From positions 311,925 to 375,924 of the forward strand of contig JBBDYQ010000025.1 of the NCBI GenBank assembly GCA_040901445.1: a stretch of DNA of 64,000 nucleotides. The letters run 5' to 3'. The notes under the pieces are model-generated. The model was not told where the DNA came from. It saw only the letters and a program-made list of their open reading frames with translations, and did no database searches. Position 1 is the stretch's first letter; every line of letters starts with the position of its first letter. Position numbers and translations under genes: made by a program. This document shows positions 1 to 64,000 of the stretch, piece by piece. The DNA comes from Thermoleophilaceae bacterium (GTDB lineage Bacteria; Actinomycetota; Thermoleophilia; Solirubrobacterales; Thermoleophilaceae).

Positions 1-924
1 GAGCACCTCACCGTGCGTTCGACCGCCGGCCTCTTCGACGTCTCGCACATGGGCGAGATCGAGGCCAGCGGCCCCGGCGCGGAGGACTTCCTGCAGCGAG
101 TGCTCTCCAACGACGTCAGCCGCCTCGCTGTGGGCGGAGCCCAGTACTCGGTGCTGTGCGCCGAGGACGGCGGCGTCCTCGACGACCTCTTCACCTACCG
201 CCTCGACGAGGCGCGCTACCTCACCGTCACCAACGCCTCCAACCACGAGAAGGACCTCGCGTGGTTTCGCCGTCACGCCGAGGGCTTCGACGTCTCGGTG
301 CGCGACGCCCAGGTCGACTACGCGATGCTCGCCCTCCAGGGCCCGGACGCGCGCGGGCTCCTCCCGGTCGACGCGCCGCCGCGCATGCGCATCGCGAGCG
401 CGGAGATCGCGGGGGTGGAGTGCCTCGTGGCCGGCACGGGCTACACCGGGGAGGACGGGGTGGAGCTGCTCGTCCCCTCCGACGGGGCGCTCGCCGTCTG
501 GGACGCGCTGGATGCCACGCCTGTGGGCCTGGGCGCGCGCGACACGCTCCGGCTCGAGGTCTGCTTCCACCTCTACGGCAACGACCTGTCCGAGGACCGC
601 AACCCGATCGAGGCCGGCCTGGGCTGGTGCTGCAAGCTCGACACGGGCTTCGTCGGCGCGGACGCGCTGCGCGACGTCCAGCCCTCCGAGAAGCTCGTGC
701 CGTTCGTCTTCACCGGCCCCGGCATCCCGCGCCAGGGCAACGCGGTGGAGCCCGCGGGGGTCGTCACCAGCGGGTCGCTGTCACCCTGCCTGGGCGTCGG
801 GATCGGCATGGCCTACGTGCCCGCCGACACGGCCGAGCCCGGCACGCCGATCGAGGTGGACGTGCGCGGCAAGCCGCGCTCCGCCGAGGTTCGCGAGAAG
901 CCCCTCTACACGAAGGAGTCATGA
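1..924 (+). CDS. gcvT: Glycine cleavage T protein (aminomethyltransferase), 5' end missing
   Basis: T protein of the glycine cleavage system: moves the aminomethyl carbon from lipoyl-H protein to tetrahydrofolate and releases ammonia. The frame is open from base 1, so the N-terminus (roughly 40-50 residues by family length) lies outside the window; 307 residues are visible. Seen: AGLFDVSHMGEI near the start, the folate-site segment VTNASNHEKD, GYTGEDGVE and a C-terminal barrel ending REKPLY. The usual LRLEAGM.LYG segment reads LRLEVCFHLYG, a mild departure. The stop is followed 3 bp later by gcvH. A glycine riboswitch upstream cannot be judged because the leader is not in the window. Confidence 0.95.
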   Translation, partial: EHLTVRSTAGLFDVSHMGEIEASGPGAEDFLQRVLSNDVSRLAVGGAQYSVLCAEDGGVLDDLFTYRLDEARYLTVTNASNHEKDLAWFRRHAEGFDVSVRDAQVDYAMLALQGPDARGLLPVDAPPRMRIASAEIAGVECLVAGTGYTGEDGVELLVPSDGALAVWDALDATPVGLGARDTLRLEVCFHLYGNDLSEDRNPIEAGLGWCCKLDTGFVGADALRDVQPSEKLVPFVFTGPGIPRQGNAVEPAGVVTSGSLSPCLGVGIGMAYVPADTAEPGTPIEVDVRGKPRSAEVREKPLYTKES

Positions 925-927
925 GCA

Positions 928-1320
928 GTGGCCGACGAGAGCTACCCGGAGGGCCTGCTGTACCACGCCGAGCACGACTGGGCTCGGATCGAGGGCGACG
1001 AGGCCGTCTTCGGCATCACGTGGTTCGCGCAGGACGCGCTCGGCGAGGTCGTGTTCTTCGACCCGCCCGAGGTTGGCGCCACGGTGGCCAAGGACGGCAC
1101 CTATGCGGAGGTCGAGTCGGTCAAGGCGGTGTCGGACGTCTTCTCCCCGCTCTCCGGCGAGATCGTCGCAGTCAACGAGGCGCTCGCCGACAGCCCGGAG
1201 AAGATCAACGATGACCCGTACGGCGATGGCTGGCTGGTGAAGGTGCGCCTCAGCGAGGCGTCCGAGACCGAGGCGCTCATGGACGCCGCCGCCTACAAGG
1301 AGCTCCTGGCGAGCTCGTGA
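928..1320 (+). CDS. gcvH: Glycine cleavage H protein (lipoyl carrier)
   Basis: Lipoylated shuttle that carries the aminomethyl group between P, T and L proteins. The protein has 130 residues, the normal size. The lipoyl-lysine motif ESVKAVSDVFSP is present with Lys66, followed by the GWLVKV strand typical of the fold. A GTG start is used because AAGGAG lies at 913-918, nine bases before it; the ATG at 921 is in another frame. The gene sits 3 bp after gcvT and overlaps gcvPA by 4 bp, so the four gcv genes are almost surely one operon. Confidence 0.96.
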   Translation: MADESYPEGLLYHAEHDWARIEGDEAVFGITWFAQDALGEVVFFDPPEVGATVAKDGTYAEVESVKAVSDVFSPLSGEIVAVNEALADSPEKINDDPYGDGWLVKVRLSEASETEALMDAAAYKELLASS

Positions 1321-2657
1321 GCCGCTACACCGCCGCCACCGAGCAGGACCGCCGCGAGATGCTCGCGGCCATCGGCGCGGGCTCCGTGGACGACCTCTTC
1401 GCCGAGATACCCGAGGCCGTGCGCCTGGACCGCCCGCTGGACCTCCCGCCCGGGATGTCGGAGCAGGAGGTCAACGACCATCTGGCCGAGCTGGCCGGGC
1501 GCAACCGCCACGCGGACTCCGAGGTCAGCTTTCTCGGCGCGGGCATGTACGACCACTACGTCCCCGCGCTGGTGGACTCGATCATCTCCCGCAGCGAGTT
1601 CCTGACGCCCTACACCCCCTACCAGCCCGAGATCTCCCAGGGCGGACTGCAGGTGATGTTCGAGTTCCAGACGGCCGTCTCGGAGCTCACCGGCCTGCCG
1701 GTGGCCAACGCGTCGGTCTACGAGGGCCCGTCGGCCGTGGCCGCCGCGGGCTACATGGCCAAGCTCGAGACGCGCAAGCGCCGCATCGTCGTCTCGCGCG
1801 GCGTGCACCCCCATTCGCGCGAGGCGCTCGCCACCCACGCCGCCGGCTACGCCATGGAGGTGCACGAGGTGCCGCTCAATGCCGATGGCGCCACCGACCT
1901 CGAAGCGCTCGCCGCGGCGGTGGACGACGACACCGCCGCCGTGGTGCTCCAGCAGCCCAACTTCCTCGGCACGGTCGAGGACCTGGGCCCGCTGGTCGAG
2001 GCGGGCAAGCGCACCGGCGCGCTGGCCGTCTGCGCGGCCGACCCGCTGCCGCTGGGCATCCTCGAGCCGCCGGGCAGCTTCGGCGTGGACATCTGCGTGG
2101 GCGAGGGCCAGACCCTGGGCAACCGGCTCGACTTCGGCGGCCCCAGCTTCGGCTTCTTCGCCGCCGCCGAGCGCTTCATCCGGCGCATGCCCGGCCGCAT
2201 CGCGGGCGAGACGCGCGACGTGGACGGCAGGCGCGGCTTCGTGCTCACGCTGCAGACGCGCGAGCAGCACATCCGCCGTGAGAAGGCCACGCACAACATC
2301 TGCACCGCGCAGGCGCTCAACGCGCTGGCGGGCACGGTCTATCTCTCCTGGCTCGGAAAGCGGGGGATCGTGGAGCTGGCCACGCTGATGCTGCGGCGCA
2401 CCCACTACGCGCGTGAGGCGCTCGGGCTCGAGCCCATCAACCCGGGCCCGGTCGTGCGCGAGTTCGCCGTGCGCGTGCCCGATCTCGACGGCCTCTTCGA
2501 GCGCGCCCGCGCGGAGGGCATCAACCCCGGCTTTCGCCTGGGCCGCGCCTATCCCGAGTACGAGGACGGGCTCCTGGTGGCCATCACCGAGCGGCGCACC
2601 AAGGCGCAGATCGACCGCCTCGCCGCCGTGGCCGACCGCCAGGGGGTGCCGGCATGA
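1317..2657 (+). CDS. gcvPA: Glycine dehydrogenase (decarboxylating) subunit 1
   Basis: N-terminal half of the PLP-dependent P protein, which decarboxylates glycine and loads the aminomethyl group on H protein. It is 446 residues, normal for the split two-subunit P protein of many Gram-positive and thermophilic bacteria. Seen: the conserved start segment with FLGAGMYDHYVP and TPYTPYQPEISQG, then NASVYEGPSA and a LQTREQHIRREKATHNICT segment. The GTG start overlaps the gcvH stop (GTGA). It needs gcvPB, encoded next with a 4-bp overlap, which carries the PLP lysine. Confidence 0.96.
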   Translation: MSRYTAATEQDRREMLAAIGAGSVDDLFAEIPEAVRLDRPLDLPPGMSEQEVNDHLAELAGRNRHADSEVSFLGAGMYDHYVPALVDSIISRSEFLTPYTPYQPEISQGGLQVMFEFQTAVSELTGLPVANASVYEGPSAVAAAGYMAKLETRKRRIVVSRGVHPHSREALATHAAGYAMEVHEVPLNADGATDLEALAAAVDDDTAAVVLQQPNFLGTVEDLGPLVEAGKRTGALAVCAADPLPLGILEPPGSFGVDICVGEGQTLGNRLDFGGPSFGFFAAAERFIRRMPGRIAGETRDVDGRRGFVLTLQTREQHIRREKATHNICTAQALNALAGTVYLSWLGKRGIVELATLMLRRTHYAREALGLEPINPGPVVREFAVRVPDLDGLFERARAEGINPGFRLGRAYPEYEDGLLVAITERRTKAQIDRLAAVADRQGVPA

Positions 2658-4195
2658 CCCGCATTCCGGAGCCGGACACGGTCACGATCTACGAGCGCTC
2701 GCGGGAGGGCCGCCGCGCCTTCACGCCGCCCGCCTCCGACGTGCCGGAGGTCGCCGTCGAGGAGCTGCTGCCGGAGGGCATGGTGCGGCGCGAGCCGCCG
2801 GCGCTGCCCGAGGTCTCAGAGCCCGAGATCGTGCGCCACTTCAACGGCCTGTCGAAGAAGAACTTCGATCTCGACACGGGCTTCTACCCGCTGGGCTCGT
2901 GCACGATGAAGCACAACCCCAAGCTGCACGAGCGCGTGGCGGCGCTGCCGGGCCATGCGCGACTGCACCCGCTGCAGGATCCCGAGTACGCCCAGGGCGC
3001 GCTCGAGCTGATGTGGAACCTCCAGGGCGCGCTGTCGGAGGTGGCGGGGCTGCCGCACGTGTCGCTGCAGCCCTCGGCCGGCTCGCACGGAGAGCTGGCC
3101 GGCCTTCTGCTCACGCGTGCCTACCACGAGGACCGCGGTGAGCAGCGCCACAAGGTGCTCACCCCCGACACCGCGCACGGCACGAACCCGGCCACGGTCA
3201 CGATGGCGGGCTACGAGGTGGTGAAGGTGGGCACCGCCGAGGACGGCGGGGTGGACCTCGACGACCTGCGCGCCCAGGCCACCGACGACGTGGCCTGCCT
3301 CATGCTCACCAACCCCAACACGCTCGGACTCTTCGACCGCAACATCGAGGAGATCGCCCGCATCGTGCACGGGGTGGGGGCCACGCTCTACTACGACGGC
3401 GCCAACCTCAACGCGATCATGGGCCGCGCCCGCCCGGGCGACATGGGCTTCGACATCGTGCACTTCAACCTGCACAAGACGTTCACGCAGCCGCACGGCG
3501 GCGGCGGCCCGGGCGCCGGGCCGATCGCGGTGTCGGACCGCATCGAGCCGTTCCTGCCGCGCCCGCAGGTGGTGAAGACCGCCGACGGCGCCTTCGACCT
3601 GGACGAGGACCGCCCCAAGTCGATCGGGAAGCTGCGCGGCTTCCAGGGCAACTTCGGCGTGTTCGTGCGCTCCTACGCCTACATCCGCTCGCTCGGCGCG
3701 GACGGCCTGAAGGAGGCGTCGGAGACCGCGGTGCTCAACGCCAACTACCTGCGCGCGCTCCTCGGCGCCCCGGACATCGCCGAGCACCTGCCCATCGCCT
3801 ACGACCGCACCTGCATGCACGAGTTCGTGCTCTCGGGCCGCGGCGCGCGCGACAACCTCGGCATCAAGACGCTCGACATCGCCAAGCGGCTGCTCGACCA
3901 CGGGGTCCACCCGCCCACCGTCTACTTCCCGCTGCTGGTGGAGGAGGCGCTGATGATCGAGCCCACCGAGACCGAGACCAAGGAGCGCCTCGACCACTTC
4001 GCCGAGGCGCTGCGCTCAATCCTGCGCGAGGCCGCCGACGACCCCGAGATCGCCCGCAACGCGCCCTACACGACGCCGGTGCGCCGCCTGGACGAGGCCG
4101 GCGCCGCCAAGCGCCCGGTTGTGCGGCAGGGCGCCGGGGCAAACCCGGGCGATCCCGCCCGCGCGGGCGGCGACGGCGGCGCGCCGACCACCTGA
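2654..4195 (+). CDS. gcvPB: Glycine dehydrogenase (decarboxylating) subunit 2
   Basis: C-terminal half of the P protein, holding the cofactor. The PLP lysine is Lys275 in NLHKTFTQPHGGGGPG. GFYPLGSCTMKHNPK near residues 77-90 and TPDTAHGTNPATVTMAGY near 170-187 are family signatures. The length is 513 residues, slightly long because of a loose C-terminal tail rich in Ala, Gly and Pro after about residue 490. ATGA overlap with gcvPA. The next gene is 69 bp away and functionally unrelated, so the operon probably ends here. Confidence 0.96.
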   Translation: MTRIPEPDTVTIYERSREGRRAFTPPASDVPEVAVEELLPEGMVRREPPALPEVSEPEIVRHFNGLSKKNFDLDTGFYPLGSCTMKHNPKLHERVAALPGHARLHPLQDPEYAQGALELMWNLQGALSEVAGLPHVSLQPSAGSHGELAGLLLTRAYHEDRGEQRHKVLTPDTAHGTNPATVTMAGYEVVKVGTAEDGGVDLDDLRAQATDDVACLMLTNPNTLGLFDRNIEEIARIVHGVGATLYYDGANLNAIMGRARPGDMGFDIVHFNLHKTFTQPHGGGGPGAGPIAVSDRIEPFLPRPQVVKTADGAFDLDEDRPKSIGKLRGFQGNFGVFVRSYAYIRSLGADGLKEASETAVLNANYLRALLGAPDIAEHLPIAYDRTCMHEFVLSGRGARDNLGIKTLDIAKRLLDHGVHPPTVYFPLLVEEALMIEPTETETKERLDHFAEALRSILREAADDPEIARNAPYTTPVRRLDEAGAAKRPVVRQGAGANPGDPARAGGDGGAPTT

Positions 4196-4264
4196 GGGTT
4201 GCCGCTGTGCTGCTTAGGGCCGCTATAAGCGGTCCAATCCAGGACAGCGGGTAAGCAAGAGCGC

Positions 4265-5341
4265 ATGAGGCGCCCGCCCCTGAAGTACGCATTGCCCGCC
4301 GCGGCAGCCCTCGTGGTCCTCATTGCTGCAGTAGTCGTCGCGACGACCGGCGACGACGGCGGAGAGAACGGCGAGAGCGGCCAAAGCACCGGAGACCAGA
4401 CGGCCCCGGACCGCGGAGAACGCGGCGAGGACGAGGGCGATGAGAGCGGGGAAGACGCCGAAGACACCGAACCCGCCGGCGACGGCACCGTCGCCGGCGC
4501 CGGCGGCCGCCGCCTGACCGTGGGCATCTCCGACCAGAAGCCGGCCTTCTTCCGCGACCCCCGCTTCCAGCGCCTGGGCATCGACCACGTGCGCCTCGTC
4601 GTGCCCTGGGACGCCGGGACGGACGGCCACCAGGCCACGGACCGCTGGCTCGACGCCGCCGAGCAGGCCGGCAGGCAGCCGCTCGTGGTCTTCGGCCACG
4701 CCGACGGCTCCCAGTGCCCCGAAGACCCCTGCGAAGCGCCGAGCGCAGGCGAGTTCGAGCGCGCCTTCGAGGCGTTCCGCGAGCGCTGGCCCGAGGTCGA
4801 GACGTTCTCCACCTGGAACGAGCCCAACCACGCCTCCCAGCCGGTCCCCGACGAGCCCGGCCTCGTGGCGCGCTACTGGCGCGCGATCCGCGACAACTGC
4901 GACGGCTGCACCGTCCTGGGCGCCGACGTGGTGGCCGACCGCAGCGCCCGCGGGTGGGTCCGCGGCTTCCTCCGTGAGGCCGACCGGCGCCCGCGCATCT
5001 GGGGCGTGCACAACTACTCCGACACGAATCGCTTCACCAGTGAGAACACCGAGGCGTTTCTCGACCTCGTCCAAGGCCGGGTGTGGATCACCGAGACAGG
5101 CGGGATCGTGAAGTTCACGACCGCGAGCGGCCGCACGACCTTCCCCTACGACGAGGAGCGCGCCGCCCGCGCCACGCGTCAGATGTTCGAGGTGGCCCGC
5201 TCGGACCCGCGCATCGAGCGCCTCTACGTCTACCACTGGAACCAGGTGAACCCGCCGGGGCGCTTCGACGCGGGCCTGATCGGCCCCGACGGCGAGGCCC
5301 GGCCCGCCTACGACGTGCTCCGCGACGAGATCGCCCGTTAG
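4265..5341 (+). CDS. Membrane-anchored clan GH-A-like glycoside hydrolase (DQKP family)
   Basis: 358 residues. A hydrophobic segment at 8-27 acts as a signal anchor, followed by a Gly/Glu/Asp-rich linker (about 29-80) and a catalytic domain from about 84. The domain begins VGISDQKPAFF and contains WNEPN (Glu186, candidate acid/base) and WITETGG (Glu277, candidate nucleophile), the two-glutamate plan of retaining TIM-barrel hydrolases of clan GH-A. Cys pairs at 151/156 and 212/215 may form disulfides. Three paralogues lie in tandem at 31237-34230; this one differs by its membrane anchor and acidic linker. The substrate is unknown. The hydrolase call rests on motif position, not on a family match; a catalytically idle carbohydrate-binding protein is possible. 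Confidence 0.72.
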   Translation: MRRPPLKYALPAAAALVVLIAAVVVATTGDDGGENGESGQSTGDQTAPDRGERGEDEGDESGEDAEDTEPAGDGTVAGAGGRRLTVGISDQKPAFFRDPRFQRLGIDHVRLVVPWDAGTDGHQATDRWLDAAEQAGRQPLVVFGHADGSQCPEDPCEAPSAGEFERAFEAFRERWPEVETFSTWNEPNHASQPVPDEPGLVARYWRAIRDNCDGCTVLGADVVADRSARGWVRGFLREADRRPRIWGVHNYSDTNRFTSENTEAFLDLVQGRVWITETGGIVKFTTASGRTTFPYDEERAARATRQMFEVARSDPRIERLYVYHWNQVNPPGRFDAGLIGPDGEARPAYDVLRDEIAR

Positions 5342-5354
5342 CGCGGCGGCCGCG

Positions 5355-5360
5355 TAGGCT
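5355..5360 (+). promoter_or_regulatory. Candidate -10 box TAGGCT of trpS
   Basis: TAGGCT fits the actinobacterial TAnnnT -10 box and ends 8 nt before the trpS GTG, with no Shine-Dalgarno between. Transcription would start at or next to the start codon, giving a leaderless mRNA. The same 8-nt arrangement recurs at scpA, cmk, rpmB and DUF177. Confidence 0.5.
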
Positions 5361-5368
5361 TCGCCGCC

Positions 5369-6355
5369 GTGCGCATCTTCAGCGGCATCCAGCCCACCGG
5401 GCGCAAGCACCTCGGCAACCACATCGGGGCCATCCGCCAGTACGTCGAGGGGCAGGACCGCGGTGACGCCGTGTACTGCATCGTGGACCTGCACGCGACG
5501 ACGGTCCCTTACCGGCCGGCGGACCTGCGCCGCTACGTGCTCGACACCGCGGCCATGCTGTTGGCGGCGGGGATCGACCCCGGGCGCTGCGTCTTCTTCC
5601 GCCAGGGCGACCTGCAGGAGCACCCCGAGCTGTGCTGGTTGCTCTGCTCGGTCACCGCGCACGGCGACCTCAACCGCATGCACCAGTTCAAGGACAAGTC
5701 GGCCCGGCAGCGCGAGCTGGTGTCGGCCGGGCTGTTCCTCTACCCCGTGCTCCAGGCGGCCGACATCCTCGCCTACGACACCGATGAGGTGCCGGTGGGG
5801 GAGGATCAGCGCCAGCACGTGGAGCTCGCGCGCGACGTAGCGGAGCGCTTCAACCAGCGCTTCGGGAAGACGCTGGTGGTCCCGGGCGTGCGGGTCCCGG
5901 AGGTGGGCGCGCGCATCATGGACCTCCAGGAGCCGAAGCGGAAGATGTCCACCACCGCCGGCACCGAGGCGGGGCTGATCTACGTGGACGAGGAGCCCGA
6001 GGACATCGTCAAGAAGGTCAAGCGCGCGGTGACCGACACCGGCCGCGACGTGGTGCGCGGGCCCGGCAAGGAGGGCATCGCCAACCTCATCGAGATCCTG
6101 TCCGTGGTCCGCGGCGTCACGCCCGAGGCGGTGGAGGCCGACTTCCAGGGCAAGGGTTACGGCGACTTCAAGGGCGCCGTGGGGGAGGAGGTCGCCGCCT
6201 GGCTGGCGCCGGTGCGGGAGCGCTACGCGGAGCTGCGCCCCGACGAGGCGGAGCTGGAGCGCACGCTGGCGGCGGGCGCCGGCAAGGCGCGCGAGATCGC
6301 CACGGCCACGCTCGCCCGCGTGCGCGAGGCCATGGGCGTCGGGCCCACGTCCTAG
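5369..6355 (+). CDS. trpS: Tryptophanyl-tRNA synthetase
   Basis: Class I synthetase that charges tRNA-Trp with tryptophan in the cytoplasm. 328 residues, the normal bacterial size. Seen: SGIQPTGRKHLGN (HIGH-type motif, HLGN at 14-17), QAADILAYD near 129-137, VGEDQRQHVELARD near 143-156 and KRKMSTT at 190-196 (KMSKS equivalent). The GTG start has a TAnnnT box 8 nt upstream and no ribosome site. Its TAG stop (6353-6355) is also the first half of the candidate scpA -10 box. No tryptophan-responsive leader is visible. Confidence 0.97.
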   Translation: MRIFSGIQPTGRKHLGNHIGAIRQYVEGQDRGDAVYCIVDLHATTVPYRPADLRRYVLDTAAMLLAAGIDPGRCVFFRQGDLQEHPELCWLLCSVTAHGDLNRMHQFKDKSARQRELVSAGLFLYPVLQAADILAYDTDEVPVGEDQRQHVELARDVAERFNQRFGKTLVVPGVRVPEVGARIMDLQEPKRKMSTTAGTEAGLIYVDEEPEDIVKKVKRAVTDTGRDVVRGPGKEGIANLIEILSVVRGVTPEAVEADFQGKGYGDFKGAVGEEVAAWLAPVRERYAELRPDEAELERTLAAGAGKAREIATATLARVREAMGVGPTS

Positions 6356-6358
6356 ACT
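6353..6358 (+). promoter_or_regulatory. Candidate -10 box TAGACT of scpA, made from the trpS stop codon
   Basis: TAGACT includes the TAG stop of trpS and ends 8 nt before the scpA GTG. No ribosome-binding site separates them, so a leaderless transcript is inferred. Confidence 0.5.
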
Positions 6359-6366
6359 CGGCCGCA

Positions 6367-7095
6367 GTGGCCGCCCCAGCAACGCTCGACCTCGACCTCG
6401 AGGTCTTCCAGGGCCCGTTCGACCTGCTGCTCACGCTCGTACTGCGCGAGGAGGTTGACCTGCTCGAGGTGGACCTCGCCGACGTGGTCCTCGCCTACAT
6501 CGACCACCTGGAGGCTGCCGGCGAGCTCGACCTCGAGGCCACCACCGAGTTCCTCGTGCTCATCGCCGCGCTGCTCGAGCTCAAGTCGCGGCTCATGCTC
6601 CCGCGCGAGGACGAGGACGAGCTCATCGAGATCGAGGCGGGCGAGGCTGCCGAGGAGCTGCTGGCGCGGATGCTCGAGTACCGCCGCTTTCGCGCCGCCG
6701 CCGGCTTCCTCCACGAACGGCTGGCCGCCGAGCACGGCCACCGCTACCGCTCGGCGCCCCTGCCCAGGCAACTGCGCCGCGCCTCGCTGGAGACCGCCGA
6801 GCAGGCGTATGAGCCGGTCACGCTGGCCAAGGCAATCGGCGGGCTGCTGCGCGCGCCGGCCCCGCTCGAGCTCGGCCACGTCTTCAGGCCCATGGTCTCG
6901 GTGGAGCAGCGCCTCTCGCATCTGCGCTCCCTGCTCTCGGGCCACGGCCGCTTCGACTTCGACGCCGCGGTCCGGGGCGCCGACCGCATGACCGAGGCCA
7001 TCACGCTGTTCGCCCTGCTGGAGCTCTACAAGGCGGGCGAGGCCGGCTGGCAGCAGGATTCCGCCTTCGGCCCCATTACCGTGACCAGCCGGTGA
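6367..7095 (+). CDS. scpA: Segregation and condensation protein A (kleisin)
   Basis: Kleisin subunit that bridges the heads of the SMC dimer; the SMC gene is at the far end of this window. 242 residues. The N-terminal FQGPFDLLLTLVLREEVDLLEVDLADV segment (residues about 13-40, quoted in part: GPFDLLLTLV) is the SMC-neck binding helix bundle, and the C-terminal winged-helix part ends ELYKAGEAGWQQ. A glutamate-rich stretch lies in the middle. GTGA overlap with scpB confirms the usual scpAB pair. The start is GTG after a TAnnnT box. Confidence 0.95.
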   Translation: MAAPATLDLDLEVFQGPFDLLLTLVLREEVDLLEVDLADVVLAYIDHLEAAGELDLEATTEFLVLIAALLELKSRLMLPREDEDELIEIEAGEAAEELLARMLEYRRFRAAAGFLHERLAAEHGHRYRSAPLPRQLRRASLETAEQAYEPVTLAKAIGGLLRAPAPLELGHVFRPMVSVEQRLSHLRSLLSGHGRFDFDAAVRGADRMTEAITLFALLELYKAGEAGWQQDSAFGPITVTSR

Positions 7096-7664
7096 ACGAT
7101 CTCGCCCGCATCGTCGAGGCCCTGCTGTTCCTCTCCCCGGACCCCGTGCCCCTGGCCGGCCTGGCGGAGGCCTGTGAGCGCGAGCCCGACGAGGTGGTCC
7201 AGGCGCTCGCCCGCCTGCGCGAGCACTACGCGGAAGGGTTTCGCGGCGTCGTGCTGCGCGAGGTCGCCGGCGGCTTCACCCTCGCCACCGACCCGGTTGC
7301 CGAGCCCGCCGCGCGCCGCCTGCTCGCGCGGCCGCGCACCCCGCCGCTCACCCAGGCGCAGGCCGAGTGCCTGGCCATCGTCGCCTACCTCCAGCCGGTC
7401 TCCCGTCCCGAGATCGCGCGCATCCGCGGCGTGGCGTCCGAGTCCGCCGTGGGCACGCTGCTCGAGCGCGGGCTGATCGAGGAGTCCGGCCGCTCGCAGT
7501 TCGGCGCCGTGCTCTACCGCAGCACCGACCTGTTTCAGAAGCTCTTCGGCCTCAACTCGCTCGACGCGCTGCCGGACCCCTCCGCGTTCGACCCCTCACC
7601 CGAGGACGAGGCCGAGCTGCGCGAGCGCCTGCTGAAGGCCGGCGAAGCGCGCGCGAGTGCCTAG
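7092..7664 (+). CDS. scpB: Segregation and condensation protein B
   Basis: Winged-helix partner that binds ScpA in the SMC-ScpAB condensin complex. 190 residues. Seen: IVEALLFLSPDPVPLAGLAEA at the start (first helix-turn-helix), LTQAQAECLAIVAYLQPVSRPEIARIRG (second winged helix) and YRSTDLFQKLFGLNSLDALP near the end, which is diagnostic. It overlaps scpA by 4 bp and the deacetylase gene by 8 bp, so it is translationally coupled on both sides. Confidence 0.95.
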   Translation: MNDLARIVEALLFLSPDPVPLAGLAEACEREPDEVVQALARLREHYAEGFRGVVLREVAGGFTLATDPVAEPAARRLLARPRTPPLTQAQAECLAIVAYLQPVSRPEIARIRGVASESAVGTLLERGLIEESGRSQFGAVLYRSTDLFQKLFGLNSLDALPDPSAFDPSPEDEAELRERLLKAGEARASA

Positions 7665-8316
7665 CTTCGGCGAGGAGCTGGCCCGCCAGGAGCGGTGGGC
7701 GCGCCTCCCCGGCATCGAGCGCGCCACCCGCCCCGGCACTGCGGTGCTCAGCTTCGACGACGGCCCCGACCCCGATGGCACCCCGGCCGTGCTGGAGGTG
7801 CTCGACGCCGCGGGCGTGCGCGCCACGTTCTTCCTGCTCGGAGAGCAGCTCATGAAGAACCCGCGCCTGGGCGGCGAGATCTCCCGCGCCGGGCACGAGA
7901 TCGCGCTCCACGGCTTCGGCCACACCGGACACGACGAGCTGCGCGACCAGGCCGCCCGTGACGACCTCGCCCGCGGCCTGGGGACCGTCGAAGCCGCGTG
8001 TGGCCGCCGGCCCCGCTTCTACCGCCCGCCCTACGGAGTCTTCAGCGAGGCCTCGCACGCGGCCTGCGCGGACCTCGGCCTGGAGCCCGTCTACTGGTCG
8101 GCCTGGGGGGCGGACTGGGAGTCGATCGACGCCGCGCGCATCGCCGACCTCGTCGTGCGAGACCTTGTCGAGGGCACGATCGTCGTGCTCCACGACTCCG
8201 CCCGCTACGCCCATCGCGACAGCGCCGCCCCGACCGCAGGCGCCGTCCCGCTCATCGCGGCGGCCGCGGGCGAGAGCGGGCTGGAGCTGCTGCCGCTGGG
8301 CGAGGCGCTCGGCTAG
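7657..8316 (+). CDS. Polysaccharide deacetylase (NodB/CE4 domain)
   Basis: Metal-dependent deacetylase of N- or O-acetylated polysaccharide. 219 residues, essentially one NodB domain. Motifs in order: SFDDGPD (metal and catalytic Asp), HGFGHTGHD (metal His pair), RPPYG and VLHDSA, all with the expected spacing. No signal peptide or membrane segment is visible, which is unusual for an enzyme expected to act on cell wall; export by another route or a cytoplasmic substrate is possible. The GTG start overlaps scpB. Its TAG stop and the TAG stop of the convergent LysR gene share the palindrome CTAG at 8313-8316. Confidence 0.88.
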   Translation: MPSFGEELARQERWARLPGIERATRPGTAVLSFDDGPDPDGTPAVLEVLDAAGVRATFFLLGEQLMKNPRLGGEISRAGHEIALHGFGHTGHDELRDQAARDDLARGLGTVEAACGRRPRFYRPPYGVFSEASHAACADLGLEPVYWSAWGADWESIDAARIADLVVRDLVEGTIVVLHDSARYAHRDSAAPTAGAVPLIAAAAGESGLELLPLGEALG

Positions 8317-9242
8317 CCGACGGCCTCGAGCTCCGCCTCGCGGAACTCCTCGGCCACGTCCTGGAGGATCTGCATCATCGCCTCGCTGGCGGGCGAGCGG
8401 TAGCCGGCGGCCAGGCGCGCGGCCTGCACCCGGCGCACCGGGGCGCCCTGATCGAGCCGGCGGACGATGACTGCGGGGTGCAGGGGCTCGCACGCCAGGC
8501 GCGGTAGCAGCGCCACGCCCACACCGGAAGCCACGAACGCCTGCGCGGCCATGTTCTCGTCGGTGCGGAAGACGATGTTGGGCTCGAAGCCCGCGTCGTG
8601 GCAGGCCTGCTGGATGACCCGGTTGCACTCGCAGCGGCTCGTCGGGTTGATGAGCGGCTCGCCGGCCAGGTCGGCCAGCTTGACCCGCTTGGCGCCCGCC
8701 AGGCGATGGCCCTTGCGGAGCACGACGTCGTAGGGGTCGTCCACGAGCTCGACGTACTCGAGCGCGGGATCGGGCGGCTCGGGGCGCTTGGCCCAGTCCA
8801 TGGTGAAGACGATGTCCACGTCGCCGGTCTTGAGCAGCGGGACCGCGTTCTCGGGCTCGGCCTCGGTCATCGACAGCTCCACCTCGGGGTGGCGCTCGTG
8901 GAAGATGGCCACGGCGCGCGGCACGAGCGTGGCGCCCGCGCTCTGGAAGCCGGCCAGCCGCAGCCGCCCGCCGCGCAGCCCGGCGATGGCCTGAAGCTCC
9001 TCCTCGGCGTCGTTGAGCCGCGCCAGAACGGCATCGGTGTGACGCACGATCGCCTCGCCGGCGTCGGTGAGGCGGATGCCGCGCGGCCCGCGCTCCACCA
9101 GCTTCGCGCCGGTCTCGCGCTCGAGCGCGGCAACCTGCTGGCTGACAGCGGACTGGGTGAAGGAGAGCGCCTCGGCCGCGGCGGAGAACGAGCCCTGCGC
9201 GGCGACCTCCCGGAGTACCTTCATGCGGCGCACGTCGAGCAT
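8313..9242 (-). CDS. LysR-family transcriptional regulator
   Basis: 309 residues. The N-terminal winged helix-turn-helix (residues about 3-60) includes GSFSAAAEALSFTQSAVSQ and the LVERGPRGIRLTDAG wing; the substrate-binding domain follows (about 90-295). The effector is unknown. It is transcribed away from the EamA exporter at 9315 with 72 bp between the starts, the classic LysR arrangement, so the exporter is the likely target. A TAAGAT box (complement of 9249-9254) lies 6 nt before the ATG, suggesting a leaderless mRNA. Confidence 0.93.
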   Translation of the reverse strand: MLDVRRMKVLREVAAQGSFSAAAEALSFTQSAVSQQVAALERETGAKLVERGPRGIRLTDAGEAIVRHTDAVLARLNDAEEELQAIAGLRGGRLRLAGFQSAGATLVPRAVAIFHERHPEVELSMTEAEPENAVPLLKTGDVDIVFTMDWAKRPEPPDPALEYVELVDDPYDVVLRKGHRLAGAKRVKLADLAGEPLINPTSRCECNRVIQQACHDAGFEPNIVFRTDENMAAQAFVASGVGVALLPRLACEPLHPAVIVRRLDQGAPVRRVQAARLAAGYRSPASEAMMQILQDVAEEFREAELEAVG

Positions 9243-9314
9243 TAGGCGATCTTATCCCACCTGCCTCCAGATTTCACTTGCCCTGATGGGTCACGGCTGC
9301 CATCCTCAACGGTC
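9243..9314. promoter_or_regulatory. Divergent promoter region between lysR-type gene and EamA exporter
   Basis: 72-bp gap between divergent starts. On the minus strand TAAGAT (9249-9254) serves the LysR gene. On the plus strand only CATCCT, 8 nt before the GTG, resembles a -10 box. A LysR operator is expected here by family habit, but I see no convincing T-N11-A palindrome. Confidence 0.4.
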
Positions 9315-10211
9315 GTGGAACGCCGAGCCTGGACCCTCCTCCTGGTGCTCGCGTCTGTCTGGGGCGCGTCGTACCTCTTCATCGAGATCGCCCTCGAGGA
9401 CATCTCGCCGGCGCTCATCGTCTTCCTCCGCACCGCGCTCGCCGGGCTGGTGCTGCTGCCGCTGGCCATGCGCCGCGGCGCCCTCGCGGGGTTGCGCAGG
9501 CTCGCCGGCCCGCTGCTGCTGCTGGCCGCCATGCAGGTGGCCGGGCCGTTCCTGCTCATCTCGGTGGGCCAGGAGGAGATCACCTCGTCGCTGGCCGGCA
9601 TCCTCGTGGCCTCGGCGCCGATCTTCACCGCGCTGCTCGCCGTCTGGATCGACCACGACGAGCGCTCCACCGGCTCGCGCCTGGTAGGCGTGCTCACGGG
9701 GATCGTCGGCGTGGGCCTGCTCCTCGGCGTGGACGTGGGTGGCGACAGCGCGGCGCTGGTGGGCGGGCTGATGGTGGTGGTGGCCAGCGTCGGCTACGCG
9801 CTGGGCGGCTTCTACCTCAAGCGCCGCTTCGCCACCGTGCAGCCGCTCGGCGTGGTCACGATGACGATGCTCGCGAGCGCGGTCCTGACGCTGCCGCTCG
9901 CCGCGATCACGGTGCCCGACGCCCACTTCCACGCCGGCTCCCTCGCCGCCATGGCCGCGCTCGGCGTGGTGGGCACCGGCGTCGCCTTCGTGATCTTCTA
10001 CTCGCTCATCGCCGAGGTCGGCCCGGCCCGTGCCTCGATCGTGGCCTACATCGCGCCGCTGTTCGCCGTGGGCTACGGCGTGACCCTGCTCGACGAGTCC
10101 GTGAGCTGGGGCACGCTCGCCGGACTGGTCTTGATCGTCGCGGGCTCGTGGCTCGCGGCGGGCGGGGCGCTGCGGGGCGAGCGCCGCGTCCTGGTGCGCG
10201 AGCCCGTCTGA
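9315..10211 (+). CDS. EamA/DMT-family transporter
   Basis: 298 residues with about ten hydrophobic segments in two EamA repeats (roughly 8-135 and 150-285). The first repeat shows LVLASVWGASYLFIEIAL and the second LLDESVSWGTLAGLVLIVAG, both typical of drug/metabolite exporters. The transported compound is unknown. Divergent from a LysR regulator. Its last 139 bp overlap the 3' end of rlmN on the opposite strand, a long convergent overlap. Confidence 0.9.
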   Translation: MERRAWTLLLVLASVWGASYLFIEIALEDISPALIVFLRTALAGLVLLPLAMRRGALAGLRRLAGPLLLLAAMQVAGPFLLISVGQEEITSSLAGILVASAPIFTALLAVWIDHDERSTGSRLVGVLTGIVGVGLLLGVDVGGDSAALVGGLMVVVASVGYALGGFYLKRRFATVQPLGVVTMTMLASAVLTLPLAAITVPDAHFHAGSLAAMAALGVVGTGVAFVIFYSLIAEVGPARASIVAYIAPLFAVGYGVTLLDESVSWGTLAGLVLIVAGSWLAAGGALRGERRVLVREPV

Positions 10212-11197
10212 GGATTGGGCTGGGCCGCGAGCTGACCGCAGGCCGCGGCGATGTCGCGCCCGCGGGTGAGCCGCACCGTGGCCCGCACGCCGCGCTCCTC
10301 CAGCGCCGCCTTGAACGCCGCGATGGCCTCCCGGCTGGACCCGCCATACGGCGCGTCCGTGGGGTTGTAGGGGATCAGGTTGACCTTGAACGCCGCGCGC
10401 GGCTCGAGCACCCGCGCCAGCGCCACCGCCTGCTCGTAGCGGTCGTTGACGCCGTCCAGCATGAGGTACTCCACGAACACCTGGCGCCTGCGGGCCTCGT
10501 GCCAGCGCCGGCAGGCGCCCAGCACGTCGCCCAGCGGGTAGCGCTCGTTCACGGCCATGATCTCCGAGCGCAGCGCCTCGTCGGCCGCGTGCAGGGAGAG
10601 GGCCAGGCGCACGTTGGGCCCCTCGCTCGCCATCCGCTCGATGCCGGGGATCCAGCCCACGGTGGAGATCGCGGTGTTCGAGCCGGCGATGCCCAGGTCG
10701 GGCAGCCGCTCGCATGCCGCGAGCACGCTGTCGAGGTTCATGAGCGGCTCGCCCATGCCCATGAAGACGGCATGGTTCACCGCGTCGCTGCGCCGGAAGT
10801 GGAGCGCCTGGTCGAGGATCTCCCACGCCGTCAGGTTGCGCCCGAACTGCATCTGCCCGGTGGCGCAGAACGTGCAGGTGAGCGGGCAGCCCGACTGGCT
10901 GGACAGGCACAGCGAGCGGCGGCCGTCGCGGTAGCGCATGAGCACCGCCTCCACGGGGCGGCCGTCGCCGGTGGAGAAGAGCGCCTTCTCGGTTCCGTCG
11001 CGCGCCAGCGCGTCCTGCTCGAGCGAGAGCGAGGACAGCGGAACCCGCCCGGCCAGGTGCTCGCGCAGCCCGGCGGGGAGGGTGGTCATCTCGTCGTAGG
11101 ACGAGGCGCCGCGGGCCAGCCAGCTCCACACCTGCTTCGAGCGGAAGCGCGGCTCGCCGCGGTCGGAGAGGGTGCGGTCGAGAAGCGCCAGGTCCAC
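10073..11197 (-). CDS. rlmN: Dual-specificity 23S rRNA (A2503-C2)/tRNA (A37-C2) methyltransferase
   Basis: Radical-SAM enzyme that methylates A2503 of 23S rRNA and A37 of some tRNAs. The cluster motif is CPLTCTFC (CxxxCxxC); the preceding LCLSSQSGC and the CGQLA near residue 325 supply the two mechanistic cysteines. GMGEPLMN and LIPYNPTDAPY are family signatures. After CGQL, where homologues usually end, the frame runs about 50 more residues of low-complexity Ser/Arg/Pro sequence, all antisense to the EamA 3' end. The GTG start is only 18 bp from the divergent gene at 11216. Confidence 0.94.
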   Translation of the reverse strand: MDLALLDRTLSDRGEPRFRSKQVWSWLARGASSYDEMTTLPAGLREHLAGRVPLSSLSLEQDALARDGTEKALFSTGDGRPVEAVLMRYRDGRRSLCLSSQSGCPLTCTFCATGQMQFGRNLTAWEILDQALHFRRSDAVNHAVFMGMGEPLMNLDSVLAACERLPDLGIAGSNTAISTVGWIPGIERMASEGPNVRLALSLHAADEALRSEIMAVNERYPLGDVLGACRRWHEARRRQVFVEYLMLDGVNDRYEQAVALARVLEPRAAFKVNLIPYNPTDAPYGGSSREAIAAFKAALEERGVRATVRLTRGRDIAAACGQLAAQPNPQTGSRTRTRRSPRSAPPAASHEPATIKTSPASVPQLTDSSSRVTP

Positions 11198-11215
11198 GCG
11201 GCCAAGTGTGGCAGC

Positions 11216-11668
11216 ATGGTGGCGCTCCGAATGCGTCGTCGTCTCGCAGCCGTCCTCACTCTCCTCGCCATGGTCCTCGCGCTCGTCGCGCCGGGGTCCG
11301 CGATGGCGCAGGGCGGCAACCCGTTCGGCCCCCTCTCGCCCCAGACGCCGCCGCCCCAGCCCTCGCCCCCGCCGGCTCCCGAGCCGGTGGGCCAGCCCGA
11401 CGACGATGAGCTCAGCGGGCGCGAGTCGCTCGGCCTCGCGGCCATCGCCCTGCTGCTGATCGGCGCGGTGTTCGTGGCCATGGTCCGCGGAGGCGGCGGG
11501 CCCGGGCGCGCGCGCCGCCGCCGCCGCAAGCAGGAGCGCGAAGGCGGCGCCAAGGCCACCGAGCCGCGCAAGCGCGGCGCCGCCGCGTTCAAGTCGAGCG
11601 CGCCCACGGCTGCCAAGGCGCCGCCTCCGCCGCCGCGCAAGCGGCGCGCGAAGGCCAAGCGCAAGTGA
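11216..11668 (+). CDS. Small secreted/membrane protein of unknown function, Pro-rich
   Basis: 150 residues, not recognised. A signal peptide ends at AMA (about residue 32), followed by a Pro/Gln-rich stretch (about 38-62), one membrane segment (about 73-90) and a very basic Lys/Arg/Ala tail that would face the cytoplasm. ATG at 11231 (MRRRLAAVLT) is an equally good start. The stop overlaps the rluB GTG, so the gene is coupled to rluB. The basic tail could bind nucleic acid or phospholipid; that is a guess from composition. Confidence 0.6.
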   Translation: MVALRMRRRLAAVLTLLAMVLALVAPGSAMAQGGNPFGPLSPQTPPPQPSPPPAPEPVGQPDDDELSGRESLGLAAIALLLIGAVFVAMVRGGGGPGRARRRRRKQEREGGAKATEPRKRGAAAFKSSAPTAAKAPPPPPRKRRAKAKRK

Positions 11669-12372
11669 GGCTGGCCCGCTTCCTGGCGCACGCCGGAGTG
11701 GCCTCGCGCCGCGGGGCCGAGGAGCTCATCCGCGCCGGGCGCGTGACGGTGGGCGGCGAGACGATCACCGATCCCGCCCGCGATGTGGACGAGAGCAGCG
11801 GCGTGGCCTTCGACGGCGAGCCGCTGCGGCCGGAGGGTCACGAGTTCCACGCGCTCAACAAGCCCGCCGGCGTGGTCTCCACCGCCCGCGACCCCGGCGG
11901 GCGCCCCACCGTCACCGAGCTCGTGCCCAGCTCGCGCCGGCTCTACCCGGTCGGGCGCCTGGATGCCGACACCACCGGCCTCATCCTCCTCACGAACGAC
12001 GGCGAGCTGGCCAACCTCCTCACCCACCCGCGCTACGAGGTGGAGAAGACCTACCGCGCGCACGTGCGCCCGCCCCGCCCCAGCCCGGCGGCCCTGCGCA
12101 GCCTTCGCGAGGGCGTGGCGCTCGACGACGGCCGCACCGCTCCGGCGAAGGCGCGGATGGTGGAGCACGGCATCATCGAGCTCGTCATCCGCGAGGGGCG
12201 CAAGCGCCAGGTGCGGCGCATGTGCGAGGCCGTGGGCCACCGCGTGCACGACCTCCAGCGTGTGGCCTTCGGCCCCCTGCGCCTGGGCGACCTCAAGCCC
12301 GGCGCCCACCGCCGCCTGAGCGCGGCCGAGGTCGAGCGGCTGCGCAAGGCTGCCAGAATGCCGCCGCCGTGA
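11665..12372 (+). CDS. rluB: 23S rRNA pseudouridine synthase, RluB/RsuA family
   Basis: Isomerises a uridine in rRNA to pseudouridine; RluB-type enzymes act near position 2605 of 23S rRNA, but the exact target cannot be told from sequence. 235 residues. An S4 RNA-binding domain (about 1-60, RLARFLAHAGVASRRGAEEL) precedes the catalytic domain, with the catalytic Asp in VGRLDADTTGLILLTNDG and the closing motif EGRKRQVRRM. GTGA overlaps on both sides. It is followed by aroH, an order common in actinobacteria and firmicutes. Confidence 0.9.
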   Translation: MRLARFLAHAGVASRRGAEELIRAGRVTVGGETITDPARDVDESSGVAFDGEPLRPEGHEFHALNKPAGVVSTARDPGGRPTVTELVPSSRRLYPVGRLDADTTGLILLTNDGELANLLTHPRYEVEKTYRAHVRPPRPSPAALRSLREGVALDDGRTAPAKARMVEHGIIELVIREGRKRQVRRMCEAVGHRVHDLQRVAFGPLRLGDLKPGAHRRLSAAEVERLRKAARMPPP

Positions 12373-12734
12373 GGCTGCGCGCGCTCAGAGGCGCCATCAC
12401 CGTCGACGAGAACGAGGCCGGGGCCATCTTGACCGCCACGGAGGAGCTGCTGCGCGCGCTCATCGAGCGCAACGGGCTGGCCGCGGAGGACATGGTCAGC
12501 TGCCTGTTCACCTGCACGGAGGACCTCGACGCGGAGTTCCCCGCCGTTGCCGCCCGCAACATCGGCCTGTCGAGCGTGCCGCTGCTGTGCACGCGCGAGC
12601 TCGACGTGCCCGGCGCCCTTCCGCGCGTGATCCGGGTGATGCTCCACTGCTACGCCGATCCGGACACTCCCGCGCAGCACGTCTACCTGCGGGAGGCGGT
12701 CACGCTGCGCAAAGATCTGGGGGGAGCGCAATGA
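12369..12734 (+). CDS. aroH: Monofunctional chorismate mutase, AroH type
   Basis: Converts chorismate to prephenate for Phe and Tyr synthesis. 121 residues, the size of the Bacillus subtilis AroH trimer type. Seen: RALRGAITVDENEA at the start with the active-site Arg, CTRELDV with the active-site Cys/Glu region, IRVMLH with the second Arg, and HVYLREAVTLRKDL with the active-site Tyr. It overlaps rluB and the aminotransferase gene by 4 bp each and heads the aromatic block. Confidence 0.95.
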   Translation: MRLRALRGAITVDENEAGAILTATEELLRALIERNGLAAEDMVSCLFTCTEDLDAEFPAVAARNIGLSSVPLLCTRELDVPGALPRVIRVMLHCYADPDTPAQHVYLREAVTLRKDLGGAQ

Positions 12735-13813
12735 GCATCGAGACCAACTCCCGAGTGGGCGAGATCCCGGTCTACCCGGCAGCGGCCACCTATGCCTTCG
12801 ACGGCGACCTGGTGAAGCTCGCCTCCAACGAGACGCCCTGGGCGCCGCACCCGGCGGTGCTCGAGGCGGTGCAGCGCGCCTCCGCCAACCTCAACCGCTA
12901 TCCGGACCCCACCGCCGCCGCGCTGCGCGCCGGCATCGCCGAGCGCACCGGCCTGCCGGCCGCCAGGGTCACGGTGGGCAACGGCTCCTGCGAGATCCTG
13001 CTCGCGGCCGCGGAGGCCATGCTCGAGCCGGGCGCGGAGATCGTGTACGCCTGGCCGAGCTTCTCCATGTACCCGCACCTCGCGGCCATGACGGGCGCCA
13101 CGCCCATCACCGTGGCGCTGGACTCCGAGGACAGGCACGATCTCGCGGCGATGGCGCGCGAGGTCACGGTGGCCACGCGCATCCTCATCGTCTGCAACCC
13201 CAACAACCCCACGGCCACGGCCATCGGCGTGGAGGCGCTCGACGCCTTTGTCGCGGAGCTGCCGCGGCACGTGCTCGTGATCGTGGACGAGGCCTATGTC
13301 GAGTTCAACACCCTCCAGGGCGACCCCGATGCCTCGCTCGCCCTGCTGGAGCGTCACCCCAACGTGGTGCTGCTGCGCACCTTCTCGAAGGTCTACGGGC
13401 TCTGCGGCCTGCGGGTGGGCTACGCGCTGGGCTCGGAGGACTTCAAGCAGGCCTGTGACCGCGTGCGCCAGCCCTTCAGCGTGAACATGCTCGCCCAGGC
13501 GGCCGCCGCCGAGGCGCTGCTGCACACCGACGAGGTGGAGAGCCGCGTGGAGCGAACGGTGGTGGAGAGGGTGCATCTGGATTCCGCGCTCGCCGAGCGC
13601 GGACTGGCCACCACCGAGGGCCAGGCCAACTTCTCCTGGGTCGACCTGGGCGAGCACGACGAGACGGCCGTCATGCGCGGACTGGGCGAGCGCGGCGTGA
13701 TCGTCCGCGCCGGCGCCGACCTGGGCGGCCCGGGGCGGATCCGCGTGACGTATGGCACCCGCGCGGAGAACGACCGCTTCCTCGCGGCGCTCGACGCCAC
13801 GTTGCGCCCGTGA
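12731..13813 (+). CDS. HisC-like aminotransferase, probably aromatic
   Basis: Fold-type I PLP aminotransferase of the histidinol-phosphate family, 360 residues. KLASNETPWAPHP near 28-40, CNPNNPTATAIG near 155-166, DEAYVEF and the PLP lysine segment RTFSKVYGLCGLRVGY are clear. Sequence alone suggests histidinol-phosphate aminotransferase. Its position, coupled to aroH and upstream of DAHP synthase and tyrA, suggests the phenylalanine/tyrosine aminotransferase (Pat) role known for this family in actinobacteria. No other his gene is in the window. Either activity, or both, is possible. Confidence 0.85.
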   Translation: MSIETNSRVGEIPVYPAAATYAFDGDLVKLASNETPWAPHPAVLEAVQRASANLNRYPDPTAAALRAGIAERTGLPAARVTVGNGSCEILLAAAEAMLEPGAEIVYAWPSFSMYPHLAAMTGATPITVALDSEDRHDLAAMAREVTVATRILIVCNPNNPTATAIGVEALDAFVAELPRHVLVIVDEAYVEFNTLQGDPDASLALLERHPNVVLLRTFSKVYGLCGLRVGYALGSEDFKQACDRVRQPFSVNMLAQAAAAEALLHTDEVESRVERTVVERVHLDSALAERGLATTEGQANFSWVDLGEHDETAVMRGLGERGVIVRAGADLGGPGRIRVTYGTRAENDRFLAALDATLRP

Positions 13814-14003
13814 TACAACCTCGGTGATGAACCGCCTGGGCACGCACATCTCCGCGCCGCGTGCCTACGCGTATTCCTGGCGATTTATCTAGGCGTCCGG
13901 TACCCACGGGCCCTAAGGGACCGCCTGCGCGGGATCGCGCTCGACCGGACGCCGTTCGTACTCGTCGTAGGATCGTGATCGCCGCGTAGAAAGGTTCATC
14001 AAG
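13814..14003 (+). promoter_or_regulatory. Candidate aromatic amino acid attenuator region ahead of DAHP synthase
   Basis: 190-bp leader. It contains a TACAAC box (13814-13819), the leader peptide at 13827-13892, and two nested pairings I could verify: GGCACGC 13839-13845 with GCGTGCC 13859-13865, inside the leader ORF; and GGCGTCCGGT 13892-13901 with ACCGGACGCC 13944-13953, whose first arm starts on the last base of the leader stop codon. Stalling on the aromatic codons would free the second arm set. AGAAAGG at 13988-13994 is the ribosome site of aroF. No U-tract terminator is visible, so termination may be Rho-dependent or control may be translational. Confidence 0.6.
13827..13892 (+). CDS. 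Putative aromatic leader peptide of the DAHP synthase gene
   Basis: 21-codon ORF from ATG to TAG, ending AYAYSWRFI: Tyr14, Tyr16, Trp18 and Phe20, four aromatic residues in seven and all three aromatic amino acids. TAT and TTT codons are used although this genome strongly prefers C-ending codons. It lies directly upstream of a DAHP synthase gene, the first committed step of the pathway. Ribosome-mediated attenuation of a DAHP synthase gene is reported in Corynebacterium. A GTG at 13824 is in frame. A weak -10-like box ends 7 nt before the ATG; no Shine-Dalgarno is seen. Confidence 0.65.
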   Translation: MNRLGTHISAPRAYAYSWRFI

Positions 14004-15086
14004 ATGTCGCTCAGCCCGCCCCGACAACTCGACCAGGTCCGTGACCAGCGGATCGAGCGCGTGGTGCCGCTCGTCACGCCCGCCCTCATCCTCCACGAGC
14101 TGCCCCTCACCGACGAGCAGGCCGAGGTGGTGCTGCGCAGCCGCTCCGAGGTGGCCCGCATCCTCAACGGGGAGGACGACCGCCTGCTCGCCGTCGTGGG
14201 CCCGTGCAGCGTGCACGACGTGAAGGCGGCCTCCGAGTACGCCCGGCTCCTGAGCGCCAAGGCCGCCGCGCTGTCTGACGAGCTGTGCGTGGTCATGCGC
14301 GTCTACTTCGAGAAGCCGCGCACCACCACCGGCTGGAAGGGCCTCATCAACGACCCGCACCTGGACCAGAGCGGCGACGTGAACGAGGGCCTGCGCATGG
14401 CCCGCAGGCTGCTGCTCGAGGTGCTCGGGCTCGGCCTGCCCGTGGGCTGCGAGTTCCTCGACCCGATCATCCCGCAGTACATCTCCGACACGGTCACGTG
14501 GGGAGCAATCGGCGCCCGCACCACCGAGAGCCAGATCCACCGCCAGCTCGCCTCCGGCCTGTCGATGCCGGTCGGCTTCAAGAACCGCACCGACGGCAAT
14601 GTCGGGGTCGCGGTCGATGCCGTCCGCGCGGCCGCGGTGCCGCACGCGTTCTCGGGCATCGATCCCACCGGCACGCCGGCGATCCTGCACACCAGGGGCA
14701 ACACCGACTGCCACATCATCCTGCGCGGCGGGCGGGGCGCACCCAACTACTCCAACGGCGCGCTGCTCGACGCGCTCGCCAAGCTGCGGGCCGCCGGGCT
14801 GCCCGAGCGCGTGGTCATCGACGCGTCGCACGACAACAGCGGCAAGGACCACGAGCGCCAGCCCGCCGTGGTGGCGGACCTCGCCGCGCAGGTGGCCGAC
14901 GGCCACCGCACGCTCGTGGGCGTGATGCTGGAGTCGTTCCTCGTGGCGGGGAGCCAGGAGCCGGGCCCGCGGGCGTCGCTCACACATGGCCAGTCGATCA
15001 CGGACGCCTGCATGTCCTGGGACACCACCGTCGAGGTGCTCGACCGGCTCGCGGGCGCGGTGCGGGCGCGGCGCGAGGGCGCTTGA
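14004..15086 (+). CDS. aroF: 3-deoxy-7-phosphoheptulonate (DAHP) synthase, class I alpha
   Basis: Condenses phosphoenolpyruvate and erythrose 4-phosphate, the entry step to chorismate. 360 residues, close to Escherichia coli AroF/G/H. Seen: VGPCSVHD (metal Cys), RVYFEKPRTTTGWKGLINDP, IGARTTESQ, GFKNRTDGN and DASHDNSGKD (metal His). Many actinobacteria use the unrelated class II enzyme, so a class I alpha enzyme is notable. These enzymes are usually feedback-inhibited by one aromatic amino acid; which one cannot be read here. AGAAAGG precedes the ATG by 9 nt. An aromatic leader peptide lies upstream. Confidence 0.96.
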   Translation: MSLSPPRQLDQVRDQRIERVVPLVTPALILHELPLTDEQAEVVLRSRSEVARILNGEDDRLLAVVGPCSVHDVKAASEYARLLSAKAAALSDELCVVMRVYFEKPRTTTGWKGLINDPHLDQSGDVNEGLRMARRLLLEVLGLGLPVGCEFLDPIIPQYISDTVTWGAIGARTTESQIHRQLASGLSMPVGFKNRTDGNVGVAVDAVRAAAVPHAFSGIDPTGTPAILHTRGNTDCHIILRGGRGAPNYSNGALLDALAKLRAAGLPERVVIDASHDNSGKDHERQPAVVADLAAQVADGHRTLVGVMLESFLVAGSQEPGPRASLTHGQSITDACMSWDTTVEVLDRLAGAVRARREGA

Positions 15087-15096
15087 GCCTGTTCGC

Positions 15097-16158
15097 ATGC
15101 GCATAGCGCTGCTCGGCGTGGGCCTGATCGGCGGCTCGATCGGGCTGGCGGCGAAGGAGCACGTCGAGGAGGTGGTGGGATTCGACCCCGACCCCCTTGA
15201 CGCTGCGCTCCGTCACGGCGCCCTTCACCGGGCGGCGGGCTCCGTAGCCGAAGCGCTCGACGGCGCCGGCGCGGCGTTCCTGTGCGCCCCGGTGGGTGCG
15301 CTGCCCGCGTTGCTCGATGAGGCTTTGGCGGCCGCTCCCCCGGACTGCGTCGTCACAGACGTCGGATCGGTGAAACGCCTGTTCCAGGGCAATGAGGATG
15401 AGCGCTTCGTGGGCGGGCATCCGATAGCGGGCGCGGAGACATCCGGTGTCTCGCATGCGCGCGGCGACCTGTTTGCCGGCGCGCCCTGGTATCTCACGCC
15501 GAGCCCGCGCTCCTCGGGGCTGCTGTACGAGCGTCTCCACCGCCTGATCGTGGCCTTCGGCGCCCATCCGGTGGCCATCGACGCCGAGACGCACGATCGC
15601 CTGCTGGCGGGGGTCAGCCACCTGCCGCACGTGCTCGCCAACGTGCTGGTCTCGCAGGCCGCCGGGCTGCTGTCGGCGGAGGGCGAGGCGCTGCCGCGGG
15701 TGGGCCCGAGCTTCCGCGACGCCACCCGGGTGGCCGGCGCGAGCTCGCGCATCTGGACCGACATCTACGCCACCAACGCCGAGGCGATCGCCGCCGAGAT
15801 CGACGAGACGGTGCGCCGCCTCACCGAGGCCGCGGGCCTGCTGCGCTCCGGCGACCCCGCCGCGATCGAGTCGTGGAACGAGGCCGCCCGGGGCGACCGC
15901 CGCCGCCTGCTCGAGGCCGACCTCGCGGGCGGCGAGGTGCGCGAGCTGCGCGTCTCCGTGCCCAACCGGCCGGGTATCGTGGCGCAGGTGGCGCTCGCAC
16001 TCGGCAAGGCCGGCGTGAACATCCTCGACATGGCATTGGCGCCGGCGCCGGACATGCGCTCGGGCGCCATGACCCTGTGGCTGGCGGGGGAGGACGCCGC
16101 CGCCCGTGCCGAGGCCCTCGTGGAGGAGCTCGGCTACCCGGTCGCGCGCGGGGAATGA
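15097..16158 (+). CDS. tyrA: Prephenate dehydrogenase with C-terminal ACT domain
   Basis: NAD-dependent conversion of prephenate to 4-hydroxyphenylpyruvate, the tyrosine branch. 353 residues from ATG 15097. The Rossmann motif GVGLIGGSIG is at 7-16, the catalytic segment GGHPIAGAETSG is near residue 106, and an ACT regulatory domain covers about 283-345 (ELRVSVPNRPGIVAQVALAL), probably binding tyrosine. It begins 10 bp after aroF and overlaps aroA by 4 bp. Upstream in-frame starts run through the aroF 3' end and are rejected. Confidence 0.94.
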   Translation: MRIALLGVGLIGGSIGLAAKEHVEEVVGFDPDPLDAALRHGALHRAAGSVAEALDGAGAAFLCAPVGALPALLDEALAAAPPDCVVTDVGSVKRLFQGNEDERFVGGHPIAGAETSGVSHARGDLFAGAPWYLTPSPRSSGLLYERLHRLIVAFGAHPVAIDAETHDRLLAGVSHLPHVLANVLVSQAAGLLSAEGEALPRVGPSFRDATRVAGASSRIWTDIYATNAEAIAAEIDETVRRLTEAAGLLRSGDPAAIESWNEAARGDRRRLLEADLAGGEVRELRVSVPNRPGIVAQVALALGKAGVNILDMALAPAPDMRSGAMTLWLAGEDAAARAEALVEELGYPVARGE

Positions 16159-17453
16159 CCAGCCGCTTCGAGCCGTCCGGGCCGCTCCGCGGGACCGTCA
16201 CCCCGCCCGCCGACAAGTCGATCTCCCACCGCGCCGCGCTGTTCGGGGCCATGTCCGACGTGCCCGTGCTGGTCGCGAACTACCTCGACTCCGAGGACAC
16301 CAACTCCACGCTCGCGGCCCTGCACGCTCTCGGCACGGGGCTGGACCGCACGCGCGGCGACCTCGTCGTCCGCGGCGTGGGCCTGCACGCCCCGCTCGGC
16401 ACCACCGGCGGCTTCCTCGACGTGGGCAACTCGGGCACGCTGCTGCGGCTGCTGCCGGGCTGGCTGGCGGGGCAGCCCGGCGGGATCTGGACGCTGGACG
16501 GGGACGCGTCAATCAAGACGCGCCCGGTGGACCGCGTGGCCGAGCCGCTGCGGCGCATGGGCGCGGACGTGGAGGCGCGCGAGGGCCGCTACACGCCGCT
16601 CACCCTCCACGGCGCCCGCCTCAGCGGCATCGAGTACGAGCTGCCGGTCAAGAGCGCGCAGGTGAAGTCGTGCGTGCTCATCGCGGGCATGGTGGCCGAG
16701 GGCACCACCACGCTCATCGAGTCGGGGCCGAGCCGCGACCACACCGAGCGCTTCCTGCGCCGCGCCCGCGCGCCGTTCGAACAGGAGGGCAACAGGCTGA
16801 GCGTGTCCCAGGTGGACGAGCTCGAGCTCGAGGAGATCACCGTGCCGGGCGACCCGTCGTCCGCGGCCTTCTTCGTGGCGGCCGCCCTCGTCGTGCCGGG
16901 CTCGCGCATCGTGGTCTGCGACGTGGGCCTCAACTGGACCCGCACGGGCTTCTTCCGGATCGCCAAGCGGATGGGCGCCGTGATCGTGGGCGAGCTGGAG
17001 GAGCCGGGCACCGTGGCCGACCGCGAGCCGGCCGGCGAGCTCGACGTGGCGGCGGCGCCGCTGGTGGCCACCTCCGTCGAGCCGGACGAGGTGCCGCTGT
17101 CCATCGACGAGCTGCCGCTCGTGGCGCTGCTGGGCTGCTTCGCGGAGGGCGAGACCGTGGTCCGGGGCGCCGCGGAGCTGCGCTTCAAGGAGTCCGACCG
17201 GATCGCCGGCGTGGTGGACGGCCTGCGCGCCCTGGGCGCCGACATCGAGGCGTTCGAGGACGGCTTCGCGGTGCGCGGCGGCGGCGGCCTGGAGGGCGGG
17301 ACCCTCGACGCGCTGGGCGACCACCGCCTGGCCATGCTCGGCGCCGTGGCCGGGCTCGCCTCGCGGAACGGCGTGGAGGTGGTGGGGATGGAGGCCGCGG
17401 CGGTCTCCTACCCGGCGTTCGAGGCCGACCTCGGCGCCCTGCTCGAGCGCTGA
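16155..17453 (+). CDS. aroA: 3-phosphoshikimate 1-carboxyvinyltransferase (EPSP synthase)
   Basis: Sixth step of the shikimate pathway: joins enolpyruvate to shikimate 3-phosphate. 432 residues. Seen: PPADKSISHRAALFGAM near 17-33, NSGTLLRLLPGWLAGQPG near 94, DGDASIKTRPVDR, and KESDRIAGVVDGLRALGA near 345. ATGA overlap with tyrA. The start in the same frame further upstream would run inside tyrA and is not used. 131 bp separate it from cmk. Confidence 0.96.
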   Translation: MTSRFEPSGPLRGTVTPPADKSISHRAALFGAMSDVPVLVANYLDSEDTNSTLAALHALGTGLDRTRGDLVVRGVGLHAPLGTTGGFLDVGNSGTLLRLLPGWLAGQPGGIWTLDGDASIKTRPVDRVAEPLRRMGADVEAREGRYTPLTLHGARLSGIEYELPVKSAQVKSCVLIAGMVAEGTTTLIESGPSRDHTERFLRRARAPFEQEGNRLSVSQVDELELEEITVPGDPSSAAFFVAAALVVPGSRIVVCDVGLNWTRTGFFRIAKRMGAVIVGELEEPGTVADREPAGELDVAAAPLVATSVEPDEVPLSIDELPLVALLGCFAEGETVVRGAAELRFKESDRIAGVVDGLRALGADIEAFEDGFAVRGGGGLEGGTLDALGDHRLAMLGAVAGLASRNGVEVVGMEAAAVSYPAFEADLGALLER

Positions 17454-17584
17454 GCGCCGCCCAGCGGGGGCGAGACCCCTCGCTGCCGGCGAGCGCGCGC
17501 TTGGTCGAGCGGCGCCCGCCCGCCCGCGGTCGCGGCCGCCCTCGTGAGGACAGCCCTGAGCCCGTTCCCGTAGCCTCGCGGCCG
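17454..17584 (+). other. aroA-cmk gap with candidate hairpin
   Basis: 131 bp of very GC-rich sequence. A short hairpin can form between GCGGGGG (17464-17470) and CCCTCGC (about 17477-17483), with one G-U pair. No gene or known RNA family is recognised. The only other signal is the cmk -10 box at the end. Confidence 0.3.
17571..17576 (+). promoter_or_regulatory. Candidate -10 box TAGCCT of cmk
   Basis: TAGCCT ends 8 nt before the cmk ATG, with no ribosome-binding site between; same leaderless-type layout as trpS and scpA. Confidence 0.5.
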
Positions 17585-18202
17585 ATGGTCATCGCGATCG
17601 ACGGACCCGCCGGCGCCGGCAAGAGCAGCGTGGCCCGCGCGCTGGCCGAGAAGCTCGGCTTCACCTACCTCGACTCCGGGGCGATGTATCGCGCCGTGGG
17701 GCTGGCGCTGCTCGAGCAGGGGGGCGAGGCCTCCGAGCGCGCCCGCGAGCTCCACGTCGAGCTGGGTGAGCGCGTGCTGGCCAACGGCCGCGACGTGACG
17801 GCAGCCATCCGCGAGCCGCGCGTGACCGAGGCCGCGTCGAAGGTGGCCACCAACAAGGAGGTGCGGTCGGCACTCGTGGCCAAGCAGCGTGAGCTGCTCC
17901 ACGACGGCGGCGACTGGGTGGCCGAGGGCCGCGACATCGGCACGGTCGTCGCGCCGGACGCCGAGCTCAAGATCTTCCTCACCGCGAGCCCCGAGCAGCG
18001 TGCCCAGCGGCGGGCGCTCGAGCTGGGAACGGACTGGCGCACGGTCCTGGCCGACCAGACGCTGCGCGACGCCCAGGACGAGGGCCGCGCGCACTCGCCG
18101 CTGCGTGCCGCGCCCGACGCCATCGAGCTCGACACCACCGACCGCACGGTCGAGGACGTCGTCACGCAGATCGCCGGCCTGGTCCGCTCCCTGGCCCGCT
18201 GA
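17585..18202 (+). CDS. cmk: Cytidylate kinase
   Basis: Phosphorylates CMP/dCMP with ATP. 205 residues from the ATG at 17585. The P-loop GPAGAGKSS is at 7-15, [14 protein letters not shown] at 29-42 is the CMP-binding signature, and [19 protein letters not shown] around 112-130 is typical. The protein is slightly shorter than the usual 220-230 residues, mainly in the insert region. aroA-cmk-der is a common actinobacterial order. Confidence 0.96.
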
Positions 18203-18216
18203 CATGGCTCTCCAGG

Positions 18217-18378
18217 AGGGAGCACGGCCGCGCCCCAGCCCGCACGCCAGCGGCTGCAAACCTGCGCCTGGCGGCGTCCTCGGGCTCGCCAATGACCCAG
18301 CATTGGCTTCGCCCTGCGTCCTGGCCAGGCTTGGTTTTCGCTCGCCGTCGCACGACCTGGGGCACGGCCGTGCTCCCT
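18217..18378 (+). repeat. 22-bp imperfect inverted repeat enclosing a dispersed element, ending over the der start
   Basis: The left arm 18217-18238 and right arm 18357-18378 pair over 22 bp with one mismatch (21/22). Between them lies copy 1 of the structured repeat (18252-18340). The right arm covers the der GTG (18370-18372) and its first codons, so in RNA the outer stem would cover the start codon. The arrangement resembles a small terminal-inverted-repeat element about 162 bp long, or an RNA switch; sequence alone does not decide. Confidence 0.6.
18252..18340 (+). repeat. Structured dispersed repeat, copy 1 (cmk-der gap)
   Basis: 89 bp. It aligns without gaps to the reverse complement of 39692-39780, with near identity at both ends: GGCTGCAAACCTGCGCCTGG at the left and GCCAGGCTTGGTTTTCG at the right. 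The centre is a hairpin: GGGC 18282-18285 pairs with GCCC 18311-18314, and GCCAATG 18288-18294 with CATTGGC 18301-18307, separated by an asymmetric TC/TTC internal loop. GCGTCCT flanks the hairpin on both sides (18274-18280 and 18316-18322). Confidence 0.75.
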
Positions 18379-19662
18379 AAAGTCGCCGTCGTCGGCTACC
18401 CGAATGTCGGCAAGTCCACGCTGGTCAACCGCCTGTCCGGCACGCGCGAGGCCGTGGTGCACGAGCAGGCGGGTGTCACCCGCGACCGCAAGGAGGTCGA
18501 GGCCGAGTGGAACGGCCGCCGTTTCCTGCTGGTGGACACGGGCGGCGTGGACCTGGCCGAGACCGGCGACCTGGCCCGCGCGGTGCAGGAGCAGTCGCGC
18601 CGCGCCGTCGAGGAGGCCGAGCTCGCCGTCCTGGTGGTGGACGCGCGCGCGGGCCTGCGCCCGGGCGACCAGGAGCTGGCGGTGACGCTGCGCAAGTCCC
18701 CGGTCGGAGTCGTGGTGGCCGCCAACAAGGTGGACGACGCGCGCGCGATCGGGGCGGCGGCCGAGTTCTACGGGCTTGGACTGGGCGATCCGATCGCGGT
18801 GTCCGCCACGCAGGGCCTCGGCACCGGCGACCTGCTGGACCGGGTGGCCGCGGAGCTTGCGCGAGTGCCCGAGGCCGAGGAGGAGCGGGCCGTGCGCCTC
18901 GCGGTCATCGGGCGGCCGAACGTGGGCAAGTCGTCGCTCGTGAACTCGATCGTGGGGGAGGAGCGCGTGATCGTCTCCGAGCTGGCGGGCACCACGCGCG
19001 ACGCCATCGACACGCGGATCGAGTTCGAGGACGCGGAGATCGTGCTCGTGGACACCGCCGGCCTGCGGCGCCGCACGAAGGTTGCGGGGACGGTGGACTA
19101 CTACGCGCAGCTGCGCTCGGAGCGGGCCGCCGAGCGCGCCGAGGTGGCCATCGTCGTCTGCGACGCCTCCGAGGGCGTGACCAGCGAGGACTTCCGGATC
19201 GCGGAGCTGGCCATGAAGTCGGGCTGCGCCACGATCGTCGCGCTCAACAAGTGGGACGTGCAGCGCACCGACCTCGACGACGCCAAGTCGCGCGTCAACC
19301 AGAAGCTGCGCCTGCGCCCGCCGGTGCTCACCGTGTCGGCCAAGACCCACCGCGGCGTCATCCGGCTGCTGCGCCAGGCACTGCTGCTGGCCGACCGCGC
19401 GCAGGAGCGCATCCCCACGCGTGACCTCAACCGCTTCCTGGGCGACCTCCAGACCCTGCAGGACCCGCCGGCGGTGCGCGGGAAGCGGCTGAAGATGTAC
19501 TACATGACCCAGTTCGAGACGGGCCCGCCGCGCTTCGCGATCCAGGTCTCCGACCGCTCACGCGTGACCCGCGGCTACGCCTACTTCCTCGAGAACAGGC
19601 TGCGCGACCGCTACCAGCTCCAGGGCGTCCCGCTGGTGATCGACTTCAAGGGCAAGTCCTGA
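18370..19662 (+). CDS. der: Ribosome-associated GTPase Der (EngA)
   Basis: Tandem-GTPase factor for 50S subunit assembly. 430 residues from the GTG at 18370. First G domain: [11 protein letters not shown] (about 6-16), DTGG, NKVD. Second: [10 protein letters not shown] (about 179-188), DTAG, NKWD; then the C-terminal KH-like domain ending [10 protein letters not shown]. The ATG at 18292 would add 26 residues encoded by the repeat element and is rejected. No Shine-Dalgarno is seen; the start lies inside the right arm of a 22-bp inverted repeat. Confidence 0.95.
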
Positions 19663-19705
19663 CCGCTACTCTCTCCCGGTCCCGAACCCGGAGTCTCGCA
19701 CCCAT

Positions 19706-20950
19706 ATGAGCGCATCTGAGAACGAATTCCTCTTCACGTCCGAGTCGGTCACCGAGGGCCATCCCGACAAGGTGTCCGACCAGATCTCCGACGGCGTCCT
19801 CGACGCCGTCCTCAAGGACGACCCGTACGGCCGCGTGGCCTGCGAGACGCTGGTGAACACCGGCCTCGTGGTCGTCTCCGGCGAGATCTCCACCCACACC
19901 TACGTGGACATCCCGGACATCGTCCGCGACACGATCCGCAAGATCGGCTACACCGACGCCGACCTCGGCTTCTCGGCCGACAGCTGCGCGGTGATCAACG
20001 CCATCGACAAGCAGTCGCCCGACATCGCCCAGGGCGTGGACCAGGCGCTCGAGGCGCGCACGGACCCCGCCGATGACGACGCGCTCGACGTTGCCGGCGC
20101 GGGCGACCAGGGCATGATGTTCGGCTACGCCACGCGCGAGACGCCGGAGCTCATGCCGCTGCCGATCGCGCTCGCCCACAAGCTCGCGCACCGCCTGGCC
20201 GAGGTGCGCAAGGCCGAGGTCGTGCCCTACCTGCGGCCCGACGGCAAGACCCAGGTCACCGTCCGCTACGAGAACGGCCGGCCGATCGAGATCGAGAAGG
20301 TCCTGATCTCGACGCAGCACAAGGACGGCGTGGACATCGACACGCTCATCCGCCCGGACCTCTGGGAGCACGTGGTGCACCCCGTCCTCCCGGCCGAGCT
20401 GTACGACGAGCGCAAGCTCAACACCAAGCGCAACCTCCTCGTGAACCCCACGGGCCGGTTCGTGATCGGCGGGCCGGTGGGCGACTGCGGGCTCACCGGG
20501 CGCAAGATCATCGTGGACACCTACGGCGGCATGGCCCGTCACGGCGGCGGCGCCTTCAGCGGCAAGGACCCGTCCAAGGTGGACCGCTCGGCCACCTACG
20601 CGGCGCGCTACGTGGCCAAGAACGTGGTGGCGGCCGGCCTGGCGGAGCGCTGCGAGGTGCAGGTGGCCTATGCCATCGGCGTGGCGCATCCGGTGTCGGT
20701 GATGGTGGAGACGTTCGGCACCGAGAAGATCTCGAAGTCGAAGATCCTCGATCTCGTGAACGAGCACTTCGACCTGCGCCCGGGCTCGTTCCGCGAGGAG
20801 CTCAAGCTGCACCGCCCGATCTACCAGAAGACGGCGGCCTACGGCCACTTCGGCCGCGAGGACCACGACTTCACGTGGGAGAAGACCGACAAGGCCGACG
20901 TCCTGCGCCAGGCGGCGGGGCTGGGCGAGGCCGCACCCGCGAGCGCGTAG
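19706..20950 (+). CDS. metK: S-adenosylmethionine synthetase
   Basis: Makes SAM from methionine and ATP. 414 residues. Seen: [20 protein letters not shown] at 10-29, [12 protein letters not shown] near 131-142 and [17 protein letters not shown] near 277-293, both PROSITE-type signatures. Only 43 bp separate it from der; GGAG about 15 nt upstream and TACTCT at 19669-19674 could serve a short leader. The gap is too short for a SAM riboswitch, so none is called. Confidence 0.97.
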
Positions 20951-20963
20951 GCGCTCGCCGGTA

Positions 20964-22388
<1,425 letters not shown>

Positions 22389-22402
22389 GGCGGCGGCCGG
22401 CT

Positions 22403-23191
22403 CTAGCGGCGGCGAGAGCGGCGTGCCCGCTGCGCCCCGGTGATCGCTCCGAAGGTGGTCGTGAACGTGCTCGCCTCGTCCTGCTCCCCGACCGGAGACC
22501 CCGGCGTGGTGGCGATGCCGATCTCCTTGTAGCGCGGATGGAGGATGTTCGCGCGGTGCGACGGGCTGCCCATCCACGCCTGGACGATCGCGTCCGGCGT
22601 GGCGGACCCGCCGGCGCCCCAGCCGAGGTTCTCGCCCACCACGAAGGCGCGGTCGCGGCGGATGTAGCGGGCGTCCCTCAGGCGATCGTCCACGCTGTCC
22701 CCGTCGGGGGAGACGTGGGCGAAGAACTGGCGGCGCACCATGTCGGTCGCGTGCACCCTGGCCCCGGCCGACAGCCGCCTGTTCGTGCGCAGGCTGCGCA
22801 GCCCGCGGGCCCCGCGCTCGGCGTTCAGCAGGCAGACGATCGACCTGTCGATCTGGCGGGCGTTGCCGGAGTCCGGCACGAGGTCGACCGATCCGCAGCT
22901 CCCGCGACCCTCGGCCAGCGTGGACGGCAGCGCCGGGTCGATCTGCTCGAGGACGTCCAGCGACGGCTCCCCGACCGAGAGGCCGGCGGCGGAGCCCTCT
23001 CCGCCGGAGCTCCCACCACCCTCCGCGACGTCGGCCCCGCGCTCGTTGCTGGCGATCAGCGCGTCGCCGACGTCGCCGCTCGGGGCGGATGCGTCGTCTC
23101 CGTCGTCGCCACCGCAGGCAAGCGGGAAGCTCGCCAGTGCGGCGAGCGTGAGCAAGACGGTTGCCTTCGCTGTGCGGTCCTTGAAGTCCAT
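22403..23191 (-). CDS. CAP/SCP-domain protein, probable lipoprotein
   Basis: 262 residues from ATG 23191. The N-terminus MDFKDRTAKATVLLTLAALA ends FPLAC-GGDD, a lipobox-like site with an unusual Pro at -3. A Gly/Ser/Asp-rich linker covers about 28-85. The CAP domain follows: LLNAERGARGL, ATDMVRRQFFAHVSPDGDS, GENLGWG and WMGSPSHRANILHPRYKEIG, with the conserved His and Glu residues. Function is unknown; bacterial CAP proteins are often secreted and wall-associated. It leads the FHA-protease gene by 14 bp, so the two probably form an operon. Confidence 0.87.
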   Translation of the reverse strand: MDFKDRTAKATVLLTLAALASFPLACGGDDGDDASAPSGDVGDALIASNERGADVAEGGGSSGGEGSAAGLSVGEPSLDVLEQIDPALPSTLAEGRGSCGSVDLVPDSGNARQIDRSIVCLLNAERGARGLRSLRTNRRLSAGARVHATDMVRRQFFAHVSPDGDSVDDRLRDARYIRRDRAFVVGENLGWGAGGSATPDAIVQAWMGSPSHRANILHPRYKEIGIATTPGSPVGEQDEASTFTTTFGAITGAQRARRSRRR

Positions 23192-23255
23192 CGGCCCCGA
23201 TGCCCCCTGCGCGGGCAACGATGGGAGGGTGAGGCGATCCTACTCCGGCCGCTGC

Positions 23256-23831
23256 TCAGCGCGCGCCGAAGTTGGCGACGTAGGTGGCGCCTGCGCCGTC
23301 GTTCGGCGCGCGCCGCACCACGGCGACGCCGATGTCGCGATAGCGCCTGCTGAGGATGAGGCGCCGGTGCGAGCGGCTGCGCATCCAGGCGGCGACGATC
23401 GCGCTCGGCCTGGCCGTCGTGCTCCGTCCCCATGCGAGGTTCTCGCCCACCCGCCAGCGCCGATCGCGGTTGCGCGCGTAGCTGCTGCGCACCACGCGCT
23501 CGCGCAGGCTGCGTCCGTCGGGCGTCTCATGGGAGAAGTAGTCGCGCCGCACCATGTCCCAGGCGTGCCGGCCGGCGAGCCTCGCGAGCCTGCGGTCGAA
23601 GCGGAGGCGGTGGAGGCCGCGCCTGGACCGCTCGGCGTTGATCAGGCAGAGCGTGGTGCTGCGCACCGCCCGGACGCTCGCGATGCGCGGCTCGGCGTCG
23701 CTCCCGGCGCATGCCGCCGGGCGGCCGCGCTCGCCGGCCTGCGCCGCGGGGCCCGCGGCGGCGAGTACGAGTGCCGTGACGGCGAGCGCGCGCAGGCGCC
23801 CGCCACTACGCGTGCTGGTCTGAAAAGCCAC
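23256..23831 (-). CDS. Secreted CAP/SCP-domain protein
   Basis: 191 residues. A signal peptide (about 1-32, ending AQAGE) precedes one CAP domain with CLINAERSRRGLHRL, AWDMVRRDYFSHETPDG, VGENLAWG and WMRSRSHRRLILSRRYRDIG. It is a shorter, soluble paralogue of the lipoprotein encoded next door (22403-23191). GGGGGAG lies 1-8 nt before the GTG start, a strong ribosome site that contrasts with the leaderless pattern of many neighbours. Function unknown. Confidence 0.87.
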   Translation of the reverse strand: MAFQTSTRSGGRLRALAVTALVLAAAGPAAQAGERGRPAACAGSDAEPRIASVRAVRSTTLCLINAERSRRGLHRLRFDRRLARLAGRHAWDMVRRDYFSHETPDGRSLRERVVRSSYARNRDRRWRVGENLAWGRSTTARPSAIVAAWMRSRSHRRLILSRRYRDIGVAVVRRAPNDGAGATYVANFGAR

Positions 23832-23981
23832 GCTCCCCCTGCCCTTCGGTTTCGTTGCATCCGCGGCGCCGGCCAGGGCGCTCCAGCGGATTGACCCACC
23901 CTAACCACGATCCGCCGCGACGGGGTGTGGGTCGCGTCACACGTTCATACGGTCGCAAGGACCCCTGTCCGCGCTCGTCCC

Positions 23982-23987
23982 TACGCT
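23982..23987 (+). promoter_or_regulatory. Candidate -10 box TACGCT of priA
   Basis: TACGCT ends 6 nt before the GTG chosen for priA and no ribosome-binding site is seen, supporting that start over the in-frame upstream one at 23925. Confidence 0.45.
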
Positions 23988-23993
23988 CGGCCC

Positions 23994-26126
23994 GTGATCG
24001 CCAAGGTCGAGCCGCTCACCACCGCGCGGGCCCTCCGGGGCCCGTTCGACTACCGCCTGCCGGGCGGGATGGGCCAGGTGGGCAAGGGCAGCATGCTGCT
24101 CGTGCCGTTCGGGAGGCAGCGGCTGCTCGGCGTGGTCACCGGCCTGGCCCACAGCAGCGACGTCCCGCCCGAGAAGCTCGCCGAGCCGTTCGAGGCGCTC
24201 GAGCACAGCGTGCCGCCCGAGCTCATCGACCTGGGCCTGTGGACCGCCGAGGAGTACTGCTCCACGCCCGCGCGCGGCCTGACGCTGGTGCTGCCGCCGG
24301 GCAGCGGGCGCACGCGCACCAAGCGGCGGCTCGTGGCGGATCTCGTCCCGGGCGCCGACCCCGAGGGCGCGCGGCCGCCGCTGGGCGCCCGGCAGCGCGA
24401 GGTGCTCGCCGCGCTGGCCGGCGGCGCGCGGCCGGCGGCCGAGCTGGGCGGGCACGCGGCGCTGCGCAGCCTCGAGCGCCGCGGCCTGGTCACGCTGCAC
24501 AACACCGAACAGCGCCGCCGTCCCGAGCATCGCGCGGTGGGAGCCTCCGGCCCGGCCCCCGAGCCCACGGCCGCGCAGCGCGCCGCGCTGGCCGAGATCG
24601 TGGCGGCCATGGGCGGGGAGGGCGACCCCCGGCTGCTCCTGCACGGCGTCACCGGCAGCGGCAAGACCGAGGTGTACCTCGGCGCCGTGGCCGCGGCGCT
24701 CGAGCGCGGGCGCTCGGCCATCGTGCTCGTCCCCGAGATTGCCCTCACCCCCCAGACCGTGGCGCGCTTCCAGCGCCGCTTCGGGGACACCGTGGCCGTG
24801 CTGCACTCCAAGCTCGGGGCGGGCGAGCGCCACGACGAGTGGCTGCGGCTGCGCCGGGGGGAGGCGCGGGTCTGCGTGGGGCCGCGGTCCGCCGTGTTCG
24901 CGCCGCTGGCGGACCTCGGCCTCGTGGTCATCGACGAGGAGCACGACCCCTCCTACAAGCAGGACGGCGATCCGCGCTACGACGCCCGCCGGGTGGCCGC
25001 GAAGCGGGCGGAGCAGGCCGGCGCCGTGGTGGTGGCGGGCACGGCCACCCCGCGTCCCGAGAGCTGGCGCCGCCTGCGCCGCGTGGAGATGCCCGAGCGC
25101 GTGGACGGCCGCGCACTGCCCCCGGTCGAGCTGGTGGGCATGCCCGGCGTCTCCGGCGCGCTCCACCCGCGCACGCGCGAGGCGCTCGAGCGGGTCCGCG
25201 TCCGGGAGGAGAAGGCCATCGTGCTGCTCAACCGGCGCGGCTGGTCGAACTTCCTCACCTGCCAGTCGTGTGCTCGGGTATGGATGTGCCCGTCCTGCGA
25301 CGTGTCGCTCGTGCTGCACCGCGCCGCCGGGGCCATCGCGTGCCATCACTGCGGGCACCGGGAGCGCCTGCCACGGGCCTGCCCCGACTGCGGCTCGGTG
25401 TCACTGGCGCGCCACGGCGCGGGCACCGAGCGGCTCGAGCACGAGCTGGTCGAGCTCATGGCGCCGCTGCCGGTGCTGCGGCTGGACTCGGACGCCGCCG
25501 CCGGCCGCGGCGCCATGGCCGGCCTGCTCGCGCGCTTCGACGCCGCGCCGGCGGGCGTGCTGGTGGGCACGCAGATGGTGGCCAAGGGACACGACTTCCC
25601 CGACGTCACGCTCGGCGTGGTGCTCGACGCCGACTCCACGCTGCGCTTCCCGGACTTCCGCGCGGAGGAGCGCACGTTCGCGCTGGTCGCCCAGCTCGCC
25701 GGGCGCAGCGGTCGCGGCCGCCGCGGGGGGCGGGTCATCGTCCAGGCGCTCCAGCCGGACGCGCCCTGCCTGGGCCACGCCGCCCGCCACGACGCCCCCG
25801 CGTTCCTGGCCGAGGAGCTCGAGCGCCGCGAGGCGCTCTCCTATCCGCCCTTCTCGCACCTCGTGCGCGTGGTCTGCTCCTCCGACGAGGGCGGGCCGCA
25901 GCTGGCGGCCTCCGAGGCGCTGCGCGACGCGCTCTCAGGACTGGACGCCGGCATCCTCGGCCCGGCGCCGCTCTTCCGGCTCAAGGGCCGCGAGCGCTCC
26001 CAGCTCGTGCTCAAGGCGGACGACCGCGCGGGGACGGTCGCGGCCGTGGGCCGTGCGGTCGAGTCGCTCGCCGGCCTGCGCGCGCACCGCGGCGTGAGCT
26101 GGGCGGTGGACGTCGACCCGCAATAG
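23994..26126 (+). CDS. priA: Primosomal protein N' (replication restart helicase PriA)
   Basis: Reloads the replisome at collapsed forks. 710 residues from GTG 23994. The N-terminal DNA-binding domain contains RGPFDYRLP; Walker A is GVTGSGKTEVYLGA (about 217-230), the DEAH-type box is VIDEEHDPSYKQ, and two zinc sites are formed by eight Cys in the segment CQSCARVWMCPSC and CHHCGHRERLPRACPDC. Unlike the degenerate ATPase-dead PriA known in mycobacteria and relatives, Walker A and DEEH are intact, so helicase activity is expected. priA-def-fmt-rsmB is a conserved order. Confidence 0.95.
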   Translation: MIAKVEPLTTARALRGPFDYRLPGGMGQVGKGSMLLVPFGRQRLLGVVTGLAHSSDVPPEKLAEPFEALEHSVPPELIDLGLWTAEEYCSTPARGLTLVLPPGSGRTRTKRRLVADLVPGADPEGARPPLGARQREVLAALAGGARPAAELGGHAALRSLERRGLVTLHNTEQRRRPEHRAVGASGPAPEPTAAQRAALAEIVAAMGGEGDPRLLLHGVTGSGKTEVYLGAVAAALERGRSAIVLVPEIALTPQTVARFQRRFGDTVAVLHSKLGAGERHDEWLRLRRGEARVCVGPRSAVFAPLADLGLVVIDEEHDPSYKQDGDPRYDARRVAAKRAEQAGAVVVAGTATPRPESWRRLRRVEMPERVDGRALPPVELVGMPGVSGALHPRTREALERVRVREEKAIVLLNRRGWSNFLTCQSCARVWMCPSCDVSLVLHRAAGAIACHHCGHRERLPRACPDCGSVSLARHGAGTERLEHELVELMAPLPVLRLDSDAAAGRGAMAGLLARFDAAPAGVLVGTQMVAKGHDFPDVTLGVVLDADSTLRFPDFRAEERTFALVAQLAGRSGRGRRGGRVIVQALQPDAPCLGHAARHDAPAFLAEELERREALSYPPFSHLVRVVCSSDEGGPQLAASEALRDALSGLDAGILGPAPLFRLKGRERSQLVLKADDRAGTVAAVGRAVESLAGLRAHRGVSWAVDVDPQ

Positions 26127-26147
26127 CCGCCGCCCGGCGAGCGCGGC

Positions 26148-26153
26148 TAGACT
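26148..26153 (+). promoter_or_regulatory. Candidate -10 box TAGACT of def
   Basis: TAGACT ends 9 nt before the def ATG, without a ribosome-binding site; same hexamer as at scpA. Confidence 0.45.
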
Positions 26154-26162
26154 CGTGTCTGG

Positions 26163-26762
26163 ATGTCCGAGGAGCCCGAGCAGCTCAGCGCACAGGTCGA
26201 AGAGGTCGAGGACGTGGAGGAGCTCGACGAGGAGACCGTCGCCCGCCGCGCGGCCGCCATGAGCTTCATCCGCCGGCTCGGGGACCCCGTCCTCAAGAGC
26301 CGCGCCACGCCGGTCGACCGCTTCGACGACGCGCTGCGGTCGCAGGTCGCGCACATGGGCAGGTTGATGGGGGACGCGTTCGGCGTCGGGCTGGCCGCTC
26401 CCCAGCTCGGCATGTCCCAGCGTCTGCTCGTCTACCGGATCGGCCCCGAGGGCACGTTCGTGGCGCTGATCAACCCCGCGGTCGAGTGGGCCGGGGGCGA
26501 GACGGAGTGGGCCGAGGAGGGCTGCCTCTCGATCCCCGGCGTGCACGTGGACGTCGAGCGCCCGCTGCACGTGCGGGTGCACGCACGCGACGAGCTTGGC
26601 GAGGAGCGCGTGGTGGAGGCCACCGGGCTCGAGGCGCGGGTGATCCAGCACGAGATCGACCATCTCGACGGCGTGCTCATGCTCGACCGCTGCCCCAAGG
26701 ACCAGCGCAAGGAGGCCATGCGGGCCCTGCGCGAGGCGGAGCGCTCGCAGGAAGCCGCGTAG
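26163..26762 (+). CDS. def: Peptide deformylase
   Basis: Removes the N-formyl group from new proteins. 199 residues. All three metal/active-site motifs are present: GVGLAAPQLG, EGCLSIPG and QHEIDHLDG. An acidic N-terminal extension of about 32 residues (rich in Glu and Asp) precedes the normal start at MSFIRRLGDP; either it is real or translation begins at the inner ATG at 26259. The TAnnnT box favours the outer ATG. Followed 22 bp later by fmt, its pathway partner. Confidence 0.95.
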   Translation: MSEEPEQLSAQVEEVEDVEELDEETVARRAAAMSFIRRLGDPVLKSRATPVDRFDDALRSQVAHMGRLMGDAFGVGLAAPQLGMSQRLLVYRIGPEGTFVALINPAVEWAGGETEWAEEGCLSIPGVHVDVERPLHVRVHARDELGEERVVEATGLEARVIQHEIDHLDGVLMLDRCPKDQRKEAMRALREAERSQEAA

Positions 26763-26784
26763 CGGCGTCGCCCCGCCCGCGCCC

Positions 26785-27696
26785 GTGCGCACCGTCTACC
26801 TCGGGACCTCGCGCTTCGCCGTGGCCGTGCTGGAGCGGCTCGCCGGCAGCGGCCATCGCCCGTCGCTCGTGGTCACCAGGCCGGACCGCCCGCGCGGCCG
26901 CGGGCGCTCGCTGGCCCCGCCGCCCGCCGCGGAGGCGGCTCGGGAGCTCGGCATCGACCTGGCGCAACCCGAGAGCGTGAACGCGCCCGGCGCGCTCGAG
27001 CGGATCGCGGCGGCCGAGCCGGAGGCGGTGTGCATCTGTGCCTACGGCGGGCTGATCAAGGACCCGCTCCTGTCGGCCTACCCGATGTTCAACGTGCACC
27101 CGTCGCTGCTGCCGCGCTGGCGCGGGGCGGCGCCCGTCGAGCGCGCGATCGAGGCCGGCGACGCAAAGACCGGGGTGTCGATCATGCGCCCCACCGCCGA
27201 GCTCGACGCCGGCCCCGTCTGCGTGCAGCGCGCCGAGCCGATCGAGGCCGATGACGACTACGGCTCGCTGGCGGGCAGGCTGAAGCGCCTCTCCGGCGAG
27301 CTGCTGGTGGAGGCGCTGGACGGCTCGCCGCCCTTCCGCGAGCAGCCGGCCGGGGGGATCACCTATGCCGAGAAGGTCGGGGCGCAGGACCGCCGGCTCG
27401 ACCCGGCGCTCGACGCGCCCGCGCTGGAGCGGCGCGTGCGCGCGCTCACGCCGCACATCGGCGCCTTCGCCGAGCTGGAGGACGGCGTGCGGCTGGGCGT
27501 GCGCCGAGCGGCGCTCGCCGGCGCTGCGCCCGCAGCGGAGGCCGGGACGCTCGTGGCCGCGGGCGAGCGCCTCTTCCTGGGCTGCGCGGGCGGCGCCCTC
27601 GAGCTGGTGGAGGTCCAGCCGCCCGGAAAGCGCGCGATGACGGCGGCCGACTGGCTGCGCGGGCGCCCGGACGGCCTCGCGCGCGTGGAGCCGTGA
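26785..27696 (+). CDS. fmt: Methionyl-tRNA formyltransferase
   Basis: Formylates initiator Met-tRNA with 10-formyl-THF. 303 residues. The active-site triad is Asn103, His105 and Asp141 in FNVHPSLLPRWRGAAP and TAELDAGPV. The C-terminal tRNA-binding domain covers about 200-290. The last codons (ARVEP) and stop lie in the first unit of a 44-bp tandem duplication; the same five residues are encoded again by the second unit. GTG start. Confidence 0.96.
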   Translation: MRTVYLGTSRFAVAVLERLAGSGHRPSLVVTRPDRPRGRGRSLAPPPAAEAARELGIDLAQPESVNAPGALERIAAAEPEAVCICAYGGLIKDPLLSAYPMFNVHPSLLPRWRGAAPVERAIEAGDAKTGVSIMRPTAELDAGPVCVQRAEPIEADDDYGSLAGRLKRLSGELLVEALDGSPPFREQPAGGITYAEKVGAQDRRLDPALDAPALERRVRALTPHIGAFAELEDGVRLGVRRAALAGAAPAAEAGTLVAAGERLFLGCAGGALELVEVQPPGKRAMTAADWLRGRPDGLARVEP

Positions 27697-27770
27697 GCGG
27701 CGGCTCGCCCGCCCGGCGGTGCGCGCGCGTGGAGCCGTGAGCGGCGGCTCGCCCGCCCGGCGGTGCGCGC
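27678..27770 (+). repeat. Perfect 44-bp tandem duplication at the fmt-rsmB junction
   Basis: Unit 1 is 27678-27721 and unit 2 is 27722-27765, identical over 44 bp; the first five bases of a third unit follow. Each unit carries the fmt end, TGA and an overlapping GTG. As 44 is not a multiple of three, the GTG of unit 1 (27693) opens a 15-codon frame that ends on the TGA of unit 2 (27738-27740), overlapping the rsmB GTG at 27737. Coupling is thus kept through a new mini-ORF. Confidence 0.9.
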
Positions 27771-29074
27771 ATGCGGTGCTGCTGCGAGTCGACGGCGACG
27801 GCGCGTTCGCCGACGTGGCCTTCCGGGCCGAGGCCGATCGCGCCCGCCTCGATCCCCGCGAGCGCGCCTTCGCCCAGCGCCTGGCGTACGGCAGCGTGCA
27901 GCGCCGCGCCACCCTCGACCACGTGATCGCCGCCTGCTCCAGCCGCCCGCTCGAGCGCATCGATCCCGCCGTGCTGGCCGCCCTGCGCCTGGGCGCCTAC
28001 CAGCTGCTGTATGCCGGCGGCGTGCCCGACCGCGCCGCCGTGGGCGAGTCGGTGGAGCTGACAAAGCCGTCGGGCGCGGGCGCCGCGCGCTTCGCCAACG
28101 CGGTGCTGCGCGGCGCCGCGCGGGACGGCGCCCGGATCGTGGACGACCTCGACCAGAGCACACCCGAGGGCGCCGCCCTGGCCCGCTCGCACCCGGACTG
28201 GCTCGTGCGCATGTGGTGGGGCGCGCTCGGCCCCGAGGAGACGCTGGCGCTGCTGGAGCGCGACAACGAGCCGCCGGAGAGCGCGGTGCGCGCGAACGAG
28301 CTGCGCACGACGGCGCCCGAGTTGAGCGAGCGCCTGGCGGCGCTGGGCGTGCCGTCCGAGCCCGCGCCGGGCCTGCCGGAGGGGCTCGTGCTCTGCGTCC
28401 CGTTCGACGTGCACGGCTCCGAGCTGTTCGCCGGCGGCCTCCTGATGCCTCAGTCGCGCGGCTCGATGCTCGCGGCCCGTGTGGTCGATCCGCAGCCCGG
28501 CGAGAGCGTGCTCGACCTGTGCGCGGCGCCCGGTGGGAAGGCCACCCACCTTGCGGCACTCATGCGAGGAGAGGGCCGGGTGGTGGCCGTGGAGGCGCAT
28601 CCGGGGCGGGCGCGGGCCCTGGAGGAGAACGCGCGTCGCCTCGGGGCTGCGCGCGTGGAGGTGCGCGTGTGCGACGCCGCGGACCGCCAGCCCGACGGGC
28701 CCTTCGACCGCGTGCTGCTCGACCCTCCGTGCTCCGACCTCGGCACGCTCCAGGCGCGCCCGGACGTGCGCTGGCGCAAGACGCCCGCGCAGCTGGCCGA
28801 GCTCGCGGCGCTCCAGGCTCGCCTGCTCGCGCGTGCCGCCGCGGCGGTGCGCCCCGGGGGTGTGCTGGCGTACTCCACGTGCACGATCTCCCCGCGTGAG
28901 AACGAGGAGCAGCTGCGCGGCTTCCTCGAGGCGCGCCCGGAGTTCGCCGCCGACGACCTGGGTGCGGAGCGCCCCGAGCTCGCGAGCCGGGCGGACGCCC
29001 GCTTCCTCCAGCTGCTGCCGCACCGCCACGGCACGGACGGCTTCTTCCTCGCCCGCCTGCGGCGCACCGCATGA
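27737..29074 (+). CDS. rsmB: 16S rRNA (cytosine-C5) methyltransferase RsmB/Sun family
   Basis: Methylates C967 of 16S rRNA (E. coli numbering). 445 residues from GTG 27737. An N-terminal NusB-like helical domain (about 1-130) precedes the SAM-dependent domain: SVLDLCAAPGGKATHLA (motif I), LLDPPCSDLGTLQARPD (motif IV with one catalytic Cys) and YSTCTISPRENEEQ (motif VI with the nucleophile Cys). The start is in unit 2 of the 44-bp duplication; the in-frame GTG at 27719 would add six residues of duplicated sequence. Its stop overlaps the next gene (ATGA). Confidence 0.95.
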   Translation: MSGGSPARRCAHAVLLRVDGDGAFADVAFRAEADRARLDPRERAFAQRLAYGSVQRRATLDHVIAACSSRPLERIDPAVLAALRLGAYQLLYAGGVPDRAAVGESVELTKPSGAGAARFANAVLRGAARDGARIVDDLDQSTPEGAALARSHPDWLVRMWWGALGPEETLALLERDNEPPESAVRANELRTTAPELSERLAALGVPSEPAPGLPEGLVLCVPFDVHGSELFAGGLLMPQSRGSMLAARVVDPQPGESVLDLCAAPGGKATHLAALMRGEGRVVAVEAHPGRARALEENARRLGAARVEVRVCDAADRQPDGPFDRVLLDPPCSDLGTLQARPDVRWRKTPAQLAELAALQARLLARAAAAVRPGGVLAYSTCTISPRENEEQLRGFLEARPEFAADDLGAERPELASRADARFLQLLPHRHGTDGFFLARLRRTA

Positions 29075-30894
29075 ACCTGTTCCTGATCGGCTGGCGCGCC
29101 GAGGGCGGCCTCGACGCCGCCCCCGCGCGGGCGGCGCTGGCCGGGCTGCTCGAGCGGCTGGGCCTCCTCGATCCCGCCGGCATCGAGACCTGGACCGCCC
29201 CGTCGGGCCGTTGCGTGCTGGCCTGTGCCGCCCACGTCCCCGAGCAGCTGGGCGGCGTGCGCTACACGGCGCTCGAGCCCGAGCGCATGGCGCTGTTCTC
29301 CGGCCGCCCGTTCCGCTGGACCGGGGCGGGGGAGAGCGACGGCCTCGGCCCGCTCGACCCGGCGGCCTACCTGCCGCCGGCCGGGGGTTGGGCAGGCGCT
29401 CTCGACGGCCGCTTCGCCGCCGCCCGCTACGACGACGCCGACGGCGCGCTCGAGGTGGTCACGGACCCGCTTGGCGGGTACCCGGTGTTCGCCGCCGAGC
29501 GCGGTGGGGCGCGCTGGGTGTCCAACAACCCGGAGCTGCTGCGCGATGGCGGGACGCCGCGGCCGGAGGTGCTCGCGAGCCTCCTCGGCGGGGGCTGGTC
29601 GCTGGGCGGAGACCCGCTGCACGCCGGGGTCGACCGGCTCCCCCGCGGCACCGTGCACCGGATGGCTCCCGGCGCCGCCCGTGAGCGCCGGGAGCTGCTC
29701 CCGCTCGAGGAGATCGTCTCCATGTGCGGCACGGGGTTCGACGCCGGCGCCGCCGCCGGGCTGCTCGTGGCGTCGCTGCGCGGCCTCGCCGGCTGGCCCG
29801 GCCGCCCCGACGTGGTGCCGGTCACCGGAGGGCGGGACTCGCGGCTGGTCCTGGCCGCCGCGCTGGCGGCCGGGATCGACTTCGAAGCCACCACCGGCGG
29901 CCCGGACGAACACCCCGATGTGGCCATCGGGCGCGAGCTCTGCCGCGCGGCGGGCATCCCGCACGTGGCGCTGGCGGGCGATCCCCACGGCGACATGTGG
30001 ACCCACCCGCGCAGGATGGCCGAGGTCGTGGGGCTGGTGGCCGGCGGCACGGCCTGCGTGGCGGATGCCGCGGGCTTCCCGCTCGGCCCCCGCGACGGAC
30101 CGCTGGTGCTCTGGCACAGCGGGCAGGGCGGGGAGGTGGCGCGCGGCTACTACGGGCAGGCCGGTGGGGACGTGGCCGGCCGTCTCTACCGCGCGTTCGT
30201 GGGCCGCCGCCCGGGGCGGGCCGAGCTGCTGTCGGCCGCGGGCCGGGCGCTCGTGCGGGGCGAGATCGAGGGCTTCGTGAAGGAGGTCTCGGCGGCCGGG
30301 GCGCGGCCCGAGGACGTCCCCGACCTCTTCTACCTGCTGCGGCGCATGGGCACGTGGGCCGGGCCCACGCACGCCTGCGTGGAGCTCGTGAAGGACACCA
30401 CCTCGCCGCTCTGGAGCGCCCGGCTGCTGCACCAGCTGCTGGGGCTGCCCGCGCACGAGCGCGCGCGCGAGCTGTTCCACCTGCGCGTGCTCGAGCGCCT
30501 GGCCCCCGAGCTCGTGGAAGTGCCCTTCGAGGGCGGGCGTTCGTGGCCGCGGGACCACTCCGCCCTGCGGCGCCGGGCGGACCGCGCGCGCGGCCTCGCC
30601 CGCAAGGTGGGGGCGGATCTGCGCCGCCGCGCGCCCCGGCGCGCACAGCCACCGGCTCCGGCGACCGCGCAGGTTGCCGCCGATCCGTTCGCCGCCGTGC
30701 ACGCCGACGTGGCCGAGACCGTGCGCTCGGCGCCCTCCCACCCCGCGTGGGAGGTGCTCGACCGGCCGCGCGTGGAGCGGCTGCTGGCCCGCGATCCGGC
30801 CGGACTGGACACGATGAGCAGGTATTACGTGTGGCGGCTCGGGCAGGTGTTCTGGGAAGGGGAGCGCGCGACGCGCCAGAATCCCCTCTCATGA
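29071..30894 (+). CDS. Asparagine-synthase-like protein with degenerate glutaminase domain
   Basis: 607 residues. The N-terminal part (about 1-190) resembles a class II glutamine amidotransferase fold but starts MNLF, without the catalytic Cys2, so glutaminase activity is not expected. The synthase half holds VTGGRDSRLVLAAAL (about 250-265), the PP-loop of asparagine-synthase ATPases (usually SGGxDS). Proteins of this type occur in surface-polysaccharide and peptide-modification loci; the acceptor and amine source here are unknown. Coupled to rsmB by ATGA and to a zinc-ribbon gene by ATGA. Confidence 0.72.
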   Translation: MNLFLIGWRAEGGLDAAPARAALAGLLERLGLLDPAGIETWTAPSGRCVLACAAHVPEQLGGVRYTALEPERMALFSGRPFRWTGAGESDGLGPLDPAAYLPPAGGWAGALDGRFAAARYDDADGALEVVTDPLGGYPVFAAERGGARWVSNNPELLRDGGTPRPEVLASLLGGGWSLGGDPLHAGVDRLPRGTVHRMAPGAARERRELLPLEEIVSMCGTGFDAGAAAGLLVASLRGLAGWPGRPDVVPVTGGRDSRLVLAAALAAGIDFEATTGGPDEHPDVAIGRELCRAAGIPHVALAGDPHGDMWTHPRRMAEVVGLVAGGTACVADAAGFPLGPRDGPLVLWHSGQGGEVARGYYGQAGGDVAGRLYRAFVGRRPGRAELLSAAGRALVRGEIEGFVKEVSAAGARPEDVPDLFYLLRRMGTWAGPTHACVELVKDTTSPLWSARLLHQLLGLPAHERARELFHLRVLERLAPELVEVPFEGGRSWPRDHSALRRRADRARGLARKVGADLRRRAPRRAQPPAPATAQVAADPFAAVHADVAETVRSAPSHPAWEVLDRPRVERLLARDPAGLDTMSRYYVWRLGQVFWEGERATRQNPLS

Positions 30895-31118
30895 CGGAGG
30901 AGCCGGTCGACCTCGGGCCCACCTGCCCGGCATGTGGCGAGCCCTGGCTGCGCACCACCAACCTGCCCGGCCGCTACCGCTGCGTCTACTGCCTGCGCCG
31001 GTTCGAACTGCGCTCGGAGTGCCCCGACTGCGGCGCCCACTCCACGATCGCGCGCATGTCCGAGACCGCGAACCTCATCTGCCGCAGTTGCGGGGGCAGC
31101 ATGCTGCGCCCCATATAG
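30891..31118 (+). CDS. Small zinc-ribbon protein, YfgJ-like
   Basis: 75 residues with four Cys pairs: CPACG, CVYC, CPDCG and CRSCG. The plan (ribbon, GRYRCVYC, ECPDCG, hydrophobic stretch, ICRSCG) matches the double-ribbon layout of YfgJ-type proteins. Function unknown; it could be a structural partner of the coupled asparagine-synthase-like protein, whose stop it overlaps (ATGA). Confidence 0.7.
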   Translation: MTEEPVDLGPTCPACGEPWLRTTNLPGRYRCVYCLRRFELRSECPDCGAHSTIARMSETANLICRSCGGSMLRPI

Positions 31119-31236
31119 GGGACTTCAGGCACCCGGGCGAGCTGCCGACTACACGATTGTGTACTTCACCGCGACTCGCCGGTGAAGACGGTGTTCGATT
31201 GACGATCCACCGCCTACCCTCGCGCCAAGGAGACGC
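31119..31236 (+). promoter_or_regulatory. Structured leader/promoter region before the tandem hydrolase genes
   Basis: 118 bp. Two adjacent perfect stem-loops: TACAC 31150-31154 with GTGTA 31159-31163 (loop GATT), and CTTCACCG 31164-31171 with CGGTGAAG 31180-31187. Downstream are a TACCCT -10-like box (31215-31220) and AAGGAG (31227-31232) 4 nt before the ATG. The first palindrome could be an operator and the second a terminator of the upstream unit. Confidence 0.45.
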
Positions 31237-32223
31237 ATGACCCCCCGCCATCTCATCCTTCTGCTCGTGCTCGCCGGCTCCGTGGCGGCCCTGTCCGCCG
31301 TCCCGGCGCACGCCGCCCCTCTGCGGGTCGGGATCGCCGACCAGAAGCCCGAGACCTTCTCGGAGACCCACTTCCGGCGCCTCGACGTCGAGCGCACGCG
31401 CTACATCGTCCCCTGGGACGCCGTCAACAAGCCGGCCGAGCGCGCGCAGATCTACGACTGGATGCGCGCGGCGCGCAAGCGCCGGATGGAGATCATGGTG
31501 GCGTTCAACCTCTCCTCCGACCAGAACTGCCCGGCGGCGCCGTGCAGCTACCCGACCGTGCGGGCGTACTCCCGCGCGGTGCGCAGCTTCAACCGCCGCT
31601 TCCGCCGCTACGGCGTGAAGATCTACCAGCCGTGGAACGAGTCGAATTCGGGCACGCAGCCCACCTCGAGCCGCGGAAAGCGCGGCCGTGCGGGCAAGCT
31701 CCAGGCCCGCCGCGGGGCCAAGCGGGTGGCGCAGTACTACAAGGTGCTGCGCCGCATGTGCGGGCGCCGCTGCACGGTCACGGGCGCCGACATCCAGGAC
31801 ATCGGCGCCTACACCACCTACGCCAAGGACTTCCTCCGCTACGTGGGCCGGCGCCGGCGTCCGAGGATCATGGGCTTCCACAACTACTCCGACACCAACC
31901 GCCGCGGCTACAGCCGCACCCGCAGCTTCATCCGTGCGCTGCCGCGTGGCACCCGCGTGTGGCTCACGGAGACCGGCGGCCTCTACAAGTTCGTCCAGCA
32001 GGACGGCACGGTGTCGCTCAAGCCGAGCTCGGCCCGCCAGGCCCGCTCGATGAGCCACATGTTCAAGATCCAGCGGCGCTACCGGCGCAACATCGACCGC
32101 ATCTACATCTACCAGTGGCGCGCGAATGCGGCGGACCGGTTCGACGCGGGGCTCGTCAACCCGGCGGGCAAGCCGCGGCGCGCATATCGCGTCGTCCGCA
32201 AGTATCGGAAGTACATTAGGTAG
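31237..32223 (+). CDS. Secreted clan GH-A-like hydrolase (DQKP family), paralogue 2
   Basis: 328 residues. Signal peptide about 1-27 (ending AHAAP). The mature protein starts RVGIADQKPETF and keeps the family points RYIVPWD, CPAAPCSYP (Cys pair), QPWNESNSGTQP (candidate acid/base Glu), GADIQDIG, FHNYSDTN and WLTETGGLYKF (candidate nucleophile Glu). A basic insert SSRGKRGRAGK follows the WNE motif, shared with paralogue 3 but absent from the copies at 4265 and 33301. The protein is strongly basic overall, as expected for one that binds anionic wall or extracellular polymer. Substrate unknown. Confidence 0.72.
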   Translation: MTPRHLILLLVLAGSVAALSAVPAHAAPLRVGIADQKPETFSETHFRRLDVERTRYIVPWDAVNKPAERAQIYDWMRAARKRRMEIMVAFNLSSDQNCPAAPCSYPTVRAYSRAVRSFNRRFRRYGVKIYQPWNESNSGTQPTSSRGKRGRAGKLQARRGAKRVAQYYKVLRRMCGRRCTVTGADIQDIGAYTTYAKDFLRYVGRRRRPRIMGFHNYSDTNRRGYSRTRSFIRALPRGTRVWLTETGGLYKFVQQDGTVSLKPSSARQARSMSHMFKIQRRYRRNIDRIYIYQWRANAADRFDAGLVNPAGKPRRAYRVVRKYRKYIR

Positions 32224-32286
32224 CGGACGGCCGCCGGGCCAGGGCTCGCGCTCAAGGATCGGCACCGGCTGCCGACAACCGAACAG

Positions 32287-32302
32287 GACCGACCGACCGA
32301 CC
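32287..32302 (+). repeat. GACC tetranucleotide repeat, four copies
   Basis: Four perfect GACC units lie in the 97-bp gap just upstream of the AAGGAG of the next gene. A slippage-prone tract this close to a ribosome site could vary expression, but four units are too few to claim phase variation. The rest of the gap holds nothing I recognise. Confidence 0.5.
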
Positions 32303-32320
32303 GATCCGAAGGAGCAGCAC

Positions 32321-33304
32321 TTGCGCCGATCCCTGCGCGCCCTGGCCTTGGCCGCGGCGCTCGCCACCCTCGCCCTCGCCGCGCCCACCCAGAGCCACGC
32401 GCTGGTGGTGGGGCTCGGCGACCAGAAGCCCGACACGTTCACCGACCCGCTGTTCAAGCAGCTGAAGGTCAAGCGCACCCGCTACATCGTGCCGTGGGAC
32501 GCCATCAACGATCCCGCCCAGCGCGCCATCGCGGATGCCTGGTTCACGGCCGCCCGCCGGCACCGCCCGCGCCTGGAGATCGTGGTGGCGTTCAACCTCT
32601 CGGCCAGCCAGAACTGCCCGGCTGCGCCGTGCAGCTACCCGAGCGTCAGCCGCTACCGCACGGCGGTGCGCAAGTTCCACCGCCGCTACGGCCGCCACGT
32701 GAAGATCTACCAGCCCTGGAACGAGTCGAACTCGGGCACGCAGCCCACCTCGAGCCGCGGCAAGCGCGGCCGCGCCGGCAAGCGCCAGGCGGCCAGGGGC
32801 GCCCGGCAGGTGGCGAAGTACTACAAGGTGCTGGTGCGGATCGCCGGGCGCCGGCGGATCGTGACGGGCGCCGACATCCAGGACATCGGCGACTTCGTGG
32901 GCTACACGCGCACGTTCCTGCGCGCGGTGGGCCGCCGCAAGCCGAAGGTCATGGGCTTCCACAACTACACGGACACGAACCGCCGCCGCACGAGCGCCAC
33001 GCAGAAGTTCGTGCGGGCGATGCCGCGCGGCACCAAGGTCTGGCTCACCGAGACCGGTGCTCTCTACAAGTTCATCCAGCAGAACGGCACGGTCTCGCTC
33101 CCGCCGAGCGAGTCGCGCGCCCGCCGCTCGATGACCCACATGTTCAGGATCGCGCGGAAGTTCCGCCGCCACATCGACCGCATCTACGTCTACCAGTGGA
33201 AGGCCCTCGAGACCGACCGCTTCGACGCGGGCGTGGTCAACCCGGACGGCACGCGGCGCTCGTCGTACACCGTGCTGCGGCGCAACCGGAAGTTCATCCG
33301 CTGA
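32321..33304 (+). CDS. Secreted clan GH-A-like hydrolase (DQKP family), paralogue 3
   Basis: 327 residues from a TTG start at 32321, chosen because AAGGAG at 32309-32314 precedes it by 6 nt and a clean signal peptide follows (RRSLRALALAAALATLALAA). Upstream in-frame starts would read through the gap. The domain matches paralogue 2 closely: GLGDQKPDTF, QPWNESNSGTQP, the SSRGKRGRAGK insert, GADIQDIGDF, FHNYTDTN and WLTETGALYKF. Here the residue after TETG is Ala, not Gly. Paralogues 2 and 3 look like a recent tandem duplication. Confidence 0.72.
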   Translation: MRRSLRALALAAALATLALAAPTQSHALVVGLGDQKPDTFTDPLFKQLKVKRTRYIVPWDAINDPAQRAIADAWFTAARRHRPRLEIVVAFNLSASQNCPAAPCSYPSVSRYRTAVRKFHRRYGRHVKIYQPWNESNSGTQPTSSRGKRGRAGKRQAARGARQVAKYYKVLVRIAGRRRIVTGADIQDIGDFVGYTRTFLRAVGRRKPKVMGFHNYTDTNRRRTSATQKFVRAMPRGTKVWLTETGALYKFIQQNGTVSLPPSESRARRSMTHMFRIARKFRRHIDRIYVYQWKALETDRFDAGVVNPDGTRRSSYTVLRRNRKFIR

Positions 33305-34230
33305 GCCTCCGCGGGCTCGCCGTCACGCTCATGGCCGCCGCCGTCGCGCTCAGCGCGGCGGCGGCGCCCGCTGCGCAGGCCCGCCTCGCGGTGGGCGTCG
33401 GCGACCAGAAGCCCGAGACCTTCTCCGACCCCCGCTTCCGTGCGCTGGGGGTTCAGCACACCCGCTACATCACGCCCTGGAACTCGATCATCGAGGATCC
33501 ACACGGCCTCGAGCGCTGGATCTCCGCCGCCCGTGCCGCCGGCCTGCGCCCGCTGATCGCGTTCGGGCACGCCTCCGGGGACCGCTGCCCGCGCAGCCCC
33601 TGCCGGCTGCCCAGCATCGGCCAGTACCGCAGGGCCGTCGACCGCTTCCGCAAGCGCTACCCCTGGATCCGCACGTTCCAGCCGTGGAACGAGGCCAACC
33701 ACCAGAGCCAGCCCACCGCGCGCAACCCCAAGCGCGCGGCGCAGTACTACAACGCGATGCGCCGGCTCTGCCGGGGCTGCCGGATCGTGGCCGCCGACGT
33801 GCTCGACTCGTCCAACATGGAGCGCTGGCTGCGCAGGTTCATGCGCTACGCCAAGCGCCCGCGCACCTGGGGGCTGCACAACTACGCGGACGCCAACCGC
33901 TTCCGCCGCAGCGGCGTCGAGCGGATCCTGGACACCGTCCCCGGCCAGGTCTGGCTCACCGAGACCGGCGGCATCGTGAGCTTCCGGACTCATGACGGGC
34001 GCGTGGTGTTCCGCAAGAGCAGCCGCCGCGCCGCCAAGGCCACCCGCCACCTCTTCCGCCTGGCCGCGCGCCATCCGCGCCGCATCAAGCGCCTCTACCT
34101 CTACCACTGGGCCGGCGACTCGTCGAACCGCTTCGACTCCGGGCTGATCGACTCGCGCGGCCGGCCACGGCCCGCCTTCTACGTGGTGCGCAACGAGCTC
34201 CGCCGCCTCGGAGTGGGCCTGCCGGGCTGA
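33301..34230 (+). CDS. Secreted clan GH-A-like hydrolase (DQKP family), paralogue 4
   Basis: About 309 residues. The best start is a CTG at 33301 that overlaps the previous stop (CTGA) and has GGAAG at 33288-33292; it gives a normal signal peptide with an Arg (LSLRGLAVTLMAAAVALS). The first ATG, 33331, would leave a signal peptide with no positive charge. Motifs: GVGDQKPETF, CPRSPC, QPWNEANHQSQP and WLTETGGIVSF; two more Cys in LCRGC. WNEANHQSQP resembles the copy at 4265 (WNEPNHASQP) rather than its neighbours, so this and the 4265 gene form one subgroup. Confidence 0.7.
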   Translation: MSLRGLAVTLMAAAVALSAAAAPAAQARLAVGVGDQKPETFSDPRFRALGVQHTRYITPWNSIIEDPHGLERWISAARAAGLRPLIAFGHASGDRCPRSPCRLPSIGQYRRAVDRFRKRYPWIRTFQPWNEANHQSQPTARNPKRAAQYYNAMRRLCRGCRIVAADVLDSSNMERWLRRFMRYAKRPRTWGLHNYADANRFRRSGVERILDTVPGQVWLTETGGIVSFRTHDGRVVFRKSSRRAAKATRHLFRLAARHPRRIKRLYLYHWAGDSSNRFDSGLIDSRGRPRPAFYVVRNELRRLGVGLPG

Positions 34231-34374
34231 ATGAGTCAGTGTCCTGGCCCAGGGGTCTACACGACCCCCTGGGCAGGATGGTTGGGGATTCGCGGAGCGG
34301 ACGGGCCTCGACCGTCTGGCTGGACTTGGGTCCGCACCGCTCAGGTTTGGGCCGGCCACGCCGATTTCGGCAGT
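34231..34374 (+). other. Gap before the diguanylate cyclase gene, with an imperfect palindrome
   Basis: 144 bp. The imperfect inverted repeat of GTCCTGGCCCAGGGGTC (34241-34257) with GACCCCCTGGGCAGGAT (34263-34279) shares AGTGTCCTGG..CAG.GGTC with the perfect palindrome at 43422-43462. An open frame from ATG 34231 crosses the region but codes for no recognisable protein. I do not see a c-di-GMP riboswitch. Confidence 0.5.
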
Positions 34375-35415
34375 ATGGAAGGCAGTCCGGGGATCGCCCG
34401 CCGCGAGCAGATGTGGCGCTACGGGGCGCTGCTGTTCGGCGCCGGCGCGCTCGTCACGCTCGCGGGCCTGGCGCTGCCGCACCAGCCGGAGGTGGACGAG
34501 CCCGGGCTCGCCGCAGTCGCTTTGCTCGCGGCGCTGGTGGCGTCCGTGCTCGCACTCGCGCGCGGCCGGCTTCCCGAGCGCGCGTACCACCTGGTGCTCG
34601 CCCTCGGCACGGTCACGGTCTCGCTCGGCCTGTTCTTCAACGGCGAGCGCCACGGCGGCCCGGCCGGCGTGGACGAGATGTACTACCTATGGGTGGTCCT
34701 GTACGCCGCCTACTACCTGGGGCGGGCAGGCACCGCCGCCCAGGTGGTCTTTGTGATGGCGGCCCATGCGCTCACGCTGACCGCCGTGGATCCGGGGCCG
34801 ATAGCGGCCAGCCGCTGGATCAGCCTCGCCGGGCTGGTGACCGGCGCCGCGGTGGTCGTGCGGTTGCTCAGCGAGCGCCGCGACCGCCTTGTTGCGGAGC
34901 TCGAGCAGGCCGCGCGCACCGACCCGCTGACAGGACTCGCCAACCGGCGCGCCTTCGAGGAGGCGTTCGGGCGCGAGCTCGCGCGCGCCCAGCGTGAGGG
35001 AACCGGCTTTGCGGTGGTGCTGGCGGACATCGATCGCTTCAAGGAGCTCAACGACCGCCTCGGCCATGTCGCGGGCGACGACGCGCTGATCGCGGTCGGG
35101 CGCGCCCTGCTCGACCAGGCGCGCGGGAGCGACCTGGTGGCGCGGTTCGGCGGCGACGAGTTCGCGGTCGTCCTCGCGGGCACGGATGCCGCCGGGGCCA
35201 CGGAGGTGGGAGAGCGCGTCGCGCGCGTCCTGTGCGAGCACGTGCCGGCGCAGTCGTCGCTGGCGCTCAGCTTCGGCGTGGCCGAGCACGGACGCGACGG
35301 GCGCACGCTCGACGACCTCGTCCGCGCCGCCGACGCCGCGCTGTACGCGAGCAAGCGCGAGCGCCGCCCTGCGGACCCCCGCGCGCGCCGGCCGGTGGCC
35401 GCCCCGCGGCTGTAG
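34375..35415 (+). CDS. Membrane-bound diguanylate cyclase (GGDEF)
   Basis: 346 residues from ATG 34375. Five or six membrane segments (about 15-165) are followed by a GGDEF domain (about 178-330): TDPLTGLANRRAFEEAF, DIDRFKELND and FGGDEF intact. An RxxD inhibitory site (RGSD) sits 5 residues before GGDEF, so product inhibition is expected. It would make c-di-GMP in response to an unknown membrane signal. The in-frame ATG at 34231 would add 48 residues translated from the palindromic repeat and is rejected. Confidence 0.9.
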   Translation: MEGSPGIARREQMWRYGALLFGAGALVTLAGLALPHQPEVDEPGLAAVALLAALVASVLALARGRLPERAYHLVLALGTVTVSLGLFFNGERHGGPAGVDEMYYLWVVLYAAYYLGRAGTAAQVVFVMAAHALTLTAVDPGPIAASRWISLAGLVTGAAVVVRLLSERRDRLVAELEQAARTDPLTGLANRRAFEEAFGRELARAQREGTGFAVVLADIDRFKELNDRLGHVAGDDALIAVGRALLDQARGSDLVARFGGDEFAVVLAGTDAAGATEVGERVARVLCEHVPAQSSLALSFGVAEHGRDGRTLDDLVRAADAALYASKRERRPADPRARRPVAAPRL

Positions 35416-35419
35416 CGGC

Positions 35420-36112
35420 TCACTCGCCGGGTGGCCTCAGGCGGCAGTCGGCGGGCAGAGGGTGCGAGAGGCGGTCGCGATCGCCGAGGGGGACGATCCG
35501 GCACCACGCAAAGCGTCCCCGCCCGAAGTCCGCCACCAGCCGGAACGGGATCCCGAGGACGCCCGCGGCACCTCCTCCGGAGCCGCCGCCGAAACGGCTG
35601 GTGACCGCAACGCAGTCGTATGCCGCGGCCGGGCGTGAGAGGTCAGCGGCCGGGGCGGCGTCTCCGGCCACGCGGGGGAACGGCTCGCAGTCCACGCCGC
35701 GGACGGGCTTGGCGCTGCGGCGGCGCGCATCCACCTCGATGCCGGACGCGGCCGACGCCACCAGCGCGTTGCGCGCTCCCGTGCGCCGCGCCGCCGGCGT
35801 GCCGGCTCCCGGGTCGCGCTGCCCGCGCCCGCGGCGCGGGGCCTGCTCACGATCGACGGACGCCAGAAACGCCGCGTGGCGCCGGGCCTCGGCGCGCTGG
35901 TCGCGTTCGCGCGCCTGCTCCCTGTCCTCCGCCACCCGGGGAAGCACGAGTGCGGCCGCGGTTCCCAGCGCCGCCGCCAGCACCAGCCCGCCAACGGCGA
36001 TTCGCCGCCACGGCACGGGCGGGATGATCACGTCGCGCGGCGGTGTCCATATCCGGAGCCAGGCGCCCAGGATCTCGAAGCGGCCAGGCCGGTGGGGAGG
36101 CTGATCGCCCAC
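35420..36112 (-). CDS. Single-pass membrane protein of unknown function
   Basis: 230 residues, not recognised. A short basic N-terminus (about 1-36) is followed by one membrane segment (about 38-58, VGGLVLAAALGTAAALVLP) and an Arg/Ala/Glu-rich, partly helical stalk (60-85); the extracellular C-terminal half has three Cys. The GTG start lies 16 bp after the molybdopterin oxidoreductase stop on the same strand, so it may be co-transcribed. The convergent GGDEF stop is 4 bp away. No function is claimed. Confidence 0.65.
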   Translation of the reverse strand: MGDQPPHRPGRFEILGAWLRIWTPPRDVIIPPVPWRRIAVGGLVLAAALGTAAALVLPRVAEDREQARERDQRAEARRHAAFLASVDREQAPRRGRGQRDPGAGTPAARRTGARNALVASAASGIEVDARRRSAKPVRGVDCEPFPRVAGDAAPAADLSRPAAAYDCVAVTSRFGGGSGGGAAGVLGIPFRLVADFGRGRFAWCRIVPLGDRDRLSHPLPADCRLRPPGE

Positions 36113-36128
36113 CTCGCGAACGCAGCGG

Positions 36129-38324
36129 TCAGGCGGGCTCGACGTACACGGGTATGCCGTTGAGCACGGCGTTGCCCGACAGCGGGTCCACCAGCAGCTC
36201 GTCGGCCAGGAGGTTCGAGTTCACGCCCGCGTGGTCCGCGGCAACGGCCATGCGCGACCCCGGGGCATCGTGGCCCCAGCCGTGGGGGATGCTCACCACG
36301 CCGGGCATGATCGAGTCGGTGATCTCCACGGGCGCCTCGAGCGAGCCCGTGCGCGAACGCAGGCGCGCATGACCCCCGTCGGCCAGGCCGAGGCGCTCGG
36401 CGTCCTCGGGGTGGAGCAAGACGGTGCAGCGGTCCTTGCCCTTCACGAGCGGCGCCAAGTTGTGCATCCACGAGTTGTTCGAGCGCAGCTGCCTCCGGCC
36501 GATGAGCACCATCTGGCCGTTGCGCTCGGCCGACGCCGCCGCCCGCAGGCGCTCCACGTCCGCCACGATCGGCTCGGGCGCCAGCTCGACCTTGCCTGAC
36601 GGCGTTCGCAGCACCTCCGGCAGTCGCGGGTGCAGCGGCCCGAGGTCCAGCCCGTGGGGCTCGGCCTCCAGGCGGTCGAGCGAGAGGTCGTCATAGGGCC
36701 CGCTGCGCAGCAGGATGTCGAGCAGCCGCTCGGGCCCGCGCCGGTCGTCCGCGGCGGCGAGCAGGTCCTCGCCGGACTGGCCGTTGGCCTGGCGGCCCGC
36801 CAGCGCGTGCGCGGTGAGGTCGTCGAGAGCCTCCACGTCGGCGTCCGGCCCCTGGCCCGCCACGACGCCGGCAAGGCGCAGCAGCACACGCCACTCGTCG
36901 GGGATGCCGCCGTCGTCGTCGAAGACGGGAGCCGAGTAGTTGGCCACGTTGCGCACCGCGAGCTGGTAGAGCGCCACGTCGTAGTGCGAGCGCGCGAGCG
37001 GGGAGGGGGCGGGCAGCACGACGTCGGCGTGGCGGCTGGTCTCGTTCACGTAGATGTCGAGCGAGAGCATGAAGTCGAGCGATGCCACCGCCTGCTCGAG
37101 GCGGCCCGCGTTGGGGGTGGAGAGCAGGGGGTTGCCCGCCACCGAGATCAGCGCGCGCACCTGCCCTTCGCCGGGCGTCTCGATCTCCTCGGCCAGGCAG
37201 GCCACGGGCAGCTCGCCGAAGGCCTCCGGCAGGCCGCGCACGCGGCTGTGCCAGCGGCCCAGCCGGGCCCCCTTGCCGCTGCCGCCCGCCCCGCGGGAGT
37301 TGGGCTGGCCGGCGGCGGCGCGGGTGAACATGGCGCCGCCCTCGCGGTCGAGGTTGCCGGTGAGCACGTTGAGCACGTCCACCAGCCAGCTCGCGAGCGT
37401 GCCGAACGCCTGCGTGGTGGTGCCGATGCGTCCGTAGACGGCCGCGCGCTGCGCTGCCGCCAGCTCCCGGGCCATCCGGCGGATCTCGGCCGCGGGCACG
37501 CCGCAGGCGGGCGCCACCGCCTCGGGCGTGAAGCCCGCGGCCAGGCGCTCGACGTCGTCGAGGCCGTTGAGGTGCTCGGCCAGCGCGCCGGGGGCCGCGA
37601 GCCCCTCCTCGAAGAGCGTGCGCACCATCCCGAACAGCAGCAGCGCGTCGGTGCCCGGCCGGACGAAGTGGTGCTCGTCGGCCTGCTCGGCCGTGCGCGT
37701 GCGCCGCGGGTCCACCACCACGACCTTGCCGCCGCGCTCGCGGATGCCGCGGATGCGGCCGCGGGCGTCGGGCGAGGTCATCAGCGAGCCGTTGGACACG
37801 AGCGGGTTGGCGCCGAGCATGAGCAGGTGCTCGGTGCGGTCGAGGTCGGGCACCGGCACGCTCAGCAGGTGGCCGAACATGAGCCCGGACGAGACCTGCT
37901 TGGGCATCTGGTCCACGGTGCTGGCGCTGTAGATGTTGCGGCTGCCCAGCGCGCGCAGCCACACCGGCCCGTAGAGCAGCGCCGAGAGGTTGTGCGCGTT
38001 GGGGTTGCCCACGTACACCGCCACGGCGTCGCGCCCGTGCTGCTCGATCAGCGGCGCCAGCCCGCGGTCGATCTCGGCGAAGGCCTCGTCCCATGACGCC
38101 TCGACCAGCTCGCCGTCGCGGCGCACCAGGGGTGTGCGCAGCCGGTCCGGGTCCTCGTGCAGCGCCTTGAGCCCGTGCGCCTTGGGGCATAGGAACCCGT
38201 GCGAGAAGACGTCATCCTCGTCGCCCCGGATCTTGACGACCTCGCCGTCCGAGACGTCGATGGCCAGACCGCAGGTGGCCTCACACAGCGGGCAGGTCCG
38301 GTAGCGCGTCTCCACGGCCGCCAC
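36129..38324 (-). CDS. Molybdopterin-dependent oxidoreductase, cytoplasmic
   Basis: 731 residues of the DMSO-reductase superfamily. The [4Fe-4S] site is CPLCEATC...LCPKA (residues 11-47). MGD-binding blocks include LMLGANPLVSNGS, VVVVDPRRTRTAEQAD and the C-terminal domain from about 600 (QLRSNNSWMHN). There is no twin-arginine signal, so it stays in the cytoplasm. The segment where a Mo-ligating Cys/Sec/Ser is expected reads SASTVDQMPK, so substrate class is unclear; formate-dehydrogenase-like is only a loose label. No partner subunit lies nearby. GTG start after a TAGAGT box. Confidence 0.87.
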   Translation of the reverse strand: MAAVETRYRTCPLCEATCGLAIDVSDGEVVKIRGDEDDVFSHGFLCPKAHGLKALHEDPDRLRTPLVRRDGELVEASWDEAFAEIDRGLAPLIEQHGRDAVAVYVGNPNAHNLSALLYGPVWLRALGSRNIYSASTVDQMPKQVSSGLMFGHLLSVPVPDLDRTEHLLMLGANPLVSNGSLMTSPDARGRIRGIRERGGKVVVVDPRRTRTAEQADEHHFVRPGTDALLLFGMVRTLFEEGLAAPGALAEHLNGLDDVERLAAGFTPEAVAPACGVPAAEIRRMARELAAAQRAAVYGRIGTTTQAFGTLASWLVDVLNVLTGNLDREGGAMFTRAAAGQPNSRGAGGSGKGARLGRWHSRVRGLPEAFGELPVACLAEEIETPGEGQVRALISVAGNPLLSTPNAGRLEQAVASLDFMLSLDIYVNETSRHADVVLPAPSPLARSHYDVALYQLAVRNVANYSAPVFDDDGGIPDEWRVLLRLAGVVAGQGPDADVEALDDLTAHALAGRQANGQSGEDLLAAADDRRGPERLLDILLRSGPYDDLSLDRLEAEPHGLDLGPLHPRLPEVLRTPSGKVELAPEPIVADVERLRAAASAERNGQMVLIGRRQLRSNNSWMHNLAPLVKGKDRCTVLLHPEDAERLGLADGGHARLRSRTGSLEAPVEITDSIMPGVVSIPHGWGHDAPGSRMAVAADHAGVNSNLLADELLVDPLSGNAVLNGIPVYVEPA

Positions 38325-38331
38325 GGCCGGG

Positions 38332-38337
38332 ACTCTA
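38332..38337 (-). promoter_or_regulatory. Candidate -10 box TAGAGT of the molybdopterin oxidoreductase, overlapping a stop codon
   Basis: On the minus strand TAGAGT begins with the TAG stop of the flippase gene and ends 7 nt before the GTG start. No ribosome-binding site is seen, so a leaderless mRNA is inferred. Confidence 0.5.
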
Positions 38338-39675
38338 CTCCCCGCGGTCCCCGCGCCGGTAGAGCGCGTACAGGTACGCGCAGAGCAGGAGCGCGCCCGC
38401 GACGTAGGCGAGCTCGAGCTGCAGGATGCGGTCGTCGAAGCCCGGCAGCAGCAGGAGGCCGACGAAGGCGGCCGCGCAGGCCACCCAGCCGATCGCGGCC
38501 TCGCGTGCCCGCGCCCGCGCCAGCGCCGCCTGGTTGAGCGTGGCGGCGGCGAGGTATAGCCCCATGCCGAGCGAGATCAGCACGAGACCCAGGCGGTCGT
38601 AGTCGAAGTCGCCGCCGAAGAAGAGGTCCATCAGCCACGGTCCCAGCGCGAGCATCGTGAGCGCCACGCAGCCGGCGAACAGCGCGATCGCGCCCAGCGT
38701 GACGTTCACCGAGCGACGGAAGGCATCCTGCTCCCCGCCCGCTCGGGCCTTGGTGAGGTGGGGGAGGATCGAGGTCTGTATGGCCTGGAAGAGCTGCAGC
38801 GGCGCCCGGGCGATCAGGAGCACGTTGAAGGCGAAGCCGGCCAGCGCGGTGCCCTGGGCGCCCTCGGTGGCCTTCACCAGCAGCGGCCCGGCGTTCAGGA
38901 ACGTCTGCTCGGCGAGCATGATCACCAGCACGGCGGCCGCGAAGCCCCCGCCGTGGGCGAGCGTGAACTCGGTCTCCTTCGCCGGCTCGGCCTGCACGGC
39001 GGCGTCGAGCTCCCGCGCCGGCGCCTCGGGTTCGGGCCGCGCCGCCGCCGGGGCCGTCCGCAGCCGCCGGCCGATGGCCCACGGCACCACCGTCAGCGAG
39101 ACGATCGGCGCAGCCGCCATGCCCAGCGCCACCACGTCCTGGCCGCTGGCGATGCCCACCACCACCGCCACCGCGAACAGGCAGCGCGAGCTGGCCTCGA
39201 GCAGCACCAGGCCGCCGTAGAGCCCGAAGCGGTGGTGCCCGGCCAGGAAGCCACGGGCGAAGTAGCTCGCGGCGTAGGCGAGCACGGTGACGATGAGGAC
39301 CCAGTAGAGCGTGGTGGCGCCGTCGAAGAGCCCGTCCTCCAGCGGCCCGCGGAACACGAGCGCGAGGACCGCGAACAGGATCCCGAGCCCCACCTGGATC
39401 GTGGACGCCACGCGCAGGTGCTCGCTGCCGGTCACACCGCGCGCGTCGCGGTCGGCGATCGTGCGCGACAGCAGCTGCTCGACCGGGCGGTAGAGCACCG
39501 ACACGACGATGAACACGGCCGACCACAGCAGCGAGATGCCGCCGTAGTCGTCCTCGCTCAGCGCGTGCGACGCGAGCGAGAAGTACGTGTAGGTGACGAG
39601 CCCGGTGACGCCGATGCCCACCGAGAGCACGGCCGCGCCGCGGCCGTAGGAGCGGGAGCTTTCCGGCGCCGTCAC
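38335..39675 (-). CDS. Polysaccharide flippase, MATE/MVF-like (RfbX/Wzx type)
   Basis: 446 residues from GTG 39675, with about 12 hydrophobic segments in two halves joined by a charged loop (about 205-240). SYGRGAAVLSVGIGVTGLVTY at the start and the LLVKATEG / LLIARAPLQLFQAIQTSILPHL block fit lipid-linked oligosaccharide flippases. It probably translocates a lipid-linked glycan assembled by the neighbouring glycosyltransferases. Longer in-frame versions read through copy 2 of the structured repeat and into the methyltransferase gene, and are rejected. Confidence 0.85.
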   Translation of the reverse strand: MTAPESSRSYGRGAAVLSVGIGVTGLVTYTYFSLASHALSEDDYGGISLLWSAVFIVVSVLYRPVEQLLSRTIADRDARGVTGSEHLRVASTIQVGLGILFAVLALVFRGPLEDGLFDGATTLYWVLIVTVLAYAASYFARGFLAGHHRFGLYGGLVLLEASSRCLFAVAVVVGIASGQDVVALGMAAAPIVSLTVVPWAIGRRLRTAPAAARPEPEAPARELDAAVQAEPAKETEFTLAHGGGFAAAVLVIMLAEQTFLNAGPLLVKATEGAQGTALAGFAFNVLLIARAPLQLFQAIQTSILPHLTKARAGGEQDAFRRSVNVTLGAIALFAGCVALTMLALGPWLMDLFFGGDFDYDRLGLVLISLGMGLYLAAATLNQAALARARAREAAIGWVACAAAFVGLLLLPGFDDRILQLELAYVAGALLLCAYLYALYRRGDRGE

Positions 39676-39691
39676 CGCGAAGGTCCAGGTG

Positions 39692-39780
39692 CGAGAACCA
39701 AGCCTGGCGAGGAAGCAGGGAGCGACGCTTGCGTTAGCAGGCGAGCGACCGATGACGCGGCCAGGCGCAGGTTCGCAGCC
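39692..39780 (-). repeat. Structured dispersed repeat, copy 2 (methyltransferase-flippase gap)
   Basis: 89 bp on the minus strand, colinear without gaps to copy 1 at 18252-18340: left end GGCTGCGAACCTGCGCCTGG, right end GCCAGGCTTGGTTCTCG. The centre differs and its hairpin is weaker (CGCCTGC with GCAAGCG, one mismatch). It almost fills the 107-bp gap: 2 bp from the methyltransferase stop and 16 bp from the flippase start, in the direction of transcription. Confidence 0.75.
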
Positions 39781-39782
39781 TC

Positions 39783-40406
39783 CTAGACCCGGACAAGCAA
39801 CATCGTCCACGGGAAGGGAGACCGGATCTCCTCCACGGTCCCGTGGCGCGAGAGCAGCTCGATGAAGCTGCGCTTGGACCAGTGGTTGATGTGTCCCGGC
39901 GTGTTGCCGAGGTCCGACCAGTACGCGCCGCGCGCCATGTTCACCATCCGCCAGACGGGCTCGCGCGGCACCGACACCAGCAGCCAGCGGCGAGCGACCC
40001 GTGCCATCTCGGCCACCGTGGCCTCGGGGTCGGGCACGTGCTCGAGCACCTCGACGGCGGCCGCCATGTCGAACTCGCGGTCGCCGAAGGAGAGCGCGGT
40101 GGCCTCCTCCGCCCGGTACTCGAGGTTCGGGCGGGCGCGCCTGGCCCACTCGGCCTCGAGCTTGGGGTCCTCGAGGTCGATGCCCACGATGCGCCCCTCG
40201 CCCAGCCGCTGCGCCCACTCGCTGGTGAGCACGCCCTCGCCGCAGCCCACGTCGAGCACGGTCTCGGCCGAGGCCTTTGCCCAGAGCTCGTCGAGGGAGG
40301 AGTGGAAGCCGCTCATGAGCCGCCGCACGACCGGGTTCTTCGAGCCGTACTTGTCGAAGGTGTTGCCGGTGGGCACGGCCTCGGGAGAGCTGGGCTGGGC
40401 GCTCAC
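39783..40406 (-). CDS. Class I SAM-dependent methyltransferase of the glycan locus
   Basis: 207 residues. GTG start overlapping the GT2 stop (GTGA). Motif I is VLDVGCGEGVLT, then GIDLEDPKLEAEWARRARP and AAVEVLEHVPDPEA, as in small-molecule and lipid/sugar methyltransferases. No membrane segment. The substrate may be a sugar or lipid carrier processed by the adjacent GT2 enzyme; this is inferred from coupling only. Confidence 0.87.
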   Translation of the reverse strand: MSAQPSSPEAVPTGNTFDKYGSKNPVVRRLMSGFHSSLDELWAKASAETVLDVGCGEGVLTSEWAQRLGEGRIVGIDLEDPKLEAEWARRARPNLEYRAEEATALSFGDREFDMAAAVEVLEHVPDPEATVAEMARVARRWLLVSVPREPVWRMVNMARGAYWSDLGNTPGHINHWSKRSFIELLSRHGTVEEIRSPFPWTMLLVRV

Positions 40407-41470
40407 AGGCCTGCCTTCACGGCCTCGCGGTCGTCCGGCTGCTTGCCGGTGGCCGGGCCCGCTTCGGCGCCGGTGGTGGCGTCGTGGCCGGTGGGCGCGC
40501 GCCCCGGCTCGTAGTGGGACGGCTCCACGCCGAGCTGCAGCTCCACCCGCCGCACGCGTTCGAGTGTGCGCTGCTGGAGGATGCGCAGGCCGGCGATGAG
40601 GTCTCCCACAACGCCGAGCGCGGCCAGCTGCACCGCCACCACGAACAGCGCCGACCCGAGGATGAGCGACTGGATGTTCCCCGAGCCCTCGCCCTGCAGG
40701 TAGAAGTACGCGAAGCGCCCCCAGATCACGACCGCCGCGGCGGCCACCACGGCCGCCGCCACCATGAACACGCGCAGCGGCTCGTAGAGCGTGAACACGC
40801 GCGAGATGGCCACCGCGTTGCGGCGGATGTATGCCCACATCGACGGGAACAGGCGCGACTCGCGCGTCTTGGGGTTGGTGCGGATCGGCGTGTGGTCGAC
40901 CGCGATCAGCATCTTGCCCGCCTGGATGATCGTCTCGAGCGTGTAGGTGTACTTCGACACCACCTGCACCTGGAGCGCGGCCTCGCGGTTGTAGGCGCGG
41001 AACCCGGAGGTGGTGTCGGGGACGTTGGTGCCCGAGGCCCGCCGCACCACGGCGCTGCCGAGGTGCTGGAGGCGCACCTTGAGGGGGGAGAAGTGCTCGA
41101 TGGTGTGCACCTCGCGGTCGCCGATCACGAGGTCGGCGTCGCCGCGCAGGATCGGCGCGACGAGCTTGCCGATGTCGGCGCCCATGTACTGGTTGTCGGC
41201 GTCCGTGTTCACCACGATGTCGGCCCCGAGCTTGAGCGCGGCGTCGAGACCGGCCTGGAAGGCGCTGGCGAGGCCCTTGTTGTTGGTGAGCCGCACGATG
41301 TGATCGACCCCGTTCTCCCGCGCCACCTCGATCGTGCGGTCGGCCGAGCCGTCATCGATCACGAGCCACTCGATCGAGTCCAGGCCGGGCAGCTCACGGG
41401 GGAGGTCGGCCAGCGTTCCGGGCAGCTGGTCCTCCTCGTTGAAGCACGGAATCTGGATGATGAGCTTCAT
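40403..41470 (-). CDS. GT2 glycosyltransferase, polyprenyl-phosphate sugar transferase type
   Basis: 355 residues. The GT-A domain has IPCFNEEDQLPGTLADLP at the start, IDDGSADRT, NNKGLASAFQAGLD and NTDADNQY (metal-binding DxD), then SGFRAYNREAAL. Two membrane segments near 233-255 and 265-290 anchor the C-terminus, the layout of dolichol/polyprenyl-phosphate mannose or glucose synthases. It would supply polyprenyl-phosphate sugars to the GT-C enzymes nearby. Divergent from the gene at 41521. Confidence 0.9.
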   Translation of the reverse strand: MKLIIQIPCFNEEDQLPGTLADLPRELPGLDSIEWLVIDDGSADRTIEVARENGVDHIVRLTNNKGLASAFQAGLDAALKLGADIVVNTDADNQYMGADIGKLVAPILRGDADLVIGDREVHTIEHFSPLKVRLQHLGSAVVRRASGTNVPDTTSGFRAYNREAALQVQVVSKYTYTLETIIQAGKMLIAVDHTPIRTNPKTRESRLFPSMWAYIRRNAVAISRVFTLYEPLRVFMVAAAVVAAAAVVIWGRFAYFYLQGEGSGNIQSLILGSALFVVAVQLAALGVVGDLIAGLRILQQRTLERVRRVELQLGVEPSHYEPGRAPTGHDATTGAEAGPATGKQPDDREAVKAGL

Positions 41471-41483
41471 GCGGGCCGCACGG

Positions 41484-41509
41484 AGGCTAGCGTGACGGCA
41501 GGCTAGCCT
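41484..41509. promoter_or_regulatory. Symmetric divergent promoter: two TAGCCT boxes
   Basis: GGCTAGC 41485-41491 and GCTAGCC 41502-41508 form an inverted repeat. Each arm carries TAGCCT in the direction of its own gene (minus strand 41489-41484, plus strand 41504-41509), 13 nt and 11 nt from the GT2 and GT-C starts. The repeat is best read as a pair of -10 boxes 14 bp apart. Confidence 0.5.
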
Positions 41510-41520
41510 GTCGCCCTCTC

Positions 41521-42978
41521 GTGGACGCCCTCGCCACCCGCCGCAACGCCTGGCGTCTCGCCGGAGCCGCGGCCCTGCTCGCGCTGGGCGTCTTCTTCGT
41601 GCGGCCCACCTATCCGAACTACGACACGTACTACACGTTGATCTGGGGCGACGAGCTCTCGCGCGGGCAGCTTCCCGACTACGACGTCTTCCGCACCCCC
41701 ACGCCGCACCCGCTCTCCACCCTGTTCGCGGCGGGCGCGTCCTTCCTCGGCGGGGCGGCCGACCGCTTCATGGTGCTGGTCACGATGGGCAGCTTCGTCG
41801 CCCTGGTCGGGCTGCTGTTCCGCTTCACCCAGGTGCTGCTGGGCACGCTGGTGGCGCTCGTGGCCGTAGGAGTCCTGCTGACCCGGGCCGACCTCGAGTT
41901 CTACGCCCTGCGCGGCGTGGTCGACGTGCCCTTCCTCGCGCTCGTGTTCGGCGCCGCCGTGCTGGAGCTGCAGCGCCCGCGCCGCGGCGGGCCCGTGCTG
42001 CTCCTGCTCGGCCTCGCCGGTCTGCTGCGGCCGGAGGCGTGGGTACTGGCCGGCGCCTACGCGCTCTGGCTGACGTGGGCGGCGCCGCGGGAGCAGCGCG
42101 TGCGCACGCTGATCCGCTACGGGGCCATGGCGGCGATCGCGCCGCTGCTGTGGCTGCTGGCCGACTGGGCCGTGACCGGCGAGCCGCTCTACTCGCTCAC
42201 CTCCACGCGGGACGTGGCGGGCGAGTTCGGGCGACAGCGCGGCGTGATCGAGTCCATCGGGCTGATCCCCGAGTACGTGGGGGCCAACGAGAAGATCGTC
42301 AACGTGGCGGCCGGCGGGCTCGGCCTGCTGCTGGCCGTCTGGCTCCTGCGCGGGCGCGCCCTGCTCGCGATCGCGCTGGGGGCGGTGGGCGTGGTCACGT
42401 TCCTCGCGATCTCGGTGGCCGGGCTGTCGGTGATCCCGCGCTACCTCGTCATCCCCTCGCTGCTGCTCAACCTCTGCGTGGCGGTTGCGCTGGCCGGCTG
42501 GACGCTGGTCAAGGAGCCGCGCGCGCGGCGGGTGGCGCTCGGCATCGGCGTGCTGGCGGTGGCGCTCGTGGTGTTCCGGGCGCCGTCCTATGTCAACGAC
42601 TTCCGCAAGCTCAACGGCCAGACCACCTTCGTGGAGTCCCAGCATCAGGACCTCAAGCGCGTCCTGGACGACTCGCGCGTGGCGCCCCTTCTCGACTCCT
42701 GCCGCCCGATCACCACGCCCACGCACTCCGCCATCCCCGTCATCCGCTTCGAGACCGGCCTTCCCAACGAGGCCCTCGAGCCCTCCATCGCCCAGAAGCG
42801 CCCGCCGTCCCGCGGCCTCCTGTTCGTGGGTGAGACCTTCAACTTCGAGCCCGCCGCCGCCCGCTCCACCACCGGCGTCAGCGAGCGCTCGGCCGCGCAG
42901 TGGTGGTCCAACTACCCGCTCTCGTCCTTCGACCTGATCGCCCACACGCCGCGCTGGCGGGTGTACGCCAACTGCTGA
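41521..42978 (+). CDS. Polytopic GT-C-like glycosyltransferase/membrane protein
   Basis: 485 residues with about 10-11 hydrophobic segments up to residue 355 and a soluble C-terminal domain of about 130 residues. After the first membrane segment it reads PTYPNYDTYYTLIWGDELSRGQ, where GT-C enzymes place their acidic catalytic loop. LLRPEAWVLAGAYALWL is typical of this group. It probably uses a polyprenyl-phosphate sugar at the outer face of the membrane. GTG start. No close relation to the two GT-C genes at 43729-47126 beyond general topology. Confidence 0.75.
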   Translation: MDALATRRNAWRLAGAAALLALGVFFVRPTYPNYDTYYTLIWGDELSRGQLPDYDVFRTPTPHPLSTLFAAGASFLGGAADRFMVLVTMGSFVALVGLLFRFTQVLLGTLVALVAVGVLLTRADLEFYALRGVVDVPFLALVFGAAVLELQRPRRGGPVLLLLGLAGLLRPEAWVLAGAYALWLTWAAPREQRVRTLIRYGAMAAIAPLLWLLADWAVTGEPLYSLTSTRDVAGEFGRQRGVIESIGLIPEYVGANEKIVNVAAGGLGLLLAVWLLRGRALLAIALGAVGVVTFLAISVAGLSVIPRYLVIPSLLLNLCVAVALAGWTLVKEPRARRVALGIGVLAVALVVFRAPSYVNDFRKLNGQTTFVESQHQDLKRVLDDSRVAPLLDSCRPITTPTHSAIPVIRFETGLPNEALEPSIAQKRPPSRGLLFVGETFNFEPAAARSTTGVSERSAAQWWSNYPLSSFDLIAHTPRWRVYANC

Positions 42979-43040
42979 TGTTCCGGCCACCGAGGTCGAT
43001 TGGGGTTGCATACGGCCCCCGATCGACCACGGTGCCCCGC

Positions 43041-43046
43041 TAGGAT
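43041..43046 (+). promoter_or_regulatory. Candidate -10 box TAGGAT of the zinc-ribbon gene
   Basis: TAGGAT ends 9 nt before the ATG at 43056, without a ribosome-binding site. Confidence 0.45.
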
Positions 43047-43055
43047 CCTCCGCCG

Positions 43056-43385
43056 ATGGCCCGCGACCGCACAGAGCCCATGCGCTGCCCCAACTGCGAG
43101 AGCCGCCTGGTCGAGCTCGAGCGCAGCGACGTCCTGATCGACGCCTGCCCCGAGTGCCGCGGCGTCTGGCTCGACCGTGGCGAGCTGGACCGCATACTCG
43201 ACCGCGAGCGCCGCGCCGCCAGCGGCGTCCGCGACGACGACGACGACTTCTTCGAGGAGATGGGCGGCCAGAGGCAGCAGCCGCAGGCGCCGCGCCAGCA
43301 CCACCGCGAGCCGCACGACGACCCGCGCCACTACAAGAAGCGCAAGAAGCGCTCCATGCTCGAAGACCTGTTCGACTTCGACTGA
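43056..43385 (+). CDS. TFIIB-type zinc-ribbon protein
   Basis: 109 residues. The zinc ribbon is MRCPNCESRLVELER...DACPECRGVWLDRGELDRIL (Cys pairs CPNC and CPEC), the zf-TFIIB layout of small bacterial proteins. The rest is an acidic stretch (DDDDDFFEEM), a Gln/Pro/His-rich linker and a KKRKKR basic patch, ending LEDLFDFD. Function unknown. A TAnnnT box precedes it. Confidence 0.85.
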   Translation: MARDRTEPMRCPNCESRLVELERSDVLIDACPECRGVWLDRGELDRILDRERRAASGVRDDDDDFFEEMGGQRQQPQAPRQHHREPHDDPRHYKKRKKRSMLEDLFDFD

Positions 43386-43728
43386 GCCGGTTACGGCATC
43401 GGCCTGGGAGGGGCGACGAAGTGTCCTGGATCAGTGGTCGTGTGGACCACTGATCCAGGACAGTTGCGCAACGTACAGCTCGGCCGCGGGTTTCGCCGGC
43501 ATCGGATGCCGAGCGACTTTGAGCGGTTCGGCGTGAACGATCCCCGGCGGCACCGTCGCCTGGACTCAGGCGTCGAGCCCATACAGCGGGGGTGAGCGCT
43601 ACGAGGTCCGCGCCTGGTCGTCCGCCGGGGAGCCCGCGGTCCTGGACTCCATCACCAGCCCGGATCTCGACTCCTGGGCGCTCCACGGTGAGACCCTCGG
43701 GCGAGCCCCGCGCGGCCGGGCTCCGCGA
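43386..43728. other. 343-bp gap between convergent genes
   Basis: Holds the perfect palindrome at 43422-43462, then TTGCGCAA (43465-43472). From 43537 a plus-strand frame stays open for over 60 codons and reads a protein-like string (GGERYEVRAWSSAGEPAVLD), without a start or recognisable domain. It may be a gene remnant or chance in GC-rich DNA. Confidence 0.4.
43422..43462. repeat. Perfect 18-bp palindrome with 5-nt loop
   Basis: TGTCCTGGATCAGTGGTC (43422-43439) and its exact complement (43445-43462) flank GTGTG. It lies 36 bp after the zinc-ribbon stop, in a convergent gap, so it could end transcription, although there is no T-run. AGTGTCCTGG..CAG.GGTC is shared with the imperfect palindrome at 34241-34279, which also sits just after a stop codon. 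Confidence 0.7.
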
Positions 43729-45417
43729 CTACGCCGGCTCGCAGTCCGACAGCCGGTGGATGTCCACCACCGGCCCGGGCCGCTCGTAGGCGCGGGGGTA
43801 GTAGTTGAAGGACCAGTCGAAGTTGAACTCCACCGGGTCGGCGCTCGCGTAGAAGGGCGAGATCGTCACCGTCTCGCTCGACTCGCGGGCCAGCCGCGCG
43901 TAGTAGGCCTCGGCGTTGTCCAGGCCCTCCTTCAGGCCGCGCTGCTTCTGGTGGCTGCCGGTGACCACCCAGCAGTAGCCGTCGCGGCGGTACTCGTCGA
44001 TCAGGTCCACCGAGATCCGCTTCTCGTATGCCTGGAACGGGCGCTCGATCAGGTAGCGGTCGAACAGCGGCTCGCCCGCCGGCCCCCCGCGCCCGAGGAA
44101 GCCGTCGGGGATGAACGGCTCCACCACCACGCGCGAGCCGAGCGGCACGTTGCGCTCGAGCCAGTCGCGGGCAAGCACGCGCGTGTCGGTGCGGCCGAGC
44201 GTGGCGTCCACGCGGGTGCTCGACGCCACGCCCTGCAGCACGAGCGCCACCCCGGCGGCCGCCAGCAGCCAGCCGCGCCGCCGGCTCACCACCATGCGCC
44301 CGGCGCTGCCGAGGTCCCGTTCCGCCCGCGCGGAGCCCAAGCGGGCGGCCACGGCGTCCACCGCCCGCACGGCGGCATAGGAGGCCAGGATCGCCAGCGC
44401 CGGATAGGCCGGCAGCAGCCAGCGGCCGAAGAAGCGCCCCTGCGCGCCGAGGAACAGGAACAGGAACACCGGGAAGGCCAGCAGCAGCAGGCCCTTGCGC
44501 CGGTCGTCGCGGAACGCGAGCACGCCGCCGGCGGCCGCCGCGAGGGCCGGCACCCAGCCGAAGCCCCAGGTCAGCGTCCACAGGTAGTAGAGCCAGCCGG
44601 GCACGTCGTCCTGGCCGAGCTTGGCATTGGACGCCTGGCCCGACTGCCCGCCGATCTGCGAGCGGAACGTGCCCGCGTCCACGAGCGCGAACGGGTTGAG
44701 GAGGAAGAAGACGGCACAGAACACCGCGCCCGCGCCGGCCAGGCCGATGACCGCCTCGCGCACCGTGAAGCGCTTGTCGAGCAGCCGGATCAACACCGCC
44801 ACGCCGAGCACGACCAGCATCGCGCCGGCGGTGTACTTCGTGGCGGTGGCCGCGCCGATCCCGGCCCCCGCGATCACCCAGTCCAGCGGCCGCCCGCGCT
44901 CGTACACCAGCAGGCAGCCCACGAGCCCGACCGTCAGGGGCGCCAGCGTGACCACGTCGTTGAGCGCGTGCTTGGAGTAGAAGACCGGCAGGAACGTGAA
45001 CGCCAGCAGCGCCGCCGCGAGCAGCCCCACCCGGCGGCCGTAGAAGCGCGACCCCGCCCAGTAGACGAGCCCGGCCACCAGCGTGCCGATCAGCGCCACC
45101 GCCACCCGCGCGAGCACGTACGCCGCCTCCGGGTCGCCGGCGAAGTCGCGCACGAAGCTCGACTCGCCGAACGGGAAGCCCACGCCGAAGCGCAGCTTGA
45201 ACAGCGCGTAGAAGACGTAGGTGATCGCGGGCGGGTTCTCGAAGTAGTTCGGGTTCAGCGTCCCGTTCTCGAACATCCGCACCGCGATCGAGACGAAGTG
45301 CAGCTCCTCGTCCGCGTTGAAGACGTAGGGCAGGCCGTGGGAGATGTTCCAGAGCCGCAGCGCCAGCCCGCCGGCCAGGATCCCGGCGAGCAGCCCGAGG
45401 GCCAGCCTCGGCCTCAT
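43729..45417 (-). CDS. GT39-like (PMT/ArnT-type) glycosyltransferase A
   Basis: 562 residues with about 12 membrane segments and a soluble C-terminus. The first outer loop reads NADEELHFVS, the acidic catalytic motif of GT-C protein mannosyl/aminoarabinosyl transferases. KYTAGAMLVVLGVAVL and GRWLLPAYPALAILASYAAVRA are shared with the next gene. It ends RPGPVVDIHRLSDC, closely like the end of its neighbour. Donor is presumably a polyprenyl-phosphate sugar; acceptor unknown. ATG start overlapping the upstream paralogue by 4 bp. Confidence 0.82.
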   Translation of the reverse strand: MRPRLALGLLAGILAGGLALRLWNISHGLPYVFNADEELHFVSIAVRMFENGTLNPNYFENPPAITYVFYALFKLRFGVGFPFGESSFVRDFAGDPEAAYVLARVAVALIGTLVAGLVYWAGSRFYGRRVGLLAAALLAFTFLPVFYSKHALNDVVTLAPLTVGLVGCLLVYERGRPLDWVIAGAGIGAATATKYTAGAMLVVLGVAVLIRLLDKRFTVREAVIGLAGAGAVFCAVFFLLNPFALVDAGTFRSQIGGQSGQASNAKLGQDDVPGWLYYLWTLTWGFGWVPALAAAAGGVLAFRDDRRKGLLLLAFPVFLFLFLGAQGRFFGRWLLPAYPALAILASYAAVRAVDAVAARLGSARAERDLGSAGRMVVSRRRGWLLAAAGVALVLQGVASSTRVDATLGRTDTRVLARDWLERNVPLGSRVVVEPFIPDGFLGRGGPAGEPLFDRYLIERPFQAYEKRISVDLIDEYRRDGYCWVVTGSHQKQRGLKEGLDNAEAYYARLARESSETVTISPFYASADPVEFNFDWSFNYYPRAYERPGPVVDIHRLSDCEPA

Positions 45418-47126
45418 TCGCGGGCCGCCTCGGGCGTGCCGGCGCCCTCGGGCACCGGGCCGAGCTGCTGCTCGCAGTCGTCGAGCTCGTAGATCTTCAC
45501 CACGGGTCCTGGGCGCTCGAAGGCGGTCGGGTAGTAGTTGTAGGAGAGGTCGAAGTGGAAGTCGGGCGGCTCGGCGCCGTCCTCGTACGGGCTGAACTCC
45601 CGCACGAGGTCGGCCTCGCGCTCGAGCCGCTCGTAGTAGGCCAGCGCCTGCGGCACCTCGTCGTTCTCCGCGCGCCCGCGGATCACGCTCATCGTCACGA
45701 CGACGCAGAAGCCGAACTCACGATAGAGGTCGATGCGCTCGGGACGGAGGGCGGCGGCGTAGTCGAGCCGCGTCTCCGCCACGTCCTCCGCGAAGCCGCG
45801 CACGAACTGCTTGCGCGAGAGCGGCGCCCGCCTGCCCGGGCGCGAGAGCCGGTACCAGCGCGCGGGCACGGCCGGCTCGACGATGGCCCGCAGCCGGCGC
45901 GGGTAGTTGAGGCGCAGGTACTCGCGCGCCAGCGCGCGGGTGTCCGTGCGGCCGAGCAGCTGCCCCGTGCGCACGTCAGCCGCCAGCGGCTGCGCCAGCA
46001 CGCCGGCCACCAGCGCGCCCAGCACCGCGAGCTGCAGCCGCGGCCGGTCGCGCACCAGCTCCGACGCGCGGACGATCGCCACGGCGGCGAGCATCACCAG
46101 CACGGGATAGACCGGCAGCAGCCAGCGGCCGAAGTAGCGCGACTGCAGCGCCAGGTACACGAACAGCGCGACCGGGAAGGCCGCCAGCAGCAGCGCCCGC
46201 GCACGGTCGCGCCGGAACTCGAGCACGAGCCCGGCCAGCGCCGCGACCGCCGCCGCCCAGCCCAGCCCCCAGGTCAGGCTGTCCAGGTAGTAGAGGAAGC
46301 CGGAGTCCTGGGCCTGGCCGAGCTTCGCGAAGTCGCCCGCGGTCTCGGCCTGGGCCTCGATCTGACGCCGGGCCGTCTCGAAGTCGAGGAAGAAGAAGGG
46401 CGTCGTGACGAAGAAGGCCAGCGCGGCGCACCCCAGGGCAAGGCCGAGTCCCGCGAGCGCCGCGCGCGCGTCACGGCGCAGCCACAGCAGCCCGGCGACC
46501 GCCACGGGCAGCGCCACCAGCCCGGCCGTGTACTTGAAGCCCACGGCCAGCCCGGCCGCCGCGCCGGCCAGGGCGAACCAGCGCCGCTCGCCGGTCTCGT
46601 GCGCGCGCACCGCCCCGTAGACGGCGAACGCGACGGGCGCCAAGGTGCCCACGTCGGTCACCGCGATGCGCGAGTACACGACGGACAGGAAGGCGAACGC
46701 CAGCAGGGCGGCGGACACCACGGCCTCGCGCGCGCCCCAGAGCCGCCGCGCCACGTAGAACACGCCCGCCACCCCGAAGAGGCAGATGACCGCCGCGAGG
46801 GTGCGGGCGGCGTCGTACACCGCCGAGGGGTCCTCGCGGTACTGCTCGATCAGCGGCTCGAAGTCGCCGAACGGCCACAGCTCGCCGTACTTGAAGCGCA
46901 GCAGGCCGTGGAGCAGGTACGTGTAGGCGGACGGATTCTGGAAGTAGCCGGGGTTGGCGTCGCGGAAGATGCCGATCGCCTTGGCGGTGAAGTGCGAGCC
47001 CTCGTCGACGTTGTAGACGTAGGGGAGTCCGTAGTCGTTGTGCCAGAGGCGCAGGACGAGACCGGCCACGAGGATGAGGCCGAGCAGCACACGCGCAGGG
47101 GTGACGGCGGCGCGGAGGCGTCGCAT
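45414..47126 (-). CDS. GT39-like (PMT/ArnT-type) glycosyltransferase B
   Basis: 570 residues, tandem paralogue of the gene at 43729. The acidic loop is YNVDEGSHFTAKA, with GFKYTAGLVALPVAVAG and FGRWLLPVYPVLVMLAAVAI as shared core segments, and the end RPGPVVKIYELDDC. ATGA coupling to the downstream paralogue suggests a heteromeric or sequential pair. It diverges from ribD with 56 bp between starts; the rib palindrome lies in that gap. Confidence 0.82.
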   Translation of the reverse strand: MRRLRAAVTPARVLLGLILVAGLVLRLWHNDYGLPYVYNVDEGSHFTAKAIGIFRDANPGYFQNPSAYTYLLHGLLRFKYGELWPFGDFEPLIEQYREDPSAVYDAARTLAAVICLFGVAGVFYVARRLWGAREAVVSAALLAFAFLSVVYSRIAVTDVGTLAPVAFAVYGAVRAHETGERRWFALAGAAAGLAVGFKYTAGLVALPVAVAGLLWLRRDARAALAGLGLALGCAALAFFVTTPFFFLDFETARRQIEAQAETAGDFAKLGQAQDSGFLYYLDSLTWGLGWAAAVAALAGLVLEFRRDRARALLLAAFPVALFVYLALQSRYFGRWLLPVYPVLVMLAAVAIVRASELVRDRPRLQLAVLGALVAGVLAQPLAADVRTGQLLGRTDTRALAREYLRLNYPRRLRAIVEPAVPARWYRLSRPGRRAPLSRKQFVRGFAEDVAETRLDYAAALRPERIDLYREFGFCVVVTMSVIRGRAENDEVPQALAYYERLEREADLVREFSPYEDGAEPPDFHFDLSYNYYPTAFERPGPVVKIYELDDCEQQLGPVPEGAGTPEAARE

Positions 47127-47139
47127 CGCGGGGGGACAC

Positions 47140-47145
47140 TAGCGT
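47140..47145 (+). promoter_or_regulatory. Candidate -10 box TAGCGT of the rib operon
   Basis: TAGCGT lies 37 nt before the ribD ATG. A transcript starting about 7 nt later would begin just upstream of the palindrome at 47155-47176. Confidence 0.4.
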
Positions 47146-47154
47146 CGGCCGGTA

Positions 47155-47176
47155 AAGTTGACTGACGAGTCAACTT
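47155..47176. promoter_or_regulatory. Perfect 9-bp palindrome, candidate repressor operator of ribD
   Basis: AAGTTGACT 47155-47163 and AGTCAACTT 47168-47176 flank GACG. This AT-rich perfect dyad stands out in the local GC-rich DNA and fits operators bound by TetR- or MarR-type dimers. It lies between the candidate -10 box and the ribD ATG, and upstream of the divergent GT gene. An RNA hairpin covering the ribosome entry region is the alternative. Confidence 0.5.
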
Positions 47177-47182
47177 CGGCCC

Positions 47183-48309
<1,127 letters not shown>

Positions 48310-48310
<1 letters not shown>

Positions 48311-48891
48311 TGTTCACGGGGCTCGTTGCGGCCACCGGCACCGTCCGCGCGCTGGAGCGCGACGGCGACGGGGTGCGGCTCACGGTGGAGACGCCTCTCG
48401 CCGCCGAGCTCGCGCAGGGCGACTCGGTGGCCGTGAACGGCGTCTGCCTCACGGCGCGCGACCCGGCGCCCGGTGCGTTCCACGCCGACGTGATGGCCGA
48501 GACCCTGCGGCGCAGCTCGCTCGGCCCGCTCGCCGAGGGCGACCCGGTGAACGTCGAGCTGCCGCTGCGCGCCGGGGACCGCCTGGGCGGCCACGTCGTG
48601 CAGGGCCACGTCGACGCCACGGGCACCGTCGAGGGCATCGAAGAGGATGGCTTCTCGCGCCGCCTGCGTGTGGCCTGCGCGCCCGGCGTGCTTCGCTACG
48701 TGGTCGAGAAGGGCTCGATCGCGGTCGACGGCGTGTCGCTCACCGTGGCGGAGGTTGACGAGGAGGGTTTCGTGGTGGGTCTGATCCCGGAGACGCTCGA
48801 GCGCACCACGCTCGGAGAGGCCCGGCCGGGGCGGGTCGTGAACCTGGAGGTGGACGTGCTGGCCAAATACGTGGAGAAGCTCAAGACATGA
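48310..48891 (+). CDS. ribE: Riboflavin synthase, alpha chain
   Basis: Dismutates two lumazines to riboflavin. 193 residues from ATG 48310, chosen because the family begins MFTGLV and the ATG overlaps the ribD stop (TGATG); two in-frame GTG codons just upstream are ignored. Two lumazine-binding repeats are visible, each with a VNGVCLTA or VDGVSLTV-type segment, and GGHVVQGHVDATG between them. Confidence 0.95.
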
Positions 48892-50177
48892 GCCACTTCA
48901 GCCCGATCGACGACGCTCTCGCCGACATCCGCGCGGGCAGGATGGTGGTGGTCTGCGACGCGGAGGACCGCGAGAACGAGGGCGACCTCGTGCTCGCCGC
49001 CCAGTTCGCCACCCCCGAGGCAGTCAACTTCATGGCCAAGCACGCGCGCGGCCTCGTCTGCCTGGCCCTGACCCCGGACCGCTGCGACGAGCTCGGGCTC
49101 GACCTCATGCCGGCCAAGAACGAGTCGGACCTGCGCACCGCGTTCACGATCTCGATCGAGGCCCGCGAGGGCGTGACCACCGGCATCTCGGCGCACGACC
49201 GCGCGCACACCGTGCAGGTCGCGATCGACCCGTCCAGCGGTCCCGCGGACCTCGCCCAGCCCGGGCACATCTTCCCGCTGAAGGCCAAGTCCGGCGGGGT
49301 GCTCGAGCGCACCGGCCACACCGAGGCCAGCGTGGACCTGGCCCGCATGGCCGGCCTGATCCCGGCGGGAGTCATCTGCGAGATCCTCAACGAGGACGGC
49401 ACGATGGCGCGCGTGCCCGACCTCGTGGGCTACTGCGAGCGCCACGGCCTGAAGATGATCACCGTCGGCGACCTGATCGAGTACCGCCGTCGCGAGGACA
49501 AGCTCGTCGAGCGCGTGGTGGAGACCGCGCTGCCCACCGAGTTCGGGGACTTCAACGTGGTGGGCTTCCGCTCGCTGGTGGACGACAAGCACCACGTGGC
49601 GATGGTCAAGGGAGAGGTCGCGGGCGCCCAGGACGTGCTCGTCCGCGTTCACTCCGAGTGCCTCACCGGCGACGTCTTCCACTCCCTGCGCTGCGACTGC
49701 GGCCAGCAGCTCGAGGACGCCCTGCAGCGCATCGAGCAGGAGGGCCGCGGCGTGCTGCTCTACCTCTCCCAGGAGGGGCGCGGCATCGGCCTGCTCAACA
49801 AGCTGCGCGCGTACAAGCTGCAGGAGGAGGGGCTGGACACCGTCGACGCCAACCTGCAGCTCGGCCTGCCCGCCGATCTGCGCGACTACGGCATCGGCGC
49901 CCAGATCCTCGTGGACCTCGGCCTCAGCTCGATCCGGATCCTCACCAACAACCCGAAGAAGATCGTGGGCCTCGAGGGCTACGGCCTGCAGGTCACCGAC
50001 CAGATTCCCATCGAGCACGCGTCCGGCGAGCACAACCGCACCTACCTGCGCACGAAGCGCGACAAGCTGGGCCACAAGCTCCACCACCAGGGGCTCGCGC
50101 TCGACGACGAGATGATCCACGAGGAGCACATCCAGGACCGCGAGCGCACCGACCGCAGCCCCAAGCCAGGTGGCTGA
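48888..50177 (+). CDS. ribBA: DHBP synthase/GTP cyclohydrolase II fusion
   Basis: 429 residues. The N-terminal domain makes dihydroxybutanone phosphate: CDAEDRENEGDLVLAAQF (about 25-42) and RTGHTEASVDLARMAG (about 143). The C-terminal cyclohydrolase II (about 210-415) has VHSECLTGDVFHSLRCDC with zinc Cys residues and GRGIGLLNKLRAYKLQ. Both halves look catalytically complete. ATGA overlap with ribE and 8-bp overlap with ribH. Confidence 0.96.
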   Translation: MSHFSPIDDALADIRAGRMVVVCDAEDRENEGDLVLAAQFATPEAVNFMAKHARGLVCLALTPDRCDELGLDLMPAKNESDLRTAFTISIEAREGVTTGISAHDRAHTVQVAIDPSSGPADLAQPGHIFPLKAKSGGVLERTGHTEASVDLARMAGLIPAGVICEILNEDGTMARVPDLVGYCERHGLKMITVGDLIEYRRREDKLVERVVETALPTEFGDFNVVGFRSLVDDKHHVAMVKGEVAGAQDVLVRVHSECLTGDVFHSLRCDCGQQLEDALQRIEQEGRGVLLYLSQEGRGIGLLNKLRAYKLQEEGLDTVDANLQLGLPADLRDYGIGAQILVDLGLSSIRILTNNPKKIVGLEGYGLQVTDQIPIEHASGEHNRTYLRTKRDKLGHKLHHQGLALDDEMIHEEHIQDRERTDRSPKPGG

Positions 50178-50595
50178 CACCTACGCGATCGCCGTCGGCC
50201 GCTTCTACGCGGACCTCGCCGAGCGCCTGGTGGCGGGGGCCACCGGGGTGTTCGAGGAAGCGGGCGCCGCGGTGGAGGTGCACGACGTGCCCGGCGCCTT
50301 CGAGCTGCCGCTGGCCGCCAGGTACTGCGCCGGCTCCGGCCGCTACGCCGGGGTGGCCTGCCTCGGCGCGGTCATCCGCGGCGAGACCGACCACTACGAC
50401 TGGGTCTGCGCGGAGGCAGCGAGCGGGATAGCCCGCGTCTCGCTCGACACAGGCGTGCCCTGCGCCTTCGGCGTGCTCACGGTGGACAACATGCACCAGG
50501 CCCTGGCCCGCGCGGGCGGCGGCAAGCGCCACCAGGGTGAGGACGCCGCCCACGCGGTGCTGCGGATGGCGGAGCTGCGCCGGGCGCTGTCGTGA
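50170..50595 (+). CDS. ribH: 6,7-dimethyl-8-ribityllumazine synthase
   Basis: Condenses the ribD and ribBA products into lumazine. 141 residues. [36 protein letters not shown] and [17 protein letters not shown] are the family core; the catalytic His lies in DHYDW. The N-terminus is slightly short ([13 protein letters not shown]). GTG start within the ribBA end. The four rib genes form one coupled unit, and threonine aldolase follows with a GTGA overlap. Confidence 0.95.
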
Positions 50596-51623
50596 ACGAA
50601 GTCGTCAACCTCTTCAGCGACACGCAGACGCGCCCTACCGAGGCCATGCGGCGCGCCATGGCCGCGGCCGAGGTGGGGGACGAGCAGCGCTTCGAGGACC
50701 CCACGGTCACGCAGCTGCAGGAGCGGGTGGCGGAGCTGCTCGGCCAAGAGGCCGCGCTGTTCCTCCCCAGCGGCACGATGTGCAATCTCATCGCCTTCCG
50801 GCTGCACCTGCGCCCGGGCGGGGACGAGGTGATCCTCGACCGCACCGCTCACCCCGTGAACTTCGAGGCCGGCAGCCCGGCGGCGTTCTCCGGGGCCATG
50901 GTGTCGGTGCTCGACGGCGAGGGGGCCGTCTTCACCCCGGAGCAGCTCGAGGCGGCCGTCCGCCCGCCCGGCAACCGCTACGCGCCGCGCAGCCGGCTGG
51001 TGTCGGTCGAGCAGACCACGAACCTGGGTGGCGGCAGGGTCTGGCCGCTGGACACCGTCAAGGGCGTCCTGCACGTGGCGCGCCGCCACGACCTGCGCAC
51101 GCACATGGACGGCGCACGGCTCATGAACGCCGTCGTGGCGTCGCGCGTCAGCGCCGCCGAGTACGCCGGCGGCTTCGACACCGCCTGGGTGGACTTCACG
51201 AAGGGCCTGGGCGCTCCGGTGGGCGCGGTGCTCACGGGCTCCCGTGAGCTCATCGAGGAGGCCTGGCGCTACAAGCAGATGCTCGGCGGCGCCATGCGCC
51301 AGGCGGGCGTGATCGCGGCGGCCGCGCTGTATGCCCTCGACCACCACGTGGAGCGGCTGGCCGAGGACCACGAGAACGCGCGGGCGCTCGCCGAGGGCCT
51401 CGCCGCGGTCGCCGGCGTGCGCATCGAGCCGGCCACCGTGGACACGAACATCGTGGTCTTCGACGTCGGCGACGCCGGCGCGCTGCTGGGCGCGCTCCAC
51501 GAGCGCGGGGTGGAGATGACCCCGGTTTCGGCCACGCGGGTGCGCGCGGTCACCCACCTCGACGTGGACCGAGCGGGCATCGACCGCGCCCTCGCGGCCG
51601 TCCGCGACGCGCTGAAGGCGTAG
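50592..51623 (+). CDS. Low-specificity L-threonine aldolase
   Basis: PLP enzyme of the beta-eliminating lyase family that splits threonine or allo-threonine to glycine and acetaldehyde. 343 residues. [18 protein letters not shown] at 6-23, [31 protein letters not shown] and the PLP lysine in [16 protein letters not shown] are typical. Coupled to ribH, though not part of riboflavin synthesis; it may link glycine supply with the purine route that feeds GTP to ribBA, a speculative idea. Confidence 0.93.
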
Positions 51624-51645
51624 TCCGGCGGGTCCGCGCCGCTGC

Positions 51646-51651
51646 TACCCT
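51646..51651 (+). promoter_or_regulatory. Candidate -10 box TACCCT of rpmB
   Basis: TACCCT ends 8 nt before the rpmB GTG and no ribosome-binding site is seen. Confidence 0.5.
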
Positions 51652-51659
51652 TCCGCGCC

Positions 51660-51851
51660 GTGCCGAAGGTCTGTTACGTGTGCAGCAAGGGCCCCTCGTT
51701 CGGGAACAGCCGCAGCCACTCGATGGTGGCCACCCGGCGGCGCTTCAACCCGAACCTCCAGAAGGTCCGCATCGACGTCGGGGGCACGCCCCGGCGCGAG
51801 TACGTCTGCACACGCTGCCTCAAGGCCGGGAAAGTAACGAAGGCCGCCTGA
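51660..51851 (+). CDS. rpmB: 50S ribosomal protein L28, zinc-binding type
   Basis: 63 residues. [18 protein letters not shown] at the start and [10 protein letters not shown] at the end give the paired CxxC motifs of the zinc-containing (C+) form of L28. NPNLQKVRI is the core. It is found beside a FakA/DAK2 gene and recG, the common order in actinobacteria and firmicutes. GTG start, probably leaderless. Confidence 0.96.
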
Positions 51852-51863
51852 GCCTTCGCATAT

Positions 51864-51913
51864 CTGCGTCCTCGCCCCTCGCTGTGCCCAGCACAGCTTC
51901 GGGGCTGCGTCCT
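51864..51913 (+). repeat. Structured dispersed repeat, copy 3 (rpmB-fakA gap)
   Basis: Core of the element only. GCGTCCT flanks the hairpin at 51866-51872 and 51907-51913, as in copy 1. Outer stem GCCCC 51874-51878 with GGGGC 51901-51905, inner stem GCTGTGC 51881-51887 with GCACAGC 51891-51897, and the same asymmetric TC/TTC internal loop as copy 1. Paired sequences differ from copy 1 yet stay complementary. The outer arms of copies 1 and 2 are not recognised here. Confidence 0.68.
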
Positions 51914-51927
51914 TGATCTGCTCGCCT

Positions 51928-51947
51928 CAGACGGCCTTGCCCGTCTG
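51928..51947 (+). terminator. Hairpin before the fakA-like gene
   Basis: CAGACGG 51928-51934 pairs perfectly with CCGTCTG 51941-51947 around CCTTGC. There is no T-run. It may act together with repeat copy 3 just upstream, or stop rpmB transcription. Confidence 0.35.
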
Positions 51948-51966
51948 GACGGTGTAGAACACGCGC

Positions 51967-53619
51967 GTGTCCGACGACAGCCTGGTCCGGTTCCGCAAGG
52001 TCATCGCCGCCGCCTGCGCCGAGCTCGAGCGGAGGCAGGCCGAGGTCAACGACCTGAACGTCTTCCCGGTGGCCGACGGCGACACCGGGGACAACATGGC
52101 GCTCACCATGCGTGCGGTGCTGGCCGAGCTCGACAAGCTCGATGGCCAGCCGATCGACGCGATCGGCCGCGACGGGATCGTGCACGCGGTGGCGCGCGCC
52201 GCGCTGCTGGGCGCGCGCGGCAACAGCGGCGTGATCCTGTCGCAGATCGTGCGGGGCGCCGCGGAGGAGCTGGTCTCACGGCCGGGCGAGCTGGTGGACC
52301 CGGTGCTCGTGGCGGCCGCCTTCGCCCGCGCCGCCGACGCCGCCTACGGCTCGGTGCGCAACCCCGCCGAGGGCACGATGCTCACGGCGGTCCGGGCGAT
52401 GGCCGGCCGCGTGGCGCACGACCTCGCTCACATGGACGTCCAGCGCCTCGGTCCCGGCAGCAGCGCCGAGGAGCAGGACGAGCTGCTCGCGGAGGTGCTC
52501 GAGCGGGCGCTGGAGGCGGGCAAGGAGGCCGTGGAGCGCGGCCCCGAGCAGCTGGCCGTGCTGCGGGAGGCGGGCGTCGTCGACGCCGGCGCCTACGGGC
52601 TCACGGTGATCGTGGCCGGGGTCGTGGCGGCGCTGCGCGGCGCCGACGCGCCGCAGCTCGAGCACCAGCGCGCCCCGGCGCCCTCGCTGCACCTGCCCCA
52701 GCACGAGTCCAGCCGCTACCGCTACTGCACGAACTTCGCCGTCGCGGGCGCCGGCCTCCACGCGCCGTCGTTCGTGCCGCGGCTCGAGGAGCTCGGGGAC
52801 TCCGTCCTGGTCGTCGGCGACGAGCTGACGCTGCGCGTGCACGTGCACACCGACGCCCCCGACCGGGCCGTGGCGATCTTCGAGCACCATGGCGAGGTCT
52901 CCCACATGGACGTCGCGGACATGCGCGAGCAGATGGCAGAGCGCAGCGCCCGCCTGGCCGCCGCGGAGGAGGCGCACGCCCAGGCGCAGGCGCGCTGCGT
53001 GGTCGTGGCGGTGGCGAGCGGGGACGGGATGGTGAGCCTCTACGAGGAGCTGGGCGCGCACGTCGTGGACGGCGGCGCCACGCTCAACCCCTCGACCTAT
53101 GAGCTCCTGGCCGGCATCCACGCCGCGAATGCGGAGGAGGTGCTCGTCCTCCCCAACAGCCCCAACGTCATCCTCGCGGCCGAGCGCGCCGCCGAGCTGT
53201 CGGAGAAGCCGGCGCGGGTGGTGCCCACGCGCTCCCAGCAGGAGGGCCTCGCGGCGCTGCTCGCGTTCGAGGACGGCCGCGGTGCGGAGGAGAACGCACT
53301 CGCGGTGGCATCGGCGGCCGAGCTCCTGCGCACCGGCGGCGTGGCCCCCGCGGCGCGTGACGACAACGGCGGCCGCTTCTCCGCCGGCGAGGCGGTGGGG
53401 TACGTCGACGACGAGCTCGTGGCGTGGGGCGATCCGCGCGAGACGCTCGCCGCCACCCTCGCGGCGCTAGCCGGGGACTGCGAGGTGGTCACGTGCCTCG
53501 CGGGCGACGGCGCGCCGCTGCGCGAGGAGGAGGTCGCCGGGCTGCTCCCTGACGGCGTGGAGCTCGACTATCACCACGGCGGGCAGCCGGCGTGGTGGTG
53601 GCTGCTCTGCGCGGAGTAG
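51967..53619 (+). CDS. DAK2/DhaL-domain kinase, FakA-like
   Basis: 550 residues. The N-terminal DhaL (DAK2) ATP-binding domain (about 5-205) has NVFPVADGDTGDNMALTMRAV with the metal-binding Asp residues and ARGNSGVILSQIVRGAAEEL. The C-terminal part (about 230-550) is the FakA middle and C domains. In Firmicutes FakA with FakB phosphorylates exogenous fatty acids; no FakB (DegV) gene is in the window, so the fatty-acid role is inferred by family. GTG start after TAGAAC and repeat copy 3. Confidence 0.87.
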   Translation: MSDDSLVRFRKVIAAACAELERRQAEVNDLNVFPVADGDTGDNMALTMRAVLAELDKLDGQPIDAIGRDGIVHAVARAALLGARGNSGVILSQIVRGAAEELVSRPGELVDPVLVAAAFARAADAAYGSVRNPAEGTMLTAVRAMAGRVAHDLAHMDVQRLGPGSSAEEQDELLAEVLERALEAGKEAVERGPEQLAVLREAGVVDAGAYGLTVIVAGVVAALRGADAPQLEHQRAPAPSLHLPQHESSRYRYCTNFAVAGAGLHAPSFVPRLEELGDSVLVVGDELTLRVHVHTDAPDRAVAIFEHHGEVSHMDVADMREQMAERSARLAAAEEAHAQAQARCVVVAVASGDGMVSLYEELGAHVVDGGATLNPSTYELLAGIHAANAEEVLVLPNSPNVILAAERAAELSEKPARVVPTRSQQEGLAALLAFEDGRGAEENALAVASAAELLRTGGVAPAARDDNGGRFSAGEAVGYVDDELVAWGDPRETLAATLAALAGDCEVVTCLAGDGAPLREEEVAGLLPDGVELDYHHGGQPAWWWLLCAE

Positions 53620-53648
53620 TCCGCGCCGCGGGCCACACTCCGCGCACC

Positions 53649-55751
53649 GTGTCCCTGCGCGCCTTCGCCGCCTCCGAGCCGCTCGACCCCGCCGCCGCGG
53701 CCCCGCGGTCGCTGCCGCGGCCGTCACGGCTCGGCCGCAGCGTCGAGATCAAGCCGCCGCGCGCCCAGAAGGCGCTCGAGTCGCTGGGCATCGAGACGGT
53801 GGGTGACCTGCTCGAGCACCTCCCGTTCCGCGCGGAGCAGCGCGACGCACGGCGCATCGCCGACCTCGCGGAGGGCGAGGAGGCCACCATCGTCGGGGAG
53901 GTGCGCCGCATCGCCAAGCGCTCCGCCCGCCGCCGGCGGATGACTCTCGTCGAGGCCACGATCGCCGACGACAGCGGGTCGGTGCGGGCCACGTGGTTCA
54001 ACCAGCCATGGCTCGTGGACCGCTTCCCGCCGGGCACCCGGCTCGTGCTCCACGGCCGCTGCGGCGCTCGCCAGAGCTTCACCCCGCGCGAGACCCACGC
54101 GGCCGGTGACGTGGCGGCCGAGGGCCTCGTCTCCGCCTACCCGGCCACGAAGGGCATCGACTCCACCCGCCTGCGCGAGCTCGTCCACGCCGAGCGCGCC
54201 CACGTGCACGACGTGGTGGAGCCGCTGCCGGCGCGCCTGCGCGTCGCCGAGGGCCTGGCCGACCGCCCGGCCGCGCTGGCCGCGGCGCACTTTCCAGAGG
54301 GGGAGGACCACGCCGACGACGCGCGCCGCCGTCTCGCGTTCGAGGAGCTGTTCCTGCTCGAGCTGGCGCTGGCGGCGCGCAAGCGCGCCCGCCGCGAGGG
54401 GGCGCGGGGCATCGCGCTCGAGTCGCGCGGCGAGCTCGTGGACCCCTGGCTCGCCACGCTGCCGTTCGCGCTCACGAATGACCAGCGCGCGGCGTTCGCC
54501 GCCACCGACGCCGACCTCGCCGGCGAGCGCCCCATGCAGCGCCTGCTGATGGGGGAGGTCGGAAGTGGAAAGACCGTCGTCGCGCTGAACGCGATGCTGC
54601 GCGCGGTCGAGAACGGCCACCAGGCCGCGTTGATGGCGCCCACGGAGACCCTCGCGGAGCAGCACATGCTCACCCTCGACCGCCTGCTGGGGGGCCTCGT
54701 GCCCATCGCCCTGCTCACCGGCTCCACGCCCGCGGCCCGGCGCCGCGACCTGCTCGGGCGCCTGGCCAGCGGCGAGCTGGGGCTGCTGGTGGGCACCCAT
54801 GCGCTGATCGAGCCGGCCGTTGAGTTCCGCTCGCTGGCGCTATACGTCGTGGACGAGCAGCACCGCTTCGGCGTGCGCCAGCGCGCCGCGCTCGACGCGA
54901 AGGCGCCCGAGGGCCGAGCGCCCCACGCCCTGCACATGACCGCCACCCCGATCCCGCGCACGCTCGCGCTCACCGTGTACGGCGACCTCGACGCCACCGC
55001 CATCCACGAGCTGCCGGCCGGGCGCAAGCCCGTGGAGACCCACGTCGTGGACGGTGCCCGCGCGCGGGCTCGCGCGTACGAGCGCATCCGCGAGGAGATC
55101 TCCGCCGGGCGCCAGTGCTTCGTGGTCTGCCCGCTGGTGGAGGAGTCCGAGGCGCTCCAGGCCAAGGCGGCCACGCTCGAAGCCGAGCGCCTGGCCGCCA
55201 CGGAGTTCAACGAGCACCGGGTGGAGCTCATCCACGGGCAGATGCCCGCCAAGGACAAGCAGGCCGCGATGGCGGCGTTCGCGGCCGGCGAGGCCGACGT
55301 GCTCGTGGCCACCAGCGTGATCGAGGTGGGCATCGACGTGCCAAACGCCACGGTCATGCTCATCGAGGAGGCCGAGCGCTACGGCATCTCCCAGCTCCAT
55401 CAGCTGCGCGGCCGCGTGGGCCGCGGCGGCCACGCCTCCCTCTGCGTCCTCTTCGGCTCGGCGCAGAACGCCCGGCTCGCGGCCCTCGCGGAGGAGCGCG
55501 ACGGCTTCCGCCTGGCGGAGATCGACCTGGCGCTGCGCGGGGCGGGGGAGATCCTCGGCACCCGCCAGCACGGCATCCCGGAGTTCAAGGTCGCCCGCCT
55601 CCCCGACGACACGCCCCTGCTCGAGCGCGTCCGCGAGCACGCCGAGGCCCTGCTGGCCGCCGACCCCCAGCTCGAGCAGCCCGAGCACGGCCTTCTGCGC
55701 GCCGCTGCGGTGGCCCGCTTCGGCCCGGATCTCGACCCGATCCCGGCCTGA
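53649..55751 (+). CDS. recG: ATP-dependent DNA helicase RecG
   Basis: Branch-migrating helicase that reverses stalled forks. 700 residues from GTG 53649. The N-terminal wedge/OB domain (about 35-230) has GIETVGDLLEHLPFR and VEATIADDSGSVRATWFNQPW. Walker A is LLMGEVGSGKTVVAL, followed by VVDEQHRFGVRQR (DEQH), TATPIPRTLALT and QLRGRVGRGG (motif VI). Slightly shorter at the N-terminus than some homologues. The in-frame start at 53592 lies inside the upstream gene and is rejected. Confidence 0.95.
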   Translation: MSLRAFAASEPLDPAAAAPRSLPRPSRLGRSVEIKPPRAQKALESLGIETVGDLLEHLPFRAEQRDARRIADLAEGEEATIVGEVRRIAKRSARRRRMTLVEATIADDSGSVRATWFNQPWLVDRFPPGTRLVLHGRCGARQSFTPRETHAAGDVAAEGLVSAYPATKGIDSTRLRELVHAERAHVHDVVEPLPARLRVAEGLADRPAALAAAHFPEGEDHADDARRRLAFEELFLLELALAARKRARREGARGIALESRGELVDPWLATLPFALTNDQRAAFAATDADLAGERPMQRLLMGEVGSGKTVVALNAMLRAVENGHQAALMAPTETLAEQHMLTLDRLLGGLVPIALLTGSTPAARRRDLLGRLASGELGLLVGTHALIEPAVEFRSLALYVVDEQHRFGVRQRAALDAKAPEGRAPHALHMTATPIPRTLALTVYGDLDATAIHELPAGRKPVETHVVDGARARARAYERIREEISAGRQCFVVCPLVEESEALQAKAATLEAERLAATEFNEHRVELIHGQMPAKDKQAAMAAFAAGEADVLVATSVIEVGIDVPNATVMLIEEAERYGISQLHQLRGRVGRGGHASLCVLFGSAQNARLAALAEERDGFRLAEIDLALRGAGEILGTRQHGIPEFKVARLPDDTPLLERVREHAEALLAADPQLEQPEHGLLRAAAVARFGPDLDPIPA

Positions 55752-55757
55752 TCCGCG

Positions 55758-55803
55758 TCGATTGAACGGACCCGGCCCCTGAGGGCACTATCCGTTCAAT
55801 CGA
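55758..55803. terminator. Bidirectional hairpin between convergent recG and methyltransferase genes
   Basis: TCGATTGAACGGA 55758-55770 and its exact complement 55791-55803 enclose 20 bases. The right arm is the last coding stretch of the minus-strand methyltransferase (Arg-Leu-Asn-Gly), whose TAG stop is in the loop; the left arm lies 7 bp after the recG stop. It can fold in either transcript. The loop is long and there is no T-run. Confidence 0.5.
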
Positions 55804-56453
55804 GCCGCCCGCCCCGTGATGACCTCGATCGTCCCGGTCGGCGTGCGCAGCCGGTCGGTCACACGCACCTCGGCGAGGCCGGCCTCGGCCAGCATCGCCG
55901 GCAGCTTGCCCGCCACGCTCGCCGACGTGGTGGCGAAGCCGTCGAGCAGCTGGACCGTCCCAAGCACTGCCACGCGCATCAGCGGGTCCTGCGAGCGCCC
56001 CAGGTCGCCCACCACCAGGCGCCCGCCCGGGCGCAGCACCCGCAGCGCCTCCGCCGCCGTGCGCCGCTTGTCGACGTCCTCGAGGTGGTGGAAGAAGAGC
56101 GTGGAGAGCACCGCGTCGAAGCGGCCGTCGTCGTACGGCAGCTCGGTGGAGAATCCCTCGTCCAGGTCGAGCTCCACGCGCGCGCCGGCCGCCTTGCGGC
56201 GCGCCCTGGCGAGCACCTCCGGGTCGGCGTCGAGACCAGTCACCCGCGCCGCGGGCTCCGCGGCCAGCGCGGCCAGCGCCAGCGTGCCCGTGCCGCAGCC
56301 CATGTCGAGCACCTCCTCGCCGGGTGCAAGCGCGGCCCGCTCGAGCACCCGCGCCTTGAAGCTCCGCTCGCGAGTCGTGACCGCGACCACCGGGTCGAAC
56401 AGCGCCGTGAGCGCCGGGAACCGCAGCGCGGGCTTGTAGGCCTGGTCAGCCAT
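55788..56453 (-). CDS. Class I SAM-dependent methyltransferase, UbiE-like
   Basis: 221 residues. Motif I is EEVLDMGCGTGTLALAAL, then VTGLDADPEVLARARRKA, DAVLSTLFFHHLEDV (post-I/II) and EALRVLRPGGRLVVGDLGR. This is the general ubiquinone/menaquinone-type methyltransferase fold; the small-molecule substrate is unknown. Its ATG lies in the last 8 bp of the Ddn-like gene, so the two are translationally coupled and may act on related redox chemistry. Confidence 0.88.
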   Translation of the reverse strand: MADQAYKPALRFPALTALFDPVVAVTTRERSFKARVLERAALAPGEEVLDMGCGTGTLALAALAAEPAARVTGLDADPEVLARARRKAAGARVELDLDEGFSTELPYDDGRFDAVLSTLFFHHLEDVDKRRTAAEALRVLRPGGRLVVGDLGRSQDPLMRVAVLGTVQLLDGFATTSASVAGKLPAMLAEAGLAEVRVTDRLRTPTGTIEVITGRAARLNG

Positions 56454-56859
56454 CGAGGTCGATCCGGATGGTCAGCAGGTCGCTGCCCATCACGGGCACC
56501 ATGCGGGCGCTGGTCCAGGCCGTGCCCCGGGCGATCCGGTCCAGCCGCGCGCGCGGGTCGTCATCCGGGAGGACGCGGGCGCTTCCGGAACGCCAGCGCC
56601 GCCCCGCCTTCACCCGCACGCGCGGGTTCGCCTGAAGGTTGCGCACGTAGCCGGAGCGGCGGCCGTGCTCGGCCACGATCCAGAAGACGTCGCCGTCCAG
56701 GCCGTTCGTGACCGGCGTCCGGCGCACCCGGCCGCTCTTGCGGCCGACGGTCTCGAGCAGCGCGGTGCCAGGGAAGGGAATGCCCGCACGGTGCACGCCG
56801 CGCACGAGCGGGTTCGCCCCGAACCGCGAGGCGGCGGTGGATAAGCGGCGCTTGTCCAC
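56446..56859 (-). CDS. Deazaflavin (F420)-dependent nitroreductase-like protein
   Basis: 137 residues of the Ddn/FDOR split-barrel family. GTALLETVGRKSGRVRRTPVTN and GRRSGYVRNLQANPRVRVKAG are the recognisable segments; the GRKSGRVR region contacts F420 in relatives. Natural substrates are unknown (quinone reduction is shown for Mycobacterium Ddn). Its presence implies that the organism makes F420. It overlaps the methyltransferase start by 8 bp. Confidence 0.86.
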   Translation of the reverse strand: MDKRRLSTAASRFGANPLVRGVHRAGIPFPGTALLETVGRKSGRVRRTPVTNGLDGDVFWIVAEHGRRSGYVRNLQANPRVRVKAGRRWRSGSARVLPDDDPRARLDRIARGTAWTSARMVPVMGSDLLTIRIDLDG

Positions 56860-56888
56860 GCGCGAATCCTACGCGCCGGATCAACCAC

Positions 56889-57770
56889 CTAGGCCGCCGG
56901 GAGCAGCGTCGGCTCGAGGGGTAGCGCGCCGGTCTCGAAGCCGTCGAGCAGGTCGGAAGCCGTCGATGCTCCTCCGAGCCCCAGCGAGTCCGCAATCCAC
57001 TCGACGGCGGCCGCCGGCTGCCAGTCCGCCAGCGTCACCGCCCCGTGGCGCTTGGCCAGACGCGCGCCGTCGGCCCCCAGCACGAGCGGCACGTGCGCAT
57101 AGGACGGCGCTCGCAGCGCGAGCAGCCGCGCGAGCAGAAGCTGGCGCGGGGTGGAATCGAGCAGGTCGTCGCCGCGCACCACCTCCTCGACGCCCTGTTC
57201 GGCATCGTCCACCACGACGGCGAGGTGGTACGCGGGCGTGCCGTCGCCGCGCCGCAGGACGAGGTCGTCCACCCTGCCCTCGATCTCGCCGTGCAGCCGG
57301 TCGCGGAAGCGCACGACCTCGCCGCCGGCGTCCAGGCGCAGCGCGGGTGGGCGGCCCGATCGCTCGCGGTCCACACGGTCGGCGGCGCTCAGCCGCCGGC
57401 AGGTGCCCGGATACGCACCCTCCGGCAGGGCGCCGTGCGCCGCTTCCGTGGAGGTGCGGATCTCCGCCCGGGTGCACCAGCACGGGTAGACGCGACCTGC
57501 GTCCTCGAGCTGCGCGATCGCCTCCCCATAGCGGGCGATCCGGGACGACACGCGCACGGGCTCCCCGTCCCAGTCGATCCCGATCGCGCGCAGGTCTGCG
57601 AGCTGGACGCGCTCGTGCTCGGGGCGGGAGCGAATCGGGTCGAGGTCGTCGATCCGCATGAGGAAGCGCGACCCGGCCGAGCGCGCGAACAGCCACGCGA
57701 GCAGCGCGGTGCGCAGGTTGCCCAGGTGGAGGCGGCCCGTCGGGCTCGGTGCATAGCGGCCGTCCGCGAT
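56889..57770 (-). CDS. gluQ: Glutamyl-Q tRNA(Asp) synthetase, non-canonical start
   Basis: Attaches glutamate to queuosine in tRNA-Asp. The frame reads ADGRYAPSPTGRLHLGN, with the HIGH motif (HLGN) that any active enzyme needs, upstream of the first ATG (57659). No ATG, GTG, TTG or CTG precedes that motif in frame; the codon before ADGR is ATC at 57770, 6 nt after a TACGTT box. An ATC start gives 293 residues, the normal size. The zinc site is CWC...Y..TC (CWCTRAEI) and the KMSKS equivalent is RLAKRHGA. No fused anticodon-binding domain. Divergent from rsmD. Confidence 0.8.
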   Translation of the reverse strand: MADGRYAPSPTGRLHLGNLRTALLAWLFARSAGSRFLMRIDDLDPIRSRPEHERVQLADLRAIGIDWDGEPVRVSSRIARYGEAIAQLEDAGRVYPCWCTRAEIRTSTEAAHGALPEGAYPGTCRRLSAADRVDRERSGRPPALRLDAGGEVVRFRDRLHGEIEGRVDDLVLRRGDGTPAYHLAVVVDDAEQGVEEVVRGDDLLDSTPRQLLLARLLALRAPSYAHVPLVLGADGARLAKRHGAVTLADWQPAAAVEWIADSLGLGGASTASDLLDGFETGALPLEPTLLPAA

Positions 57771-57776
57771 TGGCCC

Positions 57777-57786
57777 AACGTACCCT
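57777..57786. promoter_or_regulatory. Overlapping divergent -10 boxes of gluQ and rsmD
   Basis: AACGTACCCT: TACCCT (57781-57786) ends 7 nt before the rsmD ATG on the plus strand; TACGTT (complement of 57777-57782) ends 6 nt before the ATC of gluQ on the minus strand. The two hexamers share TA, so the promoters would exclude each other. Confidence 0.45.
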
Positions 57787-57793
57787 CCGCGGC

Positions 57794-58321
57794 ATGAGGG
57801 TCGTCGCCGGAGCCCACAGGGGCCGCCGCCTGCACGCGCCGCCGGGGCGCGACACGCGCCCCACCTCCGATCGCGTGCGCGAGGCGCTGTTCCAGCTGCT
57901 CGGCCCGCTCGGCGGCGTGCGCGTGCTCGACCTGTTCGCCGGATCGGGGGCGCTCGCCATCGAGGCGCTCAGCCGCGGTGCGGCCTCGGCCGTGCTGGTG
58001 GAGCAGGACCCGCGCGCGGTCGCCGTGATCCGGCGCAACCTCGAGCCGCTCGCCGCCGACGCCGAGGTCCGCCGCGGCGACGCCCTGGCGTTCCTCCGCG
58101 CCTACCAGGGCCCGCCGTTCGGCCTCGTGCTGATCGATCCCCCATATAGTTCCGGCTCGCGGCTCGCGGGGGGCCTCGGCCATCGGCTGCCGCGTGTGAT
58201 CACCGAAAACGCCCGCATCGTGACCGAATCCGACAAGCGCACACCCCTCCGGCTCGAGCTGCCGCTCGAGTCCGAGCGCACCTACGGGGACACGCGCATC
58301 GCCATCCACCGTGGAGTTTGA
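57794..58321 (+). CDS. rsmD: 16S rRNA (guanine-N2) methyltransferase RsmD
   Basis: Methylates G966 of 16S rRNA (E. coli numbering). 175 residues from ATG 57794. MRVVAGAHRGRRLHAPPG at the start, SDRVREALFQLL, VLDLFAGSGALAIEALSRGA (motif I) and VLIDPPYSSGS (catalytic NPPY-type loop). The GTG at 57749 is rejected because the family starts at MRVVAG. It overlaps coaD by 11 bp, the universal rsmD-coaD pair. Confidence 0.95.
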   Translation: MRVVAGAHRGRRLHAPPGRDTRPTSDRVREALFQLLGPLGGVRVLDLFAGSGALAIEALSRGAASAVLVEQDPRAVAVIRRNLEPLAADAEVRRGDALAFLRAYQGPPFGLVLIDPPYSSGSRLAGGLGHRLPRVITENARIVTESDKRTPLRLELPLESERTYGDTRIAIHRGV

Positions 58322-58820
58322 GCGGGCCGGCACCGCGGTGTGCCCGGGGTCCTACGACCCGGTCACCTGCGGGCACCTCGACATCATCACCCGTGCATCG
58401 AACGTGTTCGAGCGCGTGGTGGTCGGGGTCGTCAACCAGCCCGTGCGCAAGGCCAAGACGCTGTTCGAGGCCGAGGACCGGGTGGCCTTCATCACGGCAG
58501 AGGTCGAGAAGCTCGGCAACGTCGAGGTGATGGCCTTCAGTAACCTGCTCGTGGACTTCGCGCGCGAGAACGGCGCGAAGGCGATCGTGAAGGGCCTCCG
58601 GGCCATCTCCGACTTCGAGTACGAGTTCGAGATGAACCAGCTCAACCGCAAGATGGCCCCCGACATCGAAAGCCTCTACATGATGTCGTCGCCGCAGTAC
58701 AGCTTCCTGAGCTCGAGCGGCGTGAAGGAGATCGCGATGTTCGGGGGCGACCTGAGCGATCTCGTGCCCCCGGCAGTCGCCGGGCGGTTGCAGGAACAAC
58801 TCGCCCGTCAGCGAAACTGA
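58311..58820 (+). CDS. coaD: Phosphopantetheine adenylyltransferase
   Basis: Fourth step of coenzyme A synthesis. 169 residues. CPGSYDPVTCGHLDIITRAS holds the TxGH nucleotidyl-transfer motif (here TCGH; TNGH is usual). NQPVRKAKTLFEAEDR, IVKGLRAISDFEYEFEMNQLNRKM and PQYSFLSSSGVKEIA are conserved. Its product feeds the acyl carrier protein prosthetic group; acpP and plsX lie 2.4 kb downstream. GTG start inside the rsmD end. Confidence 0.96.
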   Translation: MEFERAGTAVCPGSYDPVTCGHLDIITRASNVFERVVVGVVNQPVRKAKTLFEAEDRVAFITAEVEKLGNVEVMAFSNLLVDFARENGAKAIVKGLRAISDFEYEFEMNQLNRKMAPDIESLYMMSSPQYSFLSSSGVKEIAMFGGDLSDLVPPAVAGRLQEQLARQRN

Positions 58821-58827
58821 GGTTGCC

Positions 58828-59289
58828 ATGGACGTCCTGGTACTGATCGACAAGCTGGACGACACCGTCCACAATGCCAAGCCGGTCCCGCTCACGGACC
58901 AGGTGCGCGTCGACAAGGAGGAGATCTACGACATCCTCGATCAGATGCGCGCCACGATCCCCGAGGAGATCAAGCAGGCGCGCTGGATCGTCAAGGAGCG
59001 CCAGGAGATGCTCGCCGAGGCCAAGCGCGAGGCCGAGCGCATCGTCAAGGAGGCGCGCGACGAGCAGACCCGGCTGATCTCCGAGGAGGAGGTCGTCAAG
59101 CAGGCCGAGCGCCAGGCCGAGGAGATCGTCGAGGACGCCCGCGCGCGCGAGCGCGAGATCCGCCTCGGCGCCGAGGACTACGCCGACGACATCCTCAACA
59201 CCCTCGAGGTCAACCTCACGAAGTTCATCGCGGCGGTGGGGCGCGGCCGCGAGCGGCTCCAGGGACGCGAAGAAGCCGAAGTCGGTTAG
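58828..59289 (+). CDS. DivIVA-like coiled-coil protein
   Basis: 153 residues, almost all predicted coiled coil: the N-terminal DVLVLIDKLDDTVHNA segment is followed by a long Glu/Arg/Lys heptad region (about 35-120) with repeated AERIVKEARDEQ-like units. Such genes next to coaD in actinobacteria are called DivIVA-like or ATP-synthase-b-like; a link to cell division or polar growth is plausible but unproven. It starts 7 bp after coaD. No membrane segment. Confidence 0.75.
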   Translation: MDVLVLIDKLDDTVHNAKPVPLTDQVRVDKEEIYDILDQMRATIPEEIKQARWIVKERQEMLAEAKREAERIVKEARDEQTRLISEEEVVKQAERQAEEIVEDARAREREIRLGAEDYADDILNTLEVNLTKFIAAVGRGRERLQGREEAEVG

Positions 59290-59351
59290 CGCCGCCGGGC
59301 ATCCCGCCGCGCGGTACCGATAGGACCCTCGGCCTCCGGCCTCGCGTGACC

Positions 59352-59370
59352 GGGCCGGCTTTGCCGGGCC
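59352..59370 (+). terminator. GC-rich hairpin between DivIVA-like and DUF177 genes
   Basis: CCGGC 59355-59359 pairs with GCCGG 59363-59367 around TTT; two more G-C pairs extend it past one G-G mismatch. It lies 63 bp after the stop and 2 bp before the next -10 box. No T-run. The rest of the 97-bp gap shows nothing else. Confidence 0.35.
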
Positions 59371-59372
59371 TC

Positions 59373-59378
59373 TACTCT
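59373..59378 (+). promoter_or_regulatory. Candidate -10 box TACTCT of the DUF177 gene
   Basis: TACTCT ends 8 nt before the ATG at 59387 and no ribosome-binding site is seen. Confidence 0.5.
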
Positions 59379-59386
59379 GAGCCCCG

Positions 59387-59902
59387 ATGGCTTCGAGGAC
59401 GGACACCTACGACCTCGCCACCCTCGCGCTGCGCCCCGGCGACGGTCGCCGCATCGACGTCGAGGTCGTGCTGGACGACCTCACGCTCGCCGGCCAGCGC
59501 TACGCCGGCGGACAAGTGGGGGTGCGCGTGGACGCATCGCGCACCACCACCGGATGGGCCCTTCGGCTGCGCTTCGAGGCGCGCCTGCGCGGCCCCTGCA
59601 TGCGCTGCCTCGAGGACGCCGACCGCGGGCTGGAGGTGGATGCCCGCGAGGTGGATCAGCCGGGCGGCGGGGAGGAGCTGGCGTCGCCCTACCTCGACGG
59701 CGACGAGCTCGACCTGCGTGCCTGGGCCCGCGACGCGCTGGCACTCGCGCTGCCGGCTCAGGTGGTCTGCCGCGAGGACTGCCTCGGGCTGTGCGCCCTC
59801 TGCGGGGAGAACCTCAACACGGCCGGGCCCGAGCACGAACACGAGCGCGAGCCGGATCCCCGCTGGGCCAAGCTCTCCGAGCTGAAGCTCGACGACGGCT
59901 GA
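59387..59902 (+). CDS. DUF177/YceD family protein
   Basis: 171 residues. GPCMRCLEDADRGLEVDAREVD near the middle and VCREDCLGLCALCGENLN near 124-141 are the two Cys-rich marks of this family, probably metal-binding. YceD-family proteins are involved in 23S rRNA accumulation and plastid/bacterial ribosome biogenesis, and the gene almost always precedes rpmF, as here. 119 bp of GGDEF-like remnant separate it from rpmF, an unusual interruption of a normally tight pair. Confidence 0.9.
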   Translation: MASRTDTYDLATLALRPGDGRRIDVEVVLDDLTLAGQRYAGGQVGVRVDASRTTTGWALRLRFEARLRGPCMRCLEDADRGLEVDAREVDQPGGGEELASPYLDGDELDLRAWARDALALALPAQVVCREDCLGLCALCGENLNTAGPEHEHEREPDPRWAKLSELKLDDG

Positions 59903-60021
59903 ACCGGCGCCCCCCGCGGGTCTCGGTGGGCATTGCCGAGTGGGATGGCGCCGAGCCCGGCGAAACCCTCATGCGGCGCGCCGACCGCGACCTGCACGAG
60001 CGCAAGGCCGCTCGCCGCTGA
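59902..60021 (+). pseudogene. Remnant of a GGDEF-domain C-terminus
   Basis: The frame from the DUF177 stop to TGA 60019-60021 reads PRVSVGIAEWDGAEPGETL then MRRADRDLHERKAARR. This is the end of a GGDEF domain: SxGIAE strand, then the helix of the form LxRRADxALYxxK, here ADRDLHERK. The GGDEF active-site part and any start codon are missing. The intact cyclase in this window has SFGVAEH and VRAADAALYASKRER at the same place. No function is expected. Confidence 0.65.
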
Positions 60022-60028
60022 CCCCGGC

Positions 60029-60034
60029 TACACT
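60029..60034 (+). promoter_or_regulatory. Candidate -10 box TACACT of rpmF
   Basis: TACACT ends 10 nt before the rpmF ATG, with no ribosome-binding site between. Confidence 0.45.
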
Positions 60035-60044
60035 TCCCCGCCTC

Positions 60045-60254
60045 ATGGCAGTCCCCAAGCAGAAGCAGTCGCACTCGCGCACGAACAAGCGGCGCTCCAC
60101 GCACAAGATCTCGCCGCCCAGCCTGCGCTCCTGCCCGCAGTGCCATTCGCCTCGCCTGCCGCACCGCGTCTGCCCCGTGTGCGGCACGTACGCCGGCCGC
60201 GAGGTCGTCGCGACCGACGCGCACGAGCACGAGCACGACCACGACCACGAGTAG
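60045..60254 (+). CDS. rpmF: 50S ribosomal protein L32, zinc type with His-rich tail
   Basis: 69 residues. MAVPKQKQSHSRTNKRRS is the family start; CPQC and CPVC form the zinc site. The C-terminus ends DAHEHEHDHDHE, an extra run of alternating His and acidic residues that could bind metal and is not part of the L32 fold. ATG 60045 is chosen from the family start. The TAG stop forms the first half of the plsX -10 box. Confidence 0.95.
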   Translation: MAVPKQKQSHSRTNKRRSTHKISPPSLRSCPQCHSPRLPHRVCPVCGTYAGREVVATDAHEHEHDHDHE

Positions 60255-60257
60255 CCT
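60252..60257 (+). promoter_or_regulatory. Candidate -10 box TAGCCT of plsX, made from the rpmF stop codon
   Basis: TAGCCT begins with the rpmF TAG stop and ends 7 nt before the plsX GTG; no ribosome-binding site. Confidence 0.5.
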
Positions 60258-60264
60258 TCCCGCC

Positions 60265-61257
60265 GTGATCGCGGTCGACGCGAACGGCGCGGATGCGGGG
60301 CCTTCCACCGTCGCCGAGGGCGTGCGGCGCGCCGGCGTCCCCGTGACGCTGTACGGCCCCGCGGCGGAGCTCGCGGGGGCCGGGGACGTCGTCGATGCGC
60401 CGGATTGGATCTCGAACGAGGACGAGCCCGTGCGGGCCGTCCGCTCGCGGCCGGACGCCTCCATGGTGCGGGCCGCCCGGGCGGTCGCGGACGGCAGCGC
60501 GGCCGCCGTGGTCTCCGCGGGTGCCACGGGCGCCATGCTCGCGGCCTGCACGCTGCACGTGAAGCGGCTCAAGGGCGTGCACCGGCCCGCCGTCGCGGCG
60601 CTGCTGCCCGTCCCAGGCAAGCCCACGCTGCTGCTCGACGTGGGCGCGAACGTGGAGGTCCGGCCCGAGCACCTGGTGCAGTTCGCCTACATGGGGGCGG
60701 CCTTCATGGAGGCCGTCCACGGCGTGGAGCGCCCGCGCGTGGGCCTCCTCAACATCGGTGAGGAGCCCACCAAGGGCACCGAGGACGTGGTGACCGCCCA
60801 CGAGCGGCTGGCGGGCGGCCCGCTCGAGTTCGTCGGCAACGTCGAGGGGACCGGGCTCGTGGGCGGGGTCGCCGACGTCGTCGTCACCGACGGGTTCACG
60901 GGCAATGTCGCGCTCAAGACGATGGAGGGCACGGCCAAGACGGTCGCCGCCGCCGTGCGTGACGCCATCCGCTCGGGCGCCGTGTCCTCGATCGGCGGCC
61001 TGCTCGTGCGCGGCCGGGTGGGGCGCCTGCGCGACGCGATCGACCCCAACACCACCGGCGGGGCCATCCTCCTCGGGCTGCGCGGCGTGGCGGTGGCGGC
61101 CCATGGGAGCTCCAGCGCCGACGGCGTGGCGAACGCGGTCCGCCTGGCGCAGCGCGCGGTCGACGAGCACATGGTCGAGCGCACCGCCGACGCCCTCCGC
61201 GCAGCCGGGGTCTTGCGGTCCGCGCCCGCTGCTAGCGTCGGAGACAGCCATGGATAG
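60265..61257 (+). CDS. plsX: Phosphate acyltransferase PlsX
   Basis: Converts acyl-ACP to acyl-phosphate for phospholipid synthesis. 330 residues. IAVDANGADAGPSTVAEGV at the start, VSAGATGAMLAACTL, GLLNIGEEPTKGTE, FVGNVEGTGL and VTDGFTGNVALKTMEGTAK are all family segments. The gene overlaps acpP, the source of its substrate carrier, by 8 bp. rpmF-plsX-acpP-rnc-smc is a widely conserved order. Confidence 0.96.
   Translation: MIAVDANGADAGPSTVAEGVRRAGVPVTLYGPAAELAGAGDVVDAPDWISNEDEPVRAVRSRPDASMVRAARAVADGSAAAVVSAGATGAMLAACTLHVKRLKGVHRPAVAALLPVPGKPTLLLDVGANVEVRPEHLVQFAYMGAAFMEAVHGVERPRVGLLNIGEEPTKGTEDVVTAHERLAGGPLEFVGNVEGTGLVGGVADVVVTDGFTGNVALKTMEGTAKTVAAAVRDAIRSGAVSSIGGLLVRGRVGRLRDAIDPNTTGGAILLGLRGVAVAAHGSSSADGVANAVRLAQRAVDEHMVERTADALRAAGVLRSAPAASVGDSHG
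61233..61238 (+). promoter_or_regulatory. Candidate -10 box TAGCGT of acpP inside plsX
   Basis: TAGCGT ends 11 nt before the acpP ATG, within the plsX 3' end; it could provide extra acpP transcript. Confidence 0.35.
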
Positions 61258-61504
61258 GGACGAGGTTCTCGAGCGCATCCGCGCGCATCTCGCCACCGAG
61301 CTCGAGGTCGATCCGGCCACGGTCTCGGACGGCACCCGCTTCAAGGAGGACCTCGAGGCCGATTCGCTCGACCTCGTGGAGCTCGTGGTGGAGCTCGAGG
61401 ACCGATATGGCATCCGGATCCCCGACGAGGAGGCCGCGCGGATCCTCACGGTCGGCCATGCCGCCGACTTCGTCGCCGCCCGGCTTCCACAAGAAGCCCG
61501 CTGA
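61250..61504 (+). CDS. acpP: Acyl carrier protein
   Basis: Carries growing acyl chains on 4'-phosphopantetheine. 84 residues. The attachment serine is in LEADSLDLVELVVELEDRYG; the four-helix layout and acidic charge are normal. It overlaps plsX by 8 bp, and the likely rnc start lies inside its last 47 bp. Confidence 0.97.
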   Translation: MDRDEVLERIRAHLATELEVDPATVSDGTRFKEDLEADSLDLVELVVELEDRYGIRIPDEEAARILTVGHAADFVAARLPQEAR

Positions 61505-62177
61505 TCCCCTGGACACCCTCGAATCCCTCCTCGGCGAGCTGCCCGGCCACCTGCGGCGCCAGGCGTTCACCCACTCGTCCTGGGTCGACGGCCGGGCGGA
61601 GTCGTACGAGCGCCTCGCGTTCGTGGGGGACGTCGTCCTGAGCCTCGCCGTCTCCACCCACATCTATCCGCGCTTTCCCGAGGACGGCGCCGGCGGGCTC
61701 ACCAAGCTCCGCGCCCAGGCCGTCTCGCGCCAGGCGTGCGCGCAGGTCGCGCGCGACATGGGCGTGCCGGATCGCCTCCGGGCCGCCGCGCCCGAGGGCA
61801 CGGGAAAGAGCGCCGACGTGCTGCTCGATTCCGACCGCATCCTCGCCTCGCTGTGCGAGTCGGTGATCGGGGCCTGTTACGTGGCCTTCGGCTTCGATCG
61901 CGTGGCCCCCGCTGTCGTGCGCGCCTTCCACGATGAGATCGAGCGCGCGCTCGAGCATCCGGTGGACTTCAAGTCCGTGCTGCAGGAGCGGCTCGCGCGC
62001 CGCGCCCGCGTCGTCGGATACCGGATCGAGTCCGAGGAGGGCCCGCCTCACGAGCGCAGCTTCGTGGCCGTGGCCGAGGTGGACGGCGTCGAGATCGGCA
62101 GGGGCGAGGGCAAGACCAAGAAGAGCGCCGAGCAGGAGGCAGCGCTGCGCGCGCTCGAGACCGAGGACGGCGACTGA
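61458..62177 (+). CDS. rnc: Ribonuclease III with altered metal site
   Basis: 239 residues: RNase III domain (about 20-155) and dsRNA-binding domain (about 163-236, FKSVLQERLARRARVVGY to KKSAEQEAALRAL). The signature reads ERLAFVGDVVL, with Ala54 where ERLEFLGD has the metal-binding Glu, and ILASLCESVIGA, with Ser131 where Asp is usual. Glu51, Asp58 and Glu134 remain. With two of four metal carboxylates changed, activity may be weak or different. The start is ATG 61458 inside acpP; between there and the domain only CTG codons offer an alternative (61509). TGATG overlap with smc. Confidence 0.87.
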   Translation: MPPTSSPPGFHKKPADPLDTLESLLGELPGHLRRQAFTHSSWVDGRAESYERLAFVGDVVLSLAVSTHIYPRFPEDGAGGLTKLRAQAVSRQACAQVARDMGVPDRLRAAAPEGTGKSADVLLDSDRILASLCESVIGACYVAFGFDRVAPAVVRAFHDEIERALEHPVDFKSVLQERLARRARVVGYRIESEEGPPHERSFVAVAEVDGVEIGRGEGKTKKSAEQEAALRALETEDGD

Positions 62178-64000
62178 TGCACCTGCGCTCGGTCAGCCTC
62201 AAGGGCTTCAAGTCCTTCCCCGACCGCACGAAGCTCGAGTTCTCCCCCGGGGTGTCCGTCGTGGTCGGGCCCAACGGCTCCGGCAAGTCCAACATCACCG
62301 ACGCCGTGCTGTGGGCGCTCGGCGAGCAGAGCCCGCTCGCGGTGCGCGGCCAGACCATGGCCGACGTCATCTTCGCCGGCGGTGCGGGTCTGCCCTCGCG
62401 CAACGCGGCCGAGGTCGAGGTCGTGCTCGACAACTCCGAGGGCGCGTTCCAGAGCGAGTTCTCCGAGCTCTCGATCGTCCGCCGGCTCACCCGCGACGGC
62501 GAGGGGGAGTACCGCCTCAACGGCGCGCGCTGCCGGCTCGTGGACGTGCTCGAGGTGCTGTCCGACACGGGTCTCGGCAAGGAGATGCACTCCGTGGTCT
62601 CCCAGGGACGCGTCGAGTCGATCATCCACTCCAAGCCCCGCGACCGCCGCCTGCTGATCGAGGAGGCGGCGGGACTGGGCAAGCACCGCAAGCGCCGCCG
62701 CCGGGCGGAGCTCAAGCTCGCGCGCACCGAGCACAACCTGTCTCGGGCCCTGGACGTGGAGCGGGAGGCACGCTCGCGGCTGCGCCCGCTCAAGCGCCAG
62801 GCCGAGGCCGCGGAGCTCCACGAGCGCCTGGAGCGGCAATCGCTCGAGGCGCGGCTCGAGCTGTCGCGCGAGACGGTGCGGGTGCTGAGTGCCGAGCTGG
62901 CCGGCGCGGAGGAGGTCGCGGGGCGAGCTCGCGGCGAGCGCGACGAGGCTGAGCGGCTGCTCGCCGAGGTCGCGCAGCGGCGGGAGCGGACGGAGGAGGC
63001 GTTCGCACTCCAGACCCGCGCGCGCGAGCGGCTCACCGGACGGCTGTTCGCCGCCCGCTCGTCGGCGGAGCGCATCGCCATGCGCGGCGAGCGCGCGCGC
63101 GACGCCGGCGCGGCCGCGCGGGAGTCCGCCGAGCGCCGGCGGCGTGAGCTCGGCGTGCTCGAGGCCGCCGCCACGGAGGAGCCGCCCCCCGGCGAGCACG
63201 CCGGCGATCGCATCACGGCCCTGGAGGCGGAGCTGACCGAGCTCGACGAGCGCCGGCGCGAGCGCCTCGACAGCGAGCTCGCGGGCCTGGTTCAGGAGCG
63301 CGAGCAGGCCGAGCGCCGCAGCCACGAGCTGGCGGCCGCCGCCGAAGAGCGTCGTGAGGCCGTGGCGGCGGCCGAGAGCGACGCCGAGAAGGGGCGCGCC
63401 GCCCGGCGCGACGCCGAGCGCGCGGCCGAGGCCGCGCGCCGCGAGGCCGCACGGGTGGGCGCCGAGCTCGCGGCCGCCAACCAGTTCCTGCGCACCGCCG
63501 CGGGTGCGCCTGGCGGGGCCCGCTCGCTCGCCGACCAAGTGGCGGTCGAACCCGGCTTCGAGCGCGCGCTGGCGGTGGCGCTGGGGTCGCGCCTGAGCGC
63601 GGGTCTCGTGGACGACCTCCCGGCCGGCGAGAAGCTGCTCGACGGGGCGGGCCGTGACGGCGGCACGGCCCTGGTGGCTCCCGCTGCCGCGCAGGCCCCC
63701 GGCGCCGGCGGGCAGCAGCCGCCGGTGGACGGCGCCGAGCCGCTCGGCGCACGGGTGGGCGCGGACGGGCCCGTGGGCGCGGCCCTCGAGCGCCTGCTCG
63801 CGAACGTCTGGGTGGTCGAGTCGCTCGAGCCGCTGCCCGCTCACTTCACGGGTGTGGCCGTCACCCGCGCCGGCCGTCTCTTCCACGGTGCCACGGGCGA
63901 GCTCCACCAGGCGCCCGCGGGCGGGCAGGAGCGGATCCTGGAGAACCGCAACCGCCGCGACGAGCTCGTGGCCATGTCGGAGGCGGCGGTTCGCGCGGAG
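62177..64000 (+). CDS. smc: Chromosome segregation ATPase SMC, 3' end missing
   Basis: Condensin ATPase, partner of ScpA/ScpB encoded at 6367-7664. 608 residues are visible and the frame is open to the end of the window. The N-terminal head has LKGFKSFPDRTKLEFSPG and Walker A VVGPNGSGKSNITDAVLWAL (about 29-48); a long Arg/Glu/Ala coiled coil follows (about 165-440), then the start of the hinge near 445-560 (SLADQVAVEPGFERALAVAL). The C-terminal head with Walker B lies outside. TGATG overlap with rnc. Confidence 0.96.
   Translation, partial: MHLRSVSLKGFKSFPDRTKLEFSPGVSVVVGPNGSGKSNITDAVLWALGEQSPLAVRGQTMADVIFAGGAGLPSRNAAEVEVVLDNSEGAFQSEFSELSIVRRLTRDGEGEYRLNGARCRLVDVLEVLSDTGLGKEMHSVVSQGRVESIIHSKPRDRRLLIEEAAGLGKHRKRRRRAELKLARTEHNLSRALDVEREARSRLRPLKRQAEAAELHERLERQSLEARLELSRETVRVLSAELAGAEEVAGRARGERDEAERLLAEVAQRRERTEEAFALQTRARERLTGRLFAARSSAERIAMRGERARDAGAAARESAERRRRELGVLEAAATEEPPPGEHAGDRITALEAELTELDERRRERLDSELAGLVQEREQAERRSHELAAAAEERREAVAAAESDAEKGRAARRDAERAAEAARREAARVGAELAAANQFLRTAAGAPGGARSLADQVAVEPGFERALAVALGSRLSAGLVDDLPAGEKLLDGAGRDGGTALVAPAAAQAPGAGGQQPPVDGAEPLGARVGADGPVGAALERLLANVWVVESLEPLPAHFTGVAVTRAGRLFHGATGELHQAPAGGQERILENRNRRDELVAMSEAAVRAE

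Follow-up and report, generated by a model that had tools for sequence, protein, structure and literature searches.

A conserved aromatic leader element ahead of DAHP synthase genes in an actinobacterial order, probably acting by attenuation

Here, we describe a short leader element directly upstream of the DAHP synthase gene aroF in the window, by which we mean the whole 64,000-nucleotide stretch of DNA analyzed. The element is very likely an attenuation leader reading aromatic amino acids and, judging from its codons, would very probably let a stalled ribosome sense a shortage of any of Tyr, Trp and Phe. If this holds, a single sensor would serve the three aromatic amino acids together where their synthesis begins, a step that the well-known systems control with separate repressors or with isoenzymes sensitive to feedback. 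The element is conserved as a single copy over much of the order and stays attached across a swap of DAHP synthase class.

Results

A leader ORF with aromatic codons lies between hisC and aroF

Direct reading of the sequence between the hisC stop codon (13811–13813) and the aroF start revealed a 21-codon ORF running from the ATG at 13827 to a TAG at 13890–13892, with Tyr, Tyr, Trp and Phe near its end (Table 1). The original prediction, which proposed an aromatic ATG–TAG frame of this length directly before aroF, is thus borne out. The genes follow one another as chorismate mutase (PF07736), hisC-type aminotransferase (whose true start is probably 3′ of 12587), leader, aroF, tyrA, aroA, cytidylate kinase and EngA-type GTPase. 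As these genes run on one strand, the leader is internal to the run, with its own predicted promoter at the hisC end. The genome also carries a second DAHP synthase gene, of class I-beta (G000:C4:63128-63886); the leader core occurs only once in the genome, at the aroF of the window.

Table 1 Features of the leader region and its flanking genes in the window.
Feature	Position	Strand	Basis or remark
hisC-type aminotransferase, next gene 5′	12587..13813	+	TIGR01141 294 bits, over cut-off
−35-like hexamer TCGACG, 17 nt before −10	13791..13796	+	predicted; register from 31 aligned relatives
Extended −10 TGATACAAC, overlaps hisC stop	13811..13819	+	ends 7 nt before leader ATG
Leader ORF, product MNRLGTHISAPRAYAYSWRFI followed by stop	13827-13892	+	aromatic C-terminus conserved across order
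Small leader stem, 5′ arm (partner 13859-13865)	13839..13845	+	7-bp pairing in window
B, CTACGCG over Ala-Tyr-Ala codons	13865..13871	+	7-bp perfect complement of 13983-13989
Core TGGCGATTTATCTAG, W-R-F-I-stop	13878..13892	+	near-invariant at nucleotide level
C arm of conserved hairpin, begins on last base of stop codon	13892..13901	+	
D arm of conserved hairpin	13944..13953	+	pairing and covariation in 73 sequences
E, CGCGTAG, directly before Shine-Dalgarno AAAGG	13983..13989	+	complement of B
Probable aroF Shine-Dalgarno AAAGG	13990..13994	+	sequence
aroF, class I-alpha DAHP synthase, regulated gene	14004..15086	+	TIGR00034 aroFGH 478 bits vs cut-off 173; PF00793

The leader is conserved across the order

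An exact-pattern search with the core TGGCGATTTANNTAGGCG over 399 genomes of the class recovered one copy per genome in 118, of which 117 belong to the order of the window and 1 lies outside it; the reversed pattern, searched as a control in the same genomes, gave 0 matches. In all 124 distinct copies, the gene directly 3′ of the leader encodes a DAHP synthase, assigned to class I-alpha in 46 cases, class I-beta in 72 and short I-beta in 6; the automatic rule failed for these last six, one of which (L199, from the same genome as L018) was confirmed by profile while the other five were assigned from sequence or its position. Where a genome lacks a class I-alpha aroF, the leader precedes a class I-beta gene (TIGR01361). 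Phe, Trp and Tyr codons occur together among the last codons of 123 of the 124 leaders, a count in which only Tyr is an independent observation, since the search pattern itself prescribes W, R and F. The same co-occurrence holds in leaders found without the core pattern, and in most relatives with a class I-alpha aroF a short ORF closes with an aromatic cluster that leads into W-R-F-(S/I/T)-stop. The original prediction had inferred a single leader sensing all three aromatic tRNAs, and the codon content of the family would fit such a reading.

A covariance model search of 296 genomes of the phylum picked up the element in 8 genomes that belong to the order, along with 2 marginal matches outside it. 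In other orders of the class, a comparable leader was absent from most of 20 sampled DAHP synthase upstream regions, a sample that includes one region (L275) from the order of the window. Within this sample, a loose criterion of 4 aromatics in 9 codons was passed by a forward ORF in L260 and L261. In L262 and L263 it was passed by an ORF read the opposite way, and in L262 that is the strand of the gene itself. Rfam gave 0 matches at the gathering threshold in the window.

Because it is conserved across the order, the leader is far beyond chance. That it might be a chance short ORF without function gained no supporting point from the comparison with relatives; it is contradicted by both conservation and covariation, is refuted by the former, and retains practically no probability. 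Comparison of DAHP synthase upstream regions in relatives, the check proposed along with the original prediction, was carried out and passed, as the relatives carry a conserved aromatic short ORF and a covarying stem.

The core and the Tyr codons before it show unusual codon choice

The TAT and TTT codons of the leader had been described as rare, and this is correct: in the family's DAHP synthase genes, Tyr is encoded by TAT at 1.5% of its positions and Phe by TTT at 3.2%. Over the ten codons that precede the core, TAT accounts for 79 of 153 Tyr codons (52%; Fisher p about 1e-36, from counts that ignore shared ancestry), and GC3 of the other codons of this stretch is 0.83. This over-use is consistent with selection of codons that respond to the supply of charged tRNA, and may partly serve the pairing with E described below.

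A relaxed search that left the choice of Arg codon, Phe codon and stop open yielded 49 usable leaders, in which CGA and TTT were used in 49/49 and TAG in 48/49. In one locus, L116, the stop TAG reads CAG and the leader extends by a few codons, with the hairpin retained. The invariance of CGA and TTT at the nucleotide level speaks for a core that works at the RNA level or through a nascent arrest peptide, WRF(S/I/T)-stop, and not via charged tRNA levels. So does the distribution of CGA, which makes up 9.5% of Arg codons in genes but none (0 of 109) of the CGN codons for Arg over the ten positions upstream of the core. However, the aromatic positions upstream of the core swap among Y, F and W yet stay aromatic, so codon reading fits better than a fixed arrest sequence, and we regard action through the core itself as improbable.

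A conserved hairpin begins on the leader stop codon

The original prediction placed one arm of a perfect 10-bp pairing on the leader stop codon, and this C:D pairing is present in the window. The 62-nt hairpin has a folding energy of −35.1 kcal/mol (z = −2.6). Perfect 10-bp inverted repeats with a 25–60 nt loop occur at 31 positions in the 64 kb, or ~0.09 expected per 190 nt, so that the repeat in the window alone is suggestive. Across 73 sequences, 98.2% of C:D cells were paired compared with 35–43% in slid controls, a percentage favored by the picking of D arms by complementarity. The covariation measures are the better evidence: double-side changes were found in 26 cells versus 8.9 in shuffles, confined to 2 of the 10 pairs, and the covariation score was 0.218 versus 0.148 (0/500), both measures being inflated by shared ancestry. 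In 63 of 76 loci, the downstream RNA has C:D as its minimum free energy structure, and RNAalifold by subgroup returned it as the sole stem stable across groups. The C arm begins 14 nt after the first base of the TGG Trp codon. The 7-bp stem proposed within the leader is likewise present in the window, but by eye it recurs in only a subset of relatives, and is thus not a defining part of the element. Shine-Dalgarno switching by the C:D state alone was considered and rejected, as predicted accessibility changed little (0.50 vs 0.46).

The aromatic codons may pair beside the Shine-Dalgarno site

When the leaders were compared with the sequence from D to the start codon, a complementarity emerged between the aromatic codons (B) and a segment (E) that usually abuts, rather than covers, the Shine-Dalgarno site. 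When each B was scored against its own region and those of all other loci, own regions were favored with z = −6.0 (n = 112 loci) and, within two sequence groups and restricted to the 45 nt that immediately precede the start codon, z = −4.7, a value reached by 0 of 10000 permutations. Controls further upstream, inside the gene or with other leader segments gave z from −0.6 to +1.2. With one representative per cluster, z was −4.4 (81 clusters), −3.1 (55) and −3.0 (40), while the control leader segment stayed near −1 and the gene interior near 0. These nominal values are optimistic because of residual within-cluster ancestry and the number of pairings looked at, B:E having been found after several other pairings were tried and being to that extent post hoc. 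Helices of −9 kcal/mol or below were found in only 37 of the 112 loci; in strong helices, E ends a median of 18 nt before the start codon. Examples are CGCTACGCCTGG:CCAGGCGTAGTG (L233), CTGGTCCT:AGGACCAG (L227) and CCTATTTCTGG:CCGGAAGTAGG (L146), and in L014 the helix lies over the Shine-Dalgarno site itself (GCTGGACCT:AGGTTCAGC).

Masking B to mimic a stalled ribosome raised the predicted Shine-Dalgarno accessibility slightly, from 0.41 to 0.47 (p = 0.001; 25 loci up, 8 down), and an early-leader footprint mask had no effect on it. In the window copy (L001), predicted accessibility was unchanged on stalling. The free minimum of the window fold is −81.3 kcal/mol and has neither C:D nor B:E, compared with −75.0 with C:D forced and −72.6 with both; GGCGAT at 13879–13884 offers an alternative pair with ATCGCC at 13978–13983. 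The window's own copy thus supports B:E weakly and, as folding does not favor the pairing there, the mechanism rests on the family and not on the window copy. A separate 9-bp perfect complementarity in the window links the leader start codon region (13825–13833) with the aroF Shine-Dalgarno region (13993–14001); this type of pairing showed no enrichment in the family.

From these features we infer ribosome stalling, a direction for the switch and an action on translation, as follows. The promoter at the hisC end would yield an mRNA starting at or near the leader ATG. A shortage of any of the three charged tRNAs would stall the ribosome on the aromatic codons, over B, leaving E free and aroF on. 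Without shortage, the ribosome would reach the TAG and leave; C:D would then fold, and the freed B would pair with E beside the Shine-Dalgarno site, limiting aroF translation.

Translation is favored over termination as the off-switch

No intrinsic terminator was found in the window, as the original prediction had stated, and the relatives show no conserved T-run: runs of at least 4 occur in just 15 of 78 loci, and their position varies. D with its downstream segment was rejected as a classical terminator (mean −14.3 vs −15.2 kcal/mol shuffled), and the alternation of terminator and antiterminator that characterizes the trp-type attenuator is not found here. The original prediction had left the off-switch to either Rho or translation. 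Of the two, translation is now favored because the aromatic codons show, at the level of the family, complementarity to the sequence beside the Shine-Dalgarno site, and Rho is the main rival; that the switch works mainly on translation through B:E is, on the sequence evidence, somewhat the better supposition.

Under Rho-dependent attenuation, a ribosome at the stop codon would block C, the C-rich leader and loop would lie open, and Rho would terminate before the gene, while stalling on the aromatic codons would let C:D form like an antiterminator. The distance from the Trp codon to C suits this scheme: by its estimated footprint, a ribosome at the stop would cover most of C, and one stalled at any of the aromatic codons would leave C largely free. 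The leader and the C–D loop are indeed C-rich (C/G 1.47 and 1.35, vs 0.88–0.96 in flanking genes), and betaproteobacterial aroF leaders share, by eye, the spacing from TGG to the antiterminator arm and then have a real U-tract terminator. However, D has no conserved alternative partner downstream, the scheme leaves B:E at the Shine-Dalgarno region unexplained, and the match of the genome to the rho model is below cut-off (190 vs 509 bits). We therefore consider Rho attenuation unlikely, though a serious contender. The best Rho match in the genome (G000:C25:268860-269915) covers model positions 4–266 of 415 over about 1056 bases, and is possibly a Rho with an insert.

A simpler arrangement, in which C:D itself halts RNA polymerase and a stalled ribosome keeps it unfolded, would suit a hairpin that starts on the stop codon and so often forms the minimum free energy fold. 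Yet no T-run follows D, and stalling at Tyr or Trp would leave C uncovered, despite the presence of Tyr in nearly every leader (123/124); this one-hairpin arrangement is quite improbable.

A predicted promoter would make the leader mRNA nearly leaderless

Alignment of 31 relatives on TGnTACAAn gave the consensus TYGAC-17-TGnTACAAn, with TGnTACAAn 9–22 nt before the leader start; TAnnnT-like motifs lie nearby in others. The corresponding window promoter is TCGACG-17-TACAAC, whose −35-like hexamer scores below the threshold of a generic promoter scan. As the predicted −10 ends 7 nt before the ATG, the leader mRNA is likely leaderless or nearly so, with the start codon at or near its 5′ end. Leaderless leader-peptide mRNAs have been reported in Streptomyces lividans (PMC8079986). 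A second promoter between D and aroF (TAGGAT, TACGAT and similar) was considered, but is partly explained by E complementing TAT/TAC codons, as in TCCTATTT:AAGTAGGA.

Discussion

The element combines two marks of an attenuation leader, namely a predicted short ORF with end-product codons upstream of a biosynthetic gene (123/124) and a conserved RNA structure, C:D, placed relative to the control codons. A LEU-like opposition of control codons to the Shine-Dalgarno region gives a signal in the family (z of −3 to −6) and is weak in the window copy. The element offers a case in which translational attenuation that needs no terminator could be tested.

The leader type is known, and the variant described here is new. 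The closest described system is aroR, the leader of the aroF operon in C. glutamicum (Neshat et al. 2014, as cited in PMC11802643 and PMC4046766), also an actinobacterial leader peptide before a DAHP synthase gene that is thought to use ribosome stalling. As summarized in PMC11802643, aroR contains Phe-Tyr-Phe and responds to limitation of Phe and not Tyr; unlike aroR so described, the present element conserves Trp together with Phe and Tyr, an invariant core and the C:D hairpin, with no terminator. A literature search made largely outside subscription journals found no published description of the element, and for the phenylalanine and tyrosine operons a survey of attenuators in actinobacteria reported no conserved RNA structures (PMC1262725).

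In the LEU element of actinobacterial leuA, the leader codon run pairs with the Shine-Dalgarno region and a pseudoknot is present (Seliverstov et al. 2005, PMC1262725). Both elements lack a terminator, and the one here would likewise set control codons against the Shine-Dalgarno region, in an outer stem enclosing further structure; they differ in amino acids and gene, and in place of the pseudoknot the element here has an inner hairpin with near-invariant unpaired nucleotides. The mycobacterial leaderless poly-Cys ORFs (Canestrari et al. 2020, as described in PMC13236596) are amino-acid responsive and called translation attenuation; by that description they are leaderless short ORFs, as the leader here is likely to be, but serve cysteine operons. 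The uORFC-13-1 motif of Acholeplasma (PMC8632094) is likewise a short ORF with Phe before aroF, in another phylum, with a terminator and Phe only. Betaproteobacterial aroF leaders (L058, L066: MSAKFYFYFFWYLRPLADREG) resemble the element in preceding class I-alpha genes and in the spacing from Trp codon to arm, but by eye have a classical antiterminator and U-tract terminator. Phe/Tyr/Trp-rich leaders with U-tract terminators precede betaproteobacterial class I-alpha aroF in L058, L061, L066, L068, L074, L075, L100 and others, with no Rfam match in the loci tested.

At slightly short of even confidence, we propose that the element kept its position as the enzyme under its control was swapped between two different DAHP synthase classes, and that this goes together with an order-wide sensor of three aromatic amino acids whose codons form a stem against the Shine-Dalgarno region, and with an invariant core. 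In L010, L012, L013, L015 and L122, the start of the class I-alpha aroF product (ATGATCATGGAGATGAAGGAG and similar; MIMEMKE / MIIGMQE) resembles the class I-beta start MMIVMKEG, as if a class I-alpha gene had taken over the position of a class I-beta gene downstream of the same leader.

In other Actinomycetota relatives, the common part is only an aromatic, often W-R-F-like, cluster. Five such loci (L026, L030, L033, L077 and L078) have aromatic leaders before aroF, for example MTQAFYWFTRPAP and MNRWYWRYEPAP, some with terminator-like hairpins.

Follow-up and report, generated by a model that had tools for sequence, protein, structure and literature searches.

The window analysed here, 64,000 nucleotides of a Thermoleophilaceae genome, carries on its minus strand a frame (56889–57770; 293 codons plus stop, counted from an ATC at 57768–57770) that encodes tRNA glutamyl-Q(34) synthetase (GluQRS, gene gluQ). 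The protein gave full-length matches above the curated cut-offs of two family models, NF004315 (310 bits, cut-off 250) and TIGR03838 (302, cut-off 276.7). Translation from the ATC reads IADGRYAPSPTGRLHLGN, and the conserved N-terminus, GRYAPSPTGRLHLGN, starts at codon 4 of this count. Both the HIGH-type motif HLGN and the KMSKS-like motif LAKRHG are present, and H15, G17, K240 and R241 are invariant across 21 aligned sequences. The protein resembles GluQRS/YadB also in the invariant C97, C99, Y120 and C124 of the zinc-type site, and it is 56–72% identical to 20 aligned relatives; it differs from them in that its gene has no canonical start codon.

Between the ATC and a TGA upstream of it (57969–57971, minus strand), the gluQ frame runs through 66 open codons, which include no ATG, GTG, TTG or CTG. 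A canonical start farther upstream is thus ruled out, and the original prediction, which had described about 100 nt free of such codons, slightly understated the case. The near-cognates in this stretch are AGG 57866 and ATC 57944, with no others. As had also been predicted, the HIGH-bearing N-terminus lies upstream of the earliest in-frame ATG (57657–57659, minus strand). This ATG begins the mechanically listed open reading frame, whose 256-aa product lacks HIGH. The ATC at 57768–57770 lies outside any homopolymer and differs from ATG by one substitution, at the place and in the frame expected for a start. Twelve nucleotides before it stands a Shine–Dalgarno-like GGAGGG (57783–57788, minus strand), which under a leaderless model would lie upstream of the transcript. 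The lack of a canonical start near the position where homologues begin is therefore confirmed.

We compared gluQ with the other genes of the window. Among 40 other frames scanned, 22 had a family match reaching the N-terminus, 7 had a match that did not (in one case because the window ends there) and 11 had none; adding coaD to the 22 gave 23 control genes. All 23 have a canonical start, which in 22 falls between 15 codons before and 3 codons inside the start of the match. The remaining one, recG, has its nearest canonical start 45 codons before the match, ahead of an N-terminal stretch that the model does not cover. Two genes considered as start-less, rlmN and ribBA, were rejected when GTG 11197 and ATG 48888 were found 3 and 2 codons inside their matches. 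gluQ is thus alone among 24 window genes in having no canonical start near its family match. The genome comprises 25 contigs and has a listed completeness of 100%. No frameshift was found in the 23 control-gene matches, with which one wrong base at 57768 would be compatible.

Apart from its start, gluQ is in good condition. The frame contains no stop, and the protein departs from consensus at 2 of the 93 sites common to at least 95% of the other sequences (46 of 48 gluQ proteins were aligned, of 250–330 residues; L033 and L034 were omitted for length). Other aligned copies depart at 0–5 of these sites and a frameshifted copy, that of G016, at 34. Two changed sites give no sign of long decay, and we found neither the relaxed constraint nor the broken frame of a pseudogene: the start alone is missing. 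It follows that disuse of the gene, if that is its state, must go back to a recent change; an intact gluQ would be equally expected of a working gene. No second gluQ-type gene was found in the 3.54-Mb genome. Two further matches were adjoining pieces at 459 kb of contig C25, where the frame reads RVRVRFAPSPTGTLHIGG; judged by this N-terminus, we take that gene for an ordinary glutamyl-tRNA synthetase. In two other genomes (L116 of G016 and L033 of G008) gluQ is split between two frames, and these are either broken copies or sequence errors. A scan of viral contigs found no relative.

To see how relatives begin the gene, we scanned 232 genomes of the order and obtained a gluQ match at E ≤ 1e-60 in 118, this genome included; at most ten candidates were scored per genome, so that the absences are rough. 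Starts were read in all 118 loci, 112 of them placed by motif search and the other 6 by tblastn. In 115 of the 117 relatives, a canonical start (GTG 66, ATG 40, TTG 9) lies no more than 24 codons ahead of the Arg of the GR[FY]APSP motif, whereas ATC stands at the window's codon position in 0 of the 117. The genomes are akin to one another and these counts are therefore not independent. The claim that the ATC falls exactly where homologues start holds within a range: the nearest canonical start is 3–8 codons ahead of the Arg in 76 of 117 relatives, and it is 4 codons ahead, at the place of the ATC, in 9 of 117. Reading from the ATC, MADGR agrees with homologues such as L014 (TTG GCC GAC GGC). 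The best-scoring relative, L006, has GTG at the exact position of the window's GTT 57779.

Two relatives have no canonical start nearby. In L123 a CTG stands 5 codons ahead of the Arg. In L011 (G054), where no canonical start lies within 111 codons of the motif, a CTG 7 codons ahead of the Arg is directly followed by an ATC 6 codons ahead of it. We rejected this ATC as a parallel to the window's, because it aligns with an internal Ile codon of L013, which belongs to the same genus and starts ATG GAG ATC; a non-canonical start thus occurs at least once more in the order. Other candidates were also set aside: among 14 loci of genus g22, 12 have GTG and 1 has ATG 17 codons upstream, and L033 is a frameshifted copy. 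L010 has nothing canonical but an ATG 17 codons upstream. Four gluQ genes of genus g20 (L123, L128, L129 and L132) have a CTG 5–9 codons before the motif Arg, set in CTGA, with the nearest canonical start 19–51 codons upstream. A CTG start overlapping an upstream stop is possible there.

Six nucleotides before the ATC lies TACGTT (57777–57782, minus strand), a −10-like box of the form TANNNT in a layout that relatives share. TANNNT has been described as the signal of leaderless genes in Actinobacteria (PMC3160421, PMC3898074). Among 109 relatives placed by motif search and with a canonical start within 25 codons, a gap of 6 nt separates the end of a TANNNT from the nearest start in 10 cases, one of 7 nt in 19, one of 8 nt in 10 and one of 9 nt in 1 (40 of 109). 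The number expected, from the density 30–120 nt upstream, is 0.17 per spacing. We also sampled 264 kb of this genome, namely the window and ten 20-kb stretches. Here TANNNT at spacings of 6–8 nt preceded coding-like GTG frames 23 times (3.0 expected) and coding-like ATG frames 15 times (3.3 expected), while ATC frames were not enriched (2, one of them the gluQ site, versus 3.5 expected). These numbers indicate that the genome uses leaderless genes beginning with GTG and ATG, and that ATC is no general start; within the 264 kb, no general use of ATC to begin leaderless genes was seen. Leaderless-looking starts in the sample are more often GTG (23) than ATG (15).

The density of TANNNT in the sample is 211 in 528,000 strand positions (0.0004 per position), which puts the chance of finding one at spacings of 6–8 nt before the ATC at about 0.1%. 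This figure overstates the case because the TA is already supplied by the rsmD box described below. The predicted leaderless layout of gluQ is supported by the relatives and by the same-genome sample, as the original prediction had proposed. Like the Actinobacterial leaderless genes described in PMC3160421 and PMC3898074, gluQ has its box 6 nt before the first codon, within the 6–8 nt spacing, and no predicted leader; unlike them, it would begin with AUC, where theirs begin with AUG or GUG. Strong structure at the 5' end does not appear to be an added handicap, since the folding energy of the first 50 nt, −14.4 kcal/mol, is unremarkable beside the −15.8 averaged over 24 leaderless-looking relatives.

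Divergent from gluQ lies rsmD (57794–58321, plus strand), which encodes the 16S rRNA G966 methyltransferase (TIGR00095, above cut-off). It starts with ATG 57794, 7 nt behind a −10-like TACCCT (57781–57786, plus strand). This box overlaps the TACGTT, again as had been noted, the two having TA 57781–57782 in common; the joint sequence is AACGTACCCT at 57777–57786. The predicted transcription starts of gluQ and rsmD are 24 positions apart. According to PMC12825309, 18 bp is the commonest start distance in bacterial bidirectional promoters, with 10 and 23 bp also common. The gluQ–rsmD pair resembles the promoters with shared −10 symmetry described there and in PMC10268837 in that its boxes share TA and its 24 positions come near the 23-bp class. 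It differs in that both sides are predicted to be leaderless coding starts. The geometry being close to published distances, it is plausible that the rsmD promoter also transcribes gluQ from its reverse face, which would be a known type of arrangement. Overlapping divergent TANNNT pairs occur at 17 sites in the 264 kb. One of them (L241:3830) is flanked by a GTG at a distance of 6 nt and, on the opposite side, by an ATG at 10 nt; two neighbouring pairs (L234:17342 and 17347, to 17356) are jointly flanked by an ATG on each side, at 7 and 8 nt.

In 28 other genomes of the family rsmD was found, with recG upstream on the same strand within 1.5 kb in 28 of 28, and gluQ lay beside rsmD in none of these. 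In the window, three minus-strand genes (a methyltransferase-like gene, a 137-aa gene and gluQ; 55788–57770) stand between recG and rsmD. The gluQ–rsmD junction thus appears, from this comparison of gene order, to be particular to this lineage, and its formation is a possible route by which the start region of gluQ was remade. An opposite-strand methyltransferase-like gene between recG and rsmD is also seen in G014 and G022. The idea that gluQ travels with its two downstream neighbours was rejected, neither being found beside gluQ in 49 other loci (flanks of at most 1.5 kb).

Within the family, gluQ is patchily distributed. We found it at E ≤ 1e-55 in 14 of 31 genomes and in 7 of the 12 that are at least 90% complete; part of the absences fall in incomplete genomes, and a fifteenth genome (G030) has a gluQ fragment at a contig end. 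By comparison, tgt was found in 26 of 31 and in 12 of 12 of the genomes at least 90% complete. No queA scored above cut-off in any of the 31, although weaker matches occurred in 4, including G014, which has gluQ. Searches of this genome for queA, queG and Vut_1, a family of queuosine-precursor transporters, found none of the three. Its tgt (L035, 176351–177493 of contig C9) encodes the pocket motif GGSLG. According to PMC11570991, queuine-inserting TGTs typically have GG[LS][AS]G, as against GGLAVG in E. coli. By this motif the Tgt is close to the queuine type, though not identical with it. Queuosine, if made here at all, would probably be made via salvage. These findings suggest a tgt-only, queuine-salvaging lineage still keeping gluQ in places. 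GluQRS would then have a substrate only as salvage provides it, and loss of gluQ would be cheap. Queuosine in tRNA-Asp would report on tgt and not on gluQ, whose product would be glutamyl-queuosine.

Start codons of the AUU, AUC and AUA class are known in bacteria, with infC as an example, and they occur in leadered mRNAs helped by a Shine–Dalgarno sequence. gluQ is like them in having such a codon at its start and differs in having no predicted leader. The infC gene of this genome (L243; 439420 of contig C25) has a GTG two codons before an ATC, ahead of the family match, and is at most a candidate for a second such start. AUC is among the rare bacterial starts listed in PMC4611024 and PMC9094748. 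The same review, PMC4611024, counts AUU, AUC and AUA among the codons discriminated against by IF3 and states that GUG, UUG and CUG cannot substitute for AUG on leaderless mRNA. In M. tuberculosis, however, leaderless genes begin with GTG, and likewise with ATG, about as often as leadered genes do (PMC3898074); together with the lead of GTG in the present genome, this argues that the leaderless AUG rule is not strict in such genomes. PMC10158994 reports on a reconstituted system whose initiator tRNAs carried N-formylmethionine: at 1.5 µM IF3 the codon/anticodon pairs AUC/UAU and AUC/AAU gave no product (AUC/CAU being outside this result) and AUU/CAU dropped to 31%. Among the matches listed in the open literature, judged by title and the opening of the abstract, none concerned an AUC-initiated leaderless bacterial gene.

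These observations are best accommodated, with a probability of roughly 0.5, if gluQ is untranslated or barely translated through a recent change of its start codon, the gene being dispensable. The minus-strand face of the bidirectional promoter would drive full-length gluQ, TACGTT serving gluQ and TACCCT serving rsmD. RNA polymerase would start at 57770 or 57771 and yield a leaderless mRNA with AUC as its first codon. Such an mRNA would receive no Shine–Dalgarno aid, and initiation would rest on the start codon at the 5' end. With no leader and with this dependence, AUC would be expected to initiate rarely or never. The codon would formerly have been ATG, and gluQ would represent a recent start-codon loss, or a strong dimming, in a gene that the lineage can spare. 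The original prediction had left the choice between a rare start and a crippling point change. The absence of ATC from all 117 relatives, taken with its lack of enrichment in the 264 kb, speaks for a start that has changed rather than for a rare one that is established.

The changed base could also lie in the data: an assembly or sequencing error, the cell itself having ATG, is a distinct though minor possibility. ATG is one substitution away in the expected place and frame, the gene is otherwise intact, and the ATC is known from one genome. The listed completeness of 100% in 25 contigs speaks against it, as do the 23 frameshift-free controls and the position of the site outside a homopolymer, with which a single wrong base is nevertheless compatible. 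That the AUC works, the initiator tRNA decoding it at the 5' end at a low rate sufficient for a modification enzyme of which the cell needs little, we consider unlikely; initiation would then possibly be sensitive to IF3 and to the availability of 70S ribosomes. The intact, constrained protein, the promoter layout shared with relatives, the ATC at the predicted first base, the agreement of MADGR with homologues and the listing of AUC as a rare start are all consistent with a working codon. The 0 of 117 relatives, the lack of enrichment behind TANNNT, the discrimination by IF3 and the silent AUC pairs, none of them AUC/CAU, argue against it. Slightly more doubtful again is an elaboration in which a natural AUC-first leaderless mRNA is translated at a usefully low level off the reverse face of the rsmD promoter, dimming a tRNA-modification enzyme and tying it to the levels of IF3 and 70S ribosomes. 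Finally, it is very improbable that translation starts elsewhere, either on a longer transcript via GGAGGG 57783–57788, from a non-AUG codon such as GTT 57779, ATC 57770 or ATC 57944, or at the internal ATG 57659. The GGAGGG 12 nt before the ATC and the GTG of L006 in place of the window's GTT would fit such a start, but the internal ATG loses the HIGH motif, the 66 upstream codons offer no canonical start and the TANNNT layout predicts the ATC itself as the start. Taken together, the evidence makes it most likely that a dispensable gene has lost its start codon here, or that the gluQ ATC is an error.

If the ATC is real and unused, the locus captures gene loss at its first step, with one base of the start changed and the rest intact. 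If it is used, gluQ would contradict the E. coli-derived rule by which leaderless mRNAs require AUG, and would offer a clean natural test case. A gene caller restricted to ATG, GTG and TTG would start gluQ at 57659 and so report an enzyme without its active-site motif.
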